From NCBI GenBank assembly GCA_029256105.1, contig JAQSYO010000002.1:124001-188000 (forward strand): 64,000 bases of DNA, read 5' to 3'. Below, piece after piece: positions 1-64,000 of this stretch (within the stretch, counting starts at the first letter, position 1; every line of letters begins with the position of its first letter). The stretch is from Herbinix sp. GTDB taxonomy: Bacteria; Bacillota; Clostridia; Lachnospirales; Lachnospiraceae. Under the pieces are notes generated by a model. That model was not told where the DNA came from. It ran no database searches and saw nothing but the letters and a program-made list of their open reading frames with translations. The translations under genes were made by a program, and so were the position numbers.

Positions 1-1
1 T

Positions 2-1060
2 TTTATGTGGGCACCGGATTGTGCTTATAAGAATGGAACCTATTATTTTTATTATCCTCATCCCACAGGAGTTTGGAATGATACTTGGAAGGTGGGCGTA
101 GCTACATGTAAAAAACCTGCCTCAGAATTTACCGATTGGGGATATATCGAAGGAATTGGCGGCTTTGCTATGATTGATCCCTGTGTAGTTGTCGATGATG
201 ATGGTCGAAGCTATATCTATTATGGCGGAGGTGCTGTGTGCCATGGAGGAGAATTAAACGAGGATATGGTTTCCATAAAAGGTGGAATGTTGAATATGGA
301 AGGACTCAAGGATTTCCATGAAGCCACATGGGTGTTTAAGAGAAATGGTGTCTATTATTTGACTTATGCAGATAATAATCAGGGAGCAAACCGTATGCAT
401 TATGCCACTAGCGAGCAACCGCTTGGTCCATGGAGTTATCAAGGAATTTTCCTGGAACCGACCGGATGTGATACCACACATGGGTCTGTCGTGGAGTTTA
501 AAGGTCAGTGGTATCTATTTTATCATGACCAGTCTTTATCAGGACAAGGTAATTTAAGAACGGTATGCATTGATTATTTATATTTTAATGAAGATGGAAC
601 AATAAAGATGGTTGAACAAACCAAAAGAGGTGTGAAATCGGTCGGAGAGACAACCAACCAAACATCGAATATAAAATATTATCAAGTGGTTGATAGTGTT
701 CTGGGAAATGGTGCAATACTTGAGCAGTTAACGGGCAACAATGGAAAAAGTACGGTAAGCCAGCTTGAGATGCAAGGTGCTTTTTGCCGGTTTGATCAGG
801 TGGATGGAGGTCAAGGGGGAAGAGCAACGATCCGAATCTATTATTCCACAGAGGAACCGTTAGCGAAATTAAAGATCGTTGTGAACGATAAGGACTATTC
901 TTTAATCAATGCAGTTCAGACTGGTAACAGTCAAAAGGATGCTGCTTCTACTTATATTACTGTCAAGTTAAACGAAGGGATAACCAATACAATAACCCTT
1001 ACAGGCGGCTATGGAGTAATCTCGTTGGAAGGTATTTCAGTGGAAGGTTTGGAGCAATAA
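2..1060 (+). CDS. GH43 family glycosidase with C-terminal CBM6-like domain (5' truncated by window edge)
   Basis: Likely beta-xylosidase or alpha-L-arabinofuranosidase acting on plant hemicellulose oligosaccharides. The reading frame is open to the window edge. The first visible residues (F-M-WAPD, then NGTYYFYYP) match the WAPD motif of the GH43 five-bladed propeller, so the start and the first catalytic Asp lie upstream. The propeller continues to about residue 215 with typical aromatic blades (SYIYYGG, VYYLTYA, WYLFYHDQ). The last 130 residues are rich in beta-strand and Gly and resemble a CBM6-type carbohydrate-binding module. No signal peptide can be judged because the N-terminus is missing. 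The next gene, a GH31 enzyme, starts 38 bp downstream, so the two are probably one operon for side-chain removal. The family call is firm; the substrate is inferred. Confidence 0.88.
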   Translation, partial: FMWAPDCAYKNGTYYFYYPHPTGVWNDTWKVGVATCKKPASEFTDWGYIEGIGGFAMIDPCVVVDDDGRSYIYYGGGAVCHGGELNEDMVSIKGGMLNMEGLKDFHEATWVFKRNGVYYLTYADNNQGANRMHYATSEQPLGPWSYQGIFLEPTGCDTTHGSVVEFKGQWYLFYHDQSLSGQGNLRTVCIDYLYFNEDGTIKMVEQTKRGVKSVGETTNQTSNIKYYQVVDSVLGNGAILEQLTGNNGKSTVSQLEMQGAFCRFDQVDGGQGGRATIRIYYSTEEPLAKLKIVVNDKDYSLINAVQTGNSQKDAASTYITVKLNEGITNTITLTGGYGVISLEGISVEGLEQ

Positions 1061-1098
1061 GTAATCACTATCGATATATATTGTTAAAGGAGCTGCGA

Positions 1099-3075
1099 AT
1101 GTTATTCAGACAAACGGAACATGCTGTCATTGGACGGCAAGAAAATGAAACTTTAATGATTGAGGCTTGGGGGAACAATGCTTTACGGGTAAGAAGTACC
1201 CATTATCCAAAGTTTGAGGAAGAGGATTGGGCACTCGATTATGTTAAACCTGAGGATGTACATATTACAATCGAAACAAAAAAAGCAGTAATACGTAATG
1301 GTAAAATCCATGCAGAGCTTACGGATTTTGGAGAATTGTCATTTTACAAAGAGGGTAAGAAGATTCTAATGGAATACTATAGAACCTTTGGGAGTAGCAG
1401 CACACATAGCCCATCCTTGAAGATCAAGGCGAGGCAATATCTACCCATCCTTGGAGGAGATTATGAACTTAAGGTACGCTTTGAGAGCTGTGATGAGGAA
1501 AAAATATATGGTATGGGTCAATACCAGCAGCCTTATCTGGATTTAAAAGGATGTAATTTGGAGCTGGCGCAACGCAATTCTCAAATTAGTATTCCTTTTG
1601 CGATATCAAATCAAGGCTATGGCTTCCTCTGGAATAATCCTGCAATCGGCGAGGCTTCCTTTGGTAAGAATTATACTCAGTGGCAGGCTAAAGTGACAAA
1701 GCAGATGGATTACTGGATTACGGCAGATGATACCCCGAGACAGATTATTGAAAACTACACGCAAGTGACCGGTCGAACTCCTATGATGCCGGATAGCACC
1801 CTCGGGCTCTGGCAGTGTAAGCTACGCTATCGTACCCAGGATGAGGTGTTGGAGGTTGCTAGAGAATATAAACGAAGAGGAATTCCACTGGACATCATTA
1901 TCATTGATTTTTTTCATTGGATTCACCAAGGAGACTGGGGCTTTGATCCAAAATATTGGCCTAATCCTAAGGAAATGGTTCAAGAGCTGAAAGAAATGGG
2001 TACCCGTTGTATGGTATCCGTATGGCCAACTGTGGATAAGCAAAGTGTCAATTTTGATGCCATGAAACAGAAGGGGTTATTAATCCGTGCGGAAAAAGGT
2101 GCTCCACAGACCTTTGATGTACTAGGTGATACTATATTTATGGATGCAACGAATCCAGAGGCCAGAGAGTATGTCTGGGAGCAGGTGAAGAAGAATTACT
2201 ATGATAATGGGGTAGATATGTTTTGGTTGGATGTTGCAGAACCGGAATATACTGCATATGACTTTGACCAATACCGCTATTATTTGGGACCAAATTTACG
2301 GGTTGGTAATATCTATCCGAGAATGTTTACGATGACTTTTTATGAAGGGCTGAAAGCGCAGGGCAGAGAGGATATTGTGAATCTGGTTCGTTGTGCTTGG
2401 GCGGGAAGTCAAAAGTATGCAGCACTCGTATGGTCAGGAGATATCCATGGCAATTTTGACTCCTTGCGAGATCAACTGGCTGCTGGTCTGAACATGGGAC
2501 TTGCCGGAATCCCCTGGTGGGTTTCAGACACCGGAGGATTTATTGGAGATAAAGATACCAGTTTCTTTAATGAACTACTAATTCGATGGTTCCAATTTTC
2601 GACGTTCTGTCCCGTACTTCGAATGCATGGAGACCGAGGTCCTCATAATATAGAACCTCTGGACTACAATACGATCGGAGGTGGCTTCTGTGGAACTGGT
2701 CAGCCCAATGAGTTATGGAGTTATGGGGAGGAGGTATATCTGATATTAAAGAAATATCTTGATATTCGTATTTCCATGAAAGCATACATAAAAGAGATTA
2801 TGGAGGATGCTCATCGCACAGGGGCACCTGTCATTCGGACAATGTTTTTTGAATTTCCAGAGGATACTTACTGTTGGGAAATAACAGACCAATATATGTT
2901 TGGTTCACAATACCTGGTAGCTCCGATATTATATGAACATATGACGAAAAGAACAATTTATTTACCAAGGGGCATATGGAAAAGTATACACGATGGGACA
3001 GTGTATGAAGGTGGAACAACGATAATGGTTGAAGCACCACTCTCTATTATACCGGTGTATCATAAAGAGGTATAA
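1099..3075 (+). CDS. GH31 family alpha-glycosidase (alpha-xylosidase/alpha-glucosidase type)
   Basis: Retaining alpha-glycosidase of about 658 residues. The start at 1099 is preferred over a TTG at 1081 because an AAAGGAG ribosome binding site lies 6-7 nt upstream of 1099, inside the longer frame. The catalytic nucleophile is Asp378 in FWLDVAEPE and the acid/base is Asp448 in WSGDIHG; both motifs are characteristic of GH31. The LDxxEPE form of the nucleophile motif is closer to alpha-xylosidases than to classic alpha-glucosidases, but specificity is an inference. There is no signal peptide, so the enzyme should act on imported oligosaccharides in the cytoplasm. Together with the upstream GH43 enzyme it would trim xylose and arabinose decorations from xylan or xyloglucan fragments. 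Confidence 0.92.
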   Translation: MLFRQTEHAVIGRQENETLMIEAWGNNALRVRSTHYPKFEEEDWALDYVKPEDVHITIETKKAVIRNGKIHAELTDFGELSFYKEGKKILMEYYRTFGSSSTHSPSLKIKARQYLPILGGDYELKVRFESCDEEKIYGMGQYQQPYLDLKGCNLELAQRNSQISIPFAISNQGYGFLWNNPAIGEASFGKNYTQWQAKVTKQMDYWITADDTPRQIIENYTQVTGRTPMMPDSTLGLWQCKLRYRTQDEVLEVAREYKRRGIPLDIIIIDFFHWIHQGDWGFDPKYWPNPKEMVQELKEMGTRCMVSVWPTVDKQSVNFDAMKQKGLLIRAEKGAPQTFDVLGDTIFMDATNPEAREYVWEQVKKNYYDNGVDMFWLDVAEPEYTAYDFDQYRYYLGPNLRVGNIYPRMFTMTFYEGLKAQGREDIVNLVRCAWAGSQKYAALVWSGDIHGNFDSLRDQLAAGLNMGLAGIPWWVSDTGGFIGDKDTSFFNELLIRWFQFSTFCPVLRMHGDRGPHNIEPLDYNTIGGGFCGTGQPNELWSYGEEVYLILKKYLDIRISMKAYIKEIMEDAHRTGAPVIRTMFFEFPEDTYCWEITDQYMFGSQYLVAPILYEHMTKRTIYLPRGIWKSIHDGTVYEGGTTIMVEAPLSIIPVYHKEV

Positions 3076-3194
3076 ATGACTTCTATCATCAAAAGGATAT
3101 AGCCGGTGAAGGCTCTACTATCTTTGATCCCACACCTGGGATATATCTAGACCATTGAAATGGTACAGAAAATTTTTCTAGAAGGAGAATACAA

Positions 3195-5342
3195 ATGAGA
3201 AAAAATAACAGGTCGGACAAAGGTAGTATAAATGTTAGGAGCCGTATCCGGCAGTTCATAGTAGGTTTAAGACAAAGGACGGATAAATCTGTGAAATGGT
3301 ACCTAAGTATTAGGATGAAATTGATACTATCCTTTCTGATTTCTGTCAGCTTTGTAATAATTATAGGATCTGTATCTTATAATAAAGCCTCCAAGGCAAT
3401 TATCGAAAATTATGATGCGTCTTGTCAGCAAGCCATCGATATGACTGGGGAATATATTAGCTTTGGTCTTGAGTCCGCCGAATCAACAGCGATGCAATAT
3501 TCCATTGATACAAAAATTCAAAATTATTTATATGGAATTTATAATGAAGATCCAGTGGAATTATATAACATTAATAAGGATATTACATCTTCACTGTTGG
3601 CGAGACAAGCTTCCGATCAGTTCATTGAGAATATTCATATGATGTCTTCCTCGATCGAAAGAAATATGTCTACATCGGGAATATTCATTAGTGGACTCTT
3701 CAAGGAGTTCAGTGAATCGGCAGCAGCAAGCGGTTTAAAGGATGGTACCAACGCTAGTTATTGGATAGGAAAGGATGAGGCCCTTGATCAAAGGTTATCC
3801 TTGGACACAGATGCATATGCAATGCGACATATCAAGAGCTTTAATAATGGGGAAGCTATTATTATAATTGATATCAGCACTTCCTCACTGCAAGCGATAT
3901 TAGAGCGGCTGGATTTTGGTAAAGGCAGCATCGTTGGTATGGTTACCAGTGATGGAAGAGAGTTTATTAATTCTTCTGAGGTGAATACGGCTGAGGGAAA
4001 TTCTTCTGAGGTCATCCTCGGACAGGAAGAATTTTACAAGTCCTCGGTACAGTCAGAAGATATTAGTGGAAGTGAAAATGTAACTTATCAAGGGGATAAT
4101 TATCTATATCTATATTCTAAGGTAGGAGATACCGGAGTAACAATCTGTGCGTTGGTTCCGGAAGAAACCCTCCTGCAAAAGATTAACAGTATAAAGAATT
4201 TAACAATTTTATTGGTTTTCATAGCAAGTATTCTTGCTATTATTATCGGCGTATTAATGGCAACAGGAATTCAACATATTATCCAACATATCATCGGAGA
4301 GCTTAAGAAAATATCACAAGGAAATCTTACGGTAAAGTTAAAGGTAAAGAGAAAAGACGAATTTCTTGTACTAGCAGAGGGCGTCAATGATACGATAGAT
4401 AATATGCGAGGTCTAATTGAAAGGGTATTTAAAGAAAGTGCCTCAGTGACAAAATCCTCCCTACAAGTCCGAAAATCGTCTGAGGTCTTTTCACGAGCAA
4501 CGGAAGGCATCACAGAAGCCATTAATGAAATTCAGACAGGAATAAATCAACAAGCGCAAGACTCAGAAAACTGTTTGGTTCAAATGGATGGTTTATCCAA
4601 TAAAATAACCTTAGTTATGGGTAAAACGAATGAAATCAGTTTGATTGCAAAGGATACGAAATATAGTATCAAGCAGGGTGTCGATACAATGCAGACCTTG
4701 AATTCAAAGGCCAATTCAACGACAGAAATTACGCAACAAATCATACATAACATTGAGACGCTGGAAGAAAAGTCAAAATCCATCAGTAAGATTGTTGGAA
4801 CCATTAACAGTATAGCAGCTGAGACAAATCTGCTATCTCTGAATGCTTCTATTGAAGCAGCAAGAGCAGGTGCAGCTGGTAGCGGGTTCAAGGTGGTTGC
4901 TACAGAGATAAGAAAATTGGCTGACCAATCCGTCCAGGCAGTACATGAGATCGAAACGTTGATCAAGGATATCCAAAAGGAGACAAAAGCAGTAGTTATC
5001 ACCGCAAACCAAGCAGAAACTATTGTAATGGAGCAGGGAGTCGCTGTAGGTGATACCGAGAAATCCTTCTCGGATATGAACGATCATGTGGAACGGTTAA
5101 TCGAGAATGTTGCTATGATTTTAGACAGTATCCATACAATGGAGGAATCCAGAGCGAATACGCTTGCCGCCATAGAAAATATATCGGCTGTATCTCAGCA
5201 GACGGCAGCAGCGACTCTATCCGTCGGCGAAGCAACAAATAGCCAAATGGAAGCTGTGATATCGTTGGATTCTTTATCGAAGGAATTAAGCGAAAATGCA
5301 CTAGCATTGGAAGAGGCAATTGACCGGTTTAAAGTGGAATAA
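3195..5342 (+). CDS. Methyl-accepting chemotaxis protein with double-transmembrane periplasmic-type sensor
   Basis: Transmembrane chemoreceptor of 715 residues. The basic N-terminus precedes TM1 (about residues 42-64). An extracytoplasmic sensor domain of about 270 residues follows, then TM2 (about 335-357), a HAMP linker (about 358-410) and a long helical signalling domain. The signalling hairpin tip is clear (ETNLLSLNASIEAARAG, residues about 545-562) and would bind CheA/CheW. AGAAGGAG ribosome binding site is 8 nt before the ATG. It sits 120 bp downstream of the GH31 gene in the same direction. A link between sugar sensing and the neighbouring glycosidases is plausible but inferred. No CheR/CheB docking pentapeptide is visible at the C-terminus (ends FKVE). 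Confidence 0.95.
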   Translation: MRKNNRSDKGSINVRSRIRQFIVGLRQRTDKSVKWYLSIRMKLILSFLISVSFVIIIGSVSYNKASKAIIENYDASCQQAIDMTGEYISFGLESAESTAMQYSIDTKIQNYLYGIYNEDPVELYNINKDITSSLLARQASDQFIENIHMMSSSIERNMSTSGIFISGLFKEFSESAAASGLKDGTNASYWIGKDEALDQRLSLDTDAYAMRHIKSFNNGEAIIIIDISTSSLQAILERLDFGKGSIVGMVTSDGREFINSSEVNTAEGNSSEVILGQEEFYKSSVQSEDISGSENVTYQGDNYLYLYSKVGDTGVTICALVPEETLLQKINSIKNLTILLVFIASILAIIIGVLMATGIQHIIQHIIGELKKISQGNLTVKLKVKRKDEFLVLAEGVNDTIDNMRGLIERVFKESASVTKSSLQVRKSSEVFSRATEGITEAINEIQTGINQQAQDSENCLVQMDGLSNKITLVMGKTNEISLIAKDTKYSIKQGVDTMQTLNSKANSTTEITQQIIHNIETLEEKSKSISKIVGTINSIAAETNLLSLNASIEAARAGAAGSGFKVVATEIRKLADQSVQAVHEIETLIKDIQKETKAVVITANQAETIVMEQGVAVGDTEKSFSDMNDHVERLIENVAMILDSIHTMEESRANTLAAIENISAVSQQTAAATLSVGEATNSQMEAVISLDSLSKELSENALALEEAIDRFKVE

Positions 5343-5435
5343 ACACATTTTAGATATTAATAATATATTATCTATCTTAATATGAGTTAACTGCGCCCTC
5401 TTAGTTATTCATATCATGTTATAAAATTTTGCTAT

Positions 5436-5528
5436 AAAAGGGAAGCTACTAGCTGTGTGATATGCATCAGAATGCTTGAGAAATGCTAACATTTGGATGC
5501 GTATAAAATAGCCAGTAGCTTCCCTTTT
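5436..5528 (+). terminator. Long hairpin, probable terminator of the chemoreceptor gene
   Basis: A 15-nt arm (AAAAGGGAAGCTACT) pairs exactly with AGTAGCTTCCCTTTT about 63 nt later. The loop contains a second short inverted repeat (TATGCATC / GATGCGTA). The run of T is short, so it may be a stable RNA 3' end rather than a strong classical terminator. Confidence 0.6.
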
Positions 5529-5652
5529 CATAGAGAAAGGAAAATTTATATTAACATATATATCTCTAGCGAAGTCTTAAGTCGTATAAAATTTATTGGA
5601 GCCTTCGTATATCTAAATAAAAGCGATAGCTTTTATATTCGCAATATCGCTA

Positions 5653-5976
5653 TCACTTCTTAGCAACGATAATCTCATATAATTTATCCATCGCTTCTTC
5701 GGCTTTTACTTCATAATCAGGAATCAACGCTATATCAGCCTTGGCTTCATCAATTCTCCCAAAATACTTATAAGAAACAGTCATACTTAACTTTGCATTG
5801 GGAGTTTCGTAAAGCAAGATATCTCCATAGGAAGAGGTATCTACTCCGATAAAATCCTGAAAAATCTTAAAGGGTAGCCTTCTTGCGAAATTATTATTGC
5901 GATAAGGATCAAAGAAGAGCTTGTAAGTAATGAACAATCCTGTAAATAGCACCACTAAGGCAACTATAGATTCCAA
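5653..5976 (-). CDS. Small membrane-anchored protein of unknown function
   Basis: A 107-residue protein I do not recognise. Residues 4-20 form one hydrophobic segment (VALVVLFTGLFITYKLF), followed by a mixed, charged domain of about 85 residues that should lie on one face of the membrane. The C-terminus ends in KAEEAMDKLYEIIVAKK and is helical in character. It stands alone, divergent from the GntR-ABC operon, with about 150 bp between the two starts. A weak hairpin at 5622-5655 (GATAGC/GCTATC) lies just past its stop. Codon use looks like that of its neighbours. Function cannot be assigned. Confidence 0.55.
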   Translation of the reverse strand: MESIVALVVLFTGLFITYKLFFDPYRNNNFARRLPFKIFQDFIGVDTSSYGDILLYETPNAKLSMTVSYKYFGRIDEAKADIALIPDYEVKAEEAMDKLYEIIVAKK

Positions 5977-6052
5977 GTTACTTTATACGATAAACCTTTC
6001 AAGATGTCATGCTGGTACAACTTTTGGTTTTCAAAAATTATAAATCCACTGC

Positions 6053-6102
6053 TTGACATCTCTGAATCAAGGTGTTATATTGTGTATAACGAATATATAC
6101 AC
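6053..6102 (+). promoter_or_regulatory. SigA-type promoter with GntR/YtrA-type operator
   Basis: A perfect -35 TTGACA (6053-6058) and TATATT -10 (6076-6081) are spaced by 17 bp. Immediately downstream is an inverted repeat, GTGTATA-N7-TATACAC (6082-6102), covering the expected start of transcription. This matches the layout by which YtrA-subfamily GntR repressors control their own operon. Confidence 0.75.
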
Positions 6103-6125
6103 TATGACACAATGGAGGTGAATTA

Positions 6126-6503
6126 ATGAACATACTAATCAGCAATTCCAGCGATAAACCAATCTATGAACAAATCACTTCCCAGATGAAGCAGATGATC
6201 ATCATTGGCGAATTAGAAGCGGGAGGTATACTGCCTTCTATGCGAACATTAGCGAAGGAGCTTCGTATTAGTGTAATCACCACAAAGAGAGCCTATGAAG
6301 AGCTTGAGCGAGATGGATTTATCTATACTGTTGTCGGCAAGGGAAGCTTTGTCGCTGAGAAGAACCTGGAGTTTGTTCGAGAAGAGCAGCTTCGAATCGT
6401 GGAAGAATATCTAGGTAAGGCTGTCGCAGGAGCAAAAGCCGGTGGGATCGGCTTAGAGGAGATTCAGGAAATAATTAAATTGATATTTGAAGAGGAGGCG
6501 TAA
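6126..6503 (+). CDS. GntR family regulator, YtrA subfamily
   Basis: Transcriptional repressor of 125 residues. The N-terminal winged helix-turn-helix (about residues 8-75) shows the GntR hallmarks: YEQITSQMKQMI, LPSMRTLAKELRIS and AYEELERDGFIYTVVGKGSFV. The short C-terminal tail of about 45 residues is typical of the YtrA subgroup, which lacks a large effector domain. An AATGGAGGTGAATTA ribosome binding region precedes the ATG. It is the first gene of a three-gene operon with an ABC ATPase and permease, 2 bp upstream of the ATPase. The palindrome at 6082-6102 is its probable operator, giving autoregulation. The inducing signal is not visible in the sequence. Confidence 0.9.
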   Translation: MNILISNSSDKPIYEQITSQMKQMIIIGELEAGGILPSMRTLAKELRISVITTKRAYEELERDGFIYTVVGKGSFVAEKNLEFVREEQLRIVEEYLGKAVAGAKAGGIGLEEIQEIIKLIFEEEA

Positions 6504-6505
6504 TT

Positions 6506-7378
6506 ATGACGTTAACAGATGCAATTGAAATCAAGAACTTAACCAAAAATTATAAGGATTTCACCTTAAATAAAATCAACTTCTCTGTTCCAAAGGGATC
6601 CATCATGGGCTTTGTAGGAGAAAATGGTGCAGGCAAGACCACAACAATAAAAGCGATATTGGATTTAATAAAAGTAGATAGCGGCGAAGTTACAATACTG
6701 GGATCAAAGGCGAAAGATCTTCCTGTGGAGCTTAAGTCACAGATTGGTGTGGTTTTTGACGGGAGTAATCTTCATGATAATTTGAATTTGAAGAATATTA
6801 ATTTAGTTATGAAAAATATTTACCACAATTGGGATGAGAGAGTTTTTTACGAATATAGTAAGAAGTTTCAACTTCCGGATGGGAAGATAATTAAGGATTT
6901 TTCTCGTGGTATGAAGATGAAGCTGTCCATAGCAATCGCTTTATCCCATCATTCAAAATTACTTATTCTCGATGAAGCGACTAGTGGCTTGGACCCAATG
7001 GTAAGAGACGAGATTCTGGATATATTCCTTGAATTTATTCAAGATGAGGAACATACGATCTTGTTATCCTCCCATATCATCAGTGATATCGAAAAGATAG
7101 CAGATTATGTGACCTTTATCCATCAAGGTAAGATCGTTTTCAGTGAAAGCAAGGATGACTTGATCTATCAGCATGGTGTAGTTCGTTGCCGTAAGGAGGA
7201 CGTGTCGACCATTGATCGCTCATATATTATAGGTTTTCGGGAGAACAGCTTTGGCTCAGAAGTAATGATTCGTAATAAAGAAGAATTTCAGAAGCACTTT
7301 CGTCAATTTGTAGTTGAGAAGACCTCTATTGAGGAAATTATGCTGTTTATCAGCAGGGGAAAGGAGCGGATAATATGA
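6506..7378 (+). CDS. ABC transporter ATP-binding protein (YtrB-like)
   Basis: ATPase subunit of 290 residues. It has Walker A (GENGAGKTT, about residues 38-46), an ABC signature (FSRGMKMKLS), Walker B (LLILDEATSGLD) and the switch His (SSHIISD). The C-terminal 70 residues form the extra domain seen in export-type ABC-2 ATPases. It lies between the GntR regulator and an ABC-2 permease, overlapping the permease start by 4 bp (ATGA), so the two are translationally coupled. The complex probably exports a peptide, antimicrobial or lipid, as the Ytr and related systems respond to cell-wall stress; the substrate itself is unknown. Confidence 0.93.
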   Translation: MTLTDAIEIKNLTKNYKDFTLNKINFSVPKGSIMGFVGENGAGKTTTIKAILDLIKVDSGEVTILGSKAKDLPVELKSQIGVVFDGSNLHDNLNLKNINLVMKNIYHNWDERVFYEYSKKFQLPDGKIIKDFSRGMKMKLSIAIALSHHSKLLILDEATSGLDPMVRDEILDIFLEFIQDEEHTILLSSHIISDIEKIADYVTFIHQGKIVFSESKDDLIYQHGVVRCRKEDVSTIDRSYIIGFRENSFGSEVMIRNKEEFQKHFRQFVVEKTSIEEIMLFISRGKERII

Positions 7379-8028
7379 AAGGGTTAATATGGAAGGATAT
7401 TATTAATCTGAAAAGGAACGTCAAAATATTTGGATTATTAACAGTACTTTATGCCTTCATGGCATTTACGTCAAAGGATGCCAGCTTCTTTGGCAGCATC
7501 TTTACTATGCTATTTGCAATCCTAACTATGAGTACCTTTTCCTATGACGAAGCAGCGAAATGGGATGGTTACGCGCTGACGATGCCAGTAACGAGAGAGA
7601 ACATCGTTCAAAGTAAATATATTATGATGCTGTTACTTACATTGATTGGAGTGGTCTTTAGTGCGGGAGTTACAATTTTACTTAATATTGTTTTGAAATC
7701 TCATACAATGTTTTATGGGATTCAGATATGTATATTTGGAGCAGCTTTAGTTATGTTATTCTATAGTATTACAATTCCAATCATAACGAAGTTGGGTATG
7801 GAAAAGGCTAGACTAGCTTTCTTTGCGGTATATTTAATTCCATTTTTTATTGCATATATTGGCAAGGAATTAGTGAAAAGAAGTGGTTTAGCTATGCCGG
7901 GGAATTTAATTACTGTAATTGAATTCCTCGTAAAGTATATATATGTTATTGTACCATTGGTAGTTGTAATTGCCTTATATATATCTTATATGGTTTCTAT
8001 CAATATATATAAAAAGAAAGAGTTCTAG
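7375..8028 (+). CDS. ABC-2 type permease
   Basis: Membrane subunit of 217 residues with about six predicted transmembrane segments (about residues 18-32, 39-53, 82-103, 115-135, 145-163 and 190-212). The opening MKGLIWKDIINLKRN and the EAAKWDGYALTMPVTRENIVQSKY loop are typical of small ABC-2 permeases paired with YtrB-like ATPases. The start codon overlaps the ATPase stop by 4 bp. One permease gene is present, so the transporter is likely a homodimer of permeases with two ATPases. It ends the GntR-ABC operon. No clear terminator is visible in the A+T-rich 220 bp that follow. Confidence 0.88.
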   Translation: MKGLIWKDIINLKRNVKIFGLLTVLYAFMAFTSKDASFFGSIFTMLFAILTMSTFSYDEAAKWDGYALTMPVTRENIVQSKYIMMLLLTLIGVVFSAGVTILLNIVLKSHTMFYGIQICIFGAALVMLFYSITIPIITKLGMEKARLAFFAVYLIPFFIAYIGKELVKRSGLAMPGNLITVIEFLVKYIYVIVPLVVVIALYISYMVSINIYKKKEF

Positions 8029-8254
8029 AATTTAGGCATGGTAGAGAATATATTTGAAATTCTTTCCTTTATTAGAGTATGAATAAGCGATGAAATATTT
8101 TTAAACTTCCTCATGAAAGAGTTAATTTAGAGTAAGAATTCTTTGATTGTAATATGGATAGTAGTAAAAAAAAGCCGAATAAATATTATTTAACCTTTCT
8201 GAAAGATAATCATAAAATAATATATGATTTATCAAATAGAAAGGGGTATATACT

Positions 8255-8749
8255 TTGAATAACGATATAAATCAAAATAGAGAAGTTAATAAATCACAAG
8301 AGAATGTACAGAGTCAACAATTTTATCCAGGAGGTGGAAGTCAATTTCCGCCTAGACGTCCAGAGATGAACAATCAGCAAAGAGGTCCGCAACAGAATGT
8401 TCCTCCGCGAGCTCCAGGTATGGGAGATATGCCAAGGACAGCACCACCAACTTTTATACCTGAGGCACCCAACATGGAACGAGGACAAATGGGTGGCCCT
8501 GGAGGACCAGGAAGATCAGGACAAAGCCAATTTGGGTTTCCTTTTCGGCAGGAAAGACAGGTTGGTCCTAGGGAATTAAGAGGCTGTATGAACCGCTTCA
8601 CTTATATCTGGTTAGTGAATGGAAATGCTTTTTGGTTCTTTCCGACTTTTGTTGACCGGCAATTTGTGCAAGGCTTCCGTTGGAGAAGAGATCGTTGGGA
8701 GTTCGATAGAATTAATACGAGACGTATTCTTTTCTTCCGTTGTTTTTAA
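8255..8749 (+). CDS. Pro/Gln/Gly-rich protein with conserved aromatic C-terminal domain
   Basis: A 164-residue protein with two parts. Residues 1-105 are low complexity, rich in Pro, Gln, Gly and Asn, and look disordered. Residues 108-164 form a compact module rich in Trp, Phe and Arg (CMNRFTYIWLVNG, FWFFPTFVD, GFRWRRDRWEFDRI, ending FFRCF). I recall similar C-terminal modules in uncharacterised proteins of spore-forming Firmicutes, with a Cys near each end as here. The start is a TTG with an AAAGGGG ribosome binding site 7 nt upstream. No signal peptide or membrane segment is present. The function is unknown; a surface or spore-associated role is only a guess. Confidence 0.7.
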   Translation: MNNDINQNREVNKSQENVQSQQFYPGGGSQFPPRRPEMNNQQRGPQQNVPPRAPGMGDMPRTAPPTFIPEAPNMERGQMGGPGGPGRSGQSQFGFPFRQERQVGPRELRGCMNRFTYIWLVNGNAFWFFPTFVDRQFVQGFRWRRDRWEFDRINTRRILFFRCF

Positions 8750-8763
8750 ATTATATTGTTATA

Positions 8764-8800
8764 AGAAAAAGAGGGCTCTTCTTTGGAAGGGCCCTTTCTT
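8764..8800 (+). terminator. Rho-independent terminator
   Basis: A hairpin with AAAGAGGGC / GGCCCTTTCTT arms begins 15 nt after the stop of the Pro/Gln-rich gene and is followed by a T-rich stretch. Confidence 0.65.
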
Positions 8801-8981
8801 CATTAAATCATAGAAAAATGCTAAAAGGTATTGCAAGCCTACCCAGTAAATGCTAAAGTATCTAATGTAATAAATAAGATATAGTGATAAGGACTACTAT
8901 ACAATAATTTTATATGTATATGAGCAGTTGTAATATTACTTGAATGCTTATTATATTTTGCAATAGACTGGAGAGATAAAA

Positions 8982-9689
8982 ATGATTAGAGTAACTATTT
9001 GGAATGAATATATTCACGAACGTCAGGAAGAGAAAATCCGTCAAGTATATCCAGAAGGTATTCATGGATGTATCGCAGAATTTCTAAAGACCAATGAAGA
9101 TATACAGGTACAATGTGCAACACTTGATATGCCAGAGCATGGATTGACCAAGGAAGTACTGGAACAAACGGATGTTTTAATTTGGTGGGGACACATGGAC
9201 CATCAGGCTGTCTCTGATGAGATCGTGGAAAAAGTGAAACAGAGAGTGTTACAAGGGATGGGTCTGATTGCGTTACATTCTGCTCATCATAGTAAGATTA
9301 TGAAAAGTCTTCTTGGAACTACGCTTAATCTAAGATGGCATGAAAACGATAGAGAAAAGGTAGTATGTATCAACCCTGCACATCCGATTGCAGAAGGAGT
9401 ACCGGCTTCCTTTTTACTTGAGCAGGAAGAGATGTATGGAGAATTTTTTGATATTCCGACACCGGACGATATCATTTTCTTGGGTTGGTTTGCCAGTGGC
9501 GAAGTTTTCCGCAGCGGTTGTACCTTTACGAGAGGCAGGGGAAAGATTTTCTACTTCCAGCCTGGGCATGAGGAATATCCTATTTATTATAGACCAGAAG
9601 TACAAAGAATTATTACCAATGCAGTTCGCTATTTAAAACCCGTGAATTTTCTGGAAATACCTTATGAATGTGAAAGGGCAGAATGGTAA
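8982..9689 (+). CDS. ThuA-like domain protein (trehalose utilisation family)
   Basis: A 235-residue cytoplasmic protein with the class I glutamine-amidotransferase-like fold of the ThuA family. Supporting motifs are IRVTIWNEYIHE at the N-terminus, DVLIWWGHMDHQAV, LIALHSAHHSKIM (the position of the usual HS/H motif) and GRGKIFYFQPGHEEYP near the C-terminus. ThuA proteins occur in sugar catabolism loci, and some oxidise or rearrange disaccharides, but the precise activity of this branch is not established. A GGAGAGATAAAA ribosome binding region precedes the ATG. It is monocistronic, with a strong bidirectional terminator 7 nt past the stop, shared with the convergent lgt gene. Confidence 0.85.
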   Translation: MIRVTIWNEYIHERQEEKIRQVYPEGIHGCIAEFLKTNEDIQVQCATLDMPEHGLTKEVLEQTDVLIWWGHMDHQAVSDEIVEKVKQRVLQGMGLIALHSAHHSKIMKSLLGTTLNLRWHENDREKVVCINPAHPIAEGVPASFLLEQEEMYGEFFDIPTPDDIIFLGWFASGEVFRSGCTFTRGRGKIFYFQPGHEEYPIYYRPEVQRIITNAVRYLKPVNFLEIPYECERAEW

Positions 9690-9693
9690 GGAT

Positions 9694-9745
9694 AAAAAAA
9701 GTAAAGGCAACACTTGTTTTATGCAAGTGTTGCCTTTACTTTTTA
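9694..9745. terminator. Bidirectional terminator between thuA-like and lgt genes
   Basis: A perfect 17-bp stem (9700-9716 with 9724-9740) with a 7-nt loop is flanked by an A-run on the left and a T-run on the right, so it can end both convergent transcripts. Confidence 0.93.
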
Positions 9746-9772
9746 CACAAATATAATATGTAAATTATTCAA

Positions 9773-10546
9773 TTATTCATGCTTGTCCGATACTTTACGT
9801 GCCATCATACCTGTTATGAAGACAATACCAAGGCCAATAAGAAATAGGAATATAGCAATAAATTGTGAAGTGGATAAGGTACCAACACTTCCTCGTACCA
9901 GATCGCCTCGGAAGAATTCTAATATAAATCTACCTGCGCTATAAAAGATTAGATAAAAGCCTGCAATCTGCCCATCTGTTTTTACTCTCTTAGCTAAAAA
10001 AACCAATGCGAAAAAGTTCAAGAAGTCCAAAGCACTAGATATTGGTTGTGTAGGAATTAATGGAACTTCATTCGGAGCATAATTAGACTCATGAAATACG
10101 ATATGGAAAGCATTATTTGTTTCGTTACCATAGCAACAACCGGCAAATAGGCAACCGATCCGTCCAAAGCCTTGTGCCAATGCGATTGAGGGCATAACCA
10201 AATCAAAATATTGTAGAAAGTTTAATTTCTTTTTCCAGCAGAATAAAAATCCCGCCAGAATTCCTCCGATGATCCCACCATACACCACAAAACCTTCTGA
10301 TATATCCAAAAGTACTTTTGGGTCAGAGATTATTTCTTTTAACTGTGTAATTAAGAATAATACCTTTGCACCAAGAATTCCTCCGGCGAGACACCATATC
10401 GTTAAGGAAAAAATAAGCTCTGAATTTAATCCTTTTCTCTTTGCCCGGTATTCTGCTACGGTATAAGCGGCGATGACACCAATTGCAATCATCAGTCCGT
10501 AGCCGTATAGGGTAACAGGTCCAATTTTAAGTAATTCATTCTTCAT
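9773..10546 (-). CDS. lgt: Prolipoprotein diacylglyceryl transferase family protein
   Basis: Integral membrane enzyme of 257 residues with about seven transmembrane segments. It would transfer diacylglycerol from phosphatidylglycerol to the lipobox Cys of prolipoproteins. Recognisable parts are the N-terminal GPVTLYGYGLMIAIGV, the WCLAGGILGAKVLF segment, the GGIIGG turn and the signature region GFGRIGCLFAGCCYG. The conserved Arg is kept, but the usual Asn and Glu of the GRxxNFxNxE signature are replaced by a Cys-rich GCLFAGCCYG. This variant is known to me from clostridial Lgt-like proteins, so it could be a paralogue of the housekeeping Lgt. The TAAGGATAATAAT-type leader lies before the ATG. 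It is transcribed alone, convergent with the ThuA-like gene. Confidence 0.85.
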   Translation of the reverse strand: MKNELLKIGPVTLYGYGLMIAIGVIAAYTVAEYRAKRKGLNSELIFSLTIWCLAGGILGAKVLFLITQLKEIISDPKVLLDISEGFVVYGGIIGGILAGFLFCWKKKLNFLQYFDLVMPSIALAQGFGRIGCLFAGCCYGNETNNAFHIVFHESNYAPNEVPLIPTQPISSALDFLNFFALVFLAKRVKTDGQIAGFYLIFYSAGRFILEFFRGDLVRGSVGTLSTSQFIAIFLFLIGLGIVFITGMMARKVSDKHE

Positions 10547-10755
10547 ATTATTATCCTTTCGAGTAGCTTGTGTTTTATACGTAACATAATTTCTTTCATT
10601 ATACCGAAATTAAGATAAAAAAGAAACTGTCTTTTTAATAGAAAACAAGATCAGAAAATAAGTCCAAGAAAGTAAGTCCAAGAAAGCAAGTCTATGAAGT
10701 TATATTATAAAGTGATTTTTTAAACGATTTGATTTATTAAGTATCAAATTAGCTA

Positions 10756-10815
10756 TTGACAATAAAACAATGTTATGTTACATTAGTTCCATGAAACAAA
10801 ACAATGTTACATTAG
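10756..10815 (+). promoter_or_regulatory. Promoter and repeated operator upstream of the yhbD-like gene
   Basis: A -35 TTGACA (10756-10761) and TACATT -10 (10779-10784) are spaced by 17 bp. The sequence AATGTTACATT, nearly palindromic, occurs at 10804-10814, and an expanded copy (AATGT TATGT TACATT) overlaps the -10 at 10769-10784. The two copies suggest binding by the MerR-like YhbD protein encoded directly downstream. Confidence 0.6.
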
Positions 10816-10828
10816 AGAGGTGAGATAA

Positions 10829-11458
10829 TTGAATTTGATATCAAAAAAGGATCTCTTAGCTATCACAGGGATATCATACGGTCAACTTTATCGTTGGAAA
10901 CGGGAGCGATTAATTCCAGAAGAGTGGTTTATCAAGCAATCAGCCTATACAGGGCAAGAAACATTTTTTCCGAGAGAACAAATTTTAAGTAGAATTCAAT
11001 CAATATTAGACTTGAAAGATAAATATTCCTTGGAGGAGCTTGCAAGAATCCTATCACCGGAGTCCACGACTTCTAAAATAACGATAAAGGATCTGCAGGG
11101 AATGGACGAAATCGACCAATGGCTTCTTGATCGATTACCGGAGTTGTATGGCAGGGATGATTTTGATTTTTTTGATATTGCTTTTACAGTAGCAATATCC
11201 GGGGCTGCTAAGAAGAATGGCATTTCCCATGAACGGTGTGAAGAATTGTTAAGAAACAGTATTTCTCCGGCTTCTAGGCATAAGAATACCAATGTATCCT
11301 GTACTATTTTTATTGCAGGTAGTGAATATCATACAGTAATTGCTCAGAATTCCACTTCCCTTGTATTTGATGATAGTATTGAGTTGATAGAACAACTATC
11401 ACTAAGCGAGATAGCGGACGCATTAAAAATGAAATATAAGAACCGATTTGTTCAATAA
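10829..11458 (+). CDS. yhbD: YhbD-like protein with MerR-type helix-turn-helix (DUF4004)
   Basis: A 209-residue protein. The N-terminal 75 residues carry a MerR-like DNA-binding region (KKDLLAITGISYGQLYRWKRERLIP, then a FFPREQILSRI segment). The rest contains a Cys- and Ser-containing alpha/beta domain of unknown role. Start is TTG with GAGAGGTGAGA just upstream. In Bacillus subtilis the homologue yhbD precedes the bactofilin genes yhbE and yhbF; the same order is seen here, with a bactofilin-like gene 39 bp downstream. That synteny supports the identification more than any single motif. It probably regulates its own operon through the repeated AATGTTACATT sites in its promoter. Confidence 0.8.
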   Translation: MNLISKKDLLAITGISYGQLYRWKRERLIPEEWFIKQSAYTGQETFFPREQILSRIQSILDLKDKYSLEELARILSPESTTSKITIKDLQGMDEIDQWLLDRLPELYGRDDFDFFDIAFTVAISGAAKKNGISHERCEELLRNSISPASRHKNTNVSCTIFIAGSEYHTVIAQNSTSLVFDDSIELIEQLSLSEIADALKMKYKNRFVQ

Positions 11459-11497
11459 ATAGCTAACCAATAAGTTGATGATTAAGGAGGAATAGTA

Positions 11498-12112
11498 ATG
11501 CAGAATTATGTTATGGAAGGCGTCGGAAAAATAAGCGGGGGTGAATTTGATACAATTACGGTAAAGGGAGTAGGTACTTGTTCAGATAACATTAAAGCTG
11601 AAAATATACACATAGAAGGCGTATTTAATTGCTCCGGAGAAGTTGCAACTAAACTTTTACATTGTGCAGGAGCTTCGGATTTTAAATCTAATATCCGCGC
11701 TAAGAAAATAACCATAGGAGGGGTACTTTCTCAGAAGGAAGGCACGAAAATAGAAGCAGAGGAAATTATTTGCGAAGGTTTGCTAAAGACAGGAGGAGAA
11801 ATTTCTGCTGATATTATAGAAGCGGATGGATGTATAGTGGCAAAAGAAATCTACGGCGACCAGATTACGATAAAATCTTACTACCGTGCAAAACGTATCG
11901 TGAACTTTTTTACTGGGGAAAAATCAGAAGTAAAACTAATTGAAGCAACGACAATAGTATTAAAGGGTGTTACAGCTGATATCGTTAATGGCAGAGATAT
12001 TACAATTGAAGCAAACTGCAGCATTGACAAAATCGATTGCAGTGGTGTTCTTTACATTGACAAAAGTTCCACGGTAAATACAATCACCGGTAATTATTTG
12101 ATGAGAGAGTAA
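11498..12112 (+). CDS. Bactofilin-like polymer-forming protein (YhbF type)
   Basis: A 204-residue protein made almost entirely of short beta-strand repeats with a period near 17-18 residues (GEFDTITVKGVGTCS, IKAENIHIEGVFNCSGE, IRAKKITIGGVL, IEAEEIICEGLLKTGGE). This is the right-handed beta-helix pattern of bactofilins, which polymerise into cytoskeletal filaments at the membrane. There is no signal peptide. The ribosome binding site AAGGAGG is 8 nt before the ATG. It is the second gene of the yhbD operon and is followed by a strong terminator. Typical single-domain bactofilins are shorter (110-150 residues), so this belongs to the longer YhbF-like branch. Confidence 0.8.
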   Translation: MQNYVMEGVGKISGGEFDTITVKGVGTCSDNIKAENIHIEGVFNCSGEVATKLLHCAGASDFKSNIRAKKITIGGVLSQKEGTKIEAEEIICEGLLKTGGEISADIIEADGCIVAKEIYGDQITIKSYYRAKRIVNFFTGEKSEVKLIEATTIVLKGVTADIVNGRDITIEANCSIDKIDCSGVLYIDKSSTVNTITGNYLMRE

Positions 12113-12149
12113 TAATGTATGTTTTCTTCTTTTAAATAAGATAAGTACG

Positions 12150-12179
12150 AAGGGTCCTTCTATAGAAGGATCCTTTTTT
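12150..12179 (+). terminator. Rho-independent terminator after the bactofilin gene
   Basis: Arms AAGGGTCCTTC and GAAGGATCCTT surround a TATA loop and are followed by six T. Confidence 0.9.
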
Positions 12180-12390
12180 GAAAAAATATGAAAAAAATTG
12201 AGTATTGAGTCTATACTTATTAGCCAAAATCTGTCATACTACTACTTAGATAAATAGTAATTTATCACGTATCAAGAAAAGATTTACCTCGACATGATGA
12301 TGGTTACATAATGAGATAATGATAAGATATAAATTCGGTTAATTAAAAATGGGGATACCATAATAAAGAATTATTTAAGGAGGAATTGTC

Positions 12391-13488
12391 ATGGTTGCAC
12401 AAATCTATCAACAAACTAGAGATATTATATCCGGAGGCAGCGGTTTTTATATGGGACCTACCGGTACAGGAAAGACCTTTGCAATAAGAAACGAAATCGA
12501 GCATGTACTTAACAACACAGATGAAATAGCGTTTGTCATCAGCAGACATGGGGAGTATGACGATCTTGTAGAAAAGCATGGTGGAATTTTAATTGATCTT
12601 GCGAAAGAGCCATTAAATCCATTGCTCATTCTTGATGCAGACAAAATAAAAAAAGAAGATTTAGGTTTTCTATCAAATATAAAGAGTGGACTCGTAAAAT
12701 TAATGGTAGAGACCAAGATAAATAAATTAAGTGCTCTTCAGAAATATCTGATTGAACAAGTTACCTCTAAAATGTGTTTTGAGTGTGGAAATGTTGATTG
12801 GAATCAGTATGTTCTCGCATTTAACAAGATGATTGAAAGCTATAAAGAAAAGAATGTTGCGGAAAGACTGGATGAAATCAAGGCAAGTTTAAGTGGAATT
12901 GCAACAGACTTAAACCTTACCAAATTAAATACGGACAGTATTCTTATGAAGGAAACATTCCTTGAGGAACTTAAGGCAGTTGCTGATGCAGTTCTTGAGC
13001 TTGGAAGTATGGCTAATGGCACCACACAGGTATCGATAGGGGATAGTCGTTTGGTTGTTTATGATGTTAAGAATCTTCCCAAGGAGGAAGTTGATAAATA
13101 CAGCTTGTTGGCGGTGGAAGATGTCTGGACTAGATTAAATGGAGTAAATCCAATTAAGCACGCTAGACTATGCATCGATGATGCTGATAATATGTTTAAA
13201 GAGTATGATAAATATATGTCTATGTTATATAAAGTGGCAAGAAACCAAGGCTTGGTTATCTCCTCTGTAATACATGACACCGACATATTCCTCAGCAAGA
13301 AAGCAGTATTTCGCAAAATATCAAGCTACTATGAAATCTTCAAACACTCAAAGAATATGATAGAGGTACTTACACCGATATTTAGCTTGAGTAAAGAAGA
13401 AGCAGACTGGCTTCTTGATGCTCCAGAAGGTCAAAAGTTGGTAATCTGTGCTGGAAAAAGATTTTTAATTAAAGCAATTAGTAAGTAA
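12391..13488 (+). CDS. Orphan VirB4/TraE-like AAA ATPase domain protein
   Basis: A 365-residue P-loop ATPase. Walker A is GPTGTGKTF (about residues 23-31). The next motif, FVISRHGEYDDLVEKHGG, matches the region of conjugation ATPases where the nucleotide-proximal Asp-Glu-Tyr segment is followed by the invariant Gly-Gly. Walker B is probably ARLCIDDAD (about residues 252-260), followed by a motif with DNA-translocase character (YMSMLYKVARNQGLVISSVIHD). It ends like VirB4 C-terminal domains (SKEEADWLLDAPEGQKLVICAGKRF). The N-terminal VirB4 domain is missing and no conjugation genes are nearby. AAGGAGG precedes the ATG by 8 nt, and the gene has its own terminator. The family is inferred from motifs; the role is unknown. 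Confidence 0.7.
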   Translation: MVAQIYQQTRDIISGGSGFYMGPTGTGKTFAIRNEIEHVLNNTDEIAFVISRHGEYDDLVEKHGGILIDLAKEPLNPLLILDADKIKKEDLGFLSNIKSGLVKLMVETKINKLSALQKYLIEQVTSKMCFECGNVDWNQYVLAFNKMIESYKEKNVAERLDEIKASLSGIATDLNLTKLNTDSILMKETFLEELKAVADAVLELGSMANGTTQVSIGDSRLVVYDVKNLPKEEVDKYSLLAVEDVWTRLNGVNPIKHARLCIDDADNMFKEYDKYMSMLYKVARNQGLVISSVIHDTDIFLSKKAVFRKISSYYEIFKHSKNMIEVLTPIFSLSKEEADWLLDAPEGQKLVICAGKRFLIKAISK

Positions 13489-13561
13489 TAAAGATAAATA
13501 CGATATGAAGATTATACTTTGGGGAGTTAGGTTCTCACCTAAAGGTAAACTTAATAACTAT

Positions 13562-13596
13562 AAAAAAGTGACTTTTCTAGCAAAAGTCACTTTTTT
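13562..13596 (+). terminator. Bidirectional-type terminator
   Basis: A perfect 15-bp stem (AAAAAAGTGACTTTT with its complement) with a 5-nt loop and terminal T-run lies 70 nt past the ATPase gene. Confidence 0.93.
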
Positions 13597-13758
13597 AATG
13601 GAGAGCATATTTAATTCTCCTATGGGAGATTAGAAGGCTTAAAAAGGAGTTATTGATTTATATGATATAGAAGTGATAATATATTTATAAGCTTTACATA
13701 ATTTTTAAATGGCAATTCTGGTAAATAAAAAGGAGTATTTAAAAGGGAGGTATGAAAG

Positions 13759-15528
13759 ATGCCAAGAAAAAAAAGAAGGACAAAACAATTATCAATCCGG
13801 TGGAGAATCTTTCTAATTATGATGGCAGTATCTGTAATACCCATTACTATTTTTACGATTTATGTTCTAATTAGTACTTATTCAAAAGCCTACGATCAAA
13901 CGATTTTTAATAATCTCAATAGTATGTCCTGGGAAGAAGATAGGCTATCGCTATTTTCAGAGGAATTAAAAACTTCCTTTTATACCATGGAATTTGAAAA
14001 ATCGTTTAAAAAGGCAATTGTAAATCCCTGGACCTCGGATAATAAATCCTCCAAGATGGCAACGATTAGTGACACTTTGGTAACCCAATTAAATAATAAC
14101 CCTAACTTTGGAAGCATTGAACTTTATATTGAGAAGGGCAATGTCAATATTATTGCGAAGAGATCTGGTATCTCTCCCATTGAAGCAGTAGATATATCAA
14201 GATTGTTTGCGAGATTAGAAGGTATGCAGACGAATATGTTTCTCAAGATAAAGGATGATAAATTATACAGCGTTCATTACGTAAATACATTTCCTGAACG
14301 AAAATTGGTAGCAAAGATTGCGGTTAATCTTAAAGATAAAAGTCTAAGAGAAATACTGAATATTATAAAAGCCTATGATACGGAAACTGTATTTTGCTTT
14401 AATGACCAATATGAGGTTTTAATGACTGAAGGGGAAGTAGTAAATCAGGATATCATGGAAACCGTAGTTCGTAAAATAAAGGGTTCTGATTTTGCGGAAG
14501 AGTATTTTGAGGTTGGTGACAATATTATTATAAGTGGTGAATCAGACAGAGGCATATTTCATGTTGTTAAAATCATACCCAAAAGTGAGATTTTAAGTAT
14601 TGTACTTCCCACTGCTTATGCGGGTATTTTTATTGGATTGTTATGCGTGATAGCAGCAATATTTTTATCGGCGTTGCTTTCCTATTATGTGAGCAAACCG
14701 ATTATAGCCTTAACGAATAAAGTGAAAAACATTTCTACAGAAACTTTAATAATAGAACAAGAGGAGTATGCTTCGGATGAGATTGGGATATTAGAAGAAC
14801 ACATCGCATCCTTTGTTTCTCAGATCAAGGACTTGATACAAGAAGAGTATAAAACAAAGTTGGAAGCGAAGTCAGCCCAGATACAAGCGTTGCAAGCACA
14901 GATCAATCCACATTTTCTACATAATACGTTGCAGCTGATGGGAAGTGTGTCTCTATCTAAGGATGCAAGGAAAGTTTATAGGATTGCCTCAGCCCTAAGT
15001 GATATGATGCGTTATAGTATGGATTATGAAATGGATTTTGTAACGATAGCAGAAGAATTAAAACACTTGGAAAATTACCTTTTTATCCAAAAGGAGAGAT
15101 ACTATGATCGATTTTCCATCTATTATGAGGTGGAGGATATGGCCAAAAACTGTTTGATTCCGAAACTTTTATTGCAACCAATCATTGAAAACAGTTTTCA
15201 ACATGGATTTAAACACAGTACTTCAAACTGGAAGCTTTGGGTACATGTATATCTTGTGGAAGAGGGAAAAGTACACATCAATATTAAGGATAATGGGAGT
15301 GGTATTGATCAAGAGGAGTTGCTGTTACTTAATGCTGAATTGAAAAAAGGTTATACCACCCTGAAGATTAATAAACATATTGGGCTAATTAACGTGAATA
15401 GCCGGATTAAATTGCATTTTTCAGACGATGATGGAATTACGATAAGAAGTGAATTAGGACAGGGAACAGAAGTCTTGTTGGTATTTGACGGCAAAAGGAC
15501 TGGGGGAAATGATGAAGATGGCCTATAA
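13759..15528 (+). CDS. Sensor histidine kinase, YesM/LytS (HPK7) type
   Basis: Membrane kinase of 589 residues. TM1 is near residues 18-40 and TM2 near 280-308, enclosing a variable extracytoplasmic sensor of about 240 residues. A HAMP-like segment follows, then a His-kinase domain with the phosphoacceptor His385 in QINPHFLHNTLQ, which is the hallmark of the YesM class. The ATP-binding domain shows the N box (LLLQPIIENSFQHGF) and G box (INIKDNGSGID). The gene overlaps the next one, an AraC-type response regulator, by 17 bp. Kinases of this class commonly sense extracellular oligosaccharides and control adjacent ABC sugar transporters, as the downstream genes suggest. Confidence 0.95.
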   Translation: MPRKKRRTKQLSIRWRIFLIMMAVSVIPITIFTIYVLISTYSKAYDQTIFNNLNSMSWEEDRLSLFSEELKTSFYTMEFEKSFKKAIVNPWTSDNKSSKMATISDTLVTQLNNNPNFGSIELYIEKGNVNIIAKRSGISPIEAVDISRLFARLEGMQTNMFLKIKDDKLYSVHYVNTFPERKLVAKIAVNLKDKSLREILNIIKAYDTETVFCFNDQYEVLMTEGEVVNQDIMETVVRKIKGSDFAEEYFEVGDNIIISGESDRGIFHVVKIIPKSEILSIVLPTAYAGIFIGLLCVIAAIFLSALLSYYVSKPIIALTNKVKNISTETLIIEQEEYASDEIGILEEHIASFVSQIKDLIQEEYKTKLEAKSAQIQALQAQINPHFLHNTLQLMGSVSLSKDARKVYRIASALSDMMRYSMDYEMDFVTIAEELKHLENYLFIQKERYYDRFSIYYEVEDMAKNCLIPKLLLQPIIENSFQHGFKHSTSNWKLWVHVYLVEEGKVHINIKDNGSGIDQEELLLLNAELKKGYTTLKINKHIGLINVNSRIKLHFSDDDGITIRSELGQGTEVLLVFDGKRTGGNDEDGL

Positions 15529-16618
15529 AGTAGTGATTATTGATGATGAAGCCTGGACGAGAGATACTATAAAAAGGATTGGGCAGTGGCATAGATATGG
15601 GTTTCAGATCGCCGGAGAAGCTGCGGATGGTATTTCAGGAATAGCATGTATTAAAACTTTGGCCCCGGATCTAATTATTACGGATATGCAAATGCCGGGA
15701 CTTGATGGAGCAGGCATGCTCAAAATCATGCAGGAGGAAAATATTAATTCAAAGGTGATTGTAATCAGTGGCTATGATAATTTCCATTATACAAAGCAGG
15801 CATTAAGCAGTAAGGTTATGGACTATCTTCTGAAACCTATTAAGGAAGAAGAATTTAATGGACTACTAAAAAAGTGCGCAGATGAGTTAAAAACCACTAG
15901 TTTATCGAAGTTGAAAAATAGTTCCAGCCTGATGGGTTATGTAGCAAAGGATTGGTTGGATGAGTACAAAAAGATTAGGGATGATTATAGAAATTGTATC
16001 GAAGGACTATCCAAAAGAGGACTCTTACTTTGTACCGAACAATTATCTAAAAAAGTTAACCAAGAAGCGGTTGAGGAGCGTAAACTGCGAATTCTTGTAA
16101 AAGTTAATTATGATCTTCTACGAATCGTAGAAGAAACAGTAATAACGAGTCAGATTGACCAGAATGCTGAGTTTATGGACAGCGATATTTCCTATACCAT
16201 TAAGGAAAATAGCTCGGTTGAGGAGCTAATGGCGCATTACCGTGAGGTAGGTCTTCAGGTGATAAGCCAGGCAGAAGATAGGATGTCAAAAAGCAGCAGG
16301 ATTAACATCGATGCCATTAAGGAATACATGCTAAATAACTATGGCGATAACATTACTTTGGGTGGAATGGCTGAAAAATATCATATAAGTAAAGAATACC
16401 TGTCATCGCTGTTCAAAAAAGAAACGGGAAAAACATTCTCGGACTATCTTATTGAAATTAGAATGAATAAGGCGAGGAGCCTTATCGTGGAATATAATCT
16501 CCCAATTCAAAGGGTGGCTGAAATGACAGGTTACATTGATATTACGCATTTTTATAAAATGTTCAAAAAATATTTTGGTACTTCTCCCGGAAGGATTAGA
16601 GAGTCCCAAAATGATTAG
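15512..16618 (+). CDS. Response regulator with AraC-type DNA-binding domain (YesN type)
   Basis: A regulator of about 368 residues. The receiver domain (about residues 5-125) has the acidic pair in VVIIDDEAW, the phosphoacceptor Asp58 in LIITDMQMPG and the conserved Lys in YLLKPIKEEEF. A helical linker leads to a C-terminal AraC/XylS domain with two helix-turn-helix motifs (YHISKEYLSSLFKKETGKTFSDYL and IQRVAEMTGYIDITHFYKMFKKYFG). Several in-frame ATGs exist. The one at 15512 is chosen because the GGGGGA site ends 5 nt upstream. It is translationally coupled to the kinase and should activate the sugar ABC operon that follows. Confidence 0.95.
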   Translation: MKMAYKVVIIDDEAWTRDTIKRIGQWHRYGFQIAGEAADGISGIACIKTLAPDLIITDMQMPGLDGAGMLKIMQEENINSKVIVISGYDNFHYTKQALSSKVMDYLLKPIKEEEFNGLLKKCADELKTTSLSKLKNSSSLMGYVAKDWLDEYKKIRDDYRNCIEGLSKRGLLLCTEQLSKKVNQEAVEERKLRILVKVNYDLLRIVEETVITSQIDQNAEFMDSDISYTIKENSSVEELMAHYREVGLQVISQAEDRMSKSSRINIDAIKEYMLNNYGDNITLGGMAEKYHISKEYLSSLFKKETGKTFSDYLIEIRMNKARSLIVEYNLPIQRVAEMTGYIDITHFYKMFKKYFGTSPGRIRESQND

Positions 16619-16645
16619 GCAAGCCAATTCGTGTTAAGGAACAAG

Positions 16646-16704
16646 AAGATATTGTAAATTCTGAGCGACAAATTCATGTGGCGGAGATTAACAATATCTT
16701 TTTT
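16646..16704 (+). terminator. Probable terminator of the two-component operon
   Basis: A 10-bp stem (AAGATATTGT with ACAATATCTT) encloses a 35-nt loop and is followed by four T. The large loop makes it weaker than the others. Confidence 0.55.
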
Positions 16705-16845
16705 ATTAATATTTGACAATACAGCGCATTAACATAGACTAATGTGAATCAGATAGTTATTTAATATAATAAGGATAGCATTAGATATGAGAATGCAATC
16801 GAATAGTGTTTGGAAGCCGGGGAGCTTCCGGAAAAGGAGGATAGG

Positions 16846-18186
16846 ATGAAAAAATTATTATCATTATTATTAGTCCTTTGTATGAGTTTTGGTTTACTAG
16901 CAGGTTGCAGTAGTAAATCAGATAACAATACGACCAAGGAAGATACAACGAAAGAAGATACTTCACAAGCAACACCAACCGTAGCGGAGGTTCAGCAGCC
17001 TACGAAAGTTACGCTGGATGTAATGATGAGTTTCCCAAGGTTTCAGGATGAAATGGAAGCTTATTTTGAATTATTTAAGGCGAAAATGTTAACCGAAAAA
17101 AATATCGAAGTAACGATTAACTTAGAAATGCCAAGTAGTGATTCCTATGATAATATTCTTCAAACGAGAATAGCCGGAGATGATGCTCCTGATTTATATA
17201 CATTATCCGCGGCACAGGACCTGGCAACCTATGTGACTGCAGGATATGTAGAACCTTTAACAGGTGAGGCATTAGCTGGAAAGCTCTATGAAGATGTAAA
17301 AGAGACCGTATCAATTGATGGAGAAGTATATGCAGTTCCCTTTGAAAGTACGGTTTGGGGTTACATGTATAACAAGGATATCTTTGATCAATGTGGGTTA
17401 AAGGCTCCAGAGACTCTGGATGAAATGAAAAATGTAGTTACAGTCTTGGAAGAAAACGGATTTACACCGTTTGAACTTGCATTTCAAGAACAATGGGTTC
17501 CACAGTTAATGACAGCTTTAACCTTGGGTGGTATCGTAAATGGTACACCATCCCTAAATGACTGGGTAGATAGAATGTATGCTGACAAGGGTTCCTACCA
17601 AGAAGTAGCAGCTATCTTTGATATCATTGATCTGATCATGAAACACGGAACGGACAGAGCGATGGAAACCGGATCAGAGCAGGGCTCTTCAGATTTTGCG
17701 AGTGGAAAGGCTGCAATGTGGGTACAGGGTACTTGGAATGCAGAAAGCGTATTATCCTCCAATCCTGATATGAAAATTGGTTGTGCTGCACTTCCGATTA
17801 CAAATGATGCAAGTACTACCTTGATCAATCTTGCTACAACAACCTCATTAGTAGTAAGCTCTTTTACAGAGGAAAAGGAAGTCGCATTAGCACTTGCAAA
17901 CTTTATTTTAGATGATAAGGAATCTTCTGCCTTGTATGAAACAATGAAGTTTAATCCAGTAGCCACCAATCATAACTATGAGCAATATTCCTGGGCACAG
18001 GAAGCGAGTGCTTATGTAGCCGCAGGACGTGCTTACCGTGACTTAGTATTACCAGGTGCAGTTACCGACGAACAAGGTAAATTGCTACAAAGCTATTTTG
18101 TAGGTGATGTCACGAAGGAAGAGATAATTTCAACCTTAGACAAGACCTTCCAAGAGGCAAACAAGGCTTCTGCACAGGCACAATAA
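16846..18186 (+). CDS. ABC sugar transporter substrate-binding lipoprotein
   Basis: Extracellular solute-binding protein (family 1) of about 446 residues. The start at 16846 is preferred over an upstream in-frame ATG because AAAAGGAGGATAGG lies directly before it and the signal peptide then begins MKKLLSLLLVL. The lipobox is LLAGC, so the mature protein is anchored by a diacylglyceryl Cys. A Thr/Glu/Asp-rich linker (about residues 24-50) precedes the binding domain. Motifs DDAPDLYTLSA, VYAVPFESTVWGYMYNKDIFD and FASGKAAMWVQGTW are typical of oligosaccharide-binding proteins. It would capture the sugar that the two permeases import. The operon lies directly behind the YesM/YesN pair. Confidence 0.94.
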   Translation: MKKLLSLLLVLCMSFGLLAGCSSKSDNNTTKEDTTKEDTSQATPTVAEVQQPTKVTLDVMMSFPRFQDEMEAYFELFKAKMLTEKNIEVTINLEMPSSDSYDNILQTRIAGDDAPDLYTLSAAQDLATYVTAGYVEPLTGEALAGKLYEDVKETVSIDGEVYAVPFESTVWGYMYNKDIFDQCGLKAPETLDEMKNVVTVLEENGFTPFELAFQEQWVPQLMTALTLGGIVNGTPSLNDWVDRMYADKGSYQEVAAIFDIIDLIMKHGTDRAMETGSEQGSSDFASGKAAMWVQGTWNAESVLSSNPDMKIGCAALPITNDASTTLINLATTTSLVVSSFTEEKEVALALANFILDDKESSALYETMKFNPVATNHNYEQYSWAQEASAYVAAGRAYRDLVLPGAVTDEQGKLLQSYFVGDVTKEEIISTLDKTFQEANKASAQAQ

Positions 18187-18200
18187 CATATTATACAGTG

Positions 18201-18285
18201 ATAGGGGTGTCGTAAAACAGATAAGCTTTCCTAGTTTCGGGATTTGAAAATGGGAGATGATATCAACGTTTTGCAGCATCCCTAT
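18201..18285 (+). promoter_or_regulatory. Intercistronic hairpin between binding protein and permease genes
   Basis: ATAGGGGTGTCGTAAAAC (18201-18218) pairs imperfectly with GTTTTGCAGCATCCCTAT (18268-18285). There is no T-run, so it looks like an mRNA-stabilising or partial attenuation hairpin. Such hairpins help keep binding protein more abundant than permeases. Confidence 0.55.
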
Positions 18286-18309
18286 GTTTGATTAGTGGAG
18301 GTATGGCTT

Positions 18310-19194
18310 ATGTTTCATAATAAACGAAAACAGAATTTGGTTATGCTATGCTTTGTTATGCCTGCATTTTTGCTTTTTGCAGCCTTCAAGCTGGTTCCTG
18401 CAATTCTTGGAATATGGTATTCCATGACAAGCTGGAATGGTATCAATCCGAATTACCGATTTATTGGACTAGAAAATTTCCTTGAAATATTCAAGGAGGA
18501 TAAGAACTTTTGGAATTCAATGATATTTACCTTGAAATATGTAGTAGTAGTGGCAATAGTGATGAATCTATTTTCTCTTATTCTCGCTTTATTAATAGAA
18601 TCTCTTCGGAAAATGAAGGGTACCTTTCGAACTATTTTCTATATGCCGAACATGATCAGTATGATTATCGGAGGATATATGTGGAACTTTATTTTTACAC
18701 AAGTGTTGTACTATATTGCGGATAATTCACCTTTAAAATTTCTAGGTGTCTCCTGGTTTGGTGATACCAGGTATGCCTTTATTGCGATTATAATTGTTGC
18801 TGTTTGGGGCGGATCAGGGTATTTGATGGTTATCTACATAGCTGGCTTACAGGGCGTACCTACAAGCTTAGTGGAAGCTGCTGTTGTTGATGGAGCATCT
18901 GTGTTACAAAGGTTAAAGTATATTACCTTACCCTTAATAAAGCAGTCCTTTACAATTTGTCTATTTGTAACCTTGAATTCTGCGTTCCAAGTATTTGATG
19001 TGGTTTATTCACTAACCGGTGGTGGTCCGGGAAGAGCAACGCAGGTAGTAGCAATTAATATATATGAAGAAGCGTTTAGCCGTTCCAACCGATTTGGCTA
19101 TGCTACTGCAAAATCTACGATTCTTTTTCTGGTAATTTTAATTGTTACATTAATTCAGGTAAACGTAATGAAACGAAGAGAGGAGGAAATGTAG
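18310..19194 (+). CDS. ABC sugar transporter permease, MalF/LacF type
   Basis: Integral membrane subunit of 294 residues with six predicted transmembrane segments. The start at 18310 has GGAGGT 7 nt upstream; an in-frame GTG at 18295 overlaps that site and is less likely. The cytoplasmic EAA loop that contacts the ATPase is clear (EAAVVDGASVLQRLKYITLPLI, shown by residues about 188-209), as is the GGPGRATQVV segment. It directly abuts the second permease gene (stop at 19192-19194, ATG at 19195). No ATPase is encoded here; a shared MsmX-like ATPase elsewhere in the genome is expected, as is usual for such clostridial systems. Confidence 0.95.
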   Translation: MFHNKRKQNLVMLCFVMPAFLLFAAFKLVPAILGIWYSMTSWNGINPNYRFIGLENFLEIFKEDKNFWNSMIFTLKYVVVVAIVMNLFSLILALLIESLRKMKGTFRTIFYMPNMISMIIGGYMWNFIFTQVLYYIADNSPLKFLGVSWFGDTRYAFIAIIIVAVWGGSGYLMVIYIAGLQGVPTSLVEAAVVDGASVLQRLKYITLPLIKQSFTICLFVTLNSAFQVFDVVYSLTGGGPGRATQVVAINIYEEAFSRSNRFGYATAKSTILFLVILIVTLIQVNVMKRREEEM

Positions 19195-20031
19195 ATGATT
19201 ACTGGGAAAAGTGGAACGAAAAGTAGAATAGCTGTCATGTTTTTATTGGTCTTATTTGCAGTAGTATGCTTATTTCCGATTTATATGGCATTTTTAAATT
19301 CGTTTAAAACAAAGGCAGAACTTTTTGCTAATATTTTATCATTTCCAAAGGTGCTTATCTTTGATAATTATCTAAGGTCTTATGAAAAAATGAATTACTT
19401 CCGAAGTTTTCTAAACACTGCTATAATTGCAGTAATAGGAGTAGGAGGTATTACAATATTATCAGCGTTGGCCGGATGGGCTTTATGCAGAACAAAAACA
19501 CGATTGAGTAAGTTATTTTTCAGCTTATTTGTATTTTCTATGCTAATTCCCTTTAATTCTATCATGATGCCATTATATCGGGTAGCACAAGTGTTACATG
19601 TCGACAACTCAAAACTCGGATTAGGCTTAATCTATATTGGGCTGGGAGTTGGAATGGCTGTCTTTATGTATCATGGCTTTGTGAAGGGAATTCCTTATGA
19701 AATTGAAGAGGCCTCTTACATTGACGGCTGCACCAGGCTTCAGGTTTTCTTTAAAATTGTATTCCCGATGCTTGGTAATATTACAGCTACGGTGGCTATA
19801 ATGAATTTATTATGGATATGGAATGATTTTTTACTACCATTAATCATGCTATCCTCCTCGAAGAATTATACGCTACTGCTTTCAACCAACATGTTGTTTG
19901 GCCAATATAGCAGTGATTGGCCGGCAATTTTAAGTGCATTGGTTATGGCTGTAATACCTGTTGTTTTTATATATGTCATACTACAGAAGCAAATTATCAA
20001 AGGGGCAGTGGATAGTGCAGTAAAAGGATAA
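19195..20031 (+). CDS. ABC sugar transporter permease, MalG type
   Basis: Second membrane subunit of 278 residues with six predicted transmembrane segments, starting with TM1 near residues 12-32 (VMFLLVLFAVVCLFPIYMAF). The EAA loop is EEASYIDGCTRLQVFFKIVFP. The ATG follows the upstream permease stop without a gap, and AGGAGG lies within the end of the upstream gene. The protein ends QIIKGAVDSAVKG, a very typical end for MalG-type permeases. Together with the MalF-type subunit it makes the heterodimeric channel. The next gene, a cytoplasmic GH5 enzyme, starts 26 bp downstream and is probably in the same transcript. Confidence 0.95.
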   Translation: MITGKSGTKSRIAVMFLLVLFAVVCLFPIYMAFLNSFKTKAELFANILSFPKVLIFDNYLRSYEKMNYFRSFLNTAIIAVIGVGGITILSALAGWALCRTKTRLSKLFFSLFVFSMLIPFNSIMMPLYRVAQVLHVDNSKLGLGLIYIGLGVGMAVFMYHGFVKGIPYEIEEASYIDGCTRLQVFFKIVFPMLGNITATVAIMNLLWIWNDFLLPLIMLSSSKNYTLLLSTNMLFGQYSSDWPAILSALVMAVIPVVFIYVILQKQIIKGAVDSAVKG

Positions 20032-20057
20032 CGAATATTCCGATAAGGAGAATAGGT

Positions 20058-21650
20058 ATGGATTTTATTAAAGCAAATAGTACTAAATTAATCAAGGAAA
20101 ATGGGGAAGAGGTTTTCTTGAAAGGGTTTGGGCTTGGAGGATGGCTTCTTCCGGAAGGCTATATGTGGAAGCTTCATGGTAGCTATGATCGCCCAAGAAG
20201 AATGGAGCAATTAGTGTCGGAGCTATGTGGCAAGGAATATAATGAGTTGTTTTGGAAGAAATATCGAGAGAGCTATATTACAAAATGGGATATAGAATTC
20301 ATAGCTTCAAAGGGTTTTAATTGTGTTCGGTTGCCAATGAATTCAAGGATATTATATAAAAAAGAAGGAACAAGAATTATGTTTGTTCCGGAAGAAATAA
20401 AAAGGTTGGATGAGTTCCTATGTTGGTGCGAAGAGTGCGATATTTATGTAATACTTGATATGCACGGAGCTCCAGGGGGACAAACCGGCACGAATATAGA
20501 TGACTGTGAGAACGACGAGCCTGAATTATTTATGGAGGAGGAAAATCAAGAAACGTTATGCTTCTTATGGGGAATGATTGCAGAAAGATATGCAAGTAAA
20601 GCATGCATCGCGGGTTATGATCTATTAAATGAGCCTCTTCCTAATTGGTTTTCTAAATATAATGATATGGTGATGCCGCTCTATCGAAAGATTGCTTCAT
20701 CGATAAGAAAACATGATTCAAAGCATATGCTAATATTAGAAGGAGTGTACTGGGCAACCGACTTTTCTATCTTTGACGAGCTATTATATCATCCCTTTGA
20801 TTTCAATATAATGTTACAGTTCCATAAATATTGGAACTGCCCTGATGTGGATAGTATCAATACTTTTCTTGCGGTAAGAGATAAGCTACAGGTGCCCCTT
20901 TTGATGGGAGAGGGTGGAGAAAATAATTTACAGTGGTATGTTGGTCTGTTTTCAATGCTACGTAAGGAAAACATCTCATACAGCTTTTGGAGCTACAAAA
21001 AAATGGATACACTGAATTCCCCGATTTCCTTTGAGGTACCTAAGAATTGGCATAAGATAATGGAGTATGACAATGAGAAAGGAAATATGGATCCACAGGA
21101 GGCTATAGAGATATTCAATAATTTATTAATTAATATCTTAAAAGTGTCTATTAATGAAGCTGTTATTGCATCCATTGAGAGTAGAGCCCCATTATTGATA
21201 CCCGCAGAATTTTACTCTGATTGTTCCATTAAAGAAAAAAAACAATATTGGATTGCCTTACGTAAGAGTGAGCCGGTTACAATATTATATGTTAATGATC
21301 TGAAGGAGACAAAAGAACCAGATTACAAAAGGTATGGTGGAGAGAAGCAGCCAGACGAGGAGACGCTTTGCATTGCGCTGAATAAGAAGGACTTGATAAC
21401 CTATGAATTTTTCACAGAAGAAGCAAATGAATGGGAATTGTCATTATGCTTAAAGCGTCATGACAATGAGCAGGAGAATAAAATTACCGTATTAATTGAT
21501 AAAAAGGAGATAAATGTCGTACCCACGAACAATTGGCAGGAAGTTTCTTTGGGGACTGTTTGGTTGGAGAAAGGAAGACATGTTATAAAATTGATGACGG
21601 TTGGAAAGGTGTTAGTTGATAATATCAATATCACTTATCCAAAATTATAA
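20058..21650 (+). CDS. Cytoplasmic GH5-family glycosidase with C-terminal accessory domain
   Basis: A 530-residue hydrolase. The catalytic (beta/alpha)8 barrel covers about residues 10-350. Motifs include FLKGFGLGGWLLPEGYM at the N-terminus, GFNCVRLPMN, DMHGAPGGQ, the acid/base Glu192 in DLLNEP and the nucleophile Glu285 in LLMGEGGEN. Residues about 410-530 form a beta-rich domain that resembles a carbohydrate-binding module. No signal peptide is present, so it should hydrolyse oligosaccharides after import, most likely beta-1,3- or beta-1,4-linked glucans or mannans; the linkage cannot be fixed from motifs. GATAAGGAGAATAGGT precedes the ATG. It is the last gene of the sugar-uptake operon. 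Confidence 0.88.
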   Translation: MDFIKANSTKLIKENGEEVFLKGFGLGGWLLPEGYMWKLHGSYDRPRRMEQLVSELCGKEYNELFWKKYRESYITKWDIEFIASKGFNCVRLPMNSRILYKKEGTRIMFVPEEIKRLDEFLCWCEECDIYVILDMHGAPGGQTGTNIDDCENDEPELFMEEENQETLCFLWGMIAERYASKACIAGYDLLNEPLPNWFSKYNDMVMPLYRKIASSIRKHDSKHMLILEGVYWATDFSIFDELLYHPFDFNIMLQFHKYWNCPDVDSINTFLAVRDKLQVPLLMGEGGENNLQWYVGLFSMLRKENISYSFWSYKKMDTLNSPISFEVPKNWHKIMEYDNEKGNMDPQEAIEIFNNLLINILKVSINEAVIASIESRAPLLIPAEFYSDCSIKEKKQYWIALRKSEPVTILYVNDLKETKEPDYKRYGGEKQPDEETLCIALNKKDLITYEFFTEEANEWELSLCLKRHDNEQENKITVLIDKKEINVVPTNNWQEVSLGTVWLEKGRHVIKLMTVGKVLVDNINITYPKL

Positions 21651-21673
21651 ATTCGGTTATTAACAGGAATTTC

Positions 21674-21987
21674 AATATCTGTATTGTTCGGAAGCGCAGG
21701 AGCTTACCTAAGGCGGACAGGTGGAACTCATGGAGCTGCAATCTATTGTACTAAGCGTGGCGATGCTTGGAATTGAAATGAGATTTGGGTACTATAAGGT
21801 TACAGGTCGGTGCTAAAGGACCTCCTGTCCAAAGCACCTGAAATCACCCTCCATGGTGATTTCCCCTTTCGGTATCGTACATTTTAATTCCAACCACCGC
21901 CATGCTAAGTACAAGGACGATTTTGCTCAATGAGTTCCACCTGACCGCCTTAGGTAAGCTCCTGTGCTTCCGGGATATAGGGATATT
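21674..21987 (+). repeat. Long palindromic element, copy 1, with conserved structured core
   Basis: A roughly 314-bp imperfect inverted repeat. Outer arms of 48 nt (21689-21736 and 21925-21972) match at 45 of 48 positions. Inner arms (about 21737-21780 and 21880-21924) also pair, with bulges. The centre (21802-21871) is a core of about 70 nt that folds into two hairpins, one of them a perfect 9-bp stem, GAAATCACC/GGTGATTTC (21840-21863). The same core recurs on the opposite strand at 22412-22480. There is no plausible ORF. It could be a structured non-coding RNA or a non-autonomous mobile palindrome. Confidence 0.85.
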
Positions 21988-22214
21988 GTTACCGTTCTGT
22001 GTTATAAGAATAGATAGTACAATTCAGTCGCCAATGCTGCGAGATTTTTTGATAGAAAAGCCTTAGAAGTTCAATGCAAAGTTCATGTTTTTATGTGATT
22101 ATACATAAATGCATTCGTTCATAAGAACCGCTGTGAAGTAGTAATAACGACCGATTTATGTTTCAATCTCTTATTTGCAATGAAGGGATATTAAATTATT
22201 AAGCACATCATAAA

Positions 22215-22290
22215 ATACATAAATAGAACAACTCCAATTATAATGTTCCCTATGAGGTGAAGGTTATAATGGAGTTGTTCTATTATGTAT
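22215..22290. repeat. Inverted repeat hairpin
   Basis: Arms of about 28 nt (22215-22243 and 22264-22290, sharing AGAACAACTCCA and its complement) surround a 20-nt loop. It lies between the two long palindromic elements and shares no sequence with them. T-runs are short, so a terminator role is uncertain. Confidence 0.75.
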
Positions 22291-22311
22291 AGTTGTATTC
22301 AATACTTAGAG

Positions 22312-22592
22312 CAGGGTGCAGGGAGGTTGGAGAAGGGGGATTGGGAAAACATAGGACAAAATCGTAATTGTACTTTGACCGGAAAAGAAAGAAATTAAAA
22401 TGAGCAAAGACGAAAGGGGAATTCGCCATGGAGGGCGGATTCAGGTGCTTTGGACAGGACGTCCATAAGCACCGACCTGTAAATTTTTGATATAGAATAT
22501 CCCATTTTAATTTCTTTCGTTTCCAGTCTTAGTACAATCGATTGCAGTCCTCTGTTTTCCCAAGCCCCCTTCTCCATCCTCCCTGCACCCTG
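22312..22592 (-). repeat. Long palindromic element, copy 2, inverted relative to copy 1
   Basis: A 281-bp imperfect inverted repeat. Outer arms of 40 nt (22312-22351 and 22553-22592) match at 38 of 40 positions but are unrelated to the outer arms of copy 1. Inner arms and the core (22412-22480 read on the minus strand) are clearly homologous to copy 1. The second core hairpin is GAATCCGCC/GGCGAATTC (22419-22442). Compared with copy 1, two base pairs have changed on both sides while pairing is kept. An ORF crossing it on the minus strand is not credible. Confidence 0.85.
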
Positions 22593-22677
22593 TTGATGAC
22601 CTACCTTATTATAATATCACTTATCCCAAATAATAATATTAGTATCATCTAAATAAAATCATCTAAAATATAAGGAT

Positions 22678-22721
22678 AATAAGAATGAGCTTCAACGAGT
22701 TTGTTGAAGCTCATTCTTATT
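22678..22721. terminator. Perfect 19-bp hairpin, probable bidirectional terminator
   Basis: AATAAGAATGAGCTTCAAC and its exact complement enclose a 6-nt loop. It lies about 120 nt past the stop of the minus-strand leucine-rich-repeat gene. T-runs are weak. Confidence 0.7.
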
Positions 22722-22839
22722 ATAAACAAGTGCCGTGTTAGAAATACTAACTTAATATGCTGATTGGTAAAGAAAAAGTTCACCCAGCCTATCGATTATC
22801 CATAATTTCTAGTTTTGCACTAAGTTAAATACTCCAGTT

Positions 22840-25143
22840 TTATTCGAGTACAACCTTAAAATTGTTCTTGTTAGCAAAATCATATGCGGCAGTACCAGGA
22901 CTACAATAAATCGTCTGAGCACCGGTTAAGTTCCAGTTATAAAAGGCTTTCGTCTCAATCCCCTTTATTGTATCTGGAATATGTATTTTAGTTAGTATTG
23001 GACACCAGGAGAAGGTATAATTCTTTATCTTCTCTAAACCGCTGGACAACCATATCTCTTCTAGATTGGGACAACTACTAAATGCATATGTATCAAGGAA
23101 TGTAACACTATCCGGTAATCGAACCGTACTGAAAGCGCAGCTTTCAAAAGCGTTGGAAGCAATGGTTTTAAGTGTATCCGGGAAGTTGATCTCGGTTAAG
23201 CTTCTACAATTGGAGAAAGCTCTTTTATCCACTGTTTCAAGCTTCATCGGAAGATTTACTTCCTGTAGGAGGGCACAATTGTAAAATGCACTCTGAGAAA
23301 TAGTAGTAACATTATCGGGTATAGTTACCTTCACTAACGAACCGTTATCTTTAAATACGGAGGCTGCAAAAGCCACTACCTTCTTTGGAATTATTAGCTC
23401 ACTGGAAGTACCTGTATATTTTACTAGAAAACCATTATTCGTAATTACCATGTGATCTACTTCATTTTCTCTAATCCACTCTGTTCCGGTAAATGCTAAG
23501 GAACCAAGCGTTTCCAAGGAATCTGGAAGTGTAACGGATTCTAAATTAGCACATCCACGGAAGGTATTCGACCCGATTTCTGTTACTCCTTCCGGAATAT
23601 TGATTTTAGTCAAAGCCCTGCAATTAGAAAAAGCATAGGAACCAATGGTTTCCAAACGAGCAGGATAATCAACTTCGGTCAAAGAAGTGCAACCACTTAA
23701 CAGATTATCCGGTATGGATATCATATGATCGGATAGCGTAATCATTTGCAGATTTACACATTCCGAAAAAGCGGAGTTACCAATTGAGGTAACAGAGTTG
23801 GGAATCACTACTGACAATAATTGATGGCACTGGTAAAAAGCACTTTCGCTAATCGTTGTCAATGTGGATGGCAGATTTATTTTAGTTAAATTATAGCAAG
23901 ATCGAAATGCACCATTTCCGATATTCGTTGTTTGGCTGGATAAGGTCACACTTGAGAGACTGATACAATTACTAAACAAGTCAGAGCTTACCTTAGTAAT
24001 ACCTTCTGGCAGTGTTACACTCGTTAGTTTCTTACAACCGGAGAAAGCATTCGAGCCCAACGTTACTAGCCTATCCGGAAGGGATATTGCTGTTAAAGTG
24101 GCACACTCTGCAAAGGCATTATCACCAATATGAGTTACCGTATTAGGAATTGTTAAGGATTTTAACTTTCTGCAATTATAAAATGTATTATCTTCTATAT
24201 ATTGAAGAGTACTAGGAAGGTTAATACTTTGTAAGGCTTTACAGTTGTTAAAAGCATAACCCCCAATTTGTGTGATACCTGCTGGTAATTTTATGCTTGT
24301 TAGTGACGAACAATTCATAAACGTACCCTGTGCTATCACAGTAATGCCGTCCGGTATTTTTATGCTTTTTAGTTTCGAACAACCGGAAAAAGCATAGGGT
24401 TCGATTGAAGTTATAGTACTTGGGAGGGTAATCGTTGCCAAGTTGTAACAATAACTGAACGTTTCCCTTTGAATCGTGGTAACACCACTAGGGATTGAAA
24501 TCTTAGTCAGCTTATCGCAATATTGAAAGGCTTGTCTACCTAAAGTGGTAAGGCCCTTTGGTAAAGTGATGGACGATAATTGATTACAACCTTGAAAGGC
24601 TCTTCTTGCAATGTAGTAAAGTTTACTGTCAGCAGGTATGCTAACGGTTTTTATATTACTGCACCAATTAAAGGCTTCTATGCTGATGAATTTAACTGAT
24701 TCGGGTAATGCCACCTTTGACATTTTACCACATCCGGAAAAAGCACCTTCCCCTATATAAGTAAGCTTATTCGGTAAAGTAACATTTCCGAGATTGTAGC
24801 AACCGGAAAATGCATGGTAAGGAATTTTCGTTATCCCATTTGGCAGATTGATTTTCTGTAGTGCAAAACAATTGGAAAATGCTTCTTCATTAATCACAGT
24901 AACACTGGATGGTAATACAATTGTTTTCACTGTGGAATTCGCGTAAAAAGCACGTTTTCCAATCTCGGTTACATTCGTTGGAACCGTTACTGTTTTATCT
25001 GATCCGGTATAAGATACAAGAACACCTTCCTTAATTATAAAGTTGCTTGTGCTTGATGCCATAGCATGTGTTGGTAGGAAAGCAAGGATACATAGGGAAA
25101 AGAAAAACAGAATGCCAAGTATACGTTGTAGTTTATTACTCAT
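22840..25143 (-). CDS. Secreted BspA-type leucine-rich-repeat surface protein
   Basis: Exported protein of 767 residues. An N-terminal signal peptide (about residues 1-29; basic start, hydrophobic ILFFFSLCILAF, ending THAMA-S) is followed by about 30 tandem BspA-type LRR_5 units of 22-23 residues. The unit pattern is AFxxCxxLxxIxLPxxLxxIxxxAF, for example IGEGAFSGCGKMSKVALP and IGDNAFAECATLTAISLP. One degenerate region near residues 555-590 breaks the array. It ends with AYDFANKNNFKVV, a common final cap of these proteins. No LPXTG or other anchor is visible, so it is either released or held non-covalently. Such proteins often mediate adhesion. GGAGGTG is upstream of the ATG. Confidence 0.93.
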   Translation of the reverse strand: MSNKLQRILGILFFFSLCILAFLPTHAMASSTSNFIIKEGVLVSYTGSDKTVTVPTNVTEIGKRAFYANSTVKTIVLPSSVTVINEEAFSNCFALQKINLPNGITKIPYHAFSGCYNLGNVTLPNKLTYIGEGAFSGCGKMSKVALPESVKFISIEAFNWCSNIKTVSIPADSKLYYIARRAFQGCNQLSSITLPKGLTTLGRQAFQYCDKLTKISIPSGVTTIQRETFSYCYNLATITLPSTITSIEPYAFSGCSKLKSIKIPDGITVIAQGTFMNCSSLTSIKLPAGITQIGGYAFNNCKALQSINLPSTLQYIEDNTFYNCRKLKSLTIPNTVTHIGDNAFAECATLTAISLPDRLVTLGSNAFSGCKKLTSVTLPEGITKVSSDLFSNCISLSSVTLSSQTTNIGNGAFRSCYNLTKINLPSTLTTISESAFYQCHQLLSVVIPNSVTSIGNSAFSECVNLQMITLSDHMISIPDNLLSGCTSLTEVDYPARLETIGSYAFSNCRALTKINIPEGVTEIGSNTFRGCANLESVTLPDSLETLGSLAFTGTEWIRENEVDHMVITNNGFLVKYTGTSSELIIPKKVVAFAASVFKDNGSLVKVTIPDNVTTISQSAFYNCALLQEVNLPMKLETVDKRAFSNCRSLTEINFPDTLKTIASNAFESCAFSTVRLPDSVTFLDTYAFSSCPNLEEIWLSSGLEKIKNYTFSWCPILTKIHIPDTIKGIETKAFYNWNLTGAQTIYCSPGTAAYDFANKNNFKVVLE

Positions 25144-25585
25144 GATACACCTCCTAATGGTATTTGTTCACAATATCGATTCGTAGTTAAGGATGAATAG
25201 TGAATAGTTAATAGTGGAACAGGCCTTCCGATAGCTGGCATTTACTATCTGCCTACCCACTTATTGTATGCTATATTAGGGAGGGGCACAATAGTAAAAT
25301 CCTTAAGAATAGTTTAAGTCAAACAATAATGAGTATTCCAATGAGCATTCCAAAGAGGGGAACACACCAACATCTTATCTGTATGATGAGATGAGATACA
25401 TTAGTAACTTCATCTTTTTGAATATAAAGGATAGAACGATATGTATAACTTCTGATAAATCTTAAATTCATATACCTTACTAGATCATGTTATGTAATAT
25501 GGAATGATTTTCTAATCTTATATTGTTATTTGGAAATAAATAGTGTAACATAGTAGCAATAAAATGTATAAGCAAGGGGGCAAAT

Positions 25586-26623
25586 ATGGAGAATTCTGAA
25601 TCAACAATGGCTTCAGGAATGACAGAGATAAAAGAAAGGCGTGGCATATCTGGAAGTACATTAAAACTGATTGCAATTATTACTATGCTAATTGACCACA
25701 CTGCAGCAACCATTATAGACAGAACACTTGTGGCGAGAGGTATGGGAAGTCTAGATTCGAGTAATGTACAGGCCGTGCAAGATTTTTTTGTACAAAACGC
25801 GTTTCTATATGGATTAGATGGCGTAATGAGATTAATAGGAAGGTTGGGCTTCCCACTTTTTTGTTTTTTATTGGTGGAAGGCTTCCAACATACACATAAT
25901 AAGTGGAAATACGCTGTTCGGCTTGCAATTTTTGCTTTGGTTTCTGAAATTCCGTTTGACTTGGCATTTACAGGAAAGTTTTATTACCCAAACTATCAAA
26001 ATGTATTCTTCACGCTTCTAATTGGTTTATTAGTAATGATTGGATTTAAAATGATAGGAGATAAGGCTAGAGATAAAAAGTGGTTGCCTGTATTAGCAGT
26101 CATAGGGGCGATAGCGGTAGGAAGTGCATTTACCTATGCAATCTACGGTGTAGTTCAATTAATTAATAGGTTCTTAGTGGGATTTGGAAGTGAGAGCACA
26201 ATCTCAATGGGTGGTAAAGGAGTAGGAATAGGAATTCTATTCAGTCTAATTGCACTTTTGATATATGGGGTTATGTGTAAGAAAAGTTCCTTGCAGTCAG
26301 CTAGCATACGATTTGCAGATTTAGCAGTCCTTGTTGGGGGTATGCTACTTGCACAAATTCTTAAGACAGATTATTCTGGATTTGGCATACTTACGATCGC
26401 GGTAATGTATGGATTAAGAAAGAGTTATTTTAAATCTATGCTAGGTGGATGTATCACACTCACGATTATGTCGTTTTCTGAAATTACAGCATTCTTTACG
26501 TTAATACTAGCGCGCTATTATAATGGGAAACGTGGTTTTAATCTAAAATATGTATTTTATGCATTTTATCCCGTTCATTTATTAATATTACATACAATAT
26601 GTTATTTTATGAAGATAGTGTAA
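25586..26623 (+). CDS. TraX family membrane protein
   Basis: Polytopic membrane protein of 345 residues. The TraX signature is at the N-terminus (SGSTLKLIAIITMLIDHTAA, about residues 21-40, where the His in IDHT is typical) and continues with GRLGFPLFCFLLVEGFQHT and RLAIFALVSEIPFDLAF. About eight transmembrane segments are predicted. It ends with FYAFYPVHLLILHTICYFM, also typical. TraX acetylates pilin in the F plasmid; chromosomal homologues in Firmicutes are uncharacterised members of an acyltransferase-like superfamily. The name therefore does not imply conjugation. AAGGGGG lies 8 nt before the ATG. Monocistronic, with a bidirectional terminator shared with hypA. Confidence 0.9.
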   Translation: MENSESTMASGMTEIKERRGISGSTLKLIAIITMLIDHTAATIIDRTLVARGMGSLDSSNVQAVQDFFVQNAFLYGLDGVMRLIGRLGFPLFCFLLVEGFQHTHNKWKYAVRLAIFALVSEIPFDLAFTGKFYYPNYQNVFFTLLIGLLVMIGFKMIGDKARDKKWLPVLAVIGAIAVGSAFTYAIYGVVQLINRFLVGFGSESTISMGGKGVGIGILFSLIALLIYGVMCKKSSLQSASIRFADLAVLVGGMLLAQILKTDYSGFGILTIAVMYGLRKSYFKSMLGGCITLTIMSFSEITAFFTLILARYYNGKRGFNLKYVFYAFYPVHLLILHTICYFMKIV

Positions 26624-26780
26624 TTTATTCATAATAGCAGTTAGAGTGAGATAATGCTAAAATGTGAAAGGACTAGAATTAAGTCTGGGTTATTTATAAA
26701 AGTAATGGTTACATAATCAATGGAAAGCGTAAGCTATGGAAGTGAAAAAACAGTGTATAAAAATAACAGTGTATAAAAAT

Positions 26781-26818
26781 AATGATAGGCTGTGTGTATT
26801 GTCACACAGCCTATCATT
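26781..26818. terminator. Bidirectional terminator between traX-like gene and hypA
   Basis: A perfect 16-bp stem (AATGATAGGCTGTGTG with complement) and 6-nt loop lie 15 nt past the hypA stop. Confidence 0.85.
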
Positions 26819-26833
26819 ATACTTCAAGGACAT

Positions 26834-27175
26834 TTAGCAGCAAACAATTTCCTTTATAAAGAATTCTTTACCATTTAATAATTCTATGTTATTACTTTGG
26901 CATTTTGGACATATGCCATTATTTGTAGTAATCATAAAAACCTTTTTACAATCTTTGCACATACCATTTGCAGGTAATATTTCAATATCTAAATCGGTAC
27001 CGTCTAAGATTGTCCCTTCCGTCGCGACAGGATAAAGAGTTTTCATGTATTTTGGAATCATGGAAGAGAACTCGCCGATTTGTAAAACCAAGGTTTCAAT
27101 TTTTTGAACATCATTTTCTTTTGCAAACCGCTCTACACTCTTCACGACTTCCATTAGAATACCTATTTCATGCAT
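26834..27175 (-). CDS. hypA: Hydrogenase maturation nickel/zinc chaperone HypA
   Basis: A 113-residue metallochaperone that normally delivers nickel to NiFe-hydrogenase with HypB. It starts MHEIGIL, where His2 is the nickel ligand (the MHE motif). The zinc site is the pair CKDC and CPKC in the C-terminal half (about residues 74-77 and 91-94). Two extra Cys end the protein (EIVCC), which is unusual. GAGATTT with AAGGAG lies upstream of the ATG. It is the last gene of a minus-strand cluster and is separated from the oxidoreductase gene by a 168-bp gap containing a 15-bp tandem repeat. No hydrogenase structural genes are in the window. Confidence 0.95.
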   Translation of the reverse strand: MHEIGILMEVVKSVERFAKENDVQKIETLVLQIGEFSSMIPKYMKTLYPVATEGTILDGTDLDIEILPANGMCKDCKKVFMITTNNGICPKCQSNNIELLNGKEFFIKEIVCC

Positions 27176-27210
27176 ATAAAATCTCTCCTTTTCAATTCGC
27201 GATACAAGAT

Positions 27211-27300
27211 GAATTGGTATTAAATGAATTAGTATTGAATGAATTAATATTGAATGAATTAGTATTAAATGAATTAGTATTTAATGAATTAATAATAAAT
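27211..27300. repeat. Six-copy 15-bp tandem repeat upstream of hypA
   Basis: Six contiguous 15-bp units with consensus GAATTAGTATTRAAT fill the space just before the hypA ribosome binding site. Copies differ at one to three positions. The unit length is a multiple of three, but the array is outside any convincing reading frame. Confidence 0.9.
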
Positions 27301-27343
27301 TTGCACGACCGTTCTGTATGTACCTTACCATGAATTAATAAGT

Positions 27344-30025
27344 TTAATGTTTTATAAACACATTTACCGCTTTTTTCATTGCGATTTTACCCTTACGTTT
27401 CAGGATTTGCTTAACAACTACCGGTTTTAACTCTTCATATGCTACGCCGGTGCCGTTATATTGTCTAACAAGGGAAATCGCATCGAACTTACATTTCATT
27501 GTGCAAGCCCCGCATCCAACACATAAGTATTCATTCGTAACGGTTGCACCACAGTTAAGACAGCGTTCTGTCTCCTTCATAACCTGCTCATTGGTAAAGG
27601 TAACACGTAAATCCTGGAACGTTTCATTGGATTTAATTCCCTCCGTATGTCCCGCTTTTTGTCTTGGAATACGATCGTATCCTTCCAGATCTAGGTTTTC
27701 TTTATCCAGTATATGATATTCCCTTCTGTCACGACCGATTGTTAAGCTTTGTCCAGGCTGAACATAACGATGGATTGAAATTGCACCTTGCTTACCTGCA
27801 GCTATTGCATCAATAGCAAATCTCGGACCTGTCAGTACATCACCACCGGCGAATACATCCGGCTCTGTAGTCTGGTAAGTAAAAGCATCTGCTTTGATTG
27901 TCTTGTTGGGATTAAGCTCTATCATACTGTCTACTAATAGGTTGCCATAATCGATTGCCTGACCGATGGAAAGTAATACGTTATCGGTAGCCACAAGGAT
28001 AGTATCGCTTTCATCATACTTCGGATTGAAGTTGTTATTAGCATCAATTGTGGAAATACATTTTTTGAATTCTACACCAACAACATGGCCACTTTCTGTA
28101 ACAATACGTGTCGGACCCCAGGAATTATTGATTATAATATCCTCTTCAATCGCTTCTTCAATTTCTTCGTCAAGAGCCGGCATGGCCTCACGGCTTTCAA
28201 GGCAGAACATAGCTACTTTGGAAGCACCGGTTCGAACAGCGGTTCTTGCAACATCGATGGCAACGTTACCACCGCCTATTACAAGTGTTTTACCTTCGAG
28301 TTGGCAGTTCTCGCCTAAGTTTACCCTTCGTAAGAATTCAACACCTGTAATTACACCTTCGGCTTCTTCACCCTCGAGACCAAGTTTTCTTCCTAACTGT
28401 GCGCCGATGGCAAGATAGAAGGCTTCGTATCCCTGGCCTCTTAAGTCCTTCAGACTAACGTCTTTGCCAACTTCAACGCCGGTCTTAAACTCAACACCTA
28501 ATTCTTTCAGTATCTCGATTTCTGCATTCACTACCTCTTTCTCGAGGCGGAAAGAGGGGATACCCAGTGTTAGCATGCCACCAAGTGCTTTTTGTTTTTC
28601 AAATACAGTTACCTTATAACCGTCAAGGCTTAAGTAGAAAGCGCAAGAAAGGCCTGCAGGCCCGGCACCGATAACAGCAATTTGATTACCATATTCATGC
28701 CTTTTTTTTGGTACATAGCGTTGCTCCTTGCTCAGATCCTGTTCAGCAATAAACTTTTTGATTTCATCTATAGCGACAGGAGAATCTACATCACCTCTGG
28801 TACAAGCAGATTCACATTTTCGTGGGCAGATACGTCCACATACCGCAGGGAACGGATTTTCATATTTGATTAGTTCAAGTGCCTCGGTATATTTACCTTG
28901 AGAAGCCAACTTAATATAACCTTGAATAGCAATATGAGCAGGGCATTCTGTTTTACAAGGACTGGTTCCGCTGTCAACAACATCTTTTCGGTTGGTACGA
29001 TAGTCTGGATTCCATTTGTCTGGACCCCACTCTGTATTACGTGGAGTCTCACTTTTTTTTATCGGAATTGGAGTAACCGCACATAACTTTTGGCCTAGCT
29101 GTAACGCATTAACCGGGCAATTCTCAACACATTCACCACAGGCAACACATTTATCCTTATCCACATGGGATACATAATTGGAACGTACCATATCAACATT
29201 TTTGAACATCGAGGCAGTTCTTAAAGCTAGACAGGAACATCCACAGCAATTACAGATGGCATGAGTTTTACCGGAACCGTCTAAGTTCGGGATTTGGTGC
29301 ATCAGACCATTTTCTTCGGCTCTTCTAATGATTTCAAAAGCTTCTTCGCGGGTAATCTCGCGACCTCTGCCGGTTCGAATATAGTATTCGGCTGCATGAC
29401 CCATCTGAATACACATATCCTCTTTTAAATGTCCACAGCCTTCCCCCATTGATTCCCTTGCCGTACGACAAGAACAATCCGATACGGAGAAAATAGTGTT
29501 ATCCTTCAGGTATTTAGAGACCTCCTCATAGGAAGCTTTTCTGGTCTCGCCATCAATTGCCTGTTCGATAGGAATTACACGCATTAGGCCTACACCTACA
29601 GGAAAAGCACCTACCGTCCTAGGACCTCTAACTCTTCCGTATGCTTCAAAAGCTTCTGCAATTTGAGGAAACTTTTTAACATTTTCCTTGTTGTTCACCA
29701 TCATTTCCATAATGCCAGGAACCCAAGTGTCATACCAGTAGGTATCTACACCATTAATAACATTAACAAAACACACACCGGCATAGGCCAAATCCCATAA
29801 GAGTTTGGATGTATGATCAACGGTTTTACCACACAAAGGAGCAAGCTCCGCAGCAGTTACTTTTTTACGTATCTCCATGCAAAGAGCAACTTCCGCCATT
29901 TCCTCAGTAACAACAGGCTCAAGGATCATGTATTCCGGGTCTTCAGGTCTGATTTCATTCTTTGAGCCGCGTTTTTTCTTACTAATATGATTCGCTAGAT
30001 CTAATACCTTTTCATTGACAGCCAT
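27344..30025 (-). CDS. Multidomain Fe-S/FAD NAD(P)-linked oxidoreductase (GltD-like)
   Basis: An 893-residue soluble redox protein. Residues 1-120 look like a winged-helix region. Residues about 180-275 hold clustered Cys (CSCRTA, CNCCGCSCL). A ferredoxin motif follows (CVACGECVENCP, about 294-305). Next is the GltD-type Fe-S domain (CKTECPAHI, CGRICPRKCESAC, about 355-405), an FAD-binding motif (IAVIGAGPAGLSCAFYL, about 450-466) and an NAD(P) motif (LVIGGGNVAIDVA, about 580-592). A C-terminal ferredoxin domain (CLNCG, CVGCGACTMKC, about 830-860) completes it. It resembles NAD(P)H-dependent electron-bifurcating or ferredoxin-linked enzymes. The substrate is unknown. It lies between hypB and hypA, 29 bp after hypB. 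Confidence 0.88.
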   Translation of the reverse strand: MAVNEKVLDLANHISKKKRGSKNEIRPEDPEYMILEPVVTEEMAEVALCMEIRKKVTAAELAPLCGKTVDHTSKLLWDLAYAGVCFVNVINGVDTYWYDTWVPGIMEMMVNNKENVKKFPQIAEAFEAYGRVRGPRTVGAFPVGVGLMRVIPIEQAIDGETRKASYEEVSKYLKDNTIFSVSDCSCRTARESMGEGCGHLKEDMCIQMGHAAEYYIRTGRGREITREEAFEIIRRAEENGLMHQIPNLDGSGKTHAICNCCGCSCLALRTASMFKNVDMVRSNYVSHVDKDKCVACGECVENCPVNALQLGQKLCAVTPIPIKKSETPRNTEWGPDKWNPDYRTNRKDVVDSGTSPCKTECPAHIAIQGYIKLASQGKYTEALELIKYENPFPAVCGRICPRKCESACTRGDVDSPVAIDEIKKFIAEQDLSKEQRYVPKKRHEYGNQIAVIGAGPAGLSCAFYLSLDGYKVTVFEKQKALGGMLTLGIPSFRLEKEVVNAEIEILKELGVEFKTGVEVGKDVSLKDLRGQGYEAFYLAIGAQLGRKLGLEGEEAEGVITGVEFLRRVNLGENCQLEGKTLVIGGGNVAIDVARTAVRTGASKVAMFCLESREAMPALDEEIEEAIEEDIIINNSWGPTRIVTESGHVVGVEFKKCISTIDANNNFNPKYDESDTILVATDNVLLSIGQAIDYGNLLVDSMIELNPNKTIKADAFTYQTTEPDVFAGGDVLTGPRFAIDAIAAGKQGAISIHRYVQPGQSLTIGRDRREYHILDKENLDLEGYDRIPRQKAGHTEGIKSNETFQDLRVTFTNEQVMKETERCLNCGATVTNEYLCVGCGACTMKCKFDAISLVRQYNGTGVAYEELKPVVVKQILKRKGKIAMKKAVNVFIKH

Positions 30026-30054
30026 TGTTATCCTCCATATTTGAATTAATAATA

Positions 30055-30726
30055 TTAACTTTCATTCCACTTTTTCTCTTCTGCACGAATCCAATCTGCA
30101 AATTCATTAATACCTTCCCCAGTTCGAGCGGAGATTGATATAATTTTAACATTCGGATTCAACTTTAAAACTCGTTCCTTACATGCTTCCAGATCAAAAT
30201 CAAAATATTGCAACACATCAATCTTATTAATTAATAAAACATCAACGATTGTAAACATCAAAGGATATTTGAGTGGTTTGTCATCACCCTCGGGAATACT
30301 CAAAATCATAGCATTCTTTGACGCGCCAGTATCGAATTCAGCAGGACATACGAGATTACCCACATTCTCCAAAATTGCTAAATCGATTTCTTTTGTCCCC
30401 AAGCCCTCTAAGCCTTGTTTCGTCATATCTGCATCAAGATGGCACATACCTCCGGTATGTAGTTGTATTACTTTAACACCTGTTTTTGAAATGGTATGGG
30501 CATCAACATCAGAATCAATATCCGCTTCCATAACTCCGATTTTCATCTCATCCTTCAAAGCATTAATTGTCTTAGTAAGCGTTGTCGTTTTTCCAGAACC
30601 GGGGGAAGACATTAGATTTAATAAAAATGTTTTCTCGGTTTTTAATTCTGTTCTAAGCGCATCGGCCTGGCGATTGTTATCTGCAAAAACACTTTGCTTT
30701 ATTTCGAGAATTTTAAAAGTGTTCAT
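30055..30726 (-). CDS. hypB: Hydrogenase maturation GTPase HypB
   Basis: A 223-residue SIMIBI-class GTPase that drives nickel insertion with HypA. The start at 30726 is used because AAAGGGG lies upstream of it; the longer frame to 30795 adds an implausible basic leader. Motifs are the P-loop (SSPGSGKTT, about residues 38-46), MEADIDSDVDA, the metal site GGMCHLDADM and the guanine-specificity motif NKID. The N-terminal CxxCGC nickel motif and any His-rich stretch are missing, as in many clostridial HypB proteins. It lies between the membrane protein gene and the oxidoreductase gene, on the same strand as hypA. Confidence 0.95.
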   Translation of the reverse strand: MNTFKILEIKQSVFADNNRQADALRTELKTEKTFLLNLMSSPGSGKTTTLTKTINALKDEMKIGVMEADIDSDVDAHTISKTGVKVIQLHTGGMCHLDADMTKQGLEGLGTKEIDLAILENVGNLVCPAEFDTGASKNAMILSIPEGDDKPLKYPLMFTIVDVLLINKIDVLQYFDFDLEACKERVLKLNPNVKIISISARTGEGINEFADWIRAEEKKWNES

Positions 30727-30872
30727 ATTATAACCCCTTTCCTGCGCACGCTTTCTGCGCATTTGAAGTTTGTACCGAGTATTATGTAGGTACAAACTTT
30801 TGCGGTTGAACGTGCATTTCTTTCAACCTTTACCCCGTTCGGTCGTACGATATTTATTACTGATTTACTATA

Positions 30873-30912
30873 AAAGGGTTGTCGCACTAAATGATTAGGG
30901 CGGCAACCCCTT
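30873..30912 (-). terminator. Hairpin between membrane protein gene and hypB (attenuator or terminator)
   Basis: AAGGGGTTGCCGCC pairs with GCGACAACCCTTTT on the minus strand, about 20 nt past the stop of the 326-residue membrane protein gene. The T-run is TTTTAT. Because hypB lies 150 nt further on, it may reduce rather than stop read-through. Confidence 0.6.
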
Positions 30913-30930
30913 CATACAAATAGATTCGGA

Positions 30931-31911
30931 TTACTCTGCTAAAGCTTTTATTTCCTTATATTCCTTTAAGTCAACATATAATTGAGAAGCATAAGGATTT
31001 CTCTTTGTTTTAACTACTTTGTAAATCATATAAATACAAACAACGATATTAGCCACAAGCGCGGCACAACTCCAGAAGAATAATGGCACGCGATTATATG
31101 TAGAAGAAACTGCAAAAGCTCCCTTATCAATAAAGGAGGGGATTGTTTGAGCAAACATGCACCATAACGCCAAGGTCTGTGCTCGATGCTGTAACCAAGC
31201 ACCTTTTCCTACGGTAAATGCGCATAAGGTTGGTGCTAATAATAATGCAAATCCACAATACCAAGCATGACCAGGCAAACAATTATAGGTATAAGCGAAG
31301 TTCCATAAATCATATGCAATAATCCAGAACCAAAGCATATCTGGCCATAACATATCTTTACTTCCATCTTTTTTCGTTACTTTACGAACGCAGATTCCAA
31401 ACCATCCGGTTATTGTTATAATATTTAAGATACCGGCAGCAGCGTTCATGAAATTCCAAGGACCTCCCAGTACATACATAGCCTCATCAGCAAGAACCCC
31501 ACCCTGAGCATAATTTAAACCGACCTCAATATCCCTCGCCACAGCCTCTAAAATGTTGATAGCAAGGATTAATGCAGGAAAACATAAGACCCATTTGAAG
31601 TCTGATAATTTCCATGCTTTACCCGTCTTTTTGTTTGTTCCATGAACATGTCGAATACACCAAAAGCCAATACATCCAGCTGTTGAGGAATATACTTTTG
31701 CCAAATGAAACCAATCGGTATAAGTTGTGTCTCTTAAAACAGTAAACCATAGGATGGACAAAATAGTCGGTAAAACAATGAAGCAAATAAATCCAACCAC
31801 CGTAAATCTTCTAGAAAACTCATTTGCAGCAAATAAAATGACAAACACCAAAATCCATACAAGCCAAACCGTGAATACACTAGCCCCAGCTTCATAATTA
31901 AAAATAAACAT
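30931..31911 (-). CDS. Polytopic membrane protein (DUF5692-like)
   Basis: A 326-residue membrane protein with about eight predicted transmembrane segments and many Trp residues (for example WLVWILVFVILFAA near the N-terminus, MLWPDMLWFWIIAYDLWNFAY in the middle). I believe it belongs to the uncharacterised DUF5692 family, from recall rather than a search. It has no ATPase or catalytic motif I can recognise. It is the first gene of the minus-strand cluster with hypB, the Fe-S/FAD oxidoreductase and hypA. Its promoter region carries a perfect FadR-type operator (31953-31967), and the matching regulator gene is divergent. GGGAAGAGGAGTG precedes the ATG. A transporter or membrane redox role is possible but unproven. 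Confidence 0.7.
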   Translation of the reverse strand: MFIFNYEAGASVFTVWLVWILVFVILFAANEFSRRFTVVGFICFIVLPTILSILWFTVLRDTTYTDWFHLAKVYSSTAGCIGFWCIRHVHGTNKKTGKAWKLSDFKWVLCFPALILAINILEAVARDIEVGLNYAQGGVLADEAMYVLGGPWNFMNAAAGILNIITITGWFGICVRKVTKKDGSKDMLWPDMLWFWIIAYDLWNFAYTYNCLPGHAWYCGFALLLAPTLCAFTVGKGAWLQHRAQTLALWCMFAQTIPSFIDKGAFAVSSTYNRVPLFFWSCAALVANIVVCIYMIYKVVKTKRNPYASQLYVDLKEYKEIKALAE

Positions 31912-31952
31912 TTTATCACTCCTCTTCCCCTTATTATAGTATAGATTTAATC

Positions 31953-31967
31953 TCTGGTCATACCAGA
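31953..31967. promoter_or_regulatory. FadR-type operator upstream of the membrane protein/hyp cluster
   Basis: Perfect palindrome TCTGGT-CAT-ACCAGA, 41 bp upstream of the membrane protein start. The core TGGTCNTACCA fits operators of the FadR (FCD) branch of GntR regulators. Confidence 0.8.
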
Positions 31968-32095
31968 ATACAACCTATATAGACATTATCTACCAATTGT
32001 TAATAAAGGTCAATGATCCTAATATTATTCAGCGTTTTAGATATAAATAGATGCTTGTTTTTAAGCATATAATACAATATAATTTAGATGTGGCA

Positions 32096-32110
32096 TCTGG
32101 TCGTACCAGT
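32096..32110. promoter_or_regulatory. FadR-type operator upstream of the regulator gene
   Basis: CTGGT-CGT-ACCAG (32097-32109) differs from the other copy at the central spacer. It lies 20 bp before the regulator start and so would block its transcription, giving negative autoregulation. Confidence 0.8.
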
Positions 32111-32129
32111 GACAGAAAGGAGAGTCCAA

Positions 32130-32834
32130 ATGGAATTTACAAAATTGTCTGCACCATCCTTAAAAGAATTATTTATACAAGAATTAGAAGGTATGATTTT
32201 ATCCGGGAAATTGGCTGTCGGCGAGAAGTTACCTCCGGAAAGAGAGATCGCTAAAACCATGCAGGTTAGTCGTGGAGTAGTAAATAACGGAATCCTTGAA
32301 TTATCAAGAAAAGGTTTTTTATTGGTTAAACCACGTGTTGGAACTTTTATTGCGGATTATCGAAGAACCGGTACTCTAGAGACACTGATATCCATCCTTA
32401 ACTACAATGGTGGTGTATTAAGATCCGGTGAGATTCGTTCTATCCTAGAAATCCGTTTGGCACTAAGTGCGCTTTCCTTCAAGCTTGCCATTCCACAAAT
32501 GACGCAAAAGGATATCGATTCTCTTCGAAACTATGTGGACGGCATAGCAAAATCCTCTACCAATAAGGAAGCCAGCGAAAGAGCATTCGATTTCCACCAT
32601 GAATTAGCAGTTCTATCTGGTAATATGCTTATGCCACTTATATATTATACGTTTAGAGAAGCGGTACTCATGCTCTGGGAAAGGTTTTGCACTCTACATG
32701 GCAAAGAAAAATTATATGCGAATACAGATATGCTCTGTCAATTCATAGAGAAACGTGACATTGAAGGTGCAATAAACTGGTCTGAAAGGAAATTGAATGA
32801 TGCCATTGAAGGGAAAGATCAAATATATTATTGA
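32130..32834 (+). CDS. GntR family regulator, FadR/FCD subfamily
   Basis: A 234-residue regulator. The N-terminal winged helix (about residues 8-72) contains EKLPPEREIAKTMQVSRGVVNNGILELSRKGFLLVKPRVGTFI. The all-helical FCD effector domain (about 90-225) includes EIRSILEIRLALSALSFKLA and the metal-ligand pattern D/H (AFDFHHELAVLSGN). Start at 32130 has AAAGGAGAG upstream; the longer frame begins inside the operator. It is divergent from the membrane protein/hypB/oxidoreductase/hypA cluster, and both promoters carry the same palindrome. FCD regulators sense small carboxylates such as lactate, malonate or acyl-CoA, so the effector here may be an organic acid. Confidence 0.92.
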   Translation: MEFTKLSAPSLKELFIQELEGMILSGKLAVGEKLPPEREIAKTMQVSRGVVNNGILELSRKGFLLVKPRVGTFIADYRRTGTLETLISILNYNGGVLRSGEIRSILEIRLALSALSFKLAIPQMTQKDIDSLRNYVDGIAKSSTNKEASERAFDFHHELAVLSGNMLMPLIYYTFREAVLMLWERFCTLHGKEKLYANTDMLCQFIEKRDIEGAINWSERKLNDAIEGKDQIYY

Positions 32835-32952
32835 TTAACCTAGCAATCATTTTGATAAGACAGATCATCTAGCAATTTTAACTGTAGCGTGAAGGAAATT
32901 ACAATGAGGTTCATAAAACGAATTAGGTATACTTAGATTTATTTATAGACTC

Positions 32953-32985
32953 AAAAGAGGAATTAGCTTAGTTGATTCCTCTTTT
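32953..32985 (+). terminator. Rho-independent terminator
   Basis: AAAAGAGGAAT and ATTCCTCTTTT form an 11-bp stem with an 11-nt loop, about 120 nt past the FadR-type regulator gene. Nothing else recognisable lies between 32985 and 33154. Confidence 0.8.
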
Positions 32986-33153
32986 GTTATATTAATAAAA
33001 TTGTCTTGGGGTTTGGATTACAGTTGACTAAATTGAAATCATGATATTAATTAAAGTATTCATTAATATTCCTGTTATGGGGTCGGAAATTTCTAATTGA
33101 AATTTAATATATTATGTATTGCAAAATTATATAATTATGTTAATATATTATTA

Positions 33154-33185
33154 TAAGTAGTAAGTAGTAAGTAGTAAGTAGTAAG
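33154..33185. repeat. Heptanucleotide tandem repeat
   Basis: Four and a half copies of TAAGTAG, 69 bp upstream of the ATG at 33255 and so probably in its promoter. Slippage at such a tract could shift promoter spacing. Confidence 0.85.
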
Positions 33186-33254
33186 AAAAAATTAGTAAAT
33201 AATATTGAAAAGTATAGGAAGCTTTTAGTGTAATAGTGTTATGGGAGGAGACAT

Positions 33255-34130
33255 ATGGAAGATTTAAAATTGTCAGAACGTTTCGCATTAATGGGTTTAA
33301 ATGGTAAGGAAAGTGAACATAGGAATACCGCAAAGCAAAGCGTATTAAGGGCTTTGTCGGTTGCATTATATCTTGAAGAAAACTATGATAACTTGACGAA
33401 CACATGGAATTTTGATACGGTTGGTATTAAGAAAGCAATTAAGAATAGCAAAATGAAAGTTGTAGAACAACAAATAGTGATTAGCCTCGAGAACAAAAAT
33501 CTGATTGGCAAAGTCAAAAGCTTACTAGGGTGTGACCTTTATTATGATAAGAATATAAAGATTAAGGAGTATGTAAGCGCTAGTAAGGAATTCGATTGCC
33601 AGTTGGACTTAATAAGAGCTGAGTTCTTAGAGGAAGGTCCGATTTCAGAGGAAGGAATTATTCTAGCTTGGCTTCTCAGAGAATCATTATGCATTCATGA
33701 TTATTTCTCAAACCTGGAGCAGCATAAAGTAGCTATTCGAATGGCGAATCTTTGTGATGAGAGTAAGTTGGCAAAAGCTTTGTATCCAATTGAAATACGC
33801 TCAGTCTGGGGAACGATGGTAGGAGGCTACCTACGAATGAAAAGCCATGCGGCATCAACTGAAATAGGGAAAGGCTTAAATTTCATATTTCCGTTTCTAG
33901 AGCGAAATCAATCGATATTCATAGATACTGAGAAATATTTTGCCAATGCCCAAATGAGACTACAGAATGTATTGGACAGAGTGCTTTCACAGGGACATAC
34001 CTGTGAGGTTCTAAGTACCGGAGATGTACCTGTTGTTAGAATTGATAATACGAAGTATGAGCTGGTTCCAGAAGCAATTTTAGTAAAAATTCCAATCCAC
34101 GGAGTAAGATTACGTCGTTATAATTATTAG
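33255..34130 (+). CDS. Protein of unknown function (291 aa)
   Basis: I do not recognise this protein. It is soluble, mainly helical, with no signal peptide or membrane segment. The N-terminus (LKLSERFALMGLNGKES, then SVLRALSVALYLEENY) loosely resembles GPP34-type phosphoinositide-binding proteins, but the match is too weak to assign. The C-terminal 40 residues are beta-like (EVLSTGDVPVVRIDNTKYELVPEAILVKIPIHGVRLRRYNY, residues about 251-291). GGGAGGAGAC precedes the ATG. A small MerR-like gene starts 10 bp downstream, so the two are cotranscribed. A 7-bp tandem repeat lies in the upstream region. Confidence 0.7.
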   Translation: MEDLKLSERFALMGLNGKESEHRNTAKQSVLRALSVALYLEENYDNLTNTWNFDTVGIKKAIKNSKMKVVEQQIVISLENKNLIGKVKSLLGCDLYYDKNIKIKEYVSASKEFDCQLDLIRAEFLEEGPISEEGIILAWLLRESLCIHDYFSNLEQHKVAIRMANLCDESKLAKALYPIEIRSVWGTMVGGYLRMKSHAASTEIGKGLNFIFPFLERNQSIFIDTEKYFANAQMRLQNVLDRVLSQGHTCEVLSTGDVPVVRIDNTKYELVPEAILVKIPIHGVRLRRYNY

Positions 34131-34139
34131 GAGAAGGGT

Positions 34140-34394
34140 ATGTCAAGACAACGAACCATGGAAAAGATAATGGTATCAGAATATGTATCCATAGGTGAAT
34201 TAGTATTACTAACCGGTACCAGATACAGTACTCTTAAGTTTTATACGGAAGAGGGAATGCTGCCTTTTGAGCAAGAGGATACCAAACTGACAAGGCGATA
34301 TAAGAGAGTTGAAGCAGTAAAACGAATAGAAGAAATAATGACAATGAGGCAGAAAGGTAGCACAATACCTCAGATTAAAGAACTTTTGCCATAG
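34140..34394 (+). CDS. Small MerR-like helix-turn-helix protein
   Basis: An 84-residue protein consisting of little more than a MerR-type winged helix: SIGELVLLTGTRYSTLKFYTEEGMLPF (about residues 18-44), then a YKRVEAVKRIEEIMTMRQKGSTIPQIKELL recognition-helix region. It lacks the coiled coil and effector domain of full MerR regulators, so it resembles excisionase-type or accessory DNA-binding proteins. GGAGAAGGGT precedes the ATG. It lies 10 bp after the 291-residue unknown gene and is probably cotranscribed with it. Its target is unknown. Confidence 0.8.
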   Translation: MSRQRTMEKIMVSEYVSIGELVLLTGTRYSTLKFYTEEGMLPFEQEDTKLTRRYKRVEAVKRIEEIMTMRQKGSTIPQIKELLP

Positions 34395-34485
34395 ATAATG
34401 GAAAGTTTATGAATTTGTTATTGGAAATGTATTATTGAATGTATTATTGAATGCATGAGATATAATAAAAGTCTGATTAATATAT

Positions 34486-34588
34486 AAGGAGCGTTCACAA
34501 TTGGTGTGTTACCCCCAGAGATAAACAATGATTTTTATCATTGTCTACTTGACAGAGTGTATACCAAATTTCCGAGGACGCTCCTTTT
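34486..34588 (+). ncRNA. Candidate structured non-coding RNA
   Basis: A segment of about 103 nt folds into one long, interrupted hairpin. The outer stem is AAGGAGCG/CGCTCCTT, a middle helix pairs AATTGGT with ACCAAATT, and a terminal stem is ACAATGAT/ATCATTGT. The 3' side ends in TTTTG. A TATAAT box at 34461-34466 is correctly placed to start transcription near 34473. No gene begins until 34965, so it looks like a stand-alone RNA rather than a leader. It does not match a riboswitch class that I know. Confidence 0.5.
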
Positions 34589-34964
34589 GTATGAGTTTAT
34601 AGATGTTCGTACTTTTCATATGCTTTAGAGGATTACTGAAAACCCTACTCAGGATTTTATGTTTTAATGTTCTAATATTTGTCAGTTCCTAAATATAAAA
34701 TGATATTGATGAGAAATTTCGTACCAATATTAGGAAATAAAAAGTTAAAATATTGTACAGTAAATATGCATCATTTTATAACGCAATAAACTACATTAAT
34801 CGACATAAATATATATAAAAATACTGATATAAGCTAATTACATTGAAGAAATGCATGTGATGTGATAATCTATAAATGATATATACCTCGCAATCTACCT
34901 ATCTTCCAAGTGAAGATAAAGTTAACAACATAAAATAACATATAGATATGGATGGGATAAAACG

Positions 34965-35918
34965 ATGGCTAAAGAGATTGAAATGGAAAACAATAAAATA
35001 GGTTCTGCAATTCTATACTTCCGTGAATCTTATCATATCTCGCAAAGTAAACTATGTAAAGGATTATGCTCTGTAGCGACTTTATCGAGAATAGAAGTGG
35101 GCGAACGTGATGTTGATTCATTATTATTAGAAACATTACTGGAACGGTTAGGGAGAATGTCAAATCAATTTGAATTGATATTGACAGATTTTGATTATGT
35201 ATTATATCAAAATAGAGAAGAAATTAAGAAACAAATTGAAAATAAAAATTATAATGCAGCTTCCACATTACTACAGGAATATGAACAAATCGCAGCTTCA
35301 AAGGGAAACGTTCACCTGCAATTTATTATTAGTAGTAAAGCGTTACTAAATGAATTAAATGGAGGATCAGTGGAAGCGACGATTGAGTTGTTTATGGAGG
35401 CTATTTCCTATACGGTTCCTGACTTTAAGACAAACAAGATTAAAGATTACTATTTAAGTAATAGTGAATTGAATATTATTATAGATGTGATCCAACGTAT
35501 GATAGCAGTTGGAATGACTGAAAGAGCAAAGGCAATATTGGTACAAGTTTTAGTGTATTTAGATTTACATAATTCAGTGGAAGAAAATAATAGACTTTAT
35601 CCCAAAGTAGCAATAATTGCTAGTAGGCTTTTTATGCAGGATCGAGATCTGAACCAGGCGCTTGAAATGTGTAATAAAGGAATTGAAAAAAATAAGGGAA
35701 GCCGTAAGATGGATTATCTGGGAGAATTATCTCTCATCAAGGCTCAGACAACAGAAGAATTATTAAAAGCAGATAAGAAATGGGAGAGCTCACAAAAAGA
35801 GTGCTTGAAGTTATATCTGCAAGCGTATTACATTTATGATTTTTGCGAGGAATATGACACAGCAAAGAGTATTAGAAGTTACCTACAGGAGGTATACAAA
35901 TGGGTAGATATCGATTAG
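34965..35918 (+). CDS. RRNPP-like regulator: helix-turn-helix plus TPR domain (copy A)
   Basis: A 317-residue cytoplasmic regulator. An XRE-type helix-turn-helix occupies about residues 12-66 (ILYFRESYHISQSKLCKGLC, then SVATLSRIEVGERD). The rest is an all-helical TPR array (about residues 80-310), the layout of PlcR, NprR, Rgg and related receptors that bind imported peptide pheromones. It overlaps the next gene, a paralogue with the same layout, by 19 bp. A convergent gene 7 bp beyond the pair encodes an exported repeat protein that could be the source of the peptide ligand. The ATG has only a weak upstream ribosome binding site (GGATGGGAT). Confidence 0.88.
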   Translation: MAKEIEMENNKIGSAILYFRESYHISQSKLCKGLCSVATLSRIEVGERDVDSLLLETLLERLGRMSNQFELILTDFDYVLYQNREEIKKQIENKNYNAASTLLQEYEQIAASKGNVHLQFIISSKALLNELNGGSVEATIELFMEAISYTVPDFKTNKIKDYYLSNSELNIIIDVIQRMIAVGMTERAKAILVQVLVYLDLHNSVEENNRLYPKVAIIASRLFMQDRDLNQALEMCNKGIEKNKGSRKMDYLGELSLIKAQTTEELLKADKKWESSQKECLKLYLQAYYIYDFCEEYDTAKSIRSYLQEVYKWVDID

Positions 35919-36835
35919 GAGATATTATACGTATGACTAGAAAATCCCTATCCATTACTCAGGAACAATTAAGTGATGAAATCTGCTCCGTTGAAACACT
36001 ATCAAGGATTGAGAATGGAAATCAAAATCCGAGTAGAGATACCTATGAATTATTAATGGGACGTATGGGTCGGATTAGGGAAAGAGCATATTCGATGCTT
36101 TCTGTTTCGGATTTTAAAGTGTTGGAAAAAATTAAGTTGTTTGAAGACTATATAAAATTATATGACTTTAATCAAGCGGATCGTGTTTTAAAAGAGATAA
36201 AAAAAATAATGGGAAATTCGATTTTAGATAAGCAGTTCTTAATCAGAGCGGAAAGTCTGGTTAATTACCGACTAAAACGAATTAGTACTGAGGAATTCCT
36301 TGAGGGTTTCCAAAAAGCAATACAATTAACTATTCCTAAGTACGGATCGATATCCTTATCCAAGTGGCCGTTGAATTTTAATGAAGCAATGCTACTTATA
36401 AATATATCCATTGCATATGCTGAAAAAGAAGATTATTTAAAAGCAATTAGCGATATTGAAGAAGTATATAGTGCTATGAAACAGAGTTATATGGAAGAAC
36501 AACAAAGAGTTATTTTACAGGTGACAATAGCAACCAATCTCTCTAAATGGTATGGATTAATAGGGAACTATGAAAAGGCAATTGAGATTGCAAATGAAGG
36601 TATCGTTATGTGCAAAAAGTTTAAGTTGGGTAATGCGCTCCCAAATCTATTATACGGTGTTGCATGGAATAAAGAACGATTACTAAAATTAGGAATTTTA
36701 TCACTCGAGGATAAGAGAGAGTGTCTTATGTATTTAAAACAAGCTTATTATATAGCATCTGCAATGCAGCTATCATTTATGGAAGAATTTGTGGAACAGC
36801 ATATCGCAACAGTATATAATATCCCGATAGATTAA
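35900..36835 (+). CDS. RRNPP-like regulator: helix-turn-helix plus TPR domain (copy B)
   Basis: A 311-residue paralogue of the preceding gene. The helix-turn-helix (about residues 4-58) reads GDIIRMTRKSLSITQEQLSDEIC then SVETLSRIENGNQNPSRDTYE, closely aligned with copy A (shared CSV-TLSRIE motif). The TPR domain fills about residues 75-305. CAGGAGG within the end of copy A is 8 nt before the ATG, so the two proteins are translationally coupled. Having two receptors in tandem suggests heterodimerisation or discrimination between two peptide variants. It ends 7 bp from the convergent repeat-precursor gene, so the two transcripts may overlap. Confidence 0.88.
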   Translation: MGRYRLGDIIRMTRKSLSITQEQLSDEICSVETLSRIENGNQNPSRDTYELLMGRMGRIRERAYSMLSVSDFKVLEKIKLFEDYIKLYDFNQADRVLKEIKKIMGNSILDKQFLIRAESLVNYRLKRISTEEFLEGFQKAIQLTIPKYGSISLSKWPLNFNEAMLLINISIAYAEKEDYLKAISDIEEVYSAMKQSYMEEQQRVILQVTIATNLSKWYGLIGNYEKAIEIANEGIVMCKKFKLGNALPNLLYGVAWNKERLLKLGILSLEDKRECLMYLKQAYYIASAMQLSFMEEFVEQHIATVYNIPID

Positions 36836-36842
36836 TTAACTA

Positions 36843-37526
36843 TTAAGCTAATACGATGGTGGAAAAATGGCTGGTATGGATTAATTTATCATCAATGGAA
36901 GCAGATTCGATGGGAGGGCAATCACTAGCGAGGAGCTGGCCGTCATCAATGGAAGCAGATTCGATGGGAGGGCAATCACTTGCTAGGAACAGACCGTCAT
37001 CAATGGAAGCAGATTCGATGGGAGGGCAGTCACTAGCGAGGAGCTGTCCGTCATCAATGGAAGCAGATTCGATGGGAGGGCAATCACTTGCTAGGAGGAG
37101 ATTGTCATCAACGGAAGCAGATTCAATGGGAGGACAATCACTGGCAAGGAACAGACCGTCATCAACGGAAGCGGATTCGATGGGAGGGCAATCACTGGTA
37201 AGGAGCAGACCGTCATCAACGGAAGCGGATTCGATGGGAGGGCAATCACTGGTAAGGAACAGACCGTCATCAACGGAAGCAGATTCGATGGGAGGGCAAT
37301 CACTGGTAAGGAGCAGACCGTCATCAACGGAAGCAGATTCGATGGGAGGGCAATCACTGGTAAGGAAGAGACCGTCATCAATGGAAGCAGATTCGATGGG
37401 AGGACAATCGCTAGCAAAGGTTTGCCCTTCATCAGAATTTAATATTTGACCTTTTACTAATGGAAGAGCAATGCTCAGAAGTATAAATAATACGGCAACA
37501 ATAATATTTTTTTTGAAAGTTTTCAT
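36843..37526 (-). CDS. Exported tandem-repeat peptide precursor (candidate pheromone precursor)
   Basis: A 227-residue protein. A signal peptide (residues about 1-26: basic MKTFKKN then hydrophobic IIVAVLFILLSIALPLV) is followed by a short spacer and ten contiguous 18-residue repeats (residues 39-218). The repeat is SDCPPIESAS[IV]DD[GNK]xxx[TA]; the first 13 positions are nearly invariant and only the last five vary. It ends SHFSTIVLA. AAGGAG lies 7-8 nt before the ATG. It is convergent with the pair of HTH-TPR regulators and 7 bp from them. The layout recalls a precursor processed into many copies of a short peptide. Alternatives are a RiPP or a structural repeat protein. The coding strand is chosen on ribosome binding site and signal peptide. 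Confidence 0.8.
   Translation of the reverse strand: MKTFKKNIIVAVLFILLSIALPLVKGQILNSDEGQTFASDCPPIESASIDDGLFLTSDCPPIESASVDDGLLLTSDCPPIESASVDDGLFLTSDCPPIESASVDDGLLLTSDCPPIESASVDDGLFLASDCPPIESASVDDNLLLASDCPPIESASIDDGQLLASDCPPIESASIDDGLFLASDCPPIESASIDDGQLLASDCPPIESASIDDKLIHTSHFSTIVLA
36873..37412 (-). repeat. Ten-copy 54-bp coding tandem repeat
   Basis: Exactly ten in-frame 54-bp units encode the 18-residue repeats of the exported precursor. Units 7 and 9 have identical protein sequence, and units 1-4 alternate GLFLT and GLLLT endings, suggesting expansion by two-unit duplications. Confidence 0.97.
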
Positions 37527-37580
37527 TATAAATTCTCCTTTTTATTTTAAGTATTTGTGATCGTTAACTATCAATTGTTG

Positions 37581-37613
37581 AAATAAAAAACACGTATTAC
37601 GTGTTTTTTATTT
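37581..37613. terminator. Perfect AT-rich hairpin upstream of the repeat gene
   Basis: AAATAAAAAACACGT and its exact complement surround a 3-nt loop. Both flanks are T-rich on the respective strands, so it could act as a bidirectional terminator insulating the repeat gene. Confidence 0.7.
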
Positions 37614-37647
37614 TTAATATGATGTAATTATAAGTTCCATATAATTG

Positions 37648-37708
37648 AAAAACCATGTCGTATTTGGAAAATTTTATTTTTTATTTTTCCAAATACGACA
37701 TGGTTTTT
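37648..37708. repeat. Perfect 24-bp inverted repeat (strong hairpin)
   Basis: A perfect 24-bp stem (37648-37671 with 37685-37708) has a 13-nt T-rich loop and poly-A/poly-T ends. It lies between the divergent repeat-precursor gene and the EAL-domain gene, where no upstream transcript is known to need termination. Confidence 0.85.
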
Positions 37709-37773
37709 TTACTTCACATAATCTAGAATATTAATTGACCACTACTAATGTCTGAATACAAGAGAGAAGTACT

Positions 37774-39078
37774 ATGGGAAAAACGAATATGAGGCCTGCA
37801 TATAATGATTCATTAAATGGATTACCTAAATCGAATTTATTAAAGAATATATTAACGGAATATATTCTGCAAAGCTCATGCAGACAATTTGCTGGAGTAG
37901 ATAGGTTTGCACTTGTGTACCTGGATATTGAAAATTTTAAATACCTTAATCAGACTTATGGATATAAAGTTTGTGATGAAATAATAAATTGTGTAGAAAA
38001 TTATCTCGTGAGAAATGTAAAAAATTCTAGTTGCGTAGCGAGGATAACCAGTGATAAATTTGCGATATTATTTACAGATATTAAGGCGAATTCAGGATGG
38101 TATGAAACCATAGATGAGATCATAAATAACGGCTTTAATATAAATACATTTAATCACGTATTTTATATAACGATGAGTGCCGGAATTGCATTATATCCTG
38201 AACATGGGAGAGATATTGATTCCTTAATGAAAAAGGCAGAAACAGCGAATTATTCTGCTAAGAAAACAGGGAAAAATATTAATATATATAGTGATGAGCT
38301 TCAGCAGGATATTATAGAACAAGTACAGATGGTAAATAAGCTTCAGAATGGAATAGAGAAGGAAGAATTCACGCTTTATTATCAGCCTATGTTTAAATTG
38401 AATTCAAATGAAATAATAGGTGTTGAAGCTTTGGTAAGATGGCCACAGCCGATGAATGAATTTATCTCACCAGAGATATTCATACCGATAGCGGAAAAAT
38501 CAAAGCAGATTTATGAGCTGGAGAGATGGATTATAAATAAAGCCTTACAACAAAAAGAGCAGTGGGAAAAGGATGGACAAGATTATATTGAGTTATCAAT
38601 CAACTTGTCGAGTAAAACTTTGGAGAGCGAAAGTAATTTCCAAAAAATCGAAAAGATAATTTCTTCTTATAAAGTAAATTATTCAAAGATTATTATAGAA
38701 ATTACGGAAACCGTTATTATTTCAAATATTGATTTAGCAATAGAGAGATTAAATAGGCTAAGAAGTTATGGAATTAAAATAGCTTTGGATGATTTCGGTA
38801 CAGGTTATTCTTCTTTGACTCATATCTTGAAGTTACCAATTGATATTATTAAGATAGATAGAAGCTTTATAAAATCAATACCAAATGGTAATGAAGAAAT
38901 GGTTATTACACAAAATATGATATCCTTAGCGCATGATTTGAATTACAAAGTAGTGGCGGAAGGTATAGAGACTCAGGAACAATTAGAATATTTAAAAAAG
39001 ATATCCTGTGAATTTGGTCAAGGCTACCTTCTATGCAAACCTTTACCGTCCGATAGGTTACATGAAGTTTTAATATAG
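37774..39078 (+). CDS. Degenerate GGDEF plus EAL domain protein (c-di-GMP phosphodiesterase)
   Basis: A 434-residue cytoplasmic protein. Residues about 15-170 form a GGDEF fold, but the active motif is SDKF instead of GGDEF (in ARITSDKFAILF), so cyclase activity is unlikely; this domain may bind GTP. Residues about 190-430 form an EAL domain with the catalytic set kept: EALVRW, the SINLSS loop, EITET, LDDFGTGYSSL, KIDRSFI and VVAEGIET. It therefore probably hydrolyses c-di-GMP. There is no sensor domain or membrane segment. GAGAGAAGTACT precedes the ATG. It is monocistronic with a clear terminator at 39176. Confidence 0.93.
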   Translation: MGKTNMRPAYNDSLNGLPKSNLLKNILTEYILQSSCRQFAGVDRFALVYLDIENFKYLNQTYGYKVCDEIINCVENYLVRNVKNSSCVARITSDKFAILFTDIKANSGWYETIDEIINNGFNINTFNHVFYITMSAGIALYPEHGRDIDSLMKKAETANYSAKKTGKNINIYSDELQQDIIEQVQMVNKLQNGIEKEEFTLYYQPMFKLNSNEIIGVEALVRWPQPMNEFISPEIFIPIAEKSKQIYELERWIINKALQQKEQWEKDGQDYIELSINLSSKTLESESNFQKIEKIISSYKVNYSKIIIEITETVIISNIDLAIERLNRLRSYGIKIALDDFGTGYSSLTHILKLPIDIIKIDRSFIKSIPNGNEEMVITQNMISLAHDLNYKVVAEGIETQEQLEYLKKISCEFGQGYLLCKPLPSDRLHEVLI

Positions 39079-39175
39079 GAAATAGATCTTATACGAAAGC
39101 TTCGATAAAATTAAATTAGTAAATTACTTAATGCATTTGCTATATGAATAATATGGCAACAGGTGTTTGGGGAAT

Positions 39176-39211
39176 AAAAAAGAATGATAAGTAAATTATC
39201 ATTCTTTTTTT
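39176..39211 (+). terminator. Rho-independent terminator of the EAL gene
   Basis: AAAAAAGAATGATAA and its complement form the stem, with seven T following. Sequence from 39211 to 39400 holds no recognisable gene. Confidence 0.9.
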
Positions 39212-39422
39212 ACAAATAAATTCATAATTATCGCAACCGGTGATACTTGAGGAAGCAGGTACTATGCCAGCGGGTTTGCAGAAGCAACAGGGAAAGAGCA
39301 CAGTATCCCTAATAGGTTTTTGGGGTTATGGGTTAGATAGAAATAATACCCAATTTACGATTTAGGCTATTCCAAATTCTGGTACATGGTTGTATAATGT
39401 TATTATTGAGGGGGATAATATT

Positions 39423-40259
39423 ATGCAGAAAAGTCATTCATATTCAGAAGATATTAAAATTCTCAAAATTACTGAAACTGTATTATCTATTTTTAGTACA
39501 AGTTTAACTATTTTATCTTTTTATGGATATAAAGCACAGGGTAATTATAATTTTATTATTCTTGGGTTCGTTATGTTATTAATCACTATTTTGATGTTTT
39601 GGAAGAGAAAAAAGATATCCTCGACCATCATGATTAAACTAATGAATTTTACCGTACCAAATACGAATATTGAAATAGTTGATAAAACTGTAAATTATGA
39701 ATACATTACAATAGATCAATTGTATTATGAATGTAAATTTAAGATTAAAGTAAATCGAGAGCCAATTAATGAATTCAATGATAAAATAAAGTGGACGGCT
39801 GGTGCAATTACCAAAATAGAACCTATTATACGAGGACATATAGTGAACTTAACTGAATGCCCTTCTAATTCACAAATAATTCTTGGAGCGCAAGATTTTA
39901 CAATTAAATTTGAACATAATCGGGAAATTACAAATGAAGATGAGCCAATAGCTACAGGTTTTAAGATTAGTGATTTATATGATCCGGAAAGAAAGGCAAA
40001 ACCAATTTTATGTGTTGGAGTATACGATAAAACATATAATCTTACTCTTCGGGTTACCTTTGAAAAAACATTGAATCCTACGAATATTCGATTTTTGAAA
40101 TATTCTCATTTCAATGATAAATCACCGTATGAGATAGTTTGCGTGCCGTTAGAATATGATAAAGACACTGATAAAAGATATGTGGAATATAATATTAAAA
40201 AACCAATTTATGGTGGAAAATACACTTTTGATTGGGTTTTAGATAATTTGTTGACATAG
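39423..40259 (+). CDS. Membrane-anchored protein of unknown function (278 aa)
   Basis: I do not recognise this protein. With the start at 39423 (GAGGGGG site 8 nt upstream) it has two hydrophobic segments near residues 22-36 and 42-59 (VLSIFSTSLTILSF and NFIILGFVMLLITILMFW). A large domain of about 210 residues follows, rich in beta-strand and charged residues, probably in the cytoplasm given the basic KRKK after the second segment. It resembles stand-alone bacterial proteins sometimes annotated SMODS-associated or effector-like two-TM proteins, but nothing in the sequence confirms that. It stands alone, between the EAL gene and a long hairpin. Confidence 0.6.
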   Translation: MQKSHSYSEDIKILKITETVLSIFSTSLTILSFYGYKAQGNYNFIILGFVMLLITILMFWKRKKISSTIMIKLMNFTVPNTNIEIVDKTVNYEYITIDQLYYECKFKIKVNREPINEFNDKIKWTAGAITKIEPIIRGHIVNLTECPSNSQIILGAQDFTIKFEHNREITNEDEPIATGFKISDLYDPERKAKPILCVGVYDKTYNLTLRVTFEKTLNPTNIRFLKYSHFNDKSPYEIVCVPLEYDKDTDKRYVEYNIKKPIYGGKYTFDWVLDNLLT

Positions 40260-40392
40260 TTATAATTGAATCATGTTTTGTTTTTATAAATAGGTGATAT
40301 ATATCTATATAGGTTGTTTAAAAGATATAAATTTATAATGAAAGAGGTATATTCTATGGAGAATTATTTATTAGATTAATATTATGAACACT

Positions 40393-40472
40393 AAAAGCAC
40401 CCTTATGAACTGCACCTTCAAATGCTAGATTTATGTCTTTCATTTGGAGGTGCATTTTATAAGGGTGCTTTT
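40393..40472 (+). terminator. Long interrupted hairpin, probable terminator
   Basis: AAAAGCACCCTTAT pairs with ATAAGGGTGCTTTT, and inside it TGCACCTTCAAATG pairs with CATTTGGAGGTGCA, with a 16-nt loop. The two helices give about 28 base pairs. It lies 130 nt past the preceding gene. Confidence 0.7.
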
Positions 40473-40607
40473 GTAAAATAAAACTGTGGACTTTCTGAGC
40501 TGATGGTCCTTCTCCTCGTCAGTAGTAGTAAAATTTGACCCTTTGACCTATTTTACATCTCGCCTATATTGTCTCCCATATTTTTACTGTAGGTCACTAA
40601 AAAACTA

Positions 40608-40638
40608 TTGACTTAATGTTAACATTAACATTTATAAT
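40608..40638 (+). promoter_or_regulatory. Promoter with 19-bp spacer and central palindrome (MerR-type layout)
   Basis: TTGACT (40608-40613) and TATAAT (40633-40638) are separated by 19 bp, and the spacer contains the perfect palindrome AATGTTAACATT (40615-40626). Over-long spacers with a palindrome between the boxes are the hallmark of MerR-activated promoters. Confidence 0.65.
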
Positions 40639-40708
40639 AGATATGGAAACCCATAGTAAACGATTCATATACTAAGAAAGTATAAAAATCAAAAGGAGGT
40701 CTATTAAT

Positions 40709-41512
40709 ATGATATTACAAGAAACATATACACTTATGAATGGAATAAAAGTACCTAAAATAGGACTTGGAACATGGCAGATTCCAGAAGGAGAGTTAAC
40801 ATATAATGCTGTAACCTGGGCATTAAAAAATGGATACAGACACATAGACACTGCAATGGCCTATGGAAACGAAGTAAGCGTGGGAAAAGCAATCAAAGAT
40901 TCAGGTATTGCACGGGAAGACATCTTTGTCACAACAAAACTTCCTGCGGAGTGCAAGGGATATGAAGTGGCGAAGGAATGTTTCGAAAAATCAAGAATTG
41001 CCTTAGGACTTGATTATATTGATATGTATCTTATCCATGCGCCTTGGCCGTGGCATAAAATTGGGATGGACTGCACCCAAGGAAATATTGATAGCTGGAA
41101 AGCATTTGAAGAAATTTATGATAGCGGAAAAGCAAAATCAATTGGTGTATCTAATTTTGAACAAAAGCACCTTCAACCAATTCTAGATCAGTGTAAATAC
41201 GTACCAATGGCAAATCAAATATGTTTCCACATAGGAAAAAGGCAAGAAGAGACAGTGGAATTCTGTCAGCCTTTGAATATTAAGATTACAGCCTATTCTC
41301 CTCTTGCAACAGGAAGAATTATTGGTGACGATGCAATTGTAGCTATGGCAGAAAAATATAATGTAACACCGGCGCAGCTCTGTATCCGATATTGCATTCA
41401 GAAAGACACTATTGTTATTCCGAAATCCACGAAGGAAGAACGTATTATTTCAAATGTCAAAGTAGAATTTATAATAAGTGAGGAAGATATTGTTGTCCTT
41501 GATCAATTATAG
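40709..41512 (+). CDS. Aldo/keto reductase (2,5-diketo-D-gluconate reductase family)
   Basis: A 267-residue NAD(P)H-dependent oxidoreductase with a (beta/alpha)8 barrel. The catalytic tetrad is visible as Asp in RHIDTAMAYGNE, Tyr in the same motif, Lys in FVTTKLP and His in YLIHAPWP. GVSNFEQKHL and the cofactor-binding IVIPKSTKEERI motifs are also present. It would reduce aldehydes or ketones such as methylglyoxal or sugar aldehydes in the cytoplasm. AAAGGAGGTC is 7 nt before the ATG. It is a single gene with a MerR-type promoter, so induction by reactive electrophiles is plausible. The regulator is not adjacent. Confidence 0.95.
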   Translation: MILQETYTLMNGIKVPKIGLGTWQIPEGELTYNAVTWALKNGYRHIDTAMAYGNEVSVGKAIKDSGIAREDIFVTTKLPAECKGYEVAKECFEKSRIALGLDYIDMYLIHAPWPWHKIGMDCTQGNIDSWKAFEEIYDSGKAKSIGVSNFEQKHLQPILDQCKYVPMANQICFHIGKRQEETVEFCQPLNIKITAYSPLATGRIIGDDAIVAMAEKYNVTPAQLCIRYCIQKDTIVIPKSTKEERIISNVKVEFIISEEDIVVLDQL

Positions 41513-41602
41513 ATAAGATAATTAAATAATAACCAATTACTAGATTGGTTGAAGAGTATATATCCAGAGTGAAATATTAAATGATCATCCTCAGAAGATG
41601 TA

Positions 41603-41848
41603 TTATCTAAAATGCTTACGCAACTTTCTGATTAATTGGAGTAATAAGAATCCTAGAAGGAACAAAGAAATCACTACAGCAATTACGACTGAGCGGAATT
41701 TGGCATAGGGAAAGAAAAGACCCCATAGGTATTTTGTGTAGATGAGGATGTATATTTGCCAACTTATCTCCAAAATGATAAGTGAGATTATAAAAATACC
41801 AGTAATTATTGCGAGAAATTTCATCATACCTGTTAATAGCTTATTCAA
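41603..41848 (-). CDS. Small two-TM membrane protein of unknown function
   Basis: An 81-residue protein with two hydrophobic segments (about residues 10-33 and 54-73) and a basic C-terminus (IRKLRKHFR), suggesting both ends are cytoplasmic. The start is a TTG with AAAAGGG about 10 nt upstream; an internal ATG pair at residues 8-9 is an alternative. I do not recognise a family. It stands alone between the convergent aldo/keto reductase gene and an upstream terminator. It might be a holin-like or stress-membrane peptide, but that is speculation. Confidence 0.5.
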   Translation of the reverse strand: MNKLLTGMMKFLAIITGIFIISLIILEISWQIYILIYTKYLWGLFFPYAKFRSVVIAVVISLFLLGFLLLQLIRKLRKHFR

Positions 41849-42008
41849 AATACATCAACCCTTTTATTTGAATTATATGAATATAAAAAATAAGTATGAA
41901 GAAAACAACTTTATATTAAACATAAACCTACTGTTTAACTGTTATACCGTGACTTTCGCTACATCTTAAGGAACACTAGTAGCGCATGCATACGCAAATA
42001 ATAAGATG

Positions 42009-42050
42009 AAAACCCGTAAATCCTTATTCACTAAAGATTTGCGGGTTTTT
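42009..42050. terminator. Terminator downstream of the acetyltransferase gene
   Basis: AAAACCCGTAAATC and GATTTGCGGGTTTT form a 14-bp stem, bidirectional in character, 28 nt past the acetyltransferase stop. It resembles the hairpins next to the tRNA-Gly copies in the AAATCCTT...GATTTGCG motif. Confidence 0.85.
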
Positions 42051-42077
42051 ATTTTCTTTCAACTAACATGAAGCTCA

Positions 42078-42647
42078 TTAACATACGTAGTCTGATTTTA
42101 ATATAGAATACAACTCCAAATCTACAATGCCCCTACCTTTCCAATAATTACCTTGCCTTATGGTGCCTTCTTTTATAAATTTATTTCGTAAAAGTACATT
42201 CTTAGACTTTTCATTTTGTGGCATTACAAAAGCCTGAATCCGATTTACACCTATTTCATTAAAAAGATAATCGAGCAACAAAGCCGTAGCCTTTGTTGCA
42301 ATACCGCTCCCCCAATAATTTTGATTCAAAGTATATCCAATAGTAGCAGTATTGACCTTTGCATCAAAATCAAAAAGTTCGGCAACACCAACCATTTTAT
42401 TATTTTCATCCTTTAAATAGATACCAAGGGTTATAACTATTTTTTTATTAAAATCTCTTTCATGGTGCCCAATAATATTTTCAACAGCAGAAATGGTTTT
42501 TCTTGGTTCGCCAGGTTTAAAACGATAGAGCTCTTCATTCATATTAATATCTACATAATCGTTCAAATCCTGTTTCACGATTTGCTTCATCAAAATAGTA
42601 TCACCTTCGATAATTGGAAAACACTCAAATAATTTACTATAATTCAT
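42078..42647 (-). CDS. GNAT family N-acetyltransferase (RimJ-like)
   Basis: A 189-residue acetyltransferase. Motifs include the N-terminal LMKQIVKQDLNDYVDIN, the beta-strand GVAELFDFDAKVNTATIGYTLNQNYWGSGIATKA that leads into the acetyl-CoA pyrophosphate loop (GSGIATKA, about residues 115-122), and NRIQAFVMPQNEKSKNVLLRNKFIKEG, the typical RimJ/RimL ending. It would transfer acetyl groups from acetyl-CoA to a protein N-terminus or small amine; the substrate is not predictable. AGAGGAGAATTGG precedes the ATG. It lies 43 bp past the stop-side of the S41 protease gene on the same strand and may be cotranscribed. Confidence 0.9.
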   Translation of the reverse strand: MNYSKLFECFPIIEGDTILMKQIVKQDLNDYVDINMNEELYRFKPGEPRKTISAVENIIGHHERDFNKKIVITLGIYLKDENNKMVGVAELFDFDAKVNTATIGYTLNQNYWGSGIATKATALLLDYLFNEIGVNRIQAFVMPQNEKSKNVLLRNKFIKEGTIRQGNYWKGRGIVDLELYSILKSDYVC

Positions 42648-42690
42648 ACCAATTCTCCTCTTTTGATTTCTTATTCATCCTATCTAAATT

Positions 42691-44622
42691 TTAATAAGCT
42701 TCTGATATGATTGAAATAGCTTTCTCCAATAGCTCATCTCGCTTTTCCCTCAAACCTTCCAGAGTTGGGGTTACGTAAATATCTGGTTCCAGCCCGACTC
42801 TCTGAGTCTGTTGCCCATTCGGATAAAAGATGGAAAGTCCCGTCATATTTGTGCTAATCACTCCAGGGAGCTTGATTTGTACTACATCACCATCAGCACC
42901 TACAGAAGGGCTACCGATAACCACCGCATCAGGAGCATTTCTTAAGGACATGACTGTGAATTCTGCTTGACTCTGAGTTCTTTCATCCATAAGGATGATT
43001 ATCCTTCCTTTATACAATGGCTTATCCTTTGCTGCTGGATCCTGCATTTTCATAAGTCCGCTACCGGAGGACTGTAATTCCGAATTAGAGAAACTACTTG
43101 GTATCAAGGGATTACAGAACCCGAATTTAACAAAGGGGGTAATCTCCGGAATTAGATATTCTGCAAGGCTGTACACAATAAAATCAGTAGGATAATTTCT
43201 CAGATCTATAATCAAACCTTCTGTATCCTCAAAATCCCTCATAAGCTTATCTATCTGACCTTTTTTCAAGGTTCCAGGATTGATATAACCAATTCTTCCA
43301 TCTTCTATAAGCTCTGATTTCTCATTGCCGGAGAGTATTTGTCTTTTATTCGTACAAGACACAGTAAGTGTCATTTCCTCATTACCACGAAGAATCTCCA
43401 TTTCTGCTTGTTGATTTTTTGATCCAAGAAGAGTAAAGCGGAATACATTAACAAAACGGTCTTTATCCGATAAAGATAGATACTTTCTGCAGTTTTCAAT
43501 TCTGTCTTCTATGCTGATACCATCCATGGAAATAATAATATCTCCTGGCTGAAGAGGATTAATTTTCGCATTATTCTGAAGGGCGACCTTGGAGATCACA
43601 ATATCTCCATCAATATTTAGAAATTCTACCGCGGGCATGTAAGTTCCAAAATAATCATTCAGAACGTTTTGATTATCCCTGAAATAAGCATGAGAATCGT
43701 GGATAAAGGTGGTAAGTTCTGAAGTTGCCAGTACATAGGAGAGCTGATCTTTTCCCTGAAGAAATACCGGAATCATCCGGTGCAATACCTGGTTCCAATC
43801 CTCTTCAATTATATCTTTATAAGGATAAAAATACTCAATAATATTCCAATAACGAAATAAAGATAGAAGACGCATACCGCTGTCCTCCGGTTTCATTCTT
43901 GAATAATTGTTCTCTGTTCCCATATTGATCCTGAAATCATTATCAGGAATAACTGCGTAGGCTTTCGAAGTATCCAAAACCTTAACCTCATTTAGTTTTT
44001 TTAGATAACTGCTTAAATCTGCTCCTAGTAAAGACTTATCTTCAATCCAGGATAAATCAGCTTCTAGAATTTTCTGTTCCTCCAGTAGCAGAAGTGCTTT
44101 CTGATAATCTTCATTTACCTCTGAAATCTCAAAAGGAAACTGCTTCAGCCATTTTACCATACCGTTCTGTGCATCTTCCTTCGTTTTTGCCTCCAGTATC
44201 TCTGGCATCACCCGGAATAATTCCATATCCCAGTTCAAATCGCCATTGGTAATGGAAGGATGACGGTATTTTGCAAAACCCCAGACTTTAGCTAGTGTAT
44301 AAAGATTTTCTTCCTGCATACTGCTAAGATTATTAATCCTAATCTTACTGTCTGCAGAAAATTCTGTGTCCATTAATCTTTTCGGTTTTTCAGCATTCTG
44401 CTTTTCAATATACAACATACTAAAATAAAATACTGCAAGGATAAATATGGTTCCAATAATTCCTGCAATCCATTTCTTTTTTGAATTTATTTTATTTCCC
44501 AAGTAACTGGCCCCTTTCGTTGGAGAAGCCATGTAAGCCTCTGTCATTTTTTGATCTGTAACTTTATCAATTATATCATTATTAAATATTTCTGCCAACA
44601 TATTCCAAGAAAAGATACACAT
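42691..44622 (-). CDS. Membrane-anchored S41 family protease with PDZ domain
   Basis: A 643-residue protein. The first 50 residues are cytoplasmic, followed by one transmembrane segment (about residues 52-71, WIAGIIGTIFILAVFYFSML). The extracytoplasmic part contains a helical N-terminal domain, a PDZ-like domain (about 345-400, INPLQPGDIIISMDGISIEDR) and an S41 tail-specific protease domain. In the last, the nucleophile is the second Ser-type position in DERTQSQAEFTVMSLRN, followed by GSPSVGADGDVV. The start is uncertain because no good ribosome binding site precedes the ATG at 44622 or the internal ATG at residue 8. It follows a lipoprotein gene by 30 bp and may process envelope proteins. 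Confidence 0.88.
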   Translation of the reverse strand: MCIFSWNMLAEIFNNDIIDKVTDQKMTEAYMASPTKGASYLGNKINSKKKWIAGIIGTIFILAVFYFSMLYIEKQNAEKPKRLMDTEFSADSKIRINNLSSMQEENLYTLAKVWGFAKYRHPSITNGDLNWDMELFRVMPEILEAKTKEDAQNGMVKWLKQFPFEISEVNEDYQKALLLLEEQKILEADLSWIEDKSLLGADLSSYLKKLNEVKVLDTSKAYAVIPDNDFRINMGTENNYSRMKPEDSGMRLLSLFRYWNIIEYFYPYKDIIEEDWNQVLHRMIPVFLQGKDQLSYVLATSELTTFIHDSHAYFRDNQNVLNDYFGTYMPAVEFLNIDGDIVISKVALQNNAKINPLQPGDIIISMDGISIEDRIENCRKYLSLSDKDRFVNVFRFTLLGSKNQQAEMEILRGNEEMTLTVSCTNKRQILSGNEKSELIEDGRIGYINPGTLKKGQIDKLMRDFEDTEGLIIDLRNYPTDFIVYSLAEYLIPEITPFVKFGFCNPLIPSSFSNSELQSSGSGLMKMQDPAAKDKPLYKGRIIILMDERTQSQAEFTVMSLRNAPDAVVIGSPSVGADGDVVQIKLPGVISTNMTGLSIFYPNGQQTQRVGLEPDIYVTPTLEGLREKRDELLEKAISIISEAY

Positions 44623-44652
44623 TACATTTTGATTATATATATAAAATAAAAT

Positions 44653-45273
44653 TTAATAGGTCCATTCCATATCCATCATTTCAATATTTATCATTGTATC
44701 AATGCTGTCTGATGGTGATTTTACTTGGCTTGTCATTACAGCTACTTCATATTTCGCTGCATCATATATCAGGACGATCAATATTTCTGCATAAAGCGCC
44801 TTATCATTAGCAATATCGTCATCCTCTAATGTATCAATAGTCTCAGTACTATTCGTAAGTTTTGACCTTGATGTAAAGGATTTGTTTCCTGTTTCAGTAT
44901 CTGTTTTTTCCTCAATTGTACTATCAGGTAAAACTTTTATTGAGTCTCGTAATTCGCTAAACAGTTTTTCAGCCTCCTCTTTACCACCCTTGCTGCTTTC
45001 AAATTTATGATAAAATAAAGAATTAGTATCCAAGTCACATGATAATTCGTATATCTGCTTTTTACCAAACGATACAATGTCATCAGTGCTTTTATTATTC
45101 TCTTCAAGAGTATCCTGTGTTACTTCTGTAACTATTTCCATTCCGTATCTTAATATCGTATCTTTAACAAATTCGATACGTTCTTTATCAGTGTTTGTCA
45201 TATCTACTTTATGGCACCCTATCATAAATCCCAATAATACGATTGATAATAATATTAACCTTAATTTCTTCAT
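44653..45273 (-). CDS. Putative lipoprotein of unknown function
   Basis: A 206-residue exported protein. The signal peptide (MKKLRLILLSIVLLGF) ends in a lipobox-like GFMIGC, so Cys20 would be lipidated. The rest is charged and acidic, with a long Glu/Asp/Ser/Thr-rich centre (residues about 110-145) and no recognisable domain. A strongly acidic TLEDDDIAND motif is near residue 145. GGGAGCTTTTGA precedes the ATG. It is 30 bp upstream of the S41 protease gene on the same strand, so it may be a partner or substrate of that protease. The first family assignment would need a profile search; none is offered here. Confidence 0.75.
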   Translation of the reverse strand: MKKLRLILLSIVLLGFMIGCHKVDMTNTDKERIEFVKDTILRYGMEIVTEVTQDTLEENNKSTDDIVSFGKKQIYELSCDLDTNSLFYHKFESSKGGKEEAEKLFSELRDSIKVLPDSTIEEKTDTETGNKSFTSRSKLTNSTETIDTLEDDDIANDKALYAEILIVLIYDAAKYEVAVMTSQVKSPSDSIDTMINIEMMDMEWTY

Positions 45274-45474
45274 TCAAAAGCTCCCTGATAAAATTTAAAA
45301 TATCTATAATTACTGAATTTTTGCTTTGTATACTCCGCTAAATTATTCCTTGATTCAATAGCAGTTAAAGAACAACCTTTCTCAAAAACAGGTAATAATG
45401 TGGCTTGTCCGGTTCCTATTAAATTTCAAGAACTTACACTCAATTGATTTATTTCTTTGAAAGCAAAAATGTCT

Positions 45475-45558
45475 TTATATAGTTCTGTTAATGATATACA
45501 TAGGTTGAGGGCTAAATACGCACGCAGGCTTAATATCCATCTTTGGCATGAATTCCAT
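45475..45558 (-). pseudogene. Truncated N-terminus of a flavin reductase-like protein
   Basis: A 27-residue frame with a strong AAAGGAGCG ribosome binding site. The encoded MPKMDIKPACVFSPQPMYIIN resembles the opening of flavin reductase-family proteins, in which a Lys-Pro ... Tyr/Ser-Pro-Gln-Pro-Val/Met motif is usual (about 180 residues when complete). The frame then hits a stop, and no further homologous sequence is visible. It lies just beside the degenerate tRNA 3' end at 45775. A genuine small peptide cannot be excluded. Confidence 0.45.
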
Positions 45559-45724
45559 CGCTCCTTTATTTAAATTTTGAAGGTTCTTTATTATAGATAA
45601 CATTAGTAAACTAAAATTAGATTGTAATTTATATTTTACTTCATTATATACTGTTAAATTTAGGAAATCAATCAAGAATGGAAAAAGCGTAGTAATAACA
45701 ATAATGCAGAAGTGTACACCAATA

Positions 45725-45799
45725 AAAAACCGCTAACCCGTGTATTATAAGGATTAGCGATCATTTTTCTTGGGCGTGAGACTGGATTCGAATTCGATA
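45725..45799 (-). repeat. Degenerate tRNA-Gly 3' end with its terminator-like hairpin (att remnant)
   Basis: A hairpin (CGCTAA...TTAGCG, 45732-45762) is followed by GGCGTGAGACTGGATTCGAA (45776-45795), which matches the last bases of tRNA-Gly with three or four differences. The arrangement hairpin-spacer-tRNA 3' end is the same as at 48318, 50495 and 63245. Confidence 0.55.
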
Positions 45800-46148
45800 T
45801 TCTTTCTGGCATAAAGGATTCCCATCAATTCCTTAAACTGTTCCTTTAGGAAAAGTATATGGAAAAGCAAACAAATATTGAGCGAAACCATATCAGAAAT
45901 CAAGAATTAAGTGTGAATTATTCCCGTTAAGTGGCATTTCTTCAAATAAATATTTCCTTCTGTTTTCTCCCTAGGGTATTATCATCATACAAATGTTCAC
46001 GTGTATTTGAATATTTAATTACTTCCATTTTTATCCTCTTCGTATATAATAATTGAATATTCTAATTATGATTAATCTTTTTTCTTGATTTCTTTCAGCT
46101 TTTAAATATCATTGCATGAGAAGATAGATATCTTTCATGCAATTATTT

Positions 46149-46868
46149 CTAAAAAAAAGGGTCACCTATTTTATTATTGTTTAAATGTTTATATGATAAA
46201 TTGGGGGTTCTAGGAAGTGGATCTAATGTTGTTTGCAAAATTTTTAATTCCTCTAACCATTCATTTCTATGATCTTCTTTATTATCTATAGTTATTTCAT
46301 TGCCAAATACAATGCGTGTCTTATCAGTCATTGAAGGCTGTTCTAAATATATAGGTAATATTGTTTTTTGGGTTAAATATGACAAACTAAAGATACCATT
46401 ATATATTCTATCTATGCTGTTGTTATTTATATCTGATATAGTCCCTTGTGGAAATATTAGCACGTGCCTTGACGAAGATACATTTTTTAAATATTTAGTT
46501 AAATTTATTAATGCATTTGTCATATCTCCAGATGAGTTCCTGTTTACTCCGACTAAATCATAATATTTAGATACAAATGACATAAGTTTTTTATTTTCTA
46601 CCCATTCTTTTTTTGATAGTATTCTTATGTTATCATGTAATAATCCTAATATAATAGCATCAAAATCACTTAAATGATTAGATGCGATAATGTAATCTTT
46701 GCGTTCTAAATCAGGCATATTATGTAATTCTACGTTAAATAATTTAAATATTCCTTTTTTATAATCCTCTTTATTATTAATATCTACTCCTAAATCTATT
46801 AGTTTTTGTAAAAATACTTCTAAGTAGCTAGTAGCATCCTCTCCACTGAAACTAAAATTATTATCCAA
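46149..46868 (-). CDS. PlsC-like lysophospholipid acyltransferase
   Basis: A 239-residue acyltransferase. The catalytic motif NHLSDFD (NHx4D, about residues 67-73) and the substrate-binding motif FPQGTISD (about 153-160) define the 1-acylglycerol-3-phosphate acyltransferase superfamily. There is no strong transmembrane segment. It is smaller in hydrophobicity than housekeeping PlsC and starts with a long acidic N-terminal region, so it may be a specialised enzyme from the accessory region. The upstream sequence has GGAGGATTAATTTT before the ATG. It lies in the region of tRNA-Gly remnants and has a lower G+C content than the core genes, suggesting horizontal origin. The substrate is unknown. 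Confidence 0.85.
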   Translation of the reverse strand: MDNNFSFSGEDATSYLEVFLQKLIDLGVDINNKEDYKKGIFKLFNVELHNMPDLERKDYIIASNHLSDFDAIILGLLHDNIRILSKKEWVENKKLMSFVSKYYDLVGVNRNSSGDMTNALINLTKYLKNVSSSRHVLIFPQGTISDINNNSIDRIYNGIFSLSYLTQKTILPIYLEQPSMTDKTRIVFGNEITIDNKEDHRNEWLEELKILQTTLDPLPRTPNLSYKHLNNNKIGDPFF

Positions 46869-47297
46869 AATTAATCCTCCAACTTAATAATAGCATAAAT
46901 CATTTCTTTACACATTTTAGCATGACAAAATTCACCGAATTCTGTATTTATCACAGATTGCGCCTATTATAACATAAACTTATTTTATTGACAACCGTCC
47001 TCAATAACAGTTGCACATCACAAATATTTATGGGTATTATCTATTAACAAGTATTTTATCATTATGTAGAATAATCGCTTTTGCTGCGTTCCTATTGCCA
47101 TGCTGCATACCTACCTTTGTATTTTTAATTACTATTTATCTATTTATATATTTCCTATAGAGGAACAATTTGCGCATCATTAGTGTATTCTCATAGGAAT
47201 TCAGAAGTGTACACCTAACGAATTCTAACCCCTCGAATAAATACTGATAGAAATTCCAGCACATCCAATTTTTACGTACTTAAGAGGGTTCTCAATT

Positions 47298-47942
47298 TCA
47301 TTTATGAGCAACCAGTAGGGTTGTATTCTCTAAACGAAATACTTTTTCAATATTCCGGAATCCAGCGCTATTTAGCATTCCTATTTGGTTTTCGATGGTA
47401 CATGGAGTATCATAGTGGTAAAATTCTGTTTCAGCGATATTTAGTTCTTTTCGTATACGTGCATTTTCTGAAAAATAAAAGTTCTCTTCTTCCTGGTTTT
47501 CTACCATATAATCACATTCAATGTATATGCCATCGGGTGTCAAAGCCTGATATATTTTATTGTAAAGTCCAATTTTTAAAGTGTGAGAAAAGTGATGCAT
47601 TGTTTGAAAAGATATGGTACATTCATATTTTCCTATACCAAAGGGAACGTCAAAATAGCTACCGCATATGAGACGCATGGATTTATCAGGGTACTTTAGT
47701 TTCAATTTATCAAGCATAGCTTGAGTTAAATCAATTCCTGTTATATCTAAGTCTGGTATTTTTTTTACGATTTCGTCAAGCTCAAGACCGGTTCCACAGC
47801 CGAGGTCGAGCAGTGATTTACAGGTGGGGGGAATAAGCTTTGACATTTCGACATACCCCTCTTTACATCCTATAACATAGGTAAGCATATGTTCATCATA
47901 TCCATCAACACGTTCCGTGAAGAAACTAGACATTTTTTCCAT
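47298..47942 (-). CDS. Class I SAM-dependent methyltransferase
   Basis: A 214-residue methyltransferase with the Rossmann-like fold. Motif I is LLDLGCGTGLELDEI (about residues 44-58), the acidic residue binding SAM is in TGIDLTQAMLDKL, and motif IV is YECTISFQTMHHFSH. It is clearly related to the methyltransferase at 51866-52516 (GCGTGLE, CGS, MHHF and closing IEN/E-I-N motifs), so the two are paralogues on either side of a tRNA-Gly copy. AAGGAGACT precedes the ATG. No neighbouring gene indicates its substrate. It may methylate a small molecule or serve as self-protection; unassigned. Confidence 0.9.
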   Translation of the reverse strand: MEKMSSFFTERVDGYDEHMLTYVIGCKEGYVEMSKLIPPTCKSLLDLGCGTGLELDEIVKKIPDLDITGIDLTQAMLDKLKLKYPDKSMRLICGSYFDVPFGIGKYECTISFQTMHHFSHTLKIGLYNKIYQALTPDGIYIECDYMVENQEEENFYFSENARIRKELNIAETEFYHYDTPCTIENQIGMLNSAGFRNIEKVFRLENTTLLVAHK

Positions 47943-48162
47943 AAATAGTCTCCTTAATATTTGATTATGTAAAACATTTTATCATTTAAATAGTTATATA
48001 TCGACCGCAAATATTTTTTTAATAAAGTTTGAGCCAGTTCATACTGAACCAGTTCTTTTCGTGGCTATTTACATCAATAAATATGAGTTTGATAACCGAA
48101 ATTATTGAAATTTCTTGAATAACGTAAGATCATAATGAGAAATTTACTCAATTTATTCCATA

Positions 48163-48268
48163 TTAAATTCCGCTCCATTCAAAAGAAAAAGGATGGTTTC
48201 AAGCTTTATCTTAAAAAGAAAAGGAAATCCTTGAATATTTTCTCTATCAGCAAGGAACTATGCGATCC
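48163..48268 (+). pseudogene. Tyrosine integrase fragment (decayed copy 1)
   Basis: This stretch aligns over about 100 nt with 50002-50107 in the larger integrase remnant, including CTTT.TCTATCAGCAAG near its right end and GAAAAAGGATG / GAAAAAAGATG near its left. Stops and indels destroy the frame. It lies 100 nt from a tRNA-Gly 3' remnant, as the other integrase remnants do. Confidence 0.7.
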
Positions 48269-48317
48269 CCATACGTAAAAGGATGTTACATACATCCTGC
48301 TAACATGATTTCCAAGC

Positions 48318-48391
48318 AACAAAAAATCGCAAATCCTTGATTTGTAAGGATTTGCGATACTTTTCAACTAAGCGCGAGACGGGATTCGAAC
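48318..48391 (-). repeat. Partial tRNA-Gly 3' end with terminator hairpin (att-like site)
   Basis: GCGCGAGACGGGATTCGAAC (48372-48391) equals the last 20 nt of the tRNA-Gly gene (acceptor and T arms); identity stops there. It is preceded by a 15-bp hairpin (CGCAAATCCTT...AAGGATTTGCG, 48328-48358) much like that beside the intact tRNA at 50549. This is the expected scar of an element integrated at the tRNA 3' end. Confidence 0.8.
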
Positions 48392-48543
48392 AAATCCCCG
48401 CACACAAAAATACTGATAAATAGGAGGTTTGCGGCTTCTGATATTTATCTGCACACATTCTTGCACATTGGATGTGTGTTTTTTTTATGTAAAATTGATT
48501 TGCTAATGTGAAAAACTGCGAAGTAATTCGACGGCGGAAATGC

Positions 48544-49410
48544 TTATACTTTGCGATATTTTTCAGATAGCAATACATATAATGTTATCCATTTATTGGG
48601 TTCACCTGTTTTCCCAACCTCAAAATACGGAAAGGATTTATCAAGAATATATTTACCATCATTATCTTTTTTGCTATCTAACAATTCTAACGCTTTATTA
48701 CAATTAGAATGATTCGCCCCGCCAAGAACCGAAAGACCGTATATAGTCATTTGTAAACCCAATTTCACATGGTCAAATGGATAATATGTCCCCACCATTT
48801 CTTCAATGATTGCCTTTCCTTGGTTATCAGGGTGGAATGCAACGTAATGGCTGATATAAAAGTTTATCAGCGATTTAAACTGTGGCAGAATAACGCCAAT
48901 CTTTTTCAACTCCGCCGCAAGCAAAAGGTAGGTTGTAGTTTGTCTGTAGCACCCCATGTCGGGAAGCTTAGAGTCGTTTGTTTTCTTAGTTTTGTCCAGA
49001 CACCGGCATGTACCATCTTCCCGTATGGTGGAAAATGCTATAGATATTTCTTCTTTCACCCATGTATGCTCGTAATAACCAAGGGATACCAAATTCCTTA
49101 ATAGCAATATTTTGGCACATTTCATACTGCGATTCATATTCCTAATGACACGTTCAATATAATCATCAATAGGAACATCAAAGCGTGTTACGCCAAATTC
49201 CGCAAGCGCACATAAAGCAGTGACATCTTCCCATTTTTTATTAAGCTTAAACTTATCCATAATTAACCTGACAGTGTCTGACTTCAATAAATCGTCATAA
49301 GTCTTTTTTACTTCAGAATCATCTTTTGGAATATCTAAAAGCTCTATCATTGTGCGGTATTTTACCTCTGGGGTTTCCCTTTCAAGAAGCCAATAAATTA
49401 CATTGTTCAT
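48544..49410 (-). CDS. Protein with alpha-helical (prenyltransferase-like) repeats, unknown function
   Basis: A 288-residue soluble protein. The sequence is built of paired helices with aromatic and Gly-rich turns, such as ITIYGLSVLGGANHSN and CYRQTTTYLLLAAELKKIG, resembling terpenoid cyclase/prenyltransferase alpha-alpha barrels that are found in uncharacterised proteins of Clostridia. It opens with MNNVIYWLLERETPEVKYRTMIELLD, which I recall from such proteins. No metal-binding CxH set is clear. GAAAGAAGTGGT precedes the ATG. It is the only intact gene between the att-like site at 48372 and the tRNA-Gly at 50549, so it is probably cargo of a lost integrative element. Confidence 0.7.
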   Translation of the reverse strand: MNNVIYWLLERETPEVKYRTMIELLDIPKDDSEVKKTYDDLLKSDTVRLIMDKFKLNKKWEDVTALCALAEFGVTRFDVPIDDYIERVIRNMNRSMKCAKILLLRNLVSLGYYEHTWVKEEISIAFSTIREDGTCRCLDKTKKTNDSKLPDMGCYRQTTTYLLLAAELKKIGVILPQFKSLINFYISHYVAFHPDNQGKAIIEEMVGTYYPFDHVKLGLQMTIYGLSVLGGANHSNCNKALELLDSKKDNDGKYILDKSFPYFEVGKTGEPNKWITLYVLLSEKYRKV

Positions 49411-49560
49411 TGATGTACCACTTCTTTCTTTTCAATATTTCGTAGAATATTTCCGTACATTATGCTATTCAAAAAATATAAGCTCTTAACTAAAGCACTT
49501 TTGCTTTGAATTTCACAAATTGTATATACTGCTGATTATCTATATCGTCAATTGCACCGT

Positions 49561-49686
49561 TCACCTACGCTTCAATGGATTGTCCAACATTCCCTTACTG
49601 AAAGAGAGAAAAACAAAATCACCTGCTTCAACAATGCCGGAGTACGCCCATTCCTCATTTACTTCATGCCTTATAACTTTTGACAT
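49561..49686 (-). pseudogene. Truncated RidA/YjgF-family gene (N-terminal 41 codons)
   Basis: A strong GGAGGT site and an ATG start a frame whose protein begins MSKVIRHEVNEEWAYSGIVE and continues AGDFVFLSFSKG. This matches the N-terminal beta-strand region of a Rid-family subgroup (normally 120-150 residues), but it runs into a TGA after 41 codons with no continuation. The complete RidA at 56049 is a different, longer sequence. The fragment marks decay or rearrangement in the integration hotspot. Confidence 0.7.
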
Positions 49687-49904
49687 AGCAACCTCCATAA
49701 TATAAATAATCCTCGTTGTTAACTTCTAATTAATAGTTTTTTTGCAGCATTTGTAAAATAAATAAAAATTTATTTTATTATACATTTCTAAATATAGGAA
49801 GTCAATTGATTATACAAAGTGTATATCTACACATACCGTAAAGAGTACCCTTTTCAAAACAGACATGATACGCCATTACCACATTCAAACTTTCAAGAAA
49901 AGAA

Positions 49905-50510
49905 ATGAACAACATGAAAACCATCCTTCACGCCGTATTTAAGCTTGCTATGGATTTCGAGATACTTACAGTCAATCCTTTGCTGAACGCACGTACTGAA
50001 GCGAAAATCCGCTCAGTTCAGAAGAAAAAAGATGATTTGAAGCTTTACCTTGAAAATGAGATGGAAATCCTCGAAGCGTTTCTCTATCAGCAAGAAACGA
50101 TTGAAGCCTATGCAATCCTGATGGACTTTCAAATAGGGATCCGAGTTGGAGAACTTGTAGTCCTGACAAAGGAAGATATGCTCGATAACGAAGTCTATAT
50201 TCACAAGATGGAGATTGTGGACGAGGAGAAAGCAGACGGGAAATATATCCGTAAAGGCTACAAGATAGTGGAGTTCGTAAAACATGATATATCATCCGGT
50301 TATCGTACTATTCCGTTGACAGATAAGGCTCAGAAGATTTTAGAAGAGGTTAAAAAGCTTTCAGAAGGTTGTGAGTATCTGTTCACACAAAGTAACGGTG
50401 AAAGACTGGCCAGCAGAAGCTTTAACTACTGGTTAGCAAAATACTGTAGGGATGCAGGAAGCTCTTTTAAAAGCAGTAATTGTATCCGCCGGACAATAAA
50501 AAATCTCAAA
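49905..50510 (+). pseudogene. Truncated tyrosine recombinase (integrase) abutting tRNA-Gly
   Basis: A partial integrase. It begins in the core-binding domain (MKTILHAVFKLAMDFEILTVNP) and continues into the catalytic domain with the first catalytic Arg in QIGIRVGELVVLTKED and the beta-hairpin GYRTIPLTDKAQKIL. The frame reaches the box II region (SSNCIRRT), where the usual His is Asn. Homology ends exactly at the AATAAAAAATC that starts the tRNA-flanking hairpin, so the C-terminal Tyr is lost. Beyond 50510 the frame runs antisense through the tRNA and is not coding. N-terminal DNA-binding domain is also lost. It is probably inactive. Confidence 0.85.
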
Positions 50511-50540
50511 TCCTTGGTTTATAAGGATTTGAGACCATTT
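50495..50540 (-). terminator. Terminator of tRNA-Gly copy 1
   Basis: TCTCAAATCCTT pairs with AAGGATTTGAGA and is followed on the minus strand by a run of T, directly after the tRNA 3' end. Confidence 0.8.
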
Positions 50541-50547
50541 CTAGACA

Positions 50548-50619
50548 AGCGCGAGACGGGATTCGAACCCGCGACCTCTGCCTTGGCAAGGCAATACTCC
50601 ACCACTGAGCCACTCGCGC
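50548..50619 (-). tRNA. tRNA-Gly (anticodon GCC), copy 1
   Basis: On the minus strand the gene reads GCGCGAG ... CTCGCGC, with a full cloverleaf: 7-bp acceptor stem, D arm (GCTC/GAGT), anticodon loop TTGCCAA (anticodon GCC), T arm with TTCGAAT loop and U73 discriminator. CCA is not encoded. It is identical over 71 nt to the copy at 63281-63351. Its 3' end is the insertion target of integrase-bearing elements, as shown by the adjacent integrase remnant and two partial copies nearby. Confidence 0.98.
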
Positions 50620-50650
50620 GTATTTTATTTAATACGGGTGCAAGAGATAT

Positions 50651-50678
50651 GATATAATAAAAGAGGGGTATTTGTCAA
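50651..50678 (-). promoter_or_regulatory. Promoter of tRNA-Gly copy 1
   Basis: On the minus strand TTGACA (50673-50678) and TATATC (50651-50656) are spaced by 16 bp, about 30 bp from the tRNA 5' end. The tRNA thus has its own promoter. Confidence 0.75.
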
Positions 50679-50902
50679 TACCTCATATTAAATTTTATAA
50701 AAAAATTCAAATGTATTTTTAAATTCCATTTAAAGTAGAATTTACTTTTCATGTAACCATTAAAAAACACGCAAGTCCCAATAATGTAAGGATGTGCGTG
50801 TCAAAAGCTATAGGAGAGTGGCATTCGAAAAGATCTAACACGAAAGATACGGATAAACAGGAGAGTGGAAGTCTCAATTTTATTCAAGCTCATTCATTCC
50901 TA

Positions 50903-51532
50903 TCATTCTGACCACTGCATCTGGGTATCTGGAATCCCCATCTTTCTACATTCTTCACAGACATGTTTCTTTTCTTCAAGATTCCCAATCGTATATTTCA
51001 ATATTCTATTACGGAAAACAATGTACTTCATATTTCCTGCTTTAAAATCAACAAACCAATTAACACCCTTATTCACATCAGAAATCATAACTTTTGAAAC
51101 CAAATTAGGAAAGTCATTCTGAGAAGCTGTAAAATATATTACAGTCCAGTATCTAGGTGTGCCATTCGTTTTCCACATTTCAACCTTGTTAATGAAAATA
51201 GCATCTAATATAGATTCGTCATCAATACTTTCCTTTATTAAAACGCCTTCATATAAACCTGTATCCTCAGCTACTATTGCGTCGGTACCACAGGTATGAA
51301 CTTCTTTCATACCATCTATTACTAAATTATCCTTAATCAATACGTCAACAGAGACATTAAACACTTTACTTAATATTATTAGTTTATTAATATCAGGCAG
51401 AGCAATATCAGCTTCCCATTTCGAAATTGATTGTCTACTTACCTTGCAGCTTTCTGCCAAGTTCTCTTGCGAAAATCCATTTTCTTTACGTAATAATTGA
51501 ATCTTTTCTGATAGTTTCATATTATTATCCAT
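50903..51532 (-). CDS. XRE family regulator with C-terminal Cys-containing domain
   Basis: A 209-residue DNA-binding protein. The helix-turn-helix is at about residues 6-62 (LSEKIQLLRKENGFSQENLAESC then VSRQSISKWEADIALPDINKL), a form common in Firmicutes. The C-terminal 130 residues form an alpha/beta domain with a late Cys pair (CEECRK) and no recognised ligand-binding family. AAAGGAATGG is upstream of the ATG. It is transcribed alone, 280 bp from tRNA-Gly copy 1 and 330 bp from a methyltransferase gene. It may regulate one of the accessory-region genes; the target is unknown. Confidence 0.85.
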   Translation of the reverse strand: MDNNMKLSEKIQLLRKENGFSQENLAESCKVSRQSISKWEADIALPDINKLIILSKVFNVSVDVLIKDNLVIDGMKEVHTCGTDAIVAEDTGLYEGVLIKESIDDESILDAIFINKVEMWKTNGTPRYWTVIYFTASQNDFPNLVSKVMISDVNKGVNWFVDFKAGNMKYIVFRNRILKYTIGNLEEKKHVCEECRKMGIPDTQMQWSE

Positions 51533-51865
51533 TCCATTCCTTTTGAAATAATTCTACTATACTAATATGCAATTCACAACCAACTATAAAGTGCATTTAT
51601 GCAACTGAAAAGCGCATGCAATTGTGCTCATAATTTTTAAACAATAATATTTCTAAATTCTTCCTGCGACAATTCTTTTCCATGGCGTAAATACATAAGC
51701 TAATTCCCAAATTGTTCAGCTCAAGCGGGTCAAAAGCATCCGCTATTATAGCAATCTTATTTGTCAATGCCAACATTTTTCAGTAATGATCAGAAACTAA
51801 TAAATCAAATAAATCGTCGTGAACAATGAACTAAGTAGTTCTTTGAACACGACGAATTATGTGAT

Positions 51866-52516
51866 TTATTCCATTCTTTTCGTTGCTCTATATAGTTTTG
51901 TTCTTGACCATTCTTTTTCTATTACAATATCATTAAAGCCTACTTTATTTAGTACTGATATTTCATGTTCTATACAAAAGGGTATATCGATATGTAAACT
52001 TGCAAAGGGAAGATTGTTTTCAATATATATATTTTCTGCTTCTTTATATCGCAGCTGTTCATCCTCATAATTTTTTTCCATTGAGTCACCATGGATAAAT
52101 ACTCCATTATCAGTTAAGCAGTTAAATATTTTCTCATAAATGGTAATTTTCTGCTCTTCATTAAAGTGGTGCATTACATAACAACTCAAAACTAAATCAT
52201 AAGTATGGTGACCAAAATTAAGATCCAAAAGGGAACCACATATCGTTGTTAAGAACAGACCTTTATATAAGGCTTTTTTCTTTAACTCAACCAACATTTT
52301 TTCTGCAATATCAATAGCGGTTACATAAGTACTACACTTAATTCGTTCTATTTCAAGTCCTGTACCACAGCCTAATACTAGAATATTATTCTTATTATTA
52401 CAGGTATCTATTTGATGTTCTAACTCGTCGTAAAACTCAGTCATTCCCAGCTTGCCTACAAAGAAATCGTCATGTTTTACTGCTTCCTCATTAAAGTAAT
52501 CTGCCATCGTTTTCAT
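51866..52516 (-). CDS. Class I SAM-dependent methyltransferase (paralogue of 47298 gene)
   Basis: A 216-residue methyltransferase. Motif I is ILVLGCGTGLEIERI (about residues 42-56), the SAM acidic residue is in VTAIDIAEKMLVELKK and motif IV is YDLVLSCYVMHHFNEEQ. It aligns along its length with the gene at 47298-47942. The ATG is at MKTMADYF, with an internal Met4 as alternative; TGGAGGTATAATGAG precedes. It is not clearly part of an operon. The two paralogues flank tRNA-Gly copy 1 at distances of 2.6 and 1.2 kb. The substrate is unknown. Confidence 0.9.
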   Translation of the reverse strand: MKTMADYFNEEAVKHDDFFVGKLGMTEFYDELEHQIDTCNNKNNILVLGCGTGLEIERIKCSTYVTAIDIAEKMLVELKKKALYKGLFLTTICGSLLDLNFGHHTYDLVLSCYVMHHFNEEQKITIYEKIFNCLTDNGVFIHGDSMEKNYEDEQLRYKEAENIYIENNLPFASLHIDIPFCIEHEISVLNKVGFNDIVIEKEWSRTKLYRATKRME

Positions 52517-52728
52517 CTCATTATACCTCCATCGAATGAAACCTCCAATAATCTATAACTTGATAAACATTACGGACTATATGAAAATACTCAAATAAAT
52601 ATTAAATAGCATCTCAATTATAGCATTGCTTTTTATTTATGTAAACATATTCCATTAATGGTAGCTCCTCACACTAATTGCTAATTAAAAATAGTGAATA
52701 TACTTTCGCTGGAATTAAGTATAAAATA

Positions 52729-52773
52729 GAGTAGTAACCCAACAAACTTTATCAGTTAGTTGAGTTACTACTC
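52729..52773. terminator. Terminator downstream of the serine dehydratase operon
   Basis: GAGTAGTAACCCAAC and GTTGAGTTACTACTC form a 15-bp stem with one mismatch and 15-nt loop, 80 nt past the sdaAA stop; a T-run follows on the minus strand. Confidence 0.75.
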
Positions 52774-52854
52774 CATTTATTAATTCTCGTATAGTTTAAT
52801 TCAATAGGCTATAAATCCTTAATTATACTCTGAATATTATGAGTGTCTTTACTG

Positions 52855-53730
52855 TCACCCACCAAATATTCCACATGCCTTTTCACAACCGGATGGCGTT
52901 GTGGCACATCCTCCAAGCGCGGTTTCTCTCAGTTCGGAGGGTATTCTCTTTCCAATACGGTACATTGTTTCGAGCATTTCATCAAAGGGTATGAATTGTT
53001 CAATTCCACTTAGTGCTATTTCTGCACAAGTCAAGGCATTGGTGACACCGATTGCATTTCTGCTCTGACATGGGCATTCCACAAGACCTGCGACAGGATC
53101 ACATACTAATCCAAGCAAGTTCATTATTGCGGTAGTTGCTGCATGCATACACTGTCTTGGTGTCCCACCCATCATTTCCGTTGCTGCTGCCGCTGCCATA
53201 GCTGAAGCAGCTCCGACCTCTGCTTGGCAACCACCTTCTGCACCAGCTACTGTGGCATTTCTCATTATTAAATATCCAATGGCACCGGCTGTAAACAATC
53301 CATTTATTAAGTTCTCATCTGCCAAGCTATATTCCTCTTGTAAGGCTAATAATAATCCTGGAACCACGCCGGAGGATCCTGCAGTTGGCGCTGCTACAAT
53401 TAGTCCCATTGATGCATTAACTTCTAATACGGCCATAGCATAAGTGATAGATTTTGAAAGAATTGTTCCACAGATGGATTTGCCTTTTCTTCTGGTCTCC
53501 CTAAGCTTTGCAGCTTCGCCTCCGATTAATCCACCGATGGATTTTACTGGCTCTGTCAATGGAAGATGTACAGAATTCTGCATAATAATAAACGCTTTTT
53601 TCATTCGAGTATTAATTTCTTCCAGGGTCGCATCGGTTAATGTGATTTCCCTTTGTCGCATGATATTCGAAATGCTATCATTGTTTTGTTCGCATAAAGA
53701 AAGAAGCTCGTTACCATTTTTAAAATCCAT
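52855..53730 (-). CDS. sdaAA: L-serine dehydratase, Fe-S dependent, alpha subunit
   Basis: A 291-residue subunit that binds the [4Fe-4S] cluster and deaminates L-serine to pyruvate and ammonia. Identifying motifs are GSSGVVPGLLLALQEEY, the Gly/Ala-rich VAGAEGGCQAEVGAASAMAAA, LVCDPVAGLVECPCQSRNA and the C-terminal ATTPSGCEKACGIFGG. The conserved Cys in the two latter motifs are the likely cluster ligands. It is translated 12 bp after the beta subunit gene (AGGAGG site). The enzyme is oxygen-sensitive, consistent with an anaerobe. Its reaction passes through 2-aminoacrylate, the substrate of RidA encoded in the same cluster. Confidence 0.97.
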   Translation of the reverse strand: MDFKNGNELLSLCEQNNDSISNIMRQREITLTDATLEEINTRMKKAFIIMQNSVHLPLTEPVKSIGGLIGGEAAKLRETRRKGKSICGTILSKSITYAMAVLEVNASMGLIVAAPTAGSSGVVPGLLLALQEEYSLADENLINGLFTAGAIGYLIMRNATVAGAEGGCQAEVGAASAMAAAAATEMMGGTPRQCMHAATTAIMNLLGLVCDPVAGLVECPCQSRNAIGVTNALTCAEIALSGIEQFIPFDEMLETMYRIGKRIPSELRETALGGCATTPSGCEKACGIFGG

Positions 53731-53742
53731 AATTATTTCCTC

Positions 53743-54411
53743 CTATATTTGAACAAGCATTGTTTCATGTACATTTGGAATATTTCTAATCTCGTTAATA
53801 ACAGAGTTTGGTATCTTTTCATCTGATTCTACGATGCTATAGGCGATAGCTCCTTTTTCTTCTCGAAATAATTTCATAAATGCAATGTTAACATTACTAT
53901 CTGCTAAACATTTTGTAATTTGAGCAACTACGCCAGGCCTGTCATTCTGAATTACGATTAAAGTACTGTATTCTCCAGTAAAATCTACCTCAACATTATT
54001 AATTCTTACAATTCGTACCTTGCCACCGCCAAGTGATTCTCCGCGAATTGTAAGAGAAAAACCTTTTTCGTTTGTTAATTGAATATCTACAGTATTGGGA
54101 TGTAGCTCAATTTCAACTTCATTTGTAGTAAAAGAAAATTCAATACCTGCTTGTTTCGCCAGCTCATAAGAATTTTTAATTCTTAAATCGTCAGTAGCAA
54201 ACCCCATGATTCCGCCTAACAAAGCTCGATCTGTACCATGTCCTCGATAGGTCTTGGCGAAAGAACCAAATAGAATAAATTCTGCTTTTATAATATTTCC
54301 TGGAATCATTTTTTTTGCTAGTAGTGCTATGGAAACTGCACCTGCAGTATGTGAGCTGGAAGGGCCGACCATATTGGGGCCAATTACATCAAAAACACTT
54401 ATAAACGACAT
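53743..54411 (-). CDS. sdaAB: L-serine dehydratase, Fe-S dependent, beta subunit
   Basis: A 222-residue subunit. The N-terminal domain has SVFDVIGPNMVGPSSSHTAGAV (serine dehydratase beta signature PSSSHT, about residues 16-21). The C-terminal 75 residues form an ACT domain (TLIVIQNDRPGVVAQITKCLADSNVNIAF), which in this family is involved in subunit contact and allostery. GGAAAGGAACAG lies upstream of the ATG. It is cotranscribed with sdaAA and follows the serine transporter gene by 133 bp on the same strand. Confidence 0.97.
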   Translation of the reverse strand: MSFISVFDVIGPNMVGPSSSHTAGAVSIALLAKKMIPGNIIKAEFILFGSFAKTYRGHGTDRALLGGIMGFATDDLRIKNSYELAKQAGIEFSFTTNEVEIELHPNTVDIQLTNEKGFSLTIRGESLGGGKVRIVRINNVEVDFTGEYSTLIVIQNDRPGVVAQITKCLADSNVNIAFMKLFREEKGAIAYSIVESDEKIPNSVINEIRNIPNVHETMLVQI

Positions 54412-54544
54412 AAACTGTTCCTTTCCAATCTTAGTATGATTTTATTGGTTGTGTATCCATATTAACTATTTGATTATTTTTAACAGATGGAATTAGGGTT
54501 TACCAAGAGGGCATTATTACAGGTATCTTAATTCATATATACTC

Positions 54545-55762
54545 CTATAAAGGAAGAGCCTTTCCGTTTTTCTTCCACATTTTAAATTCTGCAGCAGCCG
54601 TAAATAATACATCTGTAGATGAATTTAATGCAGTTTCACAGGAATCTTGAATAACACCTATAATAAAACCAATTCCGACAACTTGCATTGCAATATCGTT
54701 AGAAATACCAAATAAACTACACGCTAGAGGAATCAACATTAAAGAACCACCAGCAACGCCAGAGGTACCTGCTGCCGATATACTCGCTAGTAAACTTAAC
54801 ACGATCATGGTAGGTAAATCAACTGAGATACCAAGGGTATTTACAGCTGCCAATGTCATGGTAGTAATAGTAATAGCTGCACCTGCCATATTAACGGTAG
54901 CTCCAAGTGGAATACTTACAGAATAGGTATCCTCGTTTAATCCAAGAGATTCACAAAGCTCCATATTAACAGGGATATTAGCTGCAGAACTTCTGGTAAA
55001 GAATGCGGTTATCGCACTTTCTTTAAGGCATTTGAATACAAGTGGATATGGATTCTGCTTAATGGTCAGGAACACAATGAGAGGGTTTAATATTAACGCC
55101 ACACCAAGCATACAACTTACAAGTACAATTAGAACTTTACCATAGGTTGCAAAGCCTGCAATTCCAGTTTCGGCAATGGTTGTGTAAACAAGGCCAAGGA
55201 TACCGAATGGAGCACAGCCAATAACCCACTTTACGACCTGAGAAACTGAATCTGAAACATCTGATAAGATTTTTTTTGTTCCATCAGCGGCATTCTTAAA
55301 TGCAATACCTAATATAACTGCCCATGATAGTATACCAATATAATTTGCATTGTAAAGAGCTGATATCGGATTTGTTACAAGGTTCATCAAAAGGGTATGT
55401 AATACGGAACCAATATCTGAGGTGACTTCTGCTCCAGTTACCTGCAATTCGGAGCTCAAGGCAAAGCTGACAGGAAAAATACTATTTACTATAACTGCTA
55501 CCAAAGCAGATGCTACTGTTCCCAGCAAATAAAGAAAAAGAACACTCTTCATATTATTACTTGATCCGGATTTTGCACATGCAATAGAAGACAATACTAA
55601 GACAAAAACTAATATAGGTGCAATAGCCTTTAAGGCACCTACAAACATATTACCTAGAATACCTATAACTGTAAACTGTGGTACTGTCAGTCCCAAAATA
55701 AGACCAATCACCATACCAATTAAAATCTTTTGAATTAAACCTAATTTTTTCCATGTTTTCAT
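54545..55762 (-). CDS. sstT: Sodium:serine/threonine symporter
   Basis: Membrane transporter of about 405 residues of the dicarboxylate/amino acid:cation symporter family. Eight transmembrane segments plus two re-entrant loops are expected. The key motifs are [21 protein letters not shown] and [24 protein letters not shown], which closely fit SstT. The ATG at 55762 follows AAGGAGG by 12 nt; the longer frame adds ten basic residues that overlap the site. It imports L-serine for the adjacent dehydratase. A perfect 18-bp palindrome at 55799-55816 lies in its promoter region and also before the regulator gene. Confidence 0.93.
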
Positions 55763-55798
55763 TGAATTCTTTTTCCTCCTTATTTTTGGCATTTGGAC

Positions 55799-55816
55799 AA
55801 TGAAATAAATTTCATT
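55799..55816. promoter_or_regulatory. 18-bp palindromic operator upstream of sstT
   Basis: AATGAAAT-AA-ATTTCATT is a perfect palindrome 37 bp before the sstT start. An identical arm sequence with a TT centre occurs upstream of the YheO-type regulator gene. Confidence 0.82.
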
Positions 55817-56008
55817 CTGATGCTAAAATATATTTTATCATGGATGCGAAATAAATACAATATACAATGACATTTCCGTGCTTTTTGTCAAAAATAGTAT
55901 AAATTTATTGTGCACTTTTACTAATAACGTGATATATTTATATGACAGATTTGAATTATATTCATGTTTGCAAAATCAGTGAGAGCACTTCTTAAATTCA
56001 CATAATAA

Positions 56009-56034
56009 AAGCGCTTACTTATAAGCAAGCGCTT
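56009..56034 (-). terminator. Terminator of ridA
   Basis: AAGCGCTTGCTTATAAG with AAGCGCTT on the minus strand forms a hairpin 15 nt past the ridA stop, followed by TTTTATT. Confidence 0.7.
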
Positions 56035-56048
56035 AGCTGTTCGAGTAC

Positions 56049-56420
56049 TTATTTTTCTGCTATTACTTCTATTTCAACTAAAACTCCTCTGGGAAGAGTT
56101 TTTACAGCTACACAGGAACGTGCTGGTTTTTCCGTAAAGTATTTAGCATATACCTCATTGAAGCTTGCGAAATCTTCAATGTTTGCTAAAAAACAGGTTG
56201 TTTTAATTACTTTATCGTAGCTTGTACCGGCTTCCTTTAATATTTCACCGATATTTTTTATAGATTGTTCTGTTTGGGTTACAATATCTGTTCCTACCAC
56301 TTCACCGGTTATTGGATCCAATGGAATTTGCCCTGATGTAAATATTAGACTTCCTACTTCCTTTGCTTGTGAGTAAGGTCCAATCGCTGCAGGTGATTTT
56401 TTTGTATTAATAGTAATCAT
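56049..56420 (-). CDS. ridA: Reactive imine/enamine deaminase RidA
   Basis: A complete 123-residue RidA. It hydrolyses 2-aminoacrylate, formed by serine and threonine dehydratases, to pyruvate and ammonia and so protects PLP enzymes. Motifs: AIGPYSQAK near the N-terminus, FTSGQIPLDPITG, and the active-site Arg in ARSCVAVKTLP with Glu in VEIEVIAEK. AAGGAGG precedes the ATG by 8 nt. It lies between the sstT gene and the YheO-type regulator on the same strand, fitting its role beside sdaAA/sdaAB. It has its own terminator. Confidence 0.97.
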   Translation of the reverse strand: MITINTKKSPAAIGPYSQAKEVGSLIFTSGQIPLDPITGEVVGTDIVTQTEQSIKNIGEILKEAGTSYDKVIKTTCFLANIEDFASFNEVYAKYFTEKPARSCVAVKTLPRGVLVEIEVIAEK

Positions 56421-56542
56421 TAAGGTCCTCCTTTATGTAAATAATGAATAAATTAATTTTTATTATAATAATAAACCATTTTTTAGTCAATGCATATTTA
56501 AAACTACTTAGAGTCTATTCATTTACTTTTTTAATTCTGTTT

Positions 56543-57205
56543 TTAACTTTCTTGAATATTTCGCAAATGCATATATACTGTATTTTTTGAAATACCCATG
56601 TGTTTTGCTGTTTTTACTACAGAATCCTTTAATTCAAAAATACCATGATTGTACAATCTTAATACAATTTCTTTATTCTTTAGTAATTGCCGGATTTGAG
56701 GGTCTTCCTCAACCTCTGCGCGTACTGTCTCTACGGAAGACTCAATCAATTCATCTACATTAGTAACAAAATTTTCGGATTTACTTATTGTCTTTGCTTC
56801 TATAGGGATAAAGTTGGATAATATATCTGCAAAGGATGTATTTAAGTAAAAATTAATACACAAAAGTCCAATGATTTTAGCGCCTTCCCCTTGGATAGCT
56901 AGAGTCGCTGACTTTAACTGATCTCCATTTTTATTTTTAGTAAAATAGGAGACATATTCCTTGTTTTTATCTTCTTGTATTTCTCCAAGCATAGCTAAGG
57001 CTAAGTTCGTGATAGGAGCGCCTTCTTTCCTACCGGTATGATAACCATTGACAACTTTAATAGCAGAGTGTTCCATATTTTCTAAGCTGTGTAACACCAA
57101 CTCGTAACCATCTCCCAAATAGTGAGCGAGTCCGTCTAACATGGATTTATAGGATTCTAAGATCATTCGGTCAATTACTGTTAAACGAACAGTATAATCT
57201 TTCAT
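56543..57205 (-). CDS. YheO-type PAS and helix-turn-helix transcriptional regulator (DauR-like)
   Basis: A 220-residue regulator. The N-terminal YheO domain (about residues 5-120: ESYKSMLDGLAHYLGDGYELVLHSLENM, then ITNLALAMLGEI, GLLCINF) senses small molecules by a PAS-like fold. The C-terminal helix-turn-helix (about 185-218: GIFELKDSVVKTAKHMGISKNTVYMHLRNI) binds DNA. The start at 57205 has AAGGAGGAATAAC directly before it. It leads the serine cluster, and the same 18-bp palindrome lies upstream of its own gene and upstream of sstT. Members of this family regulate amino acid deaminase or D-amino acid genes, which fits a serine-responsive regulator. Confidence 0.9.
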   Translation of the reverse strand: MKDYTVRLTVIDRMILESYKSMLDGLAHYLGDGYELVLHSLENMEHSAIKVVNGYHTGRKEGAPITNLALAMLGEIQEDKNKEYVSYFTKNKNGDQLKSATLAIQGEGAKIIGLLCINFYLNTSFADILSNFIPIEAKTISKSENFVTNVDELIESSVETVRAEVEEDPQIRQLLKNKEIVLRLYNHGIFELKDSVVKTAKHMGISKNTVYMHLRNIQES

Positions 57206-57247
57206 GTTATTCCTCCTTTTCAATTTAGTAATCGTCTTAGTACGTAT

Positions 57248-57265
57248 AATGAAATTTATTTCATT
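57248..57265. promoter_or_regulatory. 18-bp palindromic operator upstream of the YheO-type regulator
   Basis: AATGAAAT-TT-ATTTCATT is a perfect palindrome 43 bp before the regulator start, matching the site before sstT except at the two central bases. Confidence 0.82.
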
Positions 57266-57414
57266 ATATCATAATTTTAAGTCACTGCAACATGTTTTTA
57301 TTAACTCCGTTTGTAATACAAGCCGTTAATTATGTGGCTTTTCGTAAAAATCAAAGACAGTTATTTTGTTCAGTGAGATTTATTTCTGTATACAGCATGA
57401 AAAGTCAGATTATC

Positions 57415-57666
57415 TTATCGGCTATAAGATAAGTAGTACAAATTTATCGAAATTGGGAATCTGCTAGTTATGCCTGGAATAAATGCTGTTTCGGAATTGC
57501 AAAATCGCACTGGGTCATTTGCATCCACAGGAATTGTGTTAGATTTGAAGTATTTTGGTGAGACATTGCTTGAGGCACCTTGTGTAAGCATAACATCACA
57601 ATCATATTTACATTTTAATAAATCTCTTACTGCGCCAAAATAATCAGAAGAGATAATGTAGTTAAT
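57415..57666 (-). pseudogene. Decayed gene fragment resembling neutral/alkaline ceramidase
   Basis: A stretch of 83 codons is open on the minus strand without a start codon. It includes DYFGAVRDLLKCKYDCDVML and TQGASSNVSPKYFKSNTIP, which loosely recall the QG(A)xGDVSP motif of neutral ceramidase-like hydrolases. It is stopped at both ends and no other part of such a gene is seen. It fills the 57290-57715 gap. The similarity is from recall only, so the identity is uncertain. Confidence 0.35.
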
Positions 57667-57719
57667 TTAAAGGGTTTTTATTTTTATTATTTTCAGGACG
57701 ATATGAAAATACGCAAACA

Positions 57720-58520
57720 TTAAATAACATCAAAATAATCATAAATTATTTTCTTAAATATAGGCTTATTTTCTTCAGCTTCGCAGTTTATTCGGTGCGC
57801 CGCTTCAACGACCTTCCACTGCATTATAGGAAGTGTATCCACTCCAATTAAATTTGCATAAGCAGCTTCATATAAAGTGCCAAAATATTTTCTTGCCTGA
57901 TTAATAGAATCTCGCATATCTTTTGGTACATCATCCGGCAATGCCACACAATCAAATACTAGTGATGTCCTCGCCACGTCTGCTAGTGGGTCTCCACAGC
58001 TTGAATCGCACCAATCAATTATGTATAATCCCTTTGCAGAAACAATAATATTATCTGGATGAAAATCATTGTGACACAATGAACTTCCATCAGGAAGCGT
58101 ATCTAATAGTCTTAGAACTTTATCTAAAATATATGGTTCTAATTCTTCTGAATACGCTATATGTTTTTCCAGCTTCGTTTTACTGGCTTCTAATGGTATG
58201 TTTTTGCATTTATGAATTGTATAATGTAGCTGGGCAAAATCATTAGCCAATTTTATTAAATCTACATCTGGTTCAAACATCTTATGAAACATGCTTTTTC
58301 CTTTAATATATTCCATAATTATTGTTTGTTTACCATCTATTATAGTCCTACCACCAAATAGAGGGACATTGATCCCTAATCCCTGAATAGTTTTATTGAT
58401 TTTACATTCCTTGGCAATCTCTGCTTCTGATATATTTTCATGAAAAATTTTTATTATGTTTTTTTCATTATATCGATATACATCTGCAGTCGCACCTAAA
58501 CCAATTTTTTCAAATTCCAA
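57720..58520 (-). CDS. APH/ChoK-type phosphotransferase
   Basis: A kinase-fold protein of about 266 residues. It has a Gly-rich ATP loop (IGLGATADVYRYNEKNIIKIFH, about residues 5-26), the catalytic Brenner motif HNDFHPDNII (about 163-172) and the metal-binding IDWCD (about 180-184). This is the aminoglycoside phosphotransferase superfamily. The target could be a small-molecule alcohol or amine, such as an antibiotic or a sugar; resistance is not implied. The start is taken as TTG at 58520 because AAAGAAGG lies 7 nt upstream; a TTG at 58541 is also in frame. It is oriented toward the serine cluster but is separated by 455 bp. Confidence 0.82.
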   Translation of the reverse strand: MEFEKIGLGATADVYRYNEKNIIKIFHENISEAEIAKECKINKTIQGLGINVPLFGGRTIIDGKQTIIMEYIKGKSMFHKMFEPDVDLIKLANDFAQLHYTIHKCKNIPLEASKTKLEKHIAYSEELEPYILDKVLRLLDTLPDGSSLCHNDFHPDNIIVSAKGLYIIDWCDSSCGDPLADVARTSLVFDCVALPDDVPKDMRDSINQARKYFGTLYEAAYANLIGVDTLPIMQWKVVEAAHRINCEAEENKPIFKKIIYDYFDVI

Positions 58521-58834
58521 ACAACTACCTTCTTTCAACAATAGAATTAACTCTTCCTAACGCTTCCTCAGGCATTAAAGAAGTGTTTGCCTGATACAAT
58601 GATTCAATCTCTGTCTTACGGATTTTTAGATTTATAATACCATATTGATTAAAATAAATAAACTTAAATTTCCAAATATAGAGTGAACACTCATTATTCA
58701 TGTGTACTACCTACACCTTGCAAAATTGTGTATACCTTCGACACATCTTGGTAACCGTTAATTAAATCATTAATATTGACATGCATATACCCGAATGGTA
58801 ATATTAGGAAATATTAAAGAATAGGGGAGATATT

Positions 58835-59641
58835 ATGGATGAAAACGTAAAAATTGTACAGGAACATTATGATAAGGATGTTCAACTGGAATGGGCTAGA
58901 CTCGAAAGACATCCGTTTGAATTCAGAATAACAACACATATGATGGATAAATACATAAAACCAGGGGATAGAATTCTTGATATTGGTGGAGGACCAGGAC
59001 GTTACTCAATTTATTATGCCAATAAAGGCTGTAATGTTACTCTTATAGACTTATCCCCCGAAAATGTAAAGTTTGTCACTGAAAAATCCAAAGAAATGCA
59101 TATCAACATACAAGCAATTTCTGGAGATGCTAGAGATGTTAATAAATTAGTGAAGGGTAAATTTGACCATATATTTATAATGGGACCAATGTATCATTTG
59201 CTTGATGAAGAAGATAGAATTAAAGCAATAAATTCAGCTTTATCTTTACTAAAAGATGGAGGGCTTATGTATATTTCGTTTATCTTTATGTTTTCAGGAA
59301 TGATATATGGGATGAAATATATGCCTCAGTTATTACTTATGCAACCTGAACAGATATTTGTTGATGCTGTTTTAAAGGACGAATCTTATGGTGGAGATGC
59401 ATTTACAAAAGCATTTTTTATAAGTAAAAAAGATATTCTACCATTTTTAGCTAAGTTTCCTCTTGAAAAGAAGCATCTTTTCGGTCAGGAAAGTATACTT
59501 TCCCCCTGTGAATCTAATATACTTAATCAGTCTATGGAAGTAATAGAGAAATGGATAGAAGTTGCAGAAAAATTATGTGAAAGAGATGAATTACTAAGCT
59601 ATTCGGAACATGTAATGTATATAGGTCAGAAAATGAAATAA
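58835..59641 (+). CDS. Class I SAM-dependent methyltransferase (UbiE-like)
   Basis: A 268-residue methyltransferase. Motif I is ILDIGGGPGRYSIYYA (about residues 48-63), the acidic motif II is VTLIDLSPENV, and motif IV is HIFIMGPMYHLLDEEDR, a form seen in small-molecule methyltransferases of the UbiE/COQ5-like group. It starts MDENVKIVQEHYDKDVQLEWARL, which is a common opening for such proteins in Firmicutes. GGGGAGATATT precedes the ATG. It is a single gene with a strong bidirectional terminator shared with the convergent VOC gene. The substrate is unknown. Confidence 0.92.
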   Translation: MDENVKIVQEHYDKDVQLEWARLERHPFEFRITTHMMDKYIKPGDRILDIGGGPGRYSIYYANKGCNVTLIDLSPENVKFVTEKSKEMHINIQAISGDARDVNKLVKGKFDHIFIMGPMYHLLDEEDRIKAINSALSLLKDGGLMYISFIFMFSGMIYGMKYMPQLLLMQPEQIFVDAVLKDESYGGDAFTKAFFISKKDILPFLAKFPLEKKHLFGQESILSPCESNILNQSMEVIEKWIEVAEKLCERDELLSYSEHVMYIGQKMK

Positions 59642-59664
59642 AATTAATCTAACTATGGAGCATT

Positions 59665-59703
59665 AAAAACGCCACAAAAAACTCAGTTTTTTGTGGCGTT
59701 TTT
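59665..59703. terminator. Bidirectional terminator
   Basis: AAAAACGCCACAAAAAAC and its exact complement form an 18-bp stem with a 3-nt loop, with T-runs at both ends. Confidence 0.95.
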
Positions 59704-59752
59704 AAGTGTATTCAAGACCTATAAAATGATAATCCCTCAATTTCGGGATTAT

Positions 59753-60178
59753 TTATAACAACCCAAAATGAGAACTCTCGATAATTGATTTCATTTGACA
59801 TAAGCAAAAAGGGTGTCCGGCCGGGTCAAGCATAACCCTCCAATCACTAGAAAATTGCTTGTCAGTAATTGTTGCCCCACAATGGATTGCATAGTCGACT
59901 GCTTTTTCTAAATCATTAACGGCGAAGTCCATATGTGCCATTTGCTGTTGAGCTTCAGGCTCTTCCGGCCACACAGGCGGTTTATACTTAGGATTCCGTT
60001 GAAACAATATACAAGGATATGTTCCCTGATTGGTGCCTGGAGCGTATACACAAGCATAATCTTCATCGATAAACATTATTTCCCACTTGAGCAACGTCGC
60101 ATAAAAGTTTGCTAATTCATGCGGGTCTTTGCAATCCACCGTAAATGAGTACATTTTGATTTTCAATTCATCATCCAT
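59753..60178 (-). CDS. VOC superfamily (glyoxalase/bleomycin-resistance-like) protein
   Basis: A 141-residue protein with two beta-alpha-beta-beta-beta modules. The first opens KMYSFTVDCKDPHELANFYATLLKWE; the second holds HMDFAVNDLEKAVDYAIHCGAT and ends in RVMLDPAGHPFCLCQ. The His and Glu/Gln residues expected to bind a metal are only partly conserved. VOC proteins include glyoxalases, dioxygenases and drug-binding proteins, and the branch cannot be resolved here. GGAGGTATTAGCG is upstream of the ATG. It is a single gene, convergent with the methyltransferase. Confidence 0.9.
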   Translation of the reverse strand: MDDELKIKMYSFTVDCKDPHELANFYATLLKWEIMFIDEDYACVYAPGTNQGTYPCILFQRNPKYKPPVWPEEPEAQQQMAHMDFAVNDLEKAVDYAIHCGATITDKQFSSDWRVMLDPAGHPFCLCQMKSIIESSHFGLL

Positions 60179-60412
60179 AACGCTAATACCTCCTAATATA
60201 AATAATCTACATTACAAATTTCTATTTGTCGATTTCAAATACTATATTATCACATCAAGTAAAATACATAAATATAATATATCAACAGACAGCGTACACC
60301 ATATAAGAAAGAAAGTGTTGATAGGAGAGCAGGCATCAAAACATGGAAATTATACTCTAAGGATTTAGAAATCATGAATCCCTTGATTTTTACATTCTAA
60401 AGGGTGTCCTCA

Positions 60413-60523
60413 TGGGTAAAGTAGAGATAAAAAAAGGAATAATTACCTTTTTTGTTGATGAACAATATATGAAAAATATGACACATGGTTTATTATATAG
60501 AAATAATACTTATCTTCCATAGT
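60413..60523 (+). pseudogene. Short fragment resembling a stalk/copper-amine-oxidase-like repeat
   Basis: A 36-codon frame reads MGKVEIKKGIITFFVDEQYM and ends GLLYRNNTYLP before a TAG. The NxTYLP ending resembles the stalk domain (copper amine oxidase N-terminal-like) found in Clostridia, where GxxYVPLR usually follows. A ribosome binding site is poor. It is probably a remnant. The rest of the 60178-60687 gap shows no gene. Confidence 0.3.
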
Positions 60524-60686
60524 GAATTAATTATTTTTTCCTTAATGCTTTCGATATTTTTTCTATCAGCAATTTAAGTTCTCTTGCTTGGTAGTGAGTA
60601 TTTGCATAAGTCTATAATAATCTCTAACTCCGCATTTGGCTTTATACTTTTATATTTATATAAATAACCTTGATACACTCAATTTT

Positions 60687-61316
60687 CTAATATTGAATCG
60701 AGCTCATCAACTCAAAGAAGTATTTTGCATCTTGAGTTTTATAAAGATTGTACCAATAATCTAAGGTTTGTGGTGAAAACACCTCTAGAATTTTCAATAT
60801 GTGCAAAGTAAATTCAAGAGGAGCTATTCCAGAGGCAGTAATCAAACTTCTATCAGTTACTGCATATTCATGCTTATAATATTTTTCTCCTGAATAGCTT
60901 GGACAGACCATTTTTAGATATCCCAGGTCATTGCTTGTATGAGCTCGCTTATTCAATACTCCTTCCATAGCAAGTCCTATTGTAGCACCACAAATTGCCC
61001 CTACAACAATACCTTTTTCTAAACATTCTTCAGCAATTCTTATAATGGGAGCATGAATTGCTTCTGTCCATGTATTCCCACCAGGTAGAATCAATGCAAC
61101 TGTCTCTTCAATACTACACTCCTTAAGTTCAATTTCTGGCAATATTTCCAGACCTCCCATTGTTGTAACAGGGTTTTTGTTAATTCCTACAGTTACTATT
61201 TTTAGAGGCATTAATCCCTTTTTGTAGTACCTTCCCGAATTGATTTCAGTACTTAAGTAACCTATTTCCCAGTCTGCCATTGTATCAAATACATAAAGAT
61301 ATACTTTGTTTTTCAT
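60687..61316 (-). CDS. DJ-1/PfpI family protein
   Basis: A 209-residue protein with the class I glutamine amidotransferase-like fold. It opens VYLYVFDTMADWEIGYLSTE, followed by VALILPGGNTW and the nucleophile elbow GAICGATIGLAMEG, where the Cys (about residue 113) is the conserved reactive residue. A later THTSND-like segment (AHTSND) is typical of this branch. Such proteins act as glyoxalase-like, chaperone-like or hydrolase-like enzymes. AAGTGGAGGAATAG precedes the ATG. It lies 99 bp downstream of the WYL regulator gene on the same strand, so the regulator may control it. Confidence 0.93.
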   Translation of the reverse strand: MKNKVYLYVFDTMADWEIGYLSTEINSGRYYKKGLMPLKIVTVGINKNPVTTMGGLEILPEIELKECSIEETVALILPGGNTWTEAIHAPIIRIAEECLEKGIVVGAICGATIGLAMEGVLNKRAHTSNDLGYLKMVCPSYSGEKYYKHEYAVTDRSLITASGIAPLEFTLHILKILEVFSPQTLDYWYNLYKTQDAKYFFELMSSIQY

Positions 61317-61415
61317 TTTCTATTCCTCCACTTTCATTTATTAGTACCATTTATCTCAGGATAGTTTCAAGCTCCATCTTAATCAATTATATATTATCTT
61401 TACTGACAAATTCAG

Positions 61416-62378
61416 TCAGTGGAGATAATAGTCCAGCAAATCTTTAAGAATTGATGCCATAGCAGCTTTAAAACTATTTGGTTCAAGCACCTTTATTGCT
61501 CTACCAAATGGAAGTAGAATATGAGGAACATAGGTATGGATTGAGTATTCATCCATTAAAAAAATCGCTCTGCATTCAGTTCGTTTTATCAGATGATACC
61601 CTAAAAACCAATGTGCACTTAGGTCATTCAATGCTTCTGACTTGCCCTCAATTACTAATGTGCAAAGTCCTAATTTACTTTCTATATTCGATAATAAGTT
61701 TTCTGTAAAAAACTTGCGTGCCGAAAAAGCTTCAGGACGTTTAAACGTATTTTTAGTGCTTATAATATTTATTATTCTATCTACCCTAAAGTTACGAATT
61801 TCATTCCTAAGATGGCAAAATGCAATAGCGTACCATTTATTATTCCAGTAAAGCATCCCATAGGGGTCAACAACCCTATGCTTGGGATGACCGTCATAAC
61901 CTGTACAGTATTCAATTTCCATAGAGCATTCATTTGCAACAGCTTGCTCGAGTTCCATTAATATAGGTTTGACAGCTGGTTCGCAAATACGGCTCACTAC
62001 TTCAAATCCAACTAAATGACGATTGAGAATTTTTTCTTGTTCTTGATTCGAAAACATCTTTAACTTTGATGTTGCACTATTTAGTGATTCCATAAAAGGA
62101 TATCCTGATTCCATTGCAAAAACAGCAGCATGCAAAAGTGATTTCTTCTCTTCAAGATCAAAAAACAGGGGTGCTCGGATAAAATTGTTAAGCAAACTAT
62201 ATCCGCCGTTATGACCAGGTTCCGATATTATTGGCACTCCACTAACACATAGTGCATCCATATAACGATAAACTGATCGTATGTTTATTTCTAACCTTTC
62301 GGATATTTGCTTTGCAGTTATTTTTGTACCTGAATTTAGCATCCATAAAATAGCTAGCATATTATCATTTTTTGGCAT
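61416..62378 (-). CDS. YafY-type transcriptional regulator with HTH and WYL domains
   Basis: A 320-residue regulator. The N-terminal winged helix-turn-helix (about residues 3-60) includes LAILWMLNSGTKITAKQISERLEINIRSVYRYMDALCVSGVPI. A helical middle leads to the WYL domain (about 145-215), with YGMLYWNNKWYAIAFCHLRNEIRNFRVDRI, which binds small nucleic-acid-like ligands in other members. It starts inside the truncated resolvase frame, overlapping it by 14 bp. It is the first gene of a probable two-gene unit with the DJ-1/PfpI gene. Regulated target and ligand are not visible. Confidence 0.92.
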   Translation of the reverse strand: MPKNDNMLAILWMLNSGTKITAKQISERLEINIRSVYRYMDALCVSGVPIISEPGHNGGYSLLNNFIRAPLFFDLEEKKSLLHAAVFAMESGYPFMESLNSATSKLKMFSNQEQEKILNRHLVGFEVVSRICEPAVKPILMELEQAVANECSMEIEYCTGYDGHPKHRVVDPYGMLYWNNKWYAIAFCHLRNEIRNFRVDRIINIISTKNTFKRPEAFSARKFFTENLLSNIESKLGLCTLVIEGKSEALNDLSAHWFLGYHLIKRTECRAIFLMDEYSIHTYVPHILLPFGRAIKVLEPNSFKAAMASILKDLLDYYLH

Positions 62379-62568
62379 AATGCGCCTCTGATACTAATAT
62401 AGCATCACCCTTTCGTAATTTATCCAGCAACCTATTTAATTCTGGTCTATCTGATTTTGTTCCAGCTATTTTTTCTTGTACTATTTCTTCTGCACCTTTA
62501 TTTAAAGAATCCAATTGTGTATCTAAACTTTGTTCTTGCTTACTTACTTTTCCATATCCAAATACCAT
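62365..62568 (-). pseudogene. Truncated serine recombinase (Tn3-type resolvase N-terminus)
   Basis: A 67-residue frame matching the catalytic domain start of Tn3/Hin-type resolvases: FGYGKVSKQEQSLDTQLDSL with the catalytic Ser in GYGKVS, then EEIVQEKIAGTKSDRPELNRLLDKLRKGDAILV. The normal second half and DNA-binding domain (total about 185 residues) are missing and the end (SEAHYAKK) has diverged from the usual RLGR. The frame merges into the start of the WYL gene. AGGATATATT precedes the ATG. It is probably inactive, a remnant beside the Tn3 transposase fragment at 62778. Confidence 0.8.
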
Positions 62569-62777
62569 AATTAATATATCCTTTCATCATAACCTATACC
62601 ATTATAGTAAATTAAACAGTTGCTTCGGTCAATATATTTACTATGATATACTTACTGACTTTAATAACTGTATAAATGGCTTGCCCTAGTTGTTTCTTAA
62701 AGCAAAGATTTAAGTAATATTGATTATATTTCTAATGAGGGATTACGGAGAAGGTATCAAAAAGATTAAATTAAGGT

Positions 62778-62945
62778 GAAGCTGCTAACGCATTGGCAAG
62801 AGATATATTTTTGCCAAACGAGGAGATTTTCATGGAAGAGGTCTTCAGGATCAGATATTTATTAAGCCATGTTTCACCTTTGAACTGGGAGCATATAAAC
62901 CTATATGGTCATTACTGTCTCGATAAGAGAAGATACCCATCTTGA
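62778..62945 (+). pseudogene. Tn3-family transposase C-terminal fragment
   Basis: In one frame this encodes EAANALARDIFLPNEEIFME and then LLSHVSPLNWEHINLYGHYC. The latter is close to the very typical C-terminal end of Tn3-family TnpA (SPLGWEHINLxGDYxW). The rest of the roughly 1000-codon gene is gone. It lies divergent from the resolvase fragment, as in some Tn3 transposons. Confidence 0.75.
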
Positions 62946-62977
62946 AGAGGGAAGTACGATCGATGTATTATGTATCT

Positions 62978-63227
62978 AGCGTATGTTCCAACTCGGTGTT
63001 CGTATTAGTGAGGGGGTAGCACTTAAATTCTCTGATATCGAGTATGGCAAGACCACCGAACCAGAAGGACTACTGCAAGTCAATTGAGTAATACAAAGGT
63101 GTCATTGGATATGATAAGGGATAGACTAGGACAAGTCGATAAAAAGACCATACTTGGATATATTTATAATCCAAACACGGAACAAGAGAACCTGGAAATT
63201 ATAAACAAAGTAATGTCAAAAAAGTAG
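62978..63227 (+). pseudogene. Tyrosine integrase fragment (decayed copy 3)
   Basis: The stretch encodes MFQLGVRISEGVALKFSDIE, matching the catalytic Arg region (QIGIRVGELVVLTKED) of the integrase remnant at 49905. After a stop and frame change it continues with RDRLGQVDKKTILGYIYNPN and ends EIINKVMSKK, the usual region of the C-terminal Tyr (YIYNP). It ends 18 nt before the tRNA-Gly terminator hairpin, the position where the integrase of a tRNA-targeting element normally stops. Confidence 0.8.
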
Positions 63228-63244
63228 TGCACATATCAGTGCAA

Positions 63245-63275
63245 CAAAAAATCCCTTGAAAAATCAAGGGATTTT
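63245..63275 (-). terminator. Terminator of tRNA-Gly copy 2
   Basis: AAATCCCTTGA and TCAAGGGATTT form an 11-bp stem, followed by T-run on the minus strand directly after the tRNA. Confidence 0.85.
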
Positions 63276-63279
63276 ATTA

Positions 63280-63351
63280 AGCGCGAGACGGGATTCGAAC
63301 CCGCGACCTCTGCCTTGGCAAGGCAATACTCCACCACTGAGCCACTCGCGC
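63280..63351 (-). tRNA. tRNA-Gly (anticodon GCC), copy 2
   Basis: Identical over 71 nt to copy 1 (same acceptor, D, anticodon and T arms, U73, CCA not encoded). It lies 12.7 kb away in the same orientation. The sequences flanking the two tRNAs differ, including their promoters and terminators, so this is not a simple recent tandem duplication. An integrase remnant lies on the 3' side, as for copy 1. Confidence 0.98.
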
Positions 63352-63400
63352 ATATTATGCTGTGCTTTTGTTTCGTTTATGTTTTGTAAGCACATGACAT

Positions 63401-63429
63401 AATATACTATAGATTATATCGTTTGTCAA
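63401..63429 (-). promoter_or_regulatory. Promoter of tRNA-Gly copy 2
   Basis: On the minus strand TTGACA (63424-63429) and TATATT (63401-63406) are spaced by 17 bp. Confidence 0.8.
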
Positions 63430-63493
63430 TAACTTTGAAGAAAGTTTTTTCATTTTCTTAATTATTTATATTATTTGCTTAATTAAACCAATT

Positions 63494-64000
63494 TCAACCA
63501 ATTGATATGGTACAAACATACTCATTATTTTGAAGTTGCTTATTCTTTAAAGAGTCTGATTTGGTAAGGGAGACCTCTACCCAGAGTTCTTCGGCAGCAA
63601 GTAGAAGATTAGCCATCATAATTCCCATATCGATCATTTTATTATAATCCAGTGCTTTCGCGAGGAATATATTCTTCTTGGCAAACACATGAATACGGTT
63701 CTTATATACTACAAAACGCCAAGGTTGACTGTTAAAGCCAGATGGAGCGAGGCGGGCAGCCGCAAGTACTTGCTTTATATCTAGTGTAACTTCTTCCTTA
63801 TATACTACGACTTCACTTTCTGATAAACGTTTTGCCTCGATGCTGTCACGGTATAAAGACAAATTAGTTTTACCAAAAGCAAGAGCGAGTGTATATTCAT
63901 ATTTCATCGTGGCTTTCAGTCCGCTACCGGGATAAGCGATTAAGTAGCAGGTGCCCAGTCCCTTCGAGGTGATATATAGATTTAACTGCTCCATCAGATA
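63494..64000 (-). CDS. Nitroreductase family protein (5' end beyond window)
   Basis: Flavin-dependent oxidoreductase, partial. The visible 168 residues open with LNLYITSKGLGTCYLIAYPG, which in family members is a mid-protein segment, so the gene starts outside the window. The C-terminal part contains ARLAPSGFNSQPWRFVVYKN, the FMN-contacting motif of nitroreductase-like enzymes, and DMGIMMANLLLAAEELW. The arrangement (a repeated half with APSGxNxQPW late in the sequence) matches the TM1586-like nitroreductases that have two similar halves. It is convergent with the region next to tRNA-Gly copy 2. The substrate is unknown. Confidence 0.85.
   Translation of the reverse strand, partial: YLMEQLNLYITSKGLGTCYLIAYPGSGLKATMKYEYTLALAFGKTNLSLYRDSIEAKRLSESEVVVYKEEVTLDIKQVLAAARLAPSGFNSQPWRFVVYKNRIHVFAKKNIFLAKALDYNKMIDMGIMMANLLLAAEELWVEVSLTKSDSLKNKQLQNNEYVCTISIG

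Follow-up and report, generated by a model that had tools for sequence, protein, structure and literature searches.

The 64,000-nucleotide stretch analysed here (the window) very probably holds a peptide quorum-sensing system of RRNPP type, akin to PlcR-PapR; this is the best explanation of the locus as a whole, and the signalling reading is well supported. Two overlapping receptor genes face a convergent gene for an apparently exported precursor with ten peptide units, as a sequence-only reading had proposed, and this receptor pair plus precursor was conserved in all 18 congeneric genomes in which it could be tested, own genome included (testable meaning that the sequence extends beyond the receptor pair; G007 and G015, whose contigs stop within receptor B, were left out of the precursor and locus-box tests).

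Receptors A and B have a PlcR-like fold

Receptor A (P0002; 34965..35918, + strand, 317 aa; HTH plus TPR-like, RRNPP type) and receptor B (P0003; 35900..36835, + strand, 311 aa; HTH plus TPR, PlcR-like) are encoded by genes that overlap by 19 bp in the window. In the Pfam scan, receptor B scored 33.6 bits for HTH_3 against a cutoff of 23, and RNPP_C was not reported for it; receptor A reached 22.9 bits for HTH_3, just under the same cutoff, and matched RNPP_C below cutoff (E 0.003). When the AF2 models (pLDDT 79.6 for receptor A and 86.1 for receptor B) were searched with Foldseek, the best match was PlcR in both cases: 2qfc for receptor A (E 1.3e-5), with Rgg, Rap, and NprR also among the best matches, and the PlcR-PapR7-DNA complex 3u3w for receptor B (E 1.6e-8), with ComR, Rgg, and Rap also among them. 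TM-scores of the models against PlcR were 0.54-0.61, with a large rmsd. Against PDB sequences, profile A1 of receptor B retrieved PlcR at E 6.3e-7 and ComR at E 0.014, with two other proteins ranked before ComR; the best match of receptor A was a MutR/Rgg protein (E 7.5e-4), aligned at the N-terminal HTH end only, and in this comparison its sequence was not nearest to PlcR. As modelled, both receptors fold much like PlcR, with an HTH domain at the N-terminus and an RNPP-type TPR superhelix at the C-terminus.

Counting the own genome, 20 genomes have a receptor B orthologue, and in all 20 a receptor A orthologue immediately precedes it, with an overlap of 19 or 28 bp. The alignment and tree of receptor B leave out G007, G015, G026 (spread over two contigs), and G008, in which receptor B is in two pieces. 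The receptor B profile matched 20 stretches of viral contigs by pattern, none of them a relative.

Single-chain receptor A-B fusions, always in A/B order, were found in 13 of the 34 distinct loci scanned, duplicate loci having been removed by hand beforehand; the receptor family counts are at-least values among the matches listed, up to five candidates having been scored per genome and loci given for 30 of the matches. In other genera the two receptors were often fused, which suggests that receptors A and B form one heterodimeric or two-headed receptor. Two of six fused relatives scanned exceeded the RNPP_C cutoff of 26.5 bits (L014, 31.7; L027, 27.9).

The precursor carries ten peptide units

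The pheromone precursor gene (P0001; 36843..37526, - strand, 227 aa) is convergent with the receptor B gene and lies 7 bp from its stop; the coordinates and the overlap thus confirm the earlier description of this gene arrangement. Its N-terminus, MKTFKKNIIVAVLFILLSIALPLVKG, reads by eye as a Sec signal peptide, in line with the signal peptide proposed before, and no Pfam family scored above cutoff in the protein. Tandem Repeats Finder placed a 54-bp tandem array of pheromone units at 36889..37417 (- strand; period 54 bp, 9.8 copies, score 799). There are ten contiguous units, every spacing being 18 residues, and each consists of SDCPPIESA-S[IV]DD and a variable five-residue end. Residues 1-10 (SDCPPIESAS) and 12-13 (DD) are invariant across the ten units, residue 11 is either I or V (five units each), and residues 14-18 vary; the ten near-invariant repeats recognized in the sequence-only reading therefore differ within their first 13 positions at residue 11 only. 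Pairwise comparison of unit residues 1-9 gave 59 synonymous and 0 nonsynonymous differences. The final nine residues of the precursor, SHFSTIVLA, sit at the expected start of an eleventh unit and may be a degenerate copy; when it is counted, the window array has 98 synonymous and 60 nonsynonymous pair differences.

An open reading frame on the + strand across the repeats (36856-37449, 197 aa) was interpreted as a side effect of the 54-bp repeat period; relatives keep the minus-strand reading of the precursor. In the own genome, the repeat protein had two other matches (E 0.08 and 1.7), which were attributed to chance; the second lies on the opposite strand of the array.

Precursor copy number varies within the genus

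Among the 18 testable genomes, 11 precursors carry one C-terminal peptide and seven carry 3 to 10 copies. The single-copy precursors occupy the equivalent locus position as ORFs of 40-78 aa and terminate in the peptide (for example SDLPFVD, SDLPYAD, SDFPEID, or SDLPAIDW), the usual RRNPP shape. Signal peptides in these congeners were called by eye, and the G031 and G033 contigs show the array only. When the genus was searched directly with the repeat protein, six of 34 genomes matched, its own included; the other five all carry the receptor pair, and the refuting condition set beforehand, repeat genes mostly without HTH-TPR neighbours, did not hold. Against the wider genome contigs, the repeat protein gave 47 pattern-matching stretches and no relative.

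The unit cysteine is not kept in relatives, which have SDLPP, SDMPP, or SDFPP. Because the arrays of four relatives stop at residue 9 and one relative has a 9-residue period, the mature peptide is probably the first nine residues, SDCPPIESA, or less. The 13-residue peptide implied by the earlier reading gives way to this shorter form. Units in the arrays of G002, G031, G010, and G033 were counted by spacing. Pair differences were 13 synonymous and 0 nonsynonymous in both G002 (six units) and G031 (four visible units). In G010, a divergent unit precedes five identical ones; the five give 10 synonymous and 0 nonsynonymous differences, and inclusion of the divergent unit gives 18 and 20. G033, with its one L-to-W variant unit, has 46 synonymous and 6 nonsynonymous differences, and G026 has 9 and 0, a zero that is partly built in since its units were picked by exact peptide. 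The G004 array contains two unit forms and a degenerate stretch. Thus, the arrays are not all uniform, as seen in G010, G033, G004, and the possible last half-unit in the window.

In sequence, the peptides of the congeners resemble the PapR pheromones, whose pherotypes ADLPFEF, SDMPFEF, NEVPFEF, and SDLPFEH follow the form [ASN][DE][LMV]P, then FE. A PapR-like tetrad, [ASNC][DE][LMVI]P, was present in five of the 11 single-copy precursors, against a mean of 0.22 in 20,000 shuffles, 0 of which scored as high; the pattern had been widened by PapRa and set with both peptide sets known. FE at positions 5-6 was absent, and the likeness could be convergence. Pheromone and receptor distances were not significantly correlated across 16 species in Mantel and partial Mantel tests (r 0.08-0.16, p 0.07-0.26).

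An asymmetric box marks promoters at the locus and elsewhere

A palindrome at 37648-37708, with 24-bp arms and a 13-bp spacer, lies between the precursor gene and a divergent gene for a GGDEF-EAL phosphodiesterase of c-di-GMP turnover (37774..39078, + strand; EAL E 3e-76, GGDEF E 4e-27). Each arm contains the promoter box TTTTCCAAATACGACATG, an 18-bp element without evident internal symmetry by eye. The left-arm box (37654..37671, - strand) points towards the precursor gene and is followed after 21 nt by the -10 element TATAAT (37627..37632, - strand, 0 mismatches); the right-arm box (37685..37702, + strand) points towards the GGDEF-EAL gene and is followed at the same distance by TAGAAT (37724..37729, + strand, 1 mismatch). 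The box thus occupies about -51 to -34 of these promoters, and no -35 element was found, 0 of 33 box promoters reaching 4/6 or more. Of 16 testable genomes, the own one among them (G012 and G033 were excluded because their sequence is too short there), 13 have a GGDEF-EAL homologue next to the precursor, and this gene is likely a co-regulated output of the system. G033 was also excluded from the locus-box test, its contig stopping in the array.

The box with a -10 element 21 nt away occurred in 18 of 34 genomes, every one with the receptor pair, and in 0 of 14 genomes without a receptor B orthologue; the reversed control gave 1 match. This co-occurrence (Fisher p 8.6e-8, among related genomes) is partly built in because the receptor locus itself carries the box. 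Where a genome had no receptor B match at all (13 genomes), boxes with 0-1 mismatch were absent, and the box is almost confined to genomes carrying the receptor pair. In G029, a perfect box is found on a separate contig, whereas the only receptor homologue is at 32% and has a different palindrome. Of seven precursor loci with distant receptors, three lacked a box-like site, and that of G029 had this different palindrome.

Single off-locus boxes precede genes for peptide exporters, a RiPP maturase, and xylanases. A -10 element of at least 5/6 was located 20-22 nt from 14 of 19 off-locus boxes, a count reached in 0 of 5000 shuffles; at other spacings the number was 0-6 of 19. The seven mismatch-free off-locus boxes alone showed no significant -10 peak at any one spacing, 294 of 1000 shuffles giving an equally high peak. 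In the own genome, a box precedes the gene for the CcpM radical SAM RiPP maturase (TIGR04068, 555.4 bits against a cutoff of 500). Several off-locus boxes were judged weak: L150 lies inside a gene, L145, L152, and L157 have a poor -10 or a doubtful gene, the contig of L148 stops 161 nt beyond, and L143 and L151 are without a convincing nearby gene. The likely off-locus targets are peptide export and modification genes and secreted hydrolases.

Proposed mechanism and alternatives

We consider that the precursor would be exported by Sec and that extracellular proteases would cut the variable linkers, releasing up to ten copies of approximately SDCPPIESA. An oligopeptide permease would then re-import the peptide, which would bind to the TPR domain of either receptor or of both; the oligopeptide-binding family SBP_bac_5 has eight matches in the own genome, two of them in one ORF. 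Receptors A and B would work together, most probably as a heterodimer, at the asymmetric 18-bp box. The box and its geometry are observed; binding there would activate promoters without a -35 element, the likely targets being the precursor itself (positive feedback), the GGDEF-EAL gene, and the off-locus genes. Ten units per precursor would yield more signal per transcript. In its widest form, this scheme describes a Lachnospiraceae RRNPP class in which an obligate PlcR-like heterodimer, fused in some genera, reads an asymmetric box whose orientation sets the direction of transcription, and in which a signal of 1-10 copies within one genus allows heritable dose tuning; we give this about an even chance.

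It is unlikely, although it is the alternative to which we give most weight, that the receptors are separate and opposed, acting as homodimers on the same box with one activator and one repressor, in the manner of Rgg2/Rgg3 with SHP. The streptococcal precedent (PMC3150281, in the part available) speaks for such an arrangement, as does the higher conservation of both HTH domains relative to the TPR parts; however, the same-order A-B fusions at 13 of 34 distinct loci are more readily explained by co-operation than by competition, and homodimers fit poorly with a box in which no internal symmetry is evident. We also regard it as improbable that the palindrome is a bidirectional terminator or the site of an unrelated regulator. 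T runs do follow the inverted repeat in the window, but these vary, whereas the arm sequence and the 21-nt distance to the -10 element are kept; moreover, the palindrome sits between divergent genes, and lone arms elsewhere have the same -10 spacing. An unrelated regulator is difficult to reconcile with the lack of boxes at 0-1 mismatch wherever receptor B has no match.

Two further explanations concern the precursor. That it is a ten-core RiPP (a modified antimicrobial peptide) with the HTH-TPR proteins as its local regulators seems very doubtful: its multi-core repeats contain Cys and the CcpM maturase gene shares the box, but that Cys is not conserved in relatives and no modifying enzyme was found among the genes adjoining the precursor. 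Least probable of all is that the precursor is a structural protein, repetitive and either secreted or at the surface, whose place beside the regulators is accidental. Ten near-identical repeats in 227 aa would suit such a protein; the one-copy ORFs (40-78 aa) that 11 of 18 genomes have at the equivalent position would not, nor would a box common to the locus and off-locus genes.

Relation to known systems

Returning to the peptide-signalling system that we favour, its nearest known counterpart is PlcR-PapR of the Bacillus cereus group. PlcR acts as a single receptor on the palindromic PlcR box, whose sequence is unlike that of the 18-bp box described here. Common to both systems are the HTH plus TPR receptor fold and a short C-terminal peptide in the precursor. 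They differ in that the present host belongs to the Clostridia and not to the Bacilli, that two receptors, adjacent or fused, are combined with an asymmetric box, and that the precursor is convergent with the receptor and carries up to ten peptide copies. PlcR is described as an activator that binds a DNA box (PMC2464732, available part).

The sequence-only reading took one peptide per precursor as the norm and the multi-copy layout as new; this does not stand, because precursors of six to eight copies have been published. That reading also did not include the divergent promoter box, its likely regulon, or the fused receptors. In the portions available of these sources, tandem RRNPP propeptides have up to six (PMC9765709) or eight copies (PMC11343458), and intragenic duplication in Rap-Phr systems gives several identical or near-identical pheromones per precursor (PMC5199041, PMC9765709, PMC11343458). 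Rap lacks an HTH domain (PMC9765709, excerpt); multiple pheromone copies in one precursor are shared with Rap-Phr, from which the present locus differs in its HTH receptors, ten copies, and period of 18.

Rgg2 and Rgg3 are separate proteins with DNA targets in common. SHP precursors are exported by PptAB. As excerpted, PMC3150281 presents the two as paralogous Streptococcus receptors with opposing roles and shared SHP pheromones, and PMC9765709 states that no duplication was found in Rgg precursors. Two paralogous receptors are likewise present here; the multiplied peptide units and the receptors fused at some loci are points of difference. A small exported precursor gene directly adjoining the receptor, as in 18 of 18 testable genomes, is an RRNPP feature also reported, in partial descriptions, for QsrR and QssR (Clostridium) and AloR-AloP (Paenibacillus), and those partial descriptions do not mention a paired or fused receptor. 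In the open-licence PMC literature, no description was found of RRNPP receptors that are paired or fused and combined with an asymmetric box, nor any paper treating both RRNPP systems and Lachnospiraceae. The Clostridioides difficile regulator RstA reportedly has its own published study (PMC6414698).

RRNPP systems are best studied in Bacilli. The present locus offers a full candidate set of signal, receptors, promoter box, and targets, kept among relatives from the signal through to the promoter, in an anaerobe genus that includes users of plant polysaccharides; the host, a Lachnospiraceae bacterium, has plant-fibre-degrading relatives. The predicted targets (c-di-GMP turnover, peptide export, RiPP maturation, and xylanases) would tie fibre breakdown and competition to cell density. 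Fused receptors provide a direct handle on whether RRNPP regulators may function as heterodimers, and one to ten signal copies in one genus form a natural dose series. The precursor exceeds the usual 10-100 aa because of its repeats. A published RRNPP scan has default filters of 250-500 aa for receptors and 10-100 aa for propeptides (PMC10075063, available part), which would drop both the fused receptors and the 227-aa precursor, so that the class may be under-counted.

The ten-repeat locus and its relatives in the genus

The sequence-only reading described an overlapping HTH-TPR pair and, 7 bp away, a convergent signal-peptide gene with ten 18-residue repeats, and all of these elements were found as claimed. 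Receptor A (34965-35918, + strand) and receptor B (35900-36835, + strand) share 19 bp, and 7 bp separate receptor B from the end of the precursor gene (36843-37526, - strand), whose product begins like a signal peptide and contains ten units at an 18-residue spacing (TRF: 54-bp period, 9.8 copies, score 799). Searches with the precursor protein gave no NCBIfam match and nothing above cutoff in Pfam. Estimated contamination of the assembly was 7.48%; the locus lies on a 407-kb contig and is conserved in relatives. Upstream of the receptors, 33255-34394 encodes a 291-aa protein that passes no Pfam cutoff and then an 84-aa MerR-type HTH protein. A 15-bp tandem repeat (27209-27300; 6.1 copies, also a 45-bp period by TRF) adjoins the end of an 893-aa ORF (27344-30025).

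Of 34 congeneric genomes (G-numbers), 21 gave a receptor B match: 20 contain an orthologue (own genome counted; four in pieces or truncated at contig ends), and G029 has a distant homologue at 32%. Two carriers are named, Herbinix hemicellulosilytica T3/55 and Mobilitalea sibirica DSM 26468, and on this basis a Mobilitalea/Herbinix relative within the Lachnospiraceae is the most likely source of the window. Receptor A stood immediately upstream in 20/20, overlapping by 19 or 28 bp (first-start ORFs). Co-occurrence of a convergent precursor with the receptor pair, a check named beforehand, was observed in all 18 congeners (own genome counted) with sequence extending beyond receptor B. G007 and G015 fell outside this count; in G031 and G033 the array alone was visible before the contig end, and the N-terminal part of the G031 precursor was on a different contig. 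At one locus (L085 in G008, 3828-4915), receptor B is split into two ORFs, by either decay or assembly error, and receptor A, precursor, and promoter box look intact.

A single C-terminal peptide was present in 11 of the 18 precursors, e.g. ...SDLPFVD (G025), ...SDLPYAD (G018), ...SDFPEID (G023), and ...SDLPAIDW (G012). The other seven carry several copies: ten in the window (period 18), at least seven in G033 (9-residue period SDLPPVLSA), six in G002 and six plus one degenerate unit in G010 (both period 12), at least four in G031, four in G026, and three plus a degenerate stretch in G004. The gene in the window thus stands at the upper extreme of a copy-number series. Units probably expanded at least twice, because the multi-copy species split into two groups with different periods in the two-receptor tree (16 species).

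The claim that a multi-copy precursor is a new RRNPP layout did not hold. Such precursors are already published (Even-Tov 2016, PMC5199041), and two reports give up to six (PMC9765709) and up to eight copies (PMC11343458); ten exceeds both, yet is an extension. In the open-licence PMC literature searched, no description was found of an RRNPP system in Lachnospiraceae or of paired-and-fused RRNPP receptors.

Constraint on the repeat unit

When the ten units of the window were compared in pairs, residues 1-9 (SDCPPIESA) showed 59 synonymous and 0 nonsynonymous differences, against approximately 206 nonsynonymous differences expected at the synonymous rate; the 59 reflect at least five synonymous changes. 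The nonsynonymous/synonymous ratio was 0.73 at residues 10-13 and 0.49 in the linker (residues 14-18). Treating the protein's final nine residues as a decayed eleventh unit changes the counts to 98 synonymous and 60 nonsynonymous. Four further arrays were counted by unit spacing. Synonymous and nonsynonymous differences numbered 13 and 0 in G002, but its linker lacked differences of either type; 13 and 0 in G031; 46 and 6 in G033, where one unit has an L-to-W change; and 10 and 0 over five units of G010, or 18 and 20 with the differing unit that precedes them. The last unit ends straight after residue 9 in G031 (SDLPAILTV), G026 (SDMPPIITA), G004 (NDLPPTESY), and G033 (SDLPPVWSA); given these endings, the mature peptide most likely spans these nine residues or fewer, with its exact ends predicted.

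Receptor folds and resemblance to PlcR-PapR

The main grounds for PlcR-PapR-like signalling, with one precursor multiplying one peptide, are conservation of the locus, the single-copy relatives, the receptor folds, and the promoter box. AlphaFold models of the receptors were built on 16- and 20-sequence alignments (pLDDT 86.1 for receptor B, 79.6 for receptor A). The best PDB match of the receptor B model was PlcR with PapR7 and DNA (3u3w, E 1.6e-8), ahead of ComR, Rgg2, and Rap; for receptor A, PlcR (2qfc, E 1.3e-5) led narrowly over Rgg2 and TPRs of the kinesin light chain type. TM-scores to PlcR were 0.54-0.61 (by query length), so the modeled likeness is one at the level of fold class. In sequence searches, PlcR ranked first for the receptor B profile (E 6.3e-7), and receptor A hit a MutR/Rgg protein (E 7.5e-4), with the match covering the HTH end. 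RNPP_C scored above the Pfam cutoff in two of six fused receptor relatives scanned, and conservation was higher in the HTH than in the TPR parts.

The congener peptides are similar to the PapR pherotypes, given as ADLPFEF, SDMPFEF, NEVPFEF, and SDLPFEH, with CSIPYEY for PapRa, in PMC3673130. The tetrad [ASNC][DE][LMVI]P occurred in 5 of 11 single-copy precursors versus 0.22 expected, a pattern devised with both sets known. This likeness may reflect either homology or convergence; peptide-receptor coevolution was not detected across the congeners (16 species).

A promoter box between divergent genes

The arms of an inverted repeat between the precursor and the next gene (37648-37708) contain the 18-bp box TTTTCCAAATACGACATG. 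The 17 loci having this region yielded 33 arms with no more than 2 mismatches, two in 16 loci and one in G006. Exactly 21 nt after the box, the match to TATAAT averaged 5.36/6 over these arms, and none of the 33 reached 4/6 for a -35 element (mean 2.5 vs 2.6 in shuffles). Given the -10 at this spacing and the missing -35, the box occupies the -35 region as an activator site would, and the palindrome amounts to two divergent promoters. Across the palindrome from the precursor, 13 of the 16 testable genomes (own counted) encode a GGDEF-EAL or EAL protein, a further predicted member of the regulon. In G029, whose receptor is the distant one, a separate long palindrome lies before the precursor (L088, near 4210-4260; 21-bp arms, AAACCATAGCGTTTGACGAAA), which suggests that box and receptor change together.

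Paired and fused receptors beyond the genus

The family search covered 397 genomes drawn from a wider set, among them the own genome and one matching congener; at least 44 contained a receptor B relative at E 1e-10. At 13 of 34 distinct loci scanned, a single ORF of 581-681 aa held two HTH-TPR halves. The first half fitted the receptor A profile best in 13/13 and the second the receptor B profile in 12/13; for L025, the second half placed receptor A ahead (103 vs 101 bits). Since the halves follow the A-then-B order of the operon, we infer that the two receptors work as one unit, which would act on the asymmetric box; heterodimer binding is a proposal.

In 20 of 45 rows the receptor was followed by a convergent ORF fitting a crude signal-peptide pattern, versus 2 of 78 other genes; among distinct rows the count was 15 of 33, with 12 at -16 to +8 bp. 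Of seven such precursor loci examined upstream, three have a box-like palindrome with 3-5 mismatches per arm: two loci of G227 and the fused-receptor locus of G057. G029 carries its other long palindrome, and G304, G206, and G320 lack a box-like site. Before a possible precursor in G206 (L096, 420 bp upstream of 4677), blocks of ~110 bp are repeated, and every block contains a short inverted repeat.

Box specificity and a predicted regulon

Box, 21-nt spacer, and -10 (up to 3 mismatches of 24) occurred in 18 of 34 genomes, all with the receptor pair (Fisher p 8.6e-8), a test that is partly circular because the locus itself contains the box. The orthologue carriers without a hit, G015 and G033, have contigs cut at the locus; the other 14 genomes gave 0 hits and the reversed control one. 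Off-locus boxes provide a freer test, although counts are not independent events because the genomes are related. At 0-1 mismatch there were 19, 18 of them spread over 11 of the 20 carriers and one in G029, and none in the 13 non-carriers. At two mismatches, four hits in three non-carriers (G005, G013, G022) and ten in total in the reversed control mean that such hits carry little meaning.

A -10 of at least 5/6 lay 20-22 nt after 14 of the 19 off-locus boxes, compared with 0-6 of 19 in flanking windows on both sides, and 0 of 5000 shuffles matched the mean. With single fixed spacings the signal was weaker: the best spacing was reached by 5 of 1000 shuffles for all 19 boxes, and 294 of 1000 were as high for the seven perfect boxes alone. 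The G029 box (L155, C116, position 1658) agrees perfectly with the genus type and has a good -10; the gene behind it encodes a secreted-looking protein that belongs to no known family. The only receptor relative in this genome is 32% identical, the palindrome differs, and assembly contamination is 9%.

Genes 3' of off-locus boxes, in box direction, are likely a regulon, as predicted from DNA alone (distances from first box base to start codon). In the own genome they encode a CcpM radical SAM RiPP maturase (TIGR04068 above cutoff; 136 nt, -10 TATCAT), a secreted GH11 xylanase (403 nt, -10 just TATATA), and, as a weaker case, a large secreted protein matching an alpha-1,3-glucanase domain (810 nt; one mismatch, -10 at 23 nt). 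A GH11 xylanase in G031 (343 nt) has the same box as the own-genome xylanase. A peptide cleavage/export ABC transporter (TIGR01193 above cutoff) directly follows the box in G028 (80 nt). Boxes also lie upstream of a LytTR response regulator and then a C39-ABC ORF truncated at the contig end (G014), and of a marginal LytTR ORF followed by one that partly matches such a cleavage/export transporter, below cutoff (G016). In two species (L152, L157), an identical one-mismatch box ending GACAGG, with a poor -10, precedes a gene that by eye is threonine dehydrogenase-like.
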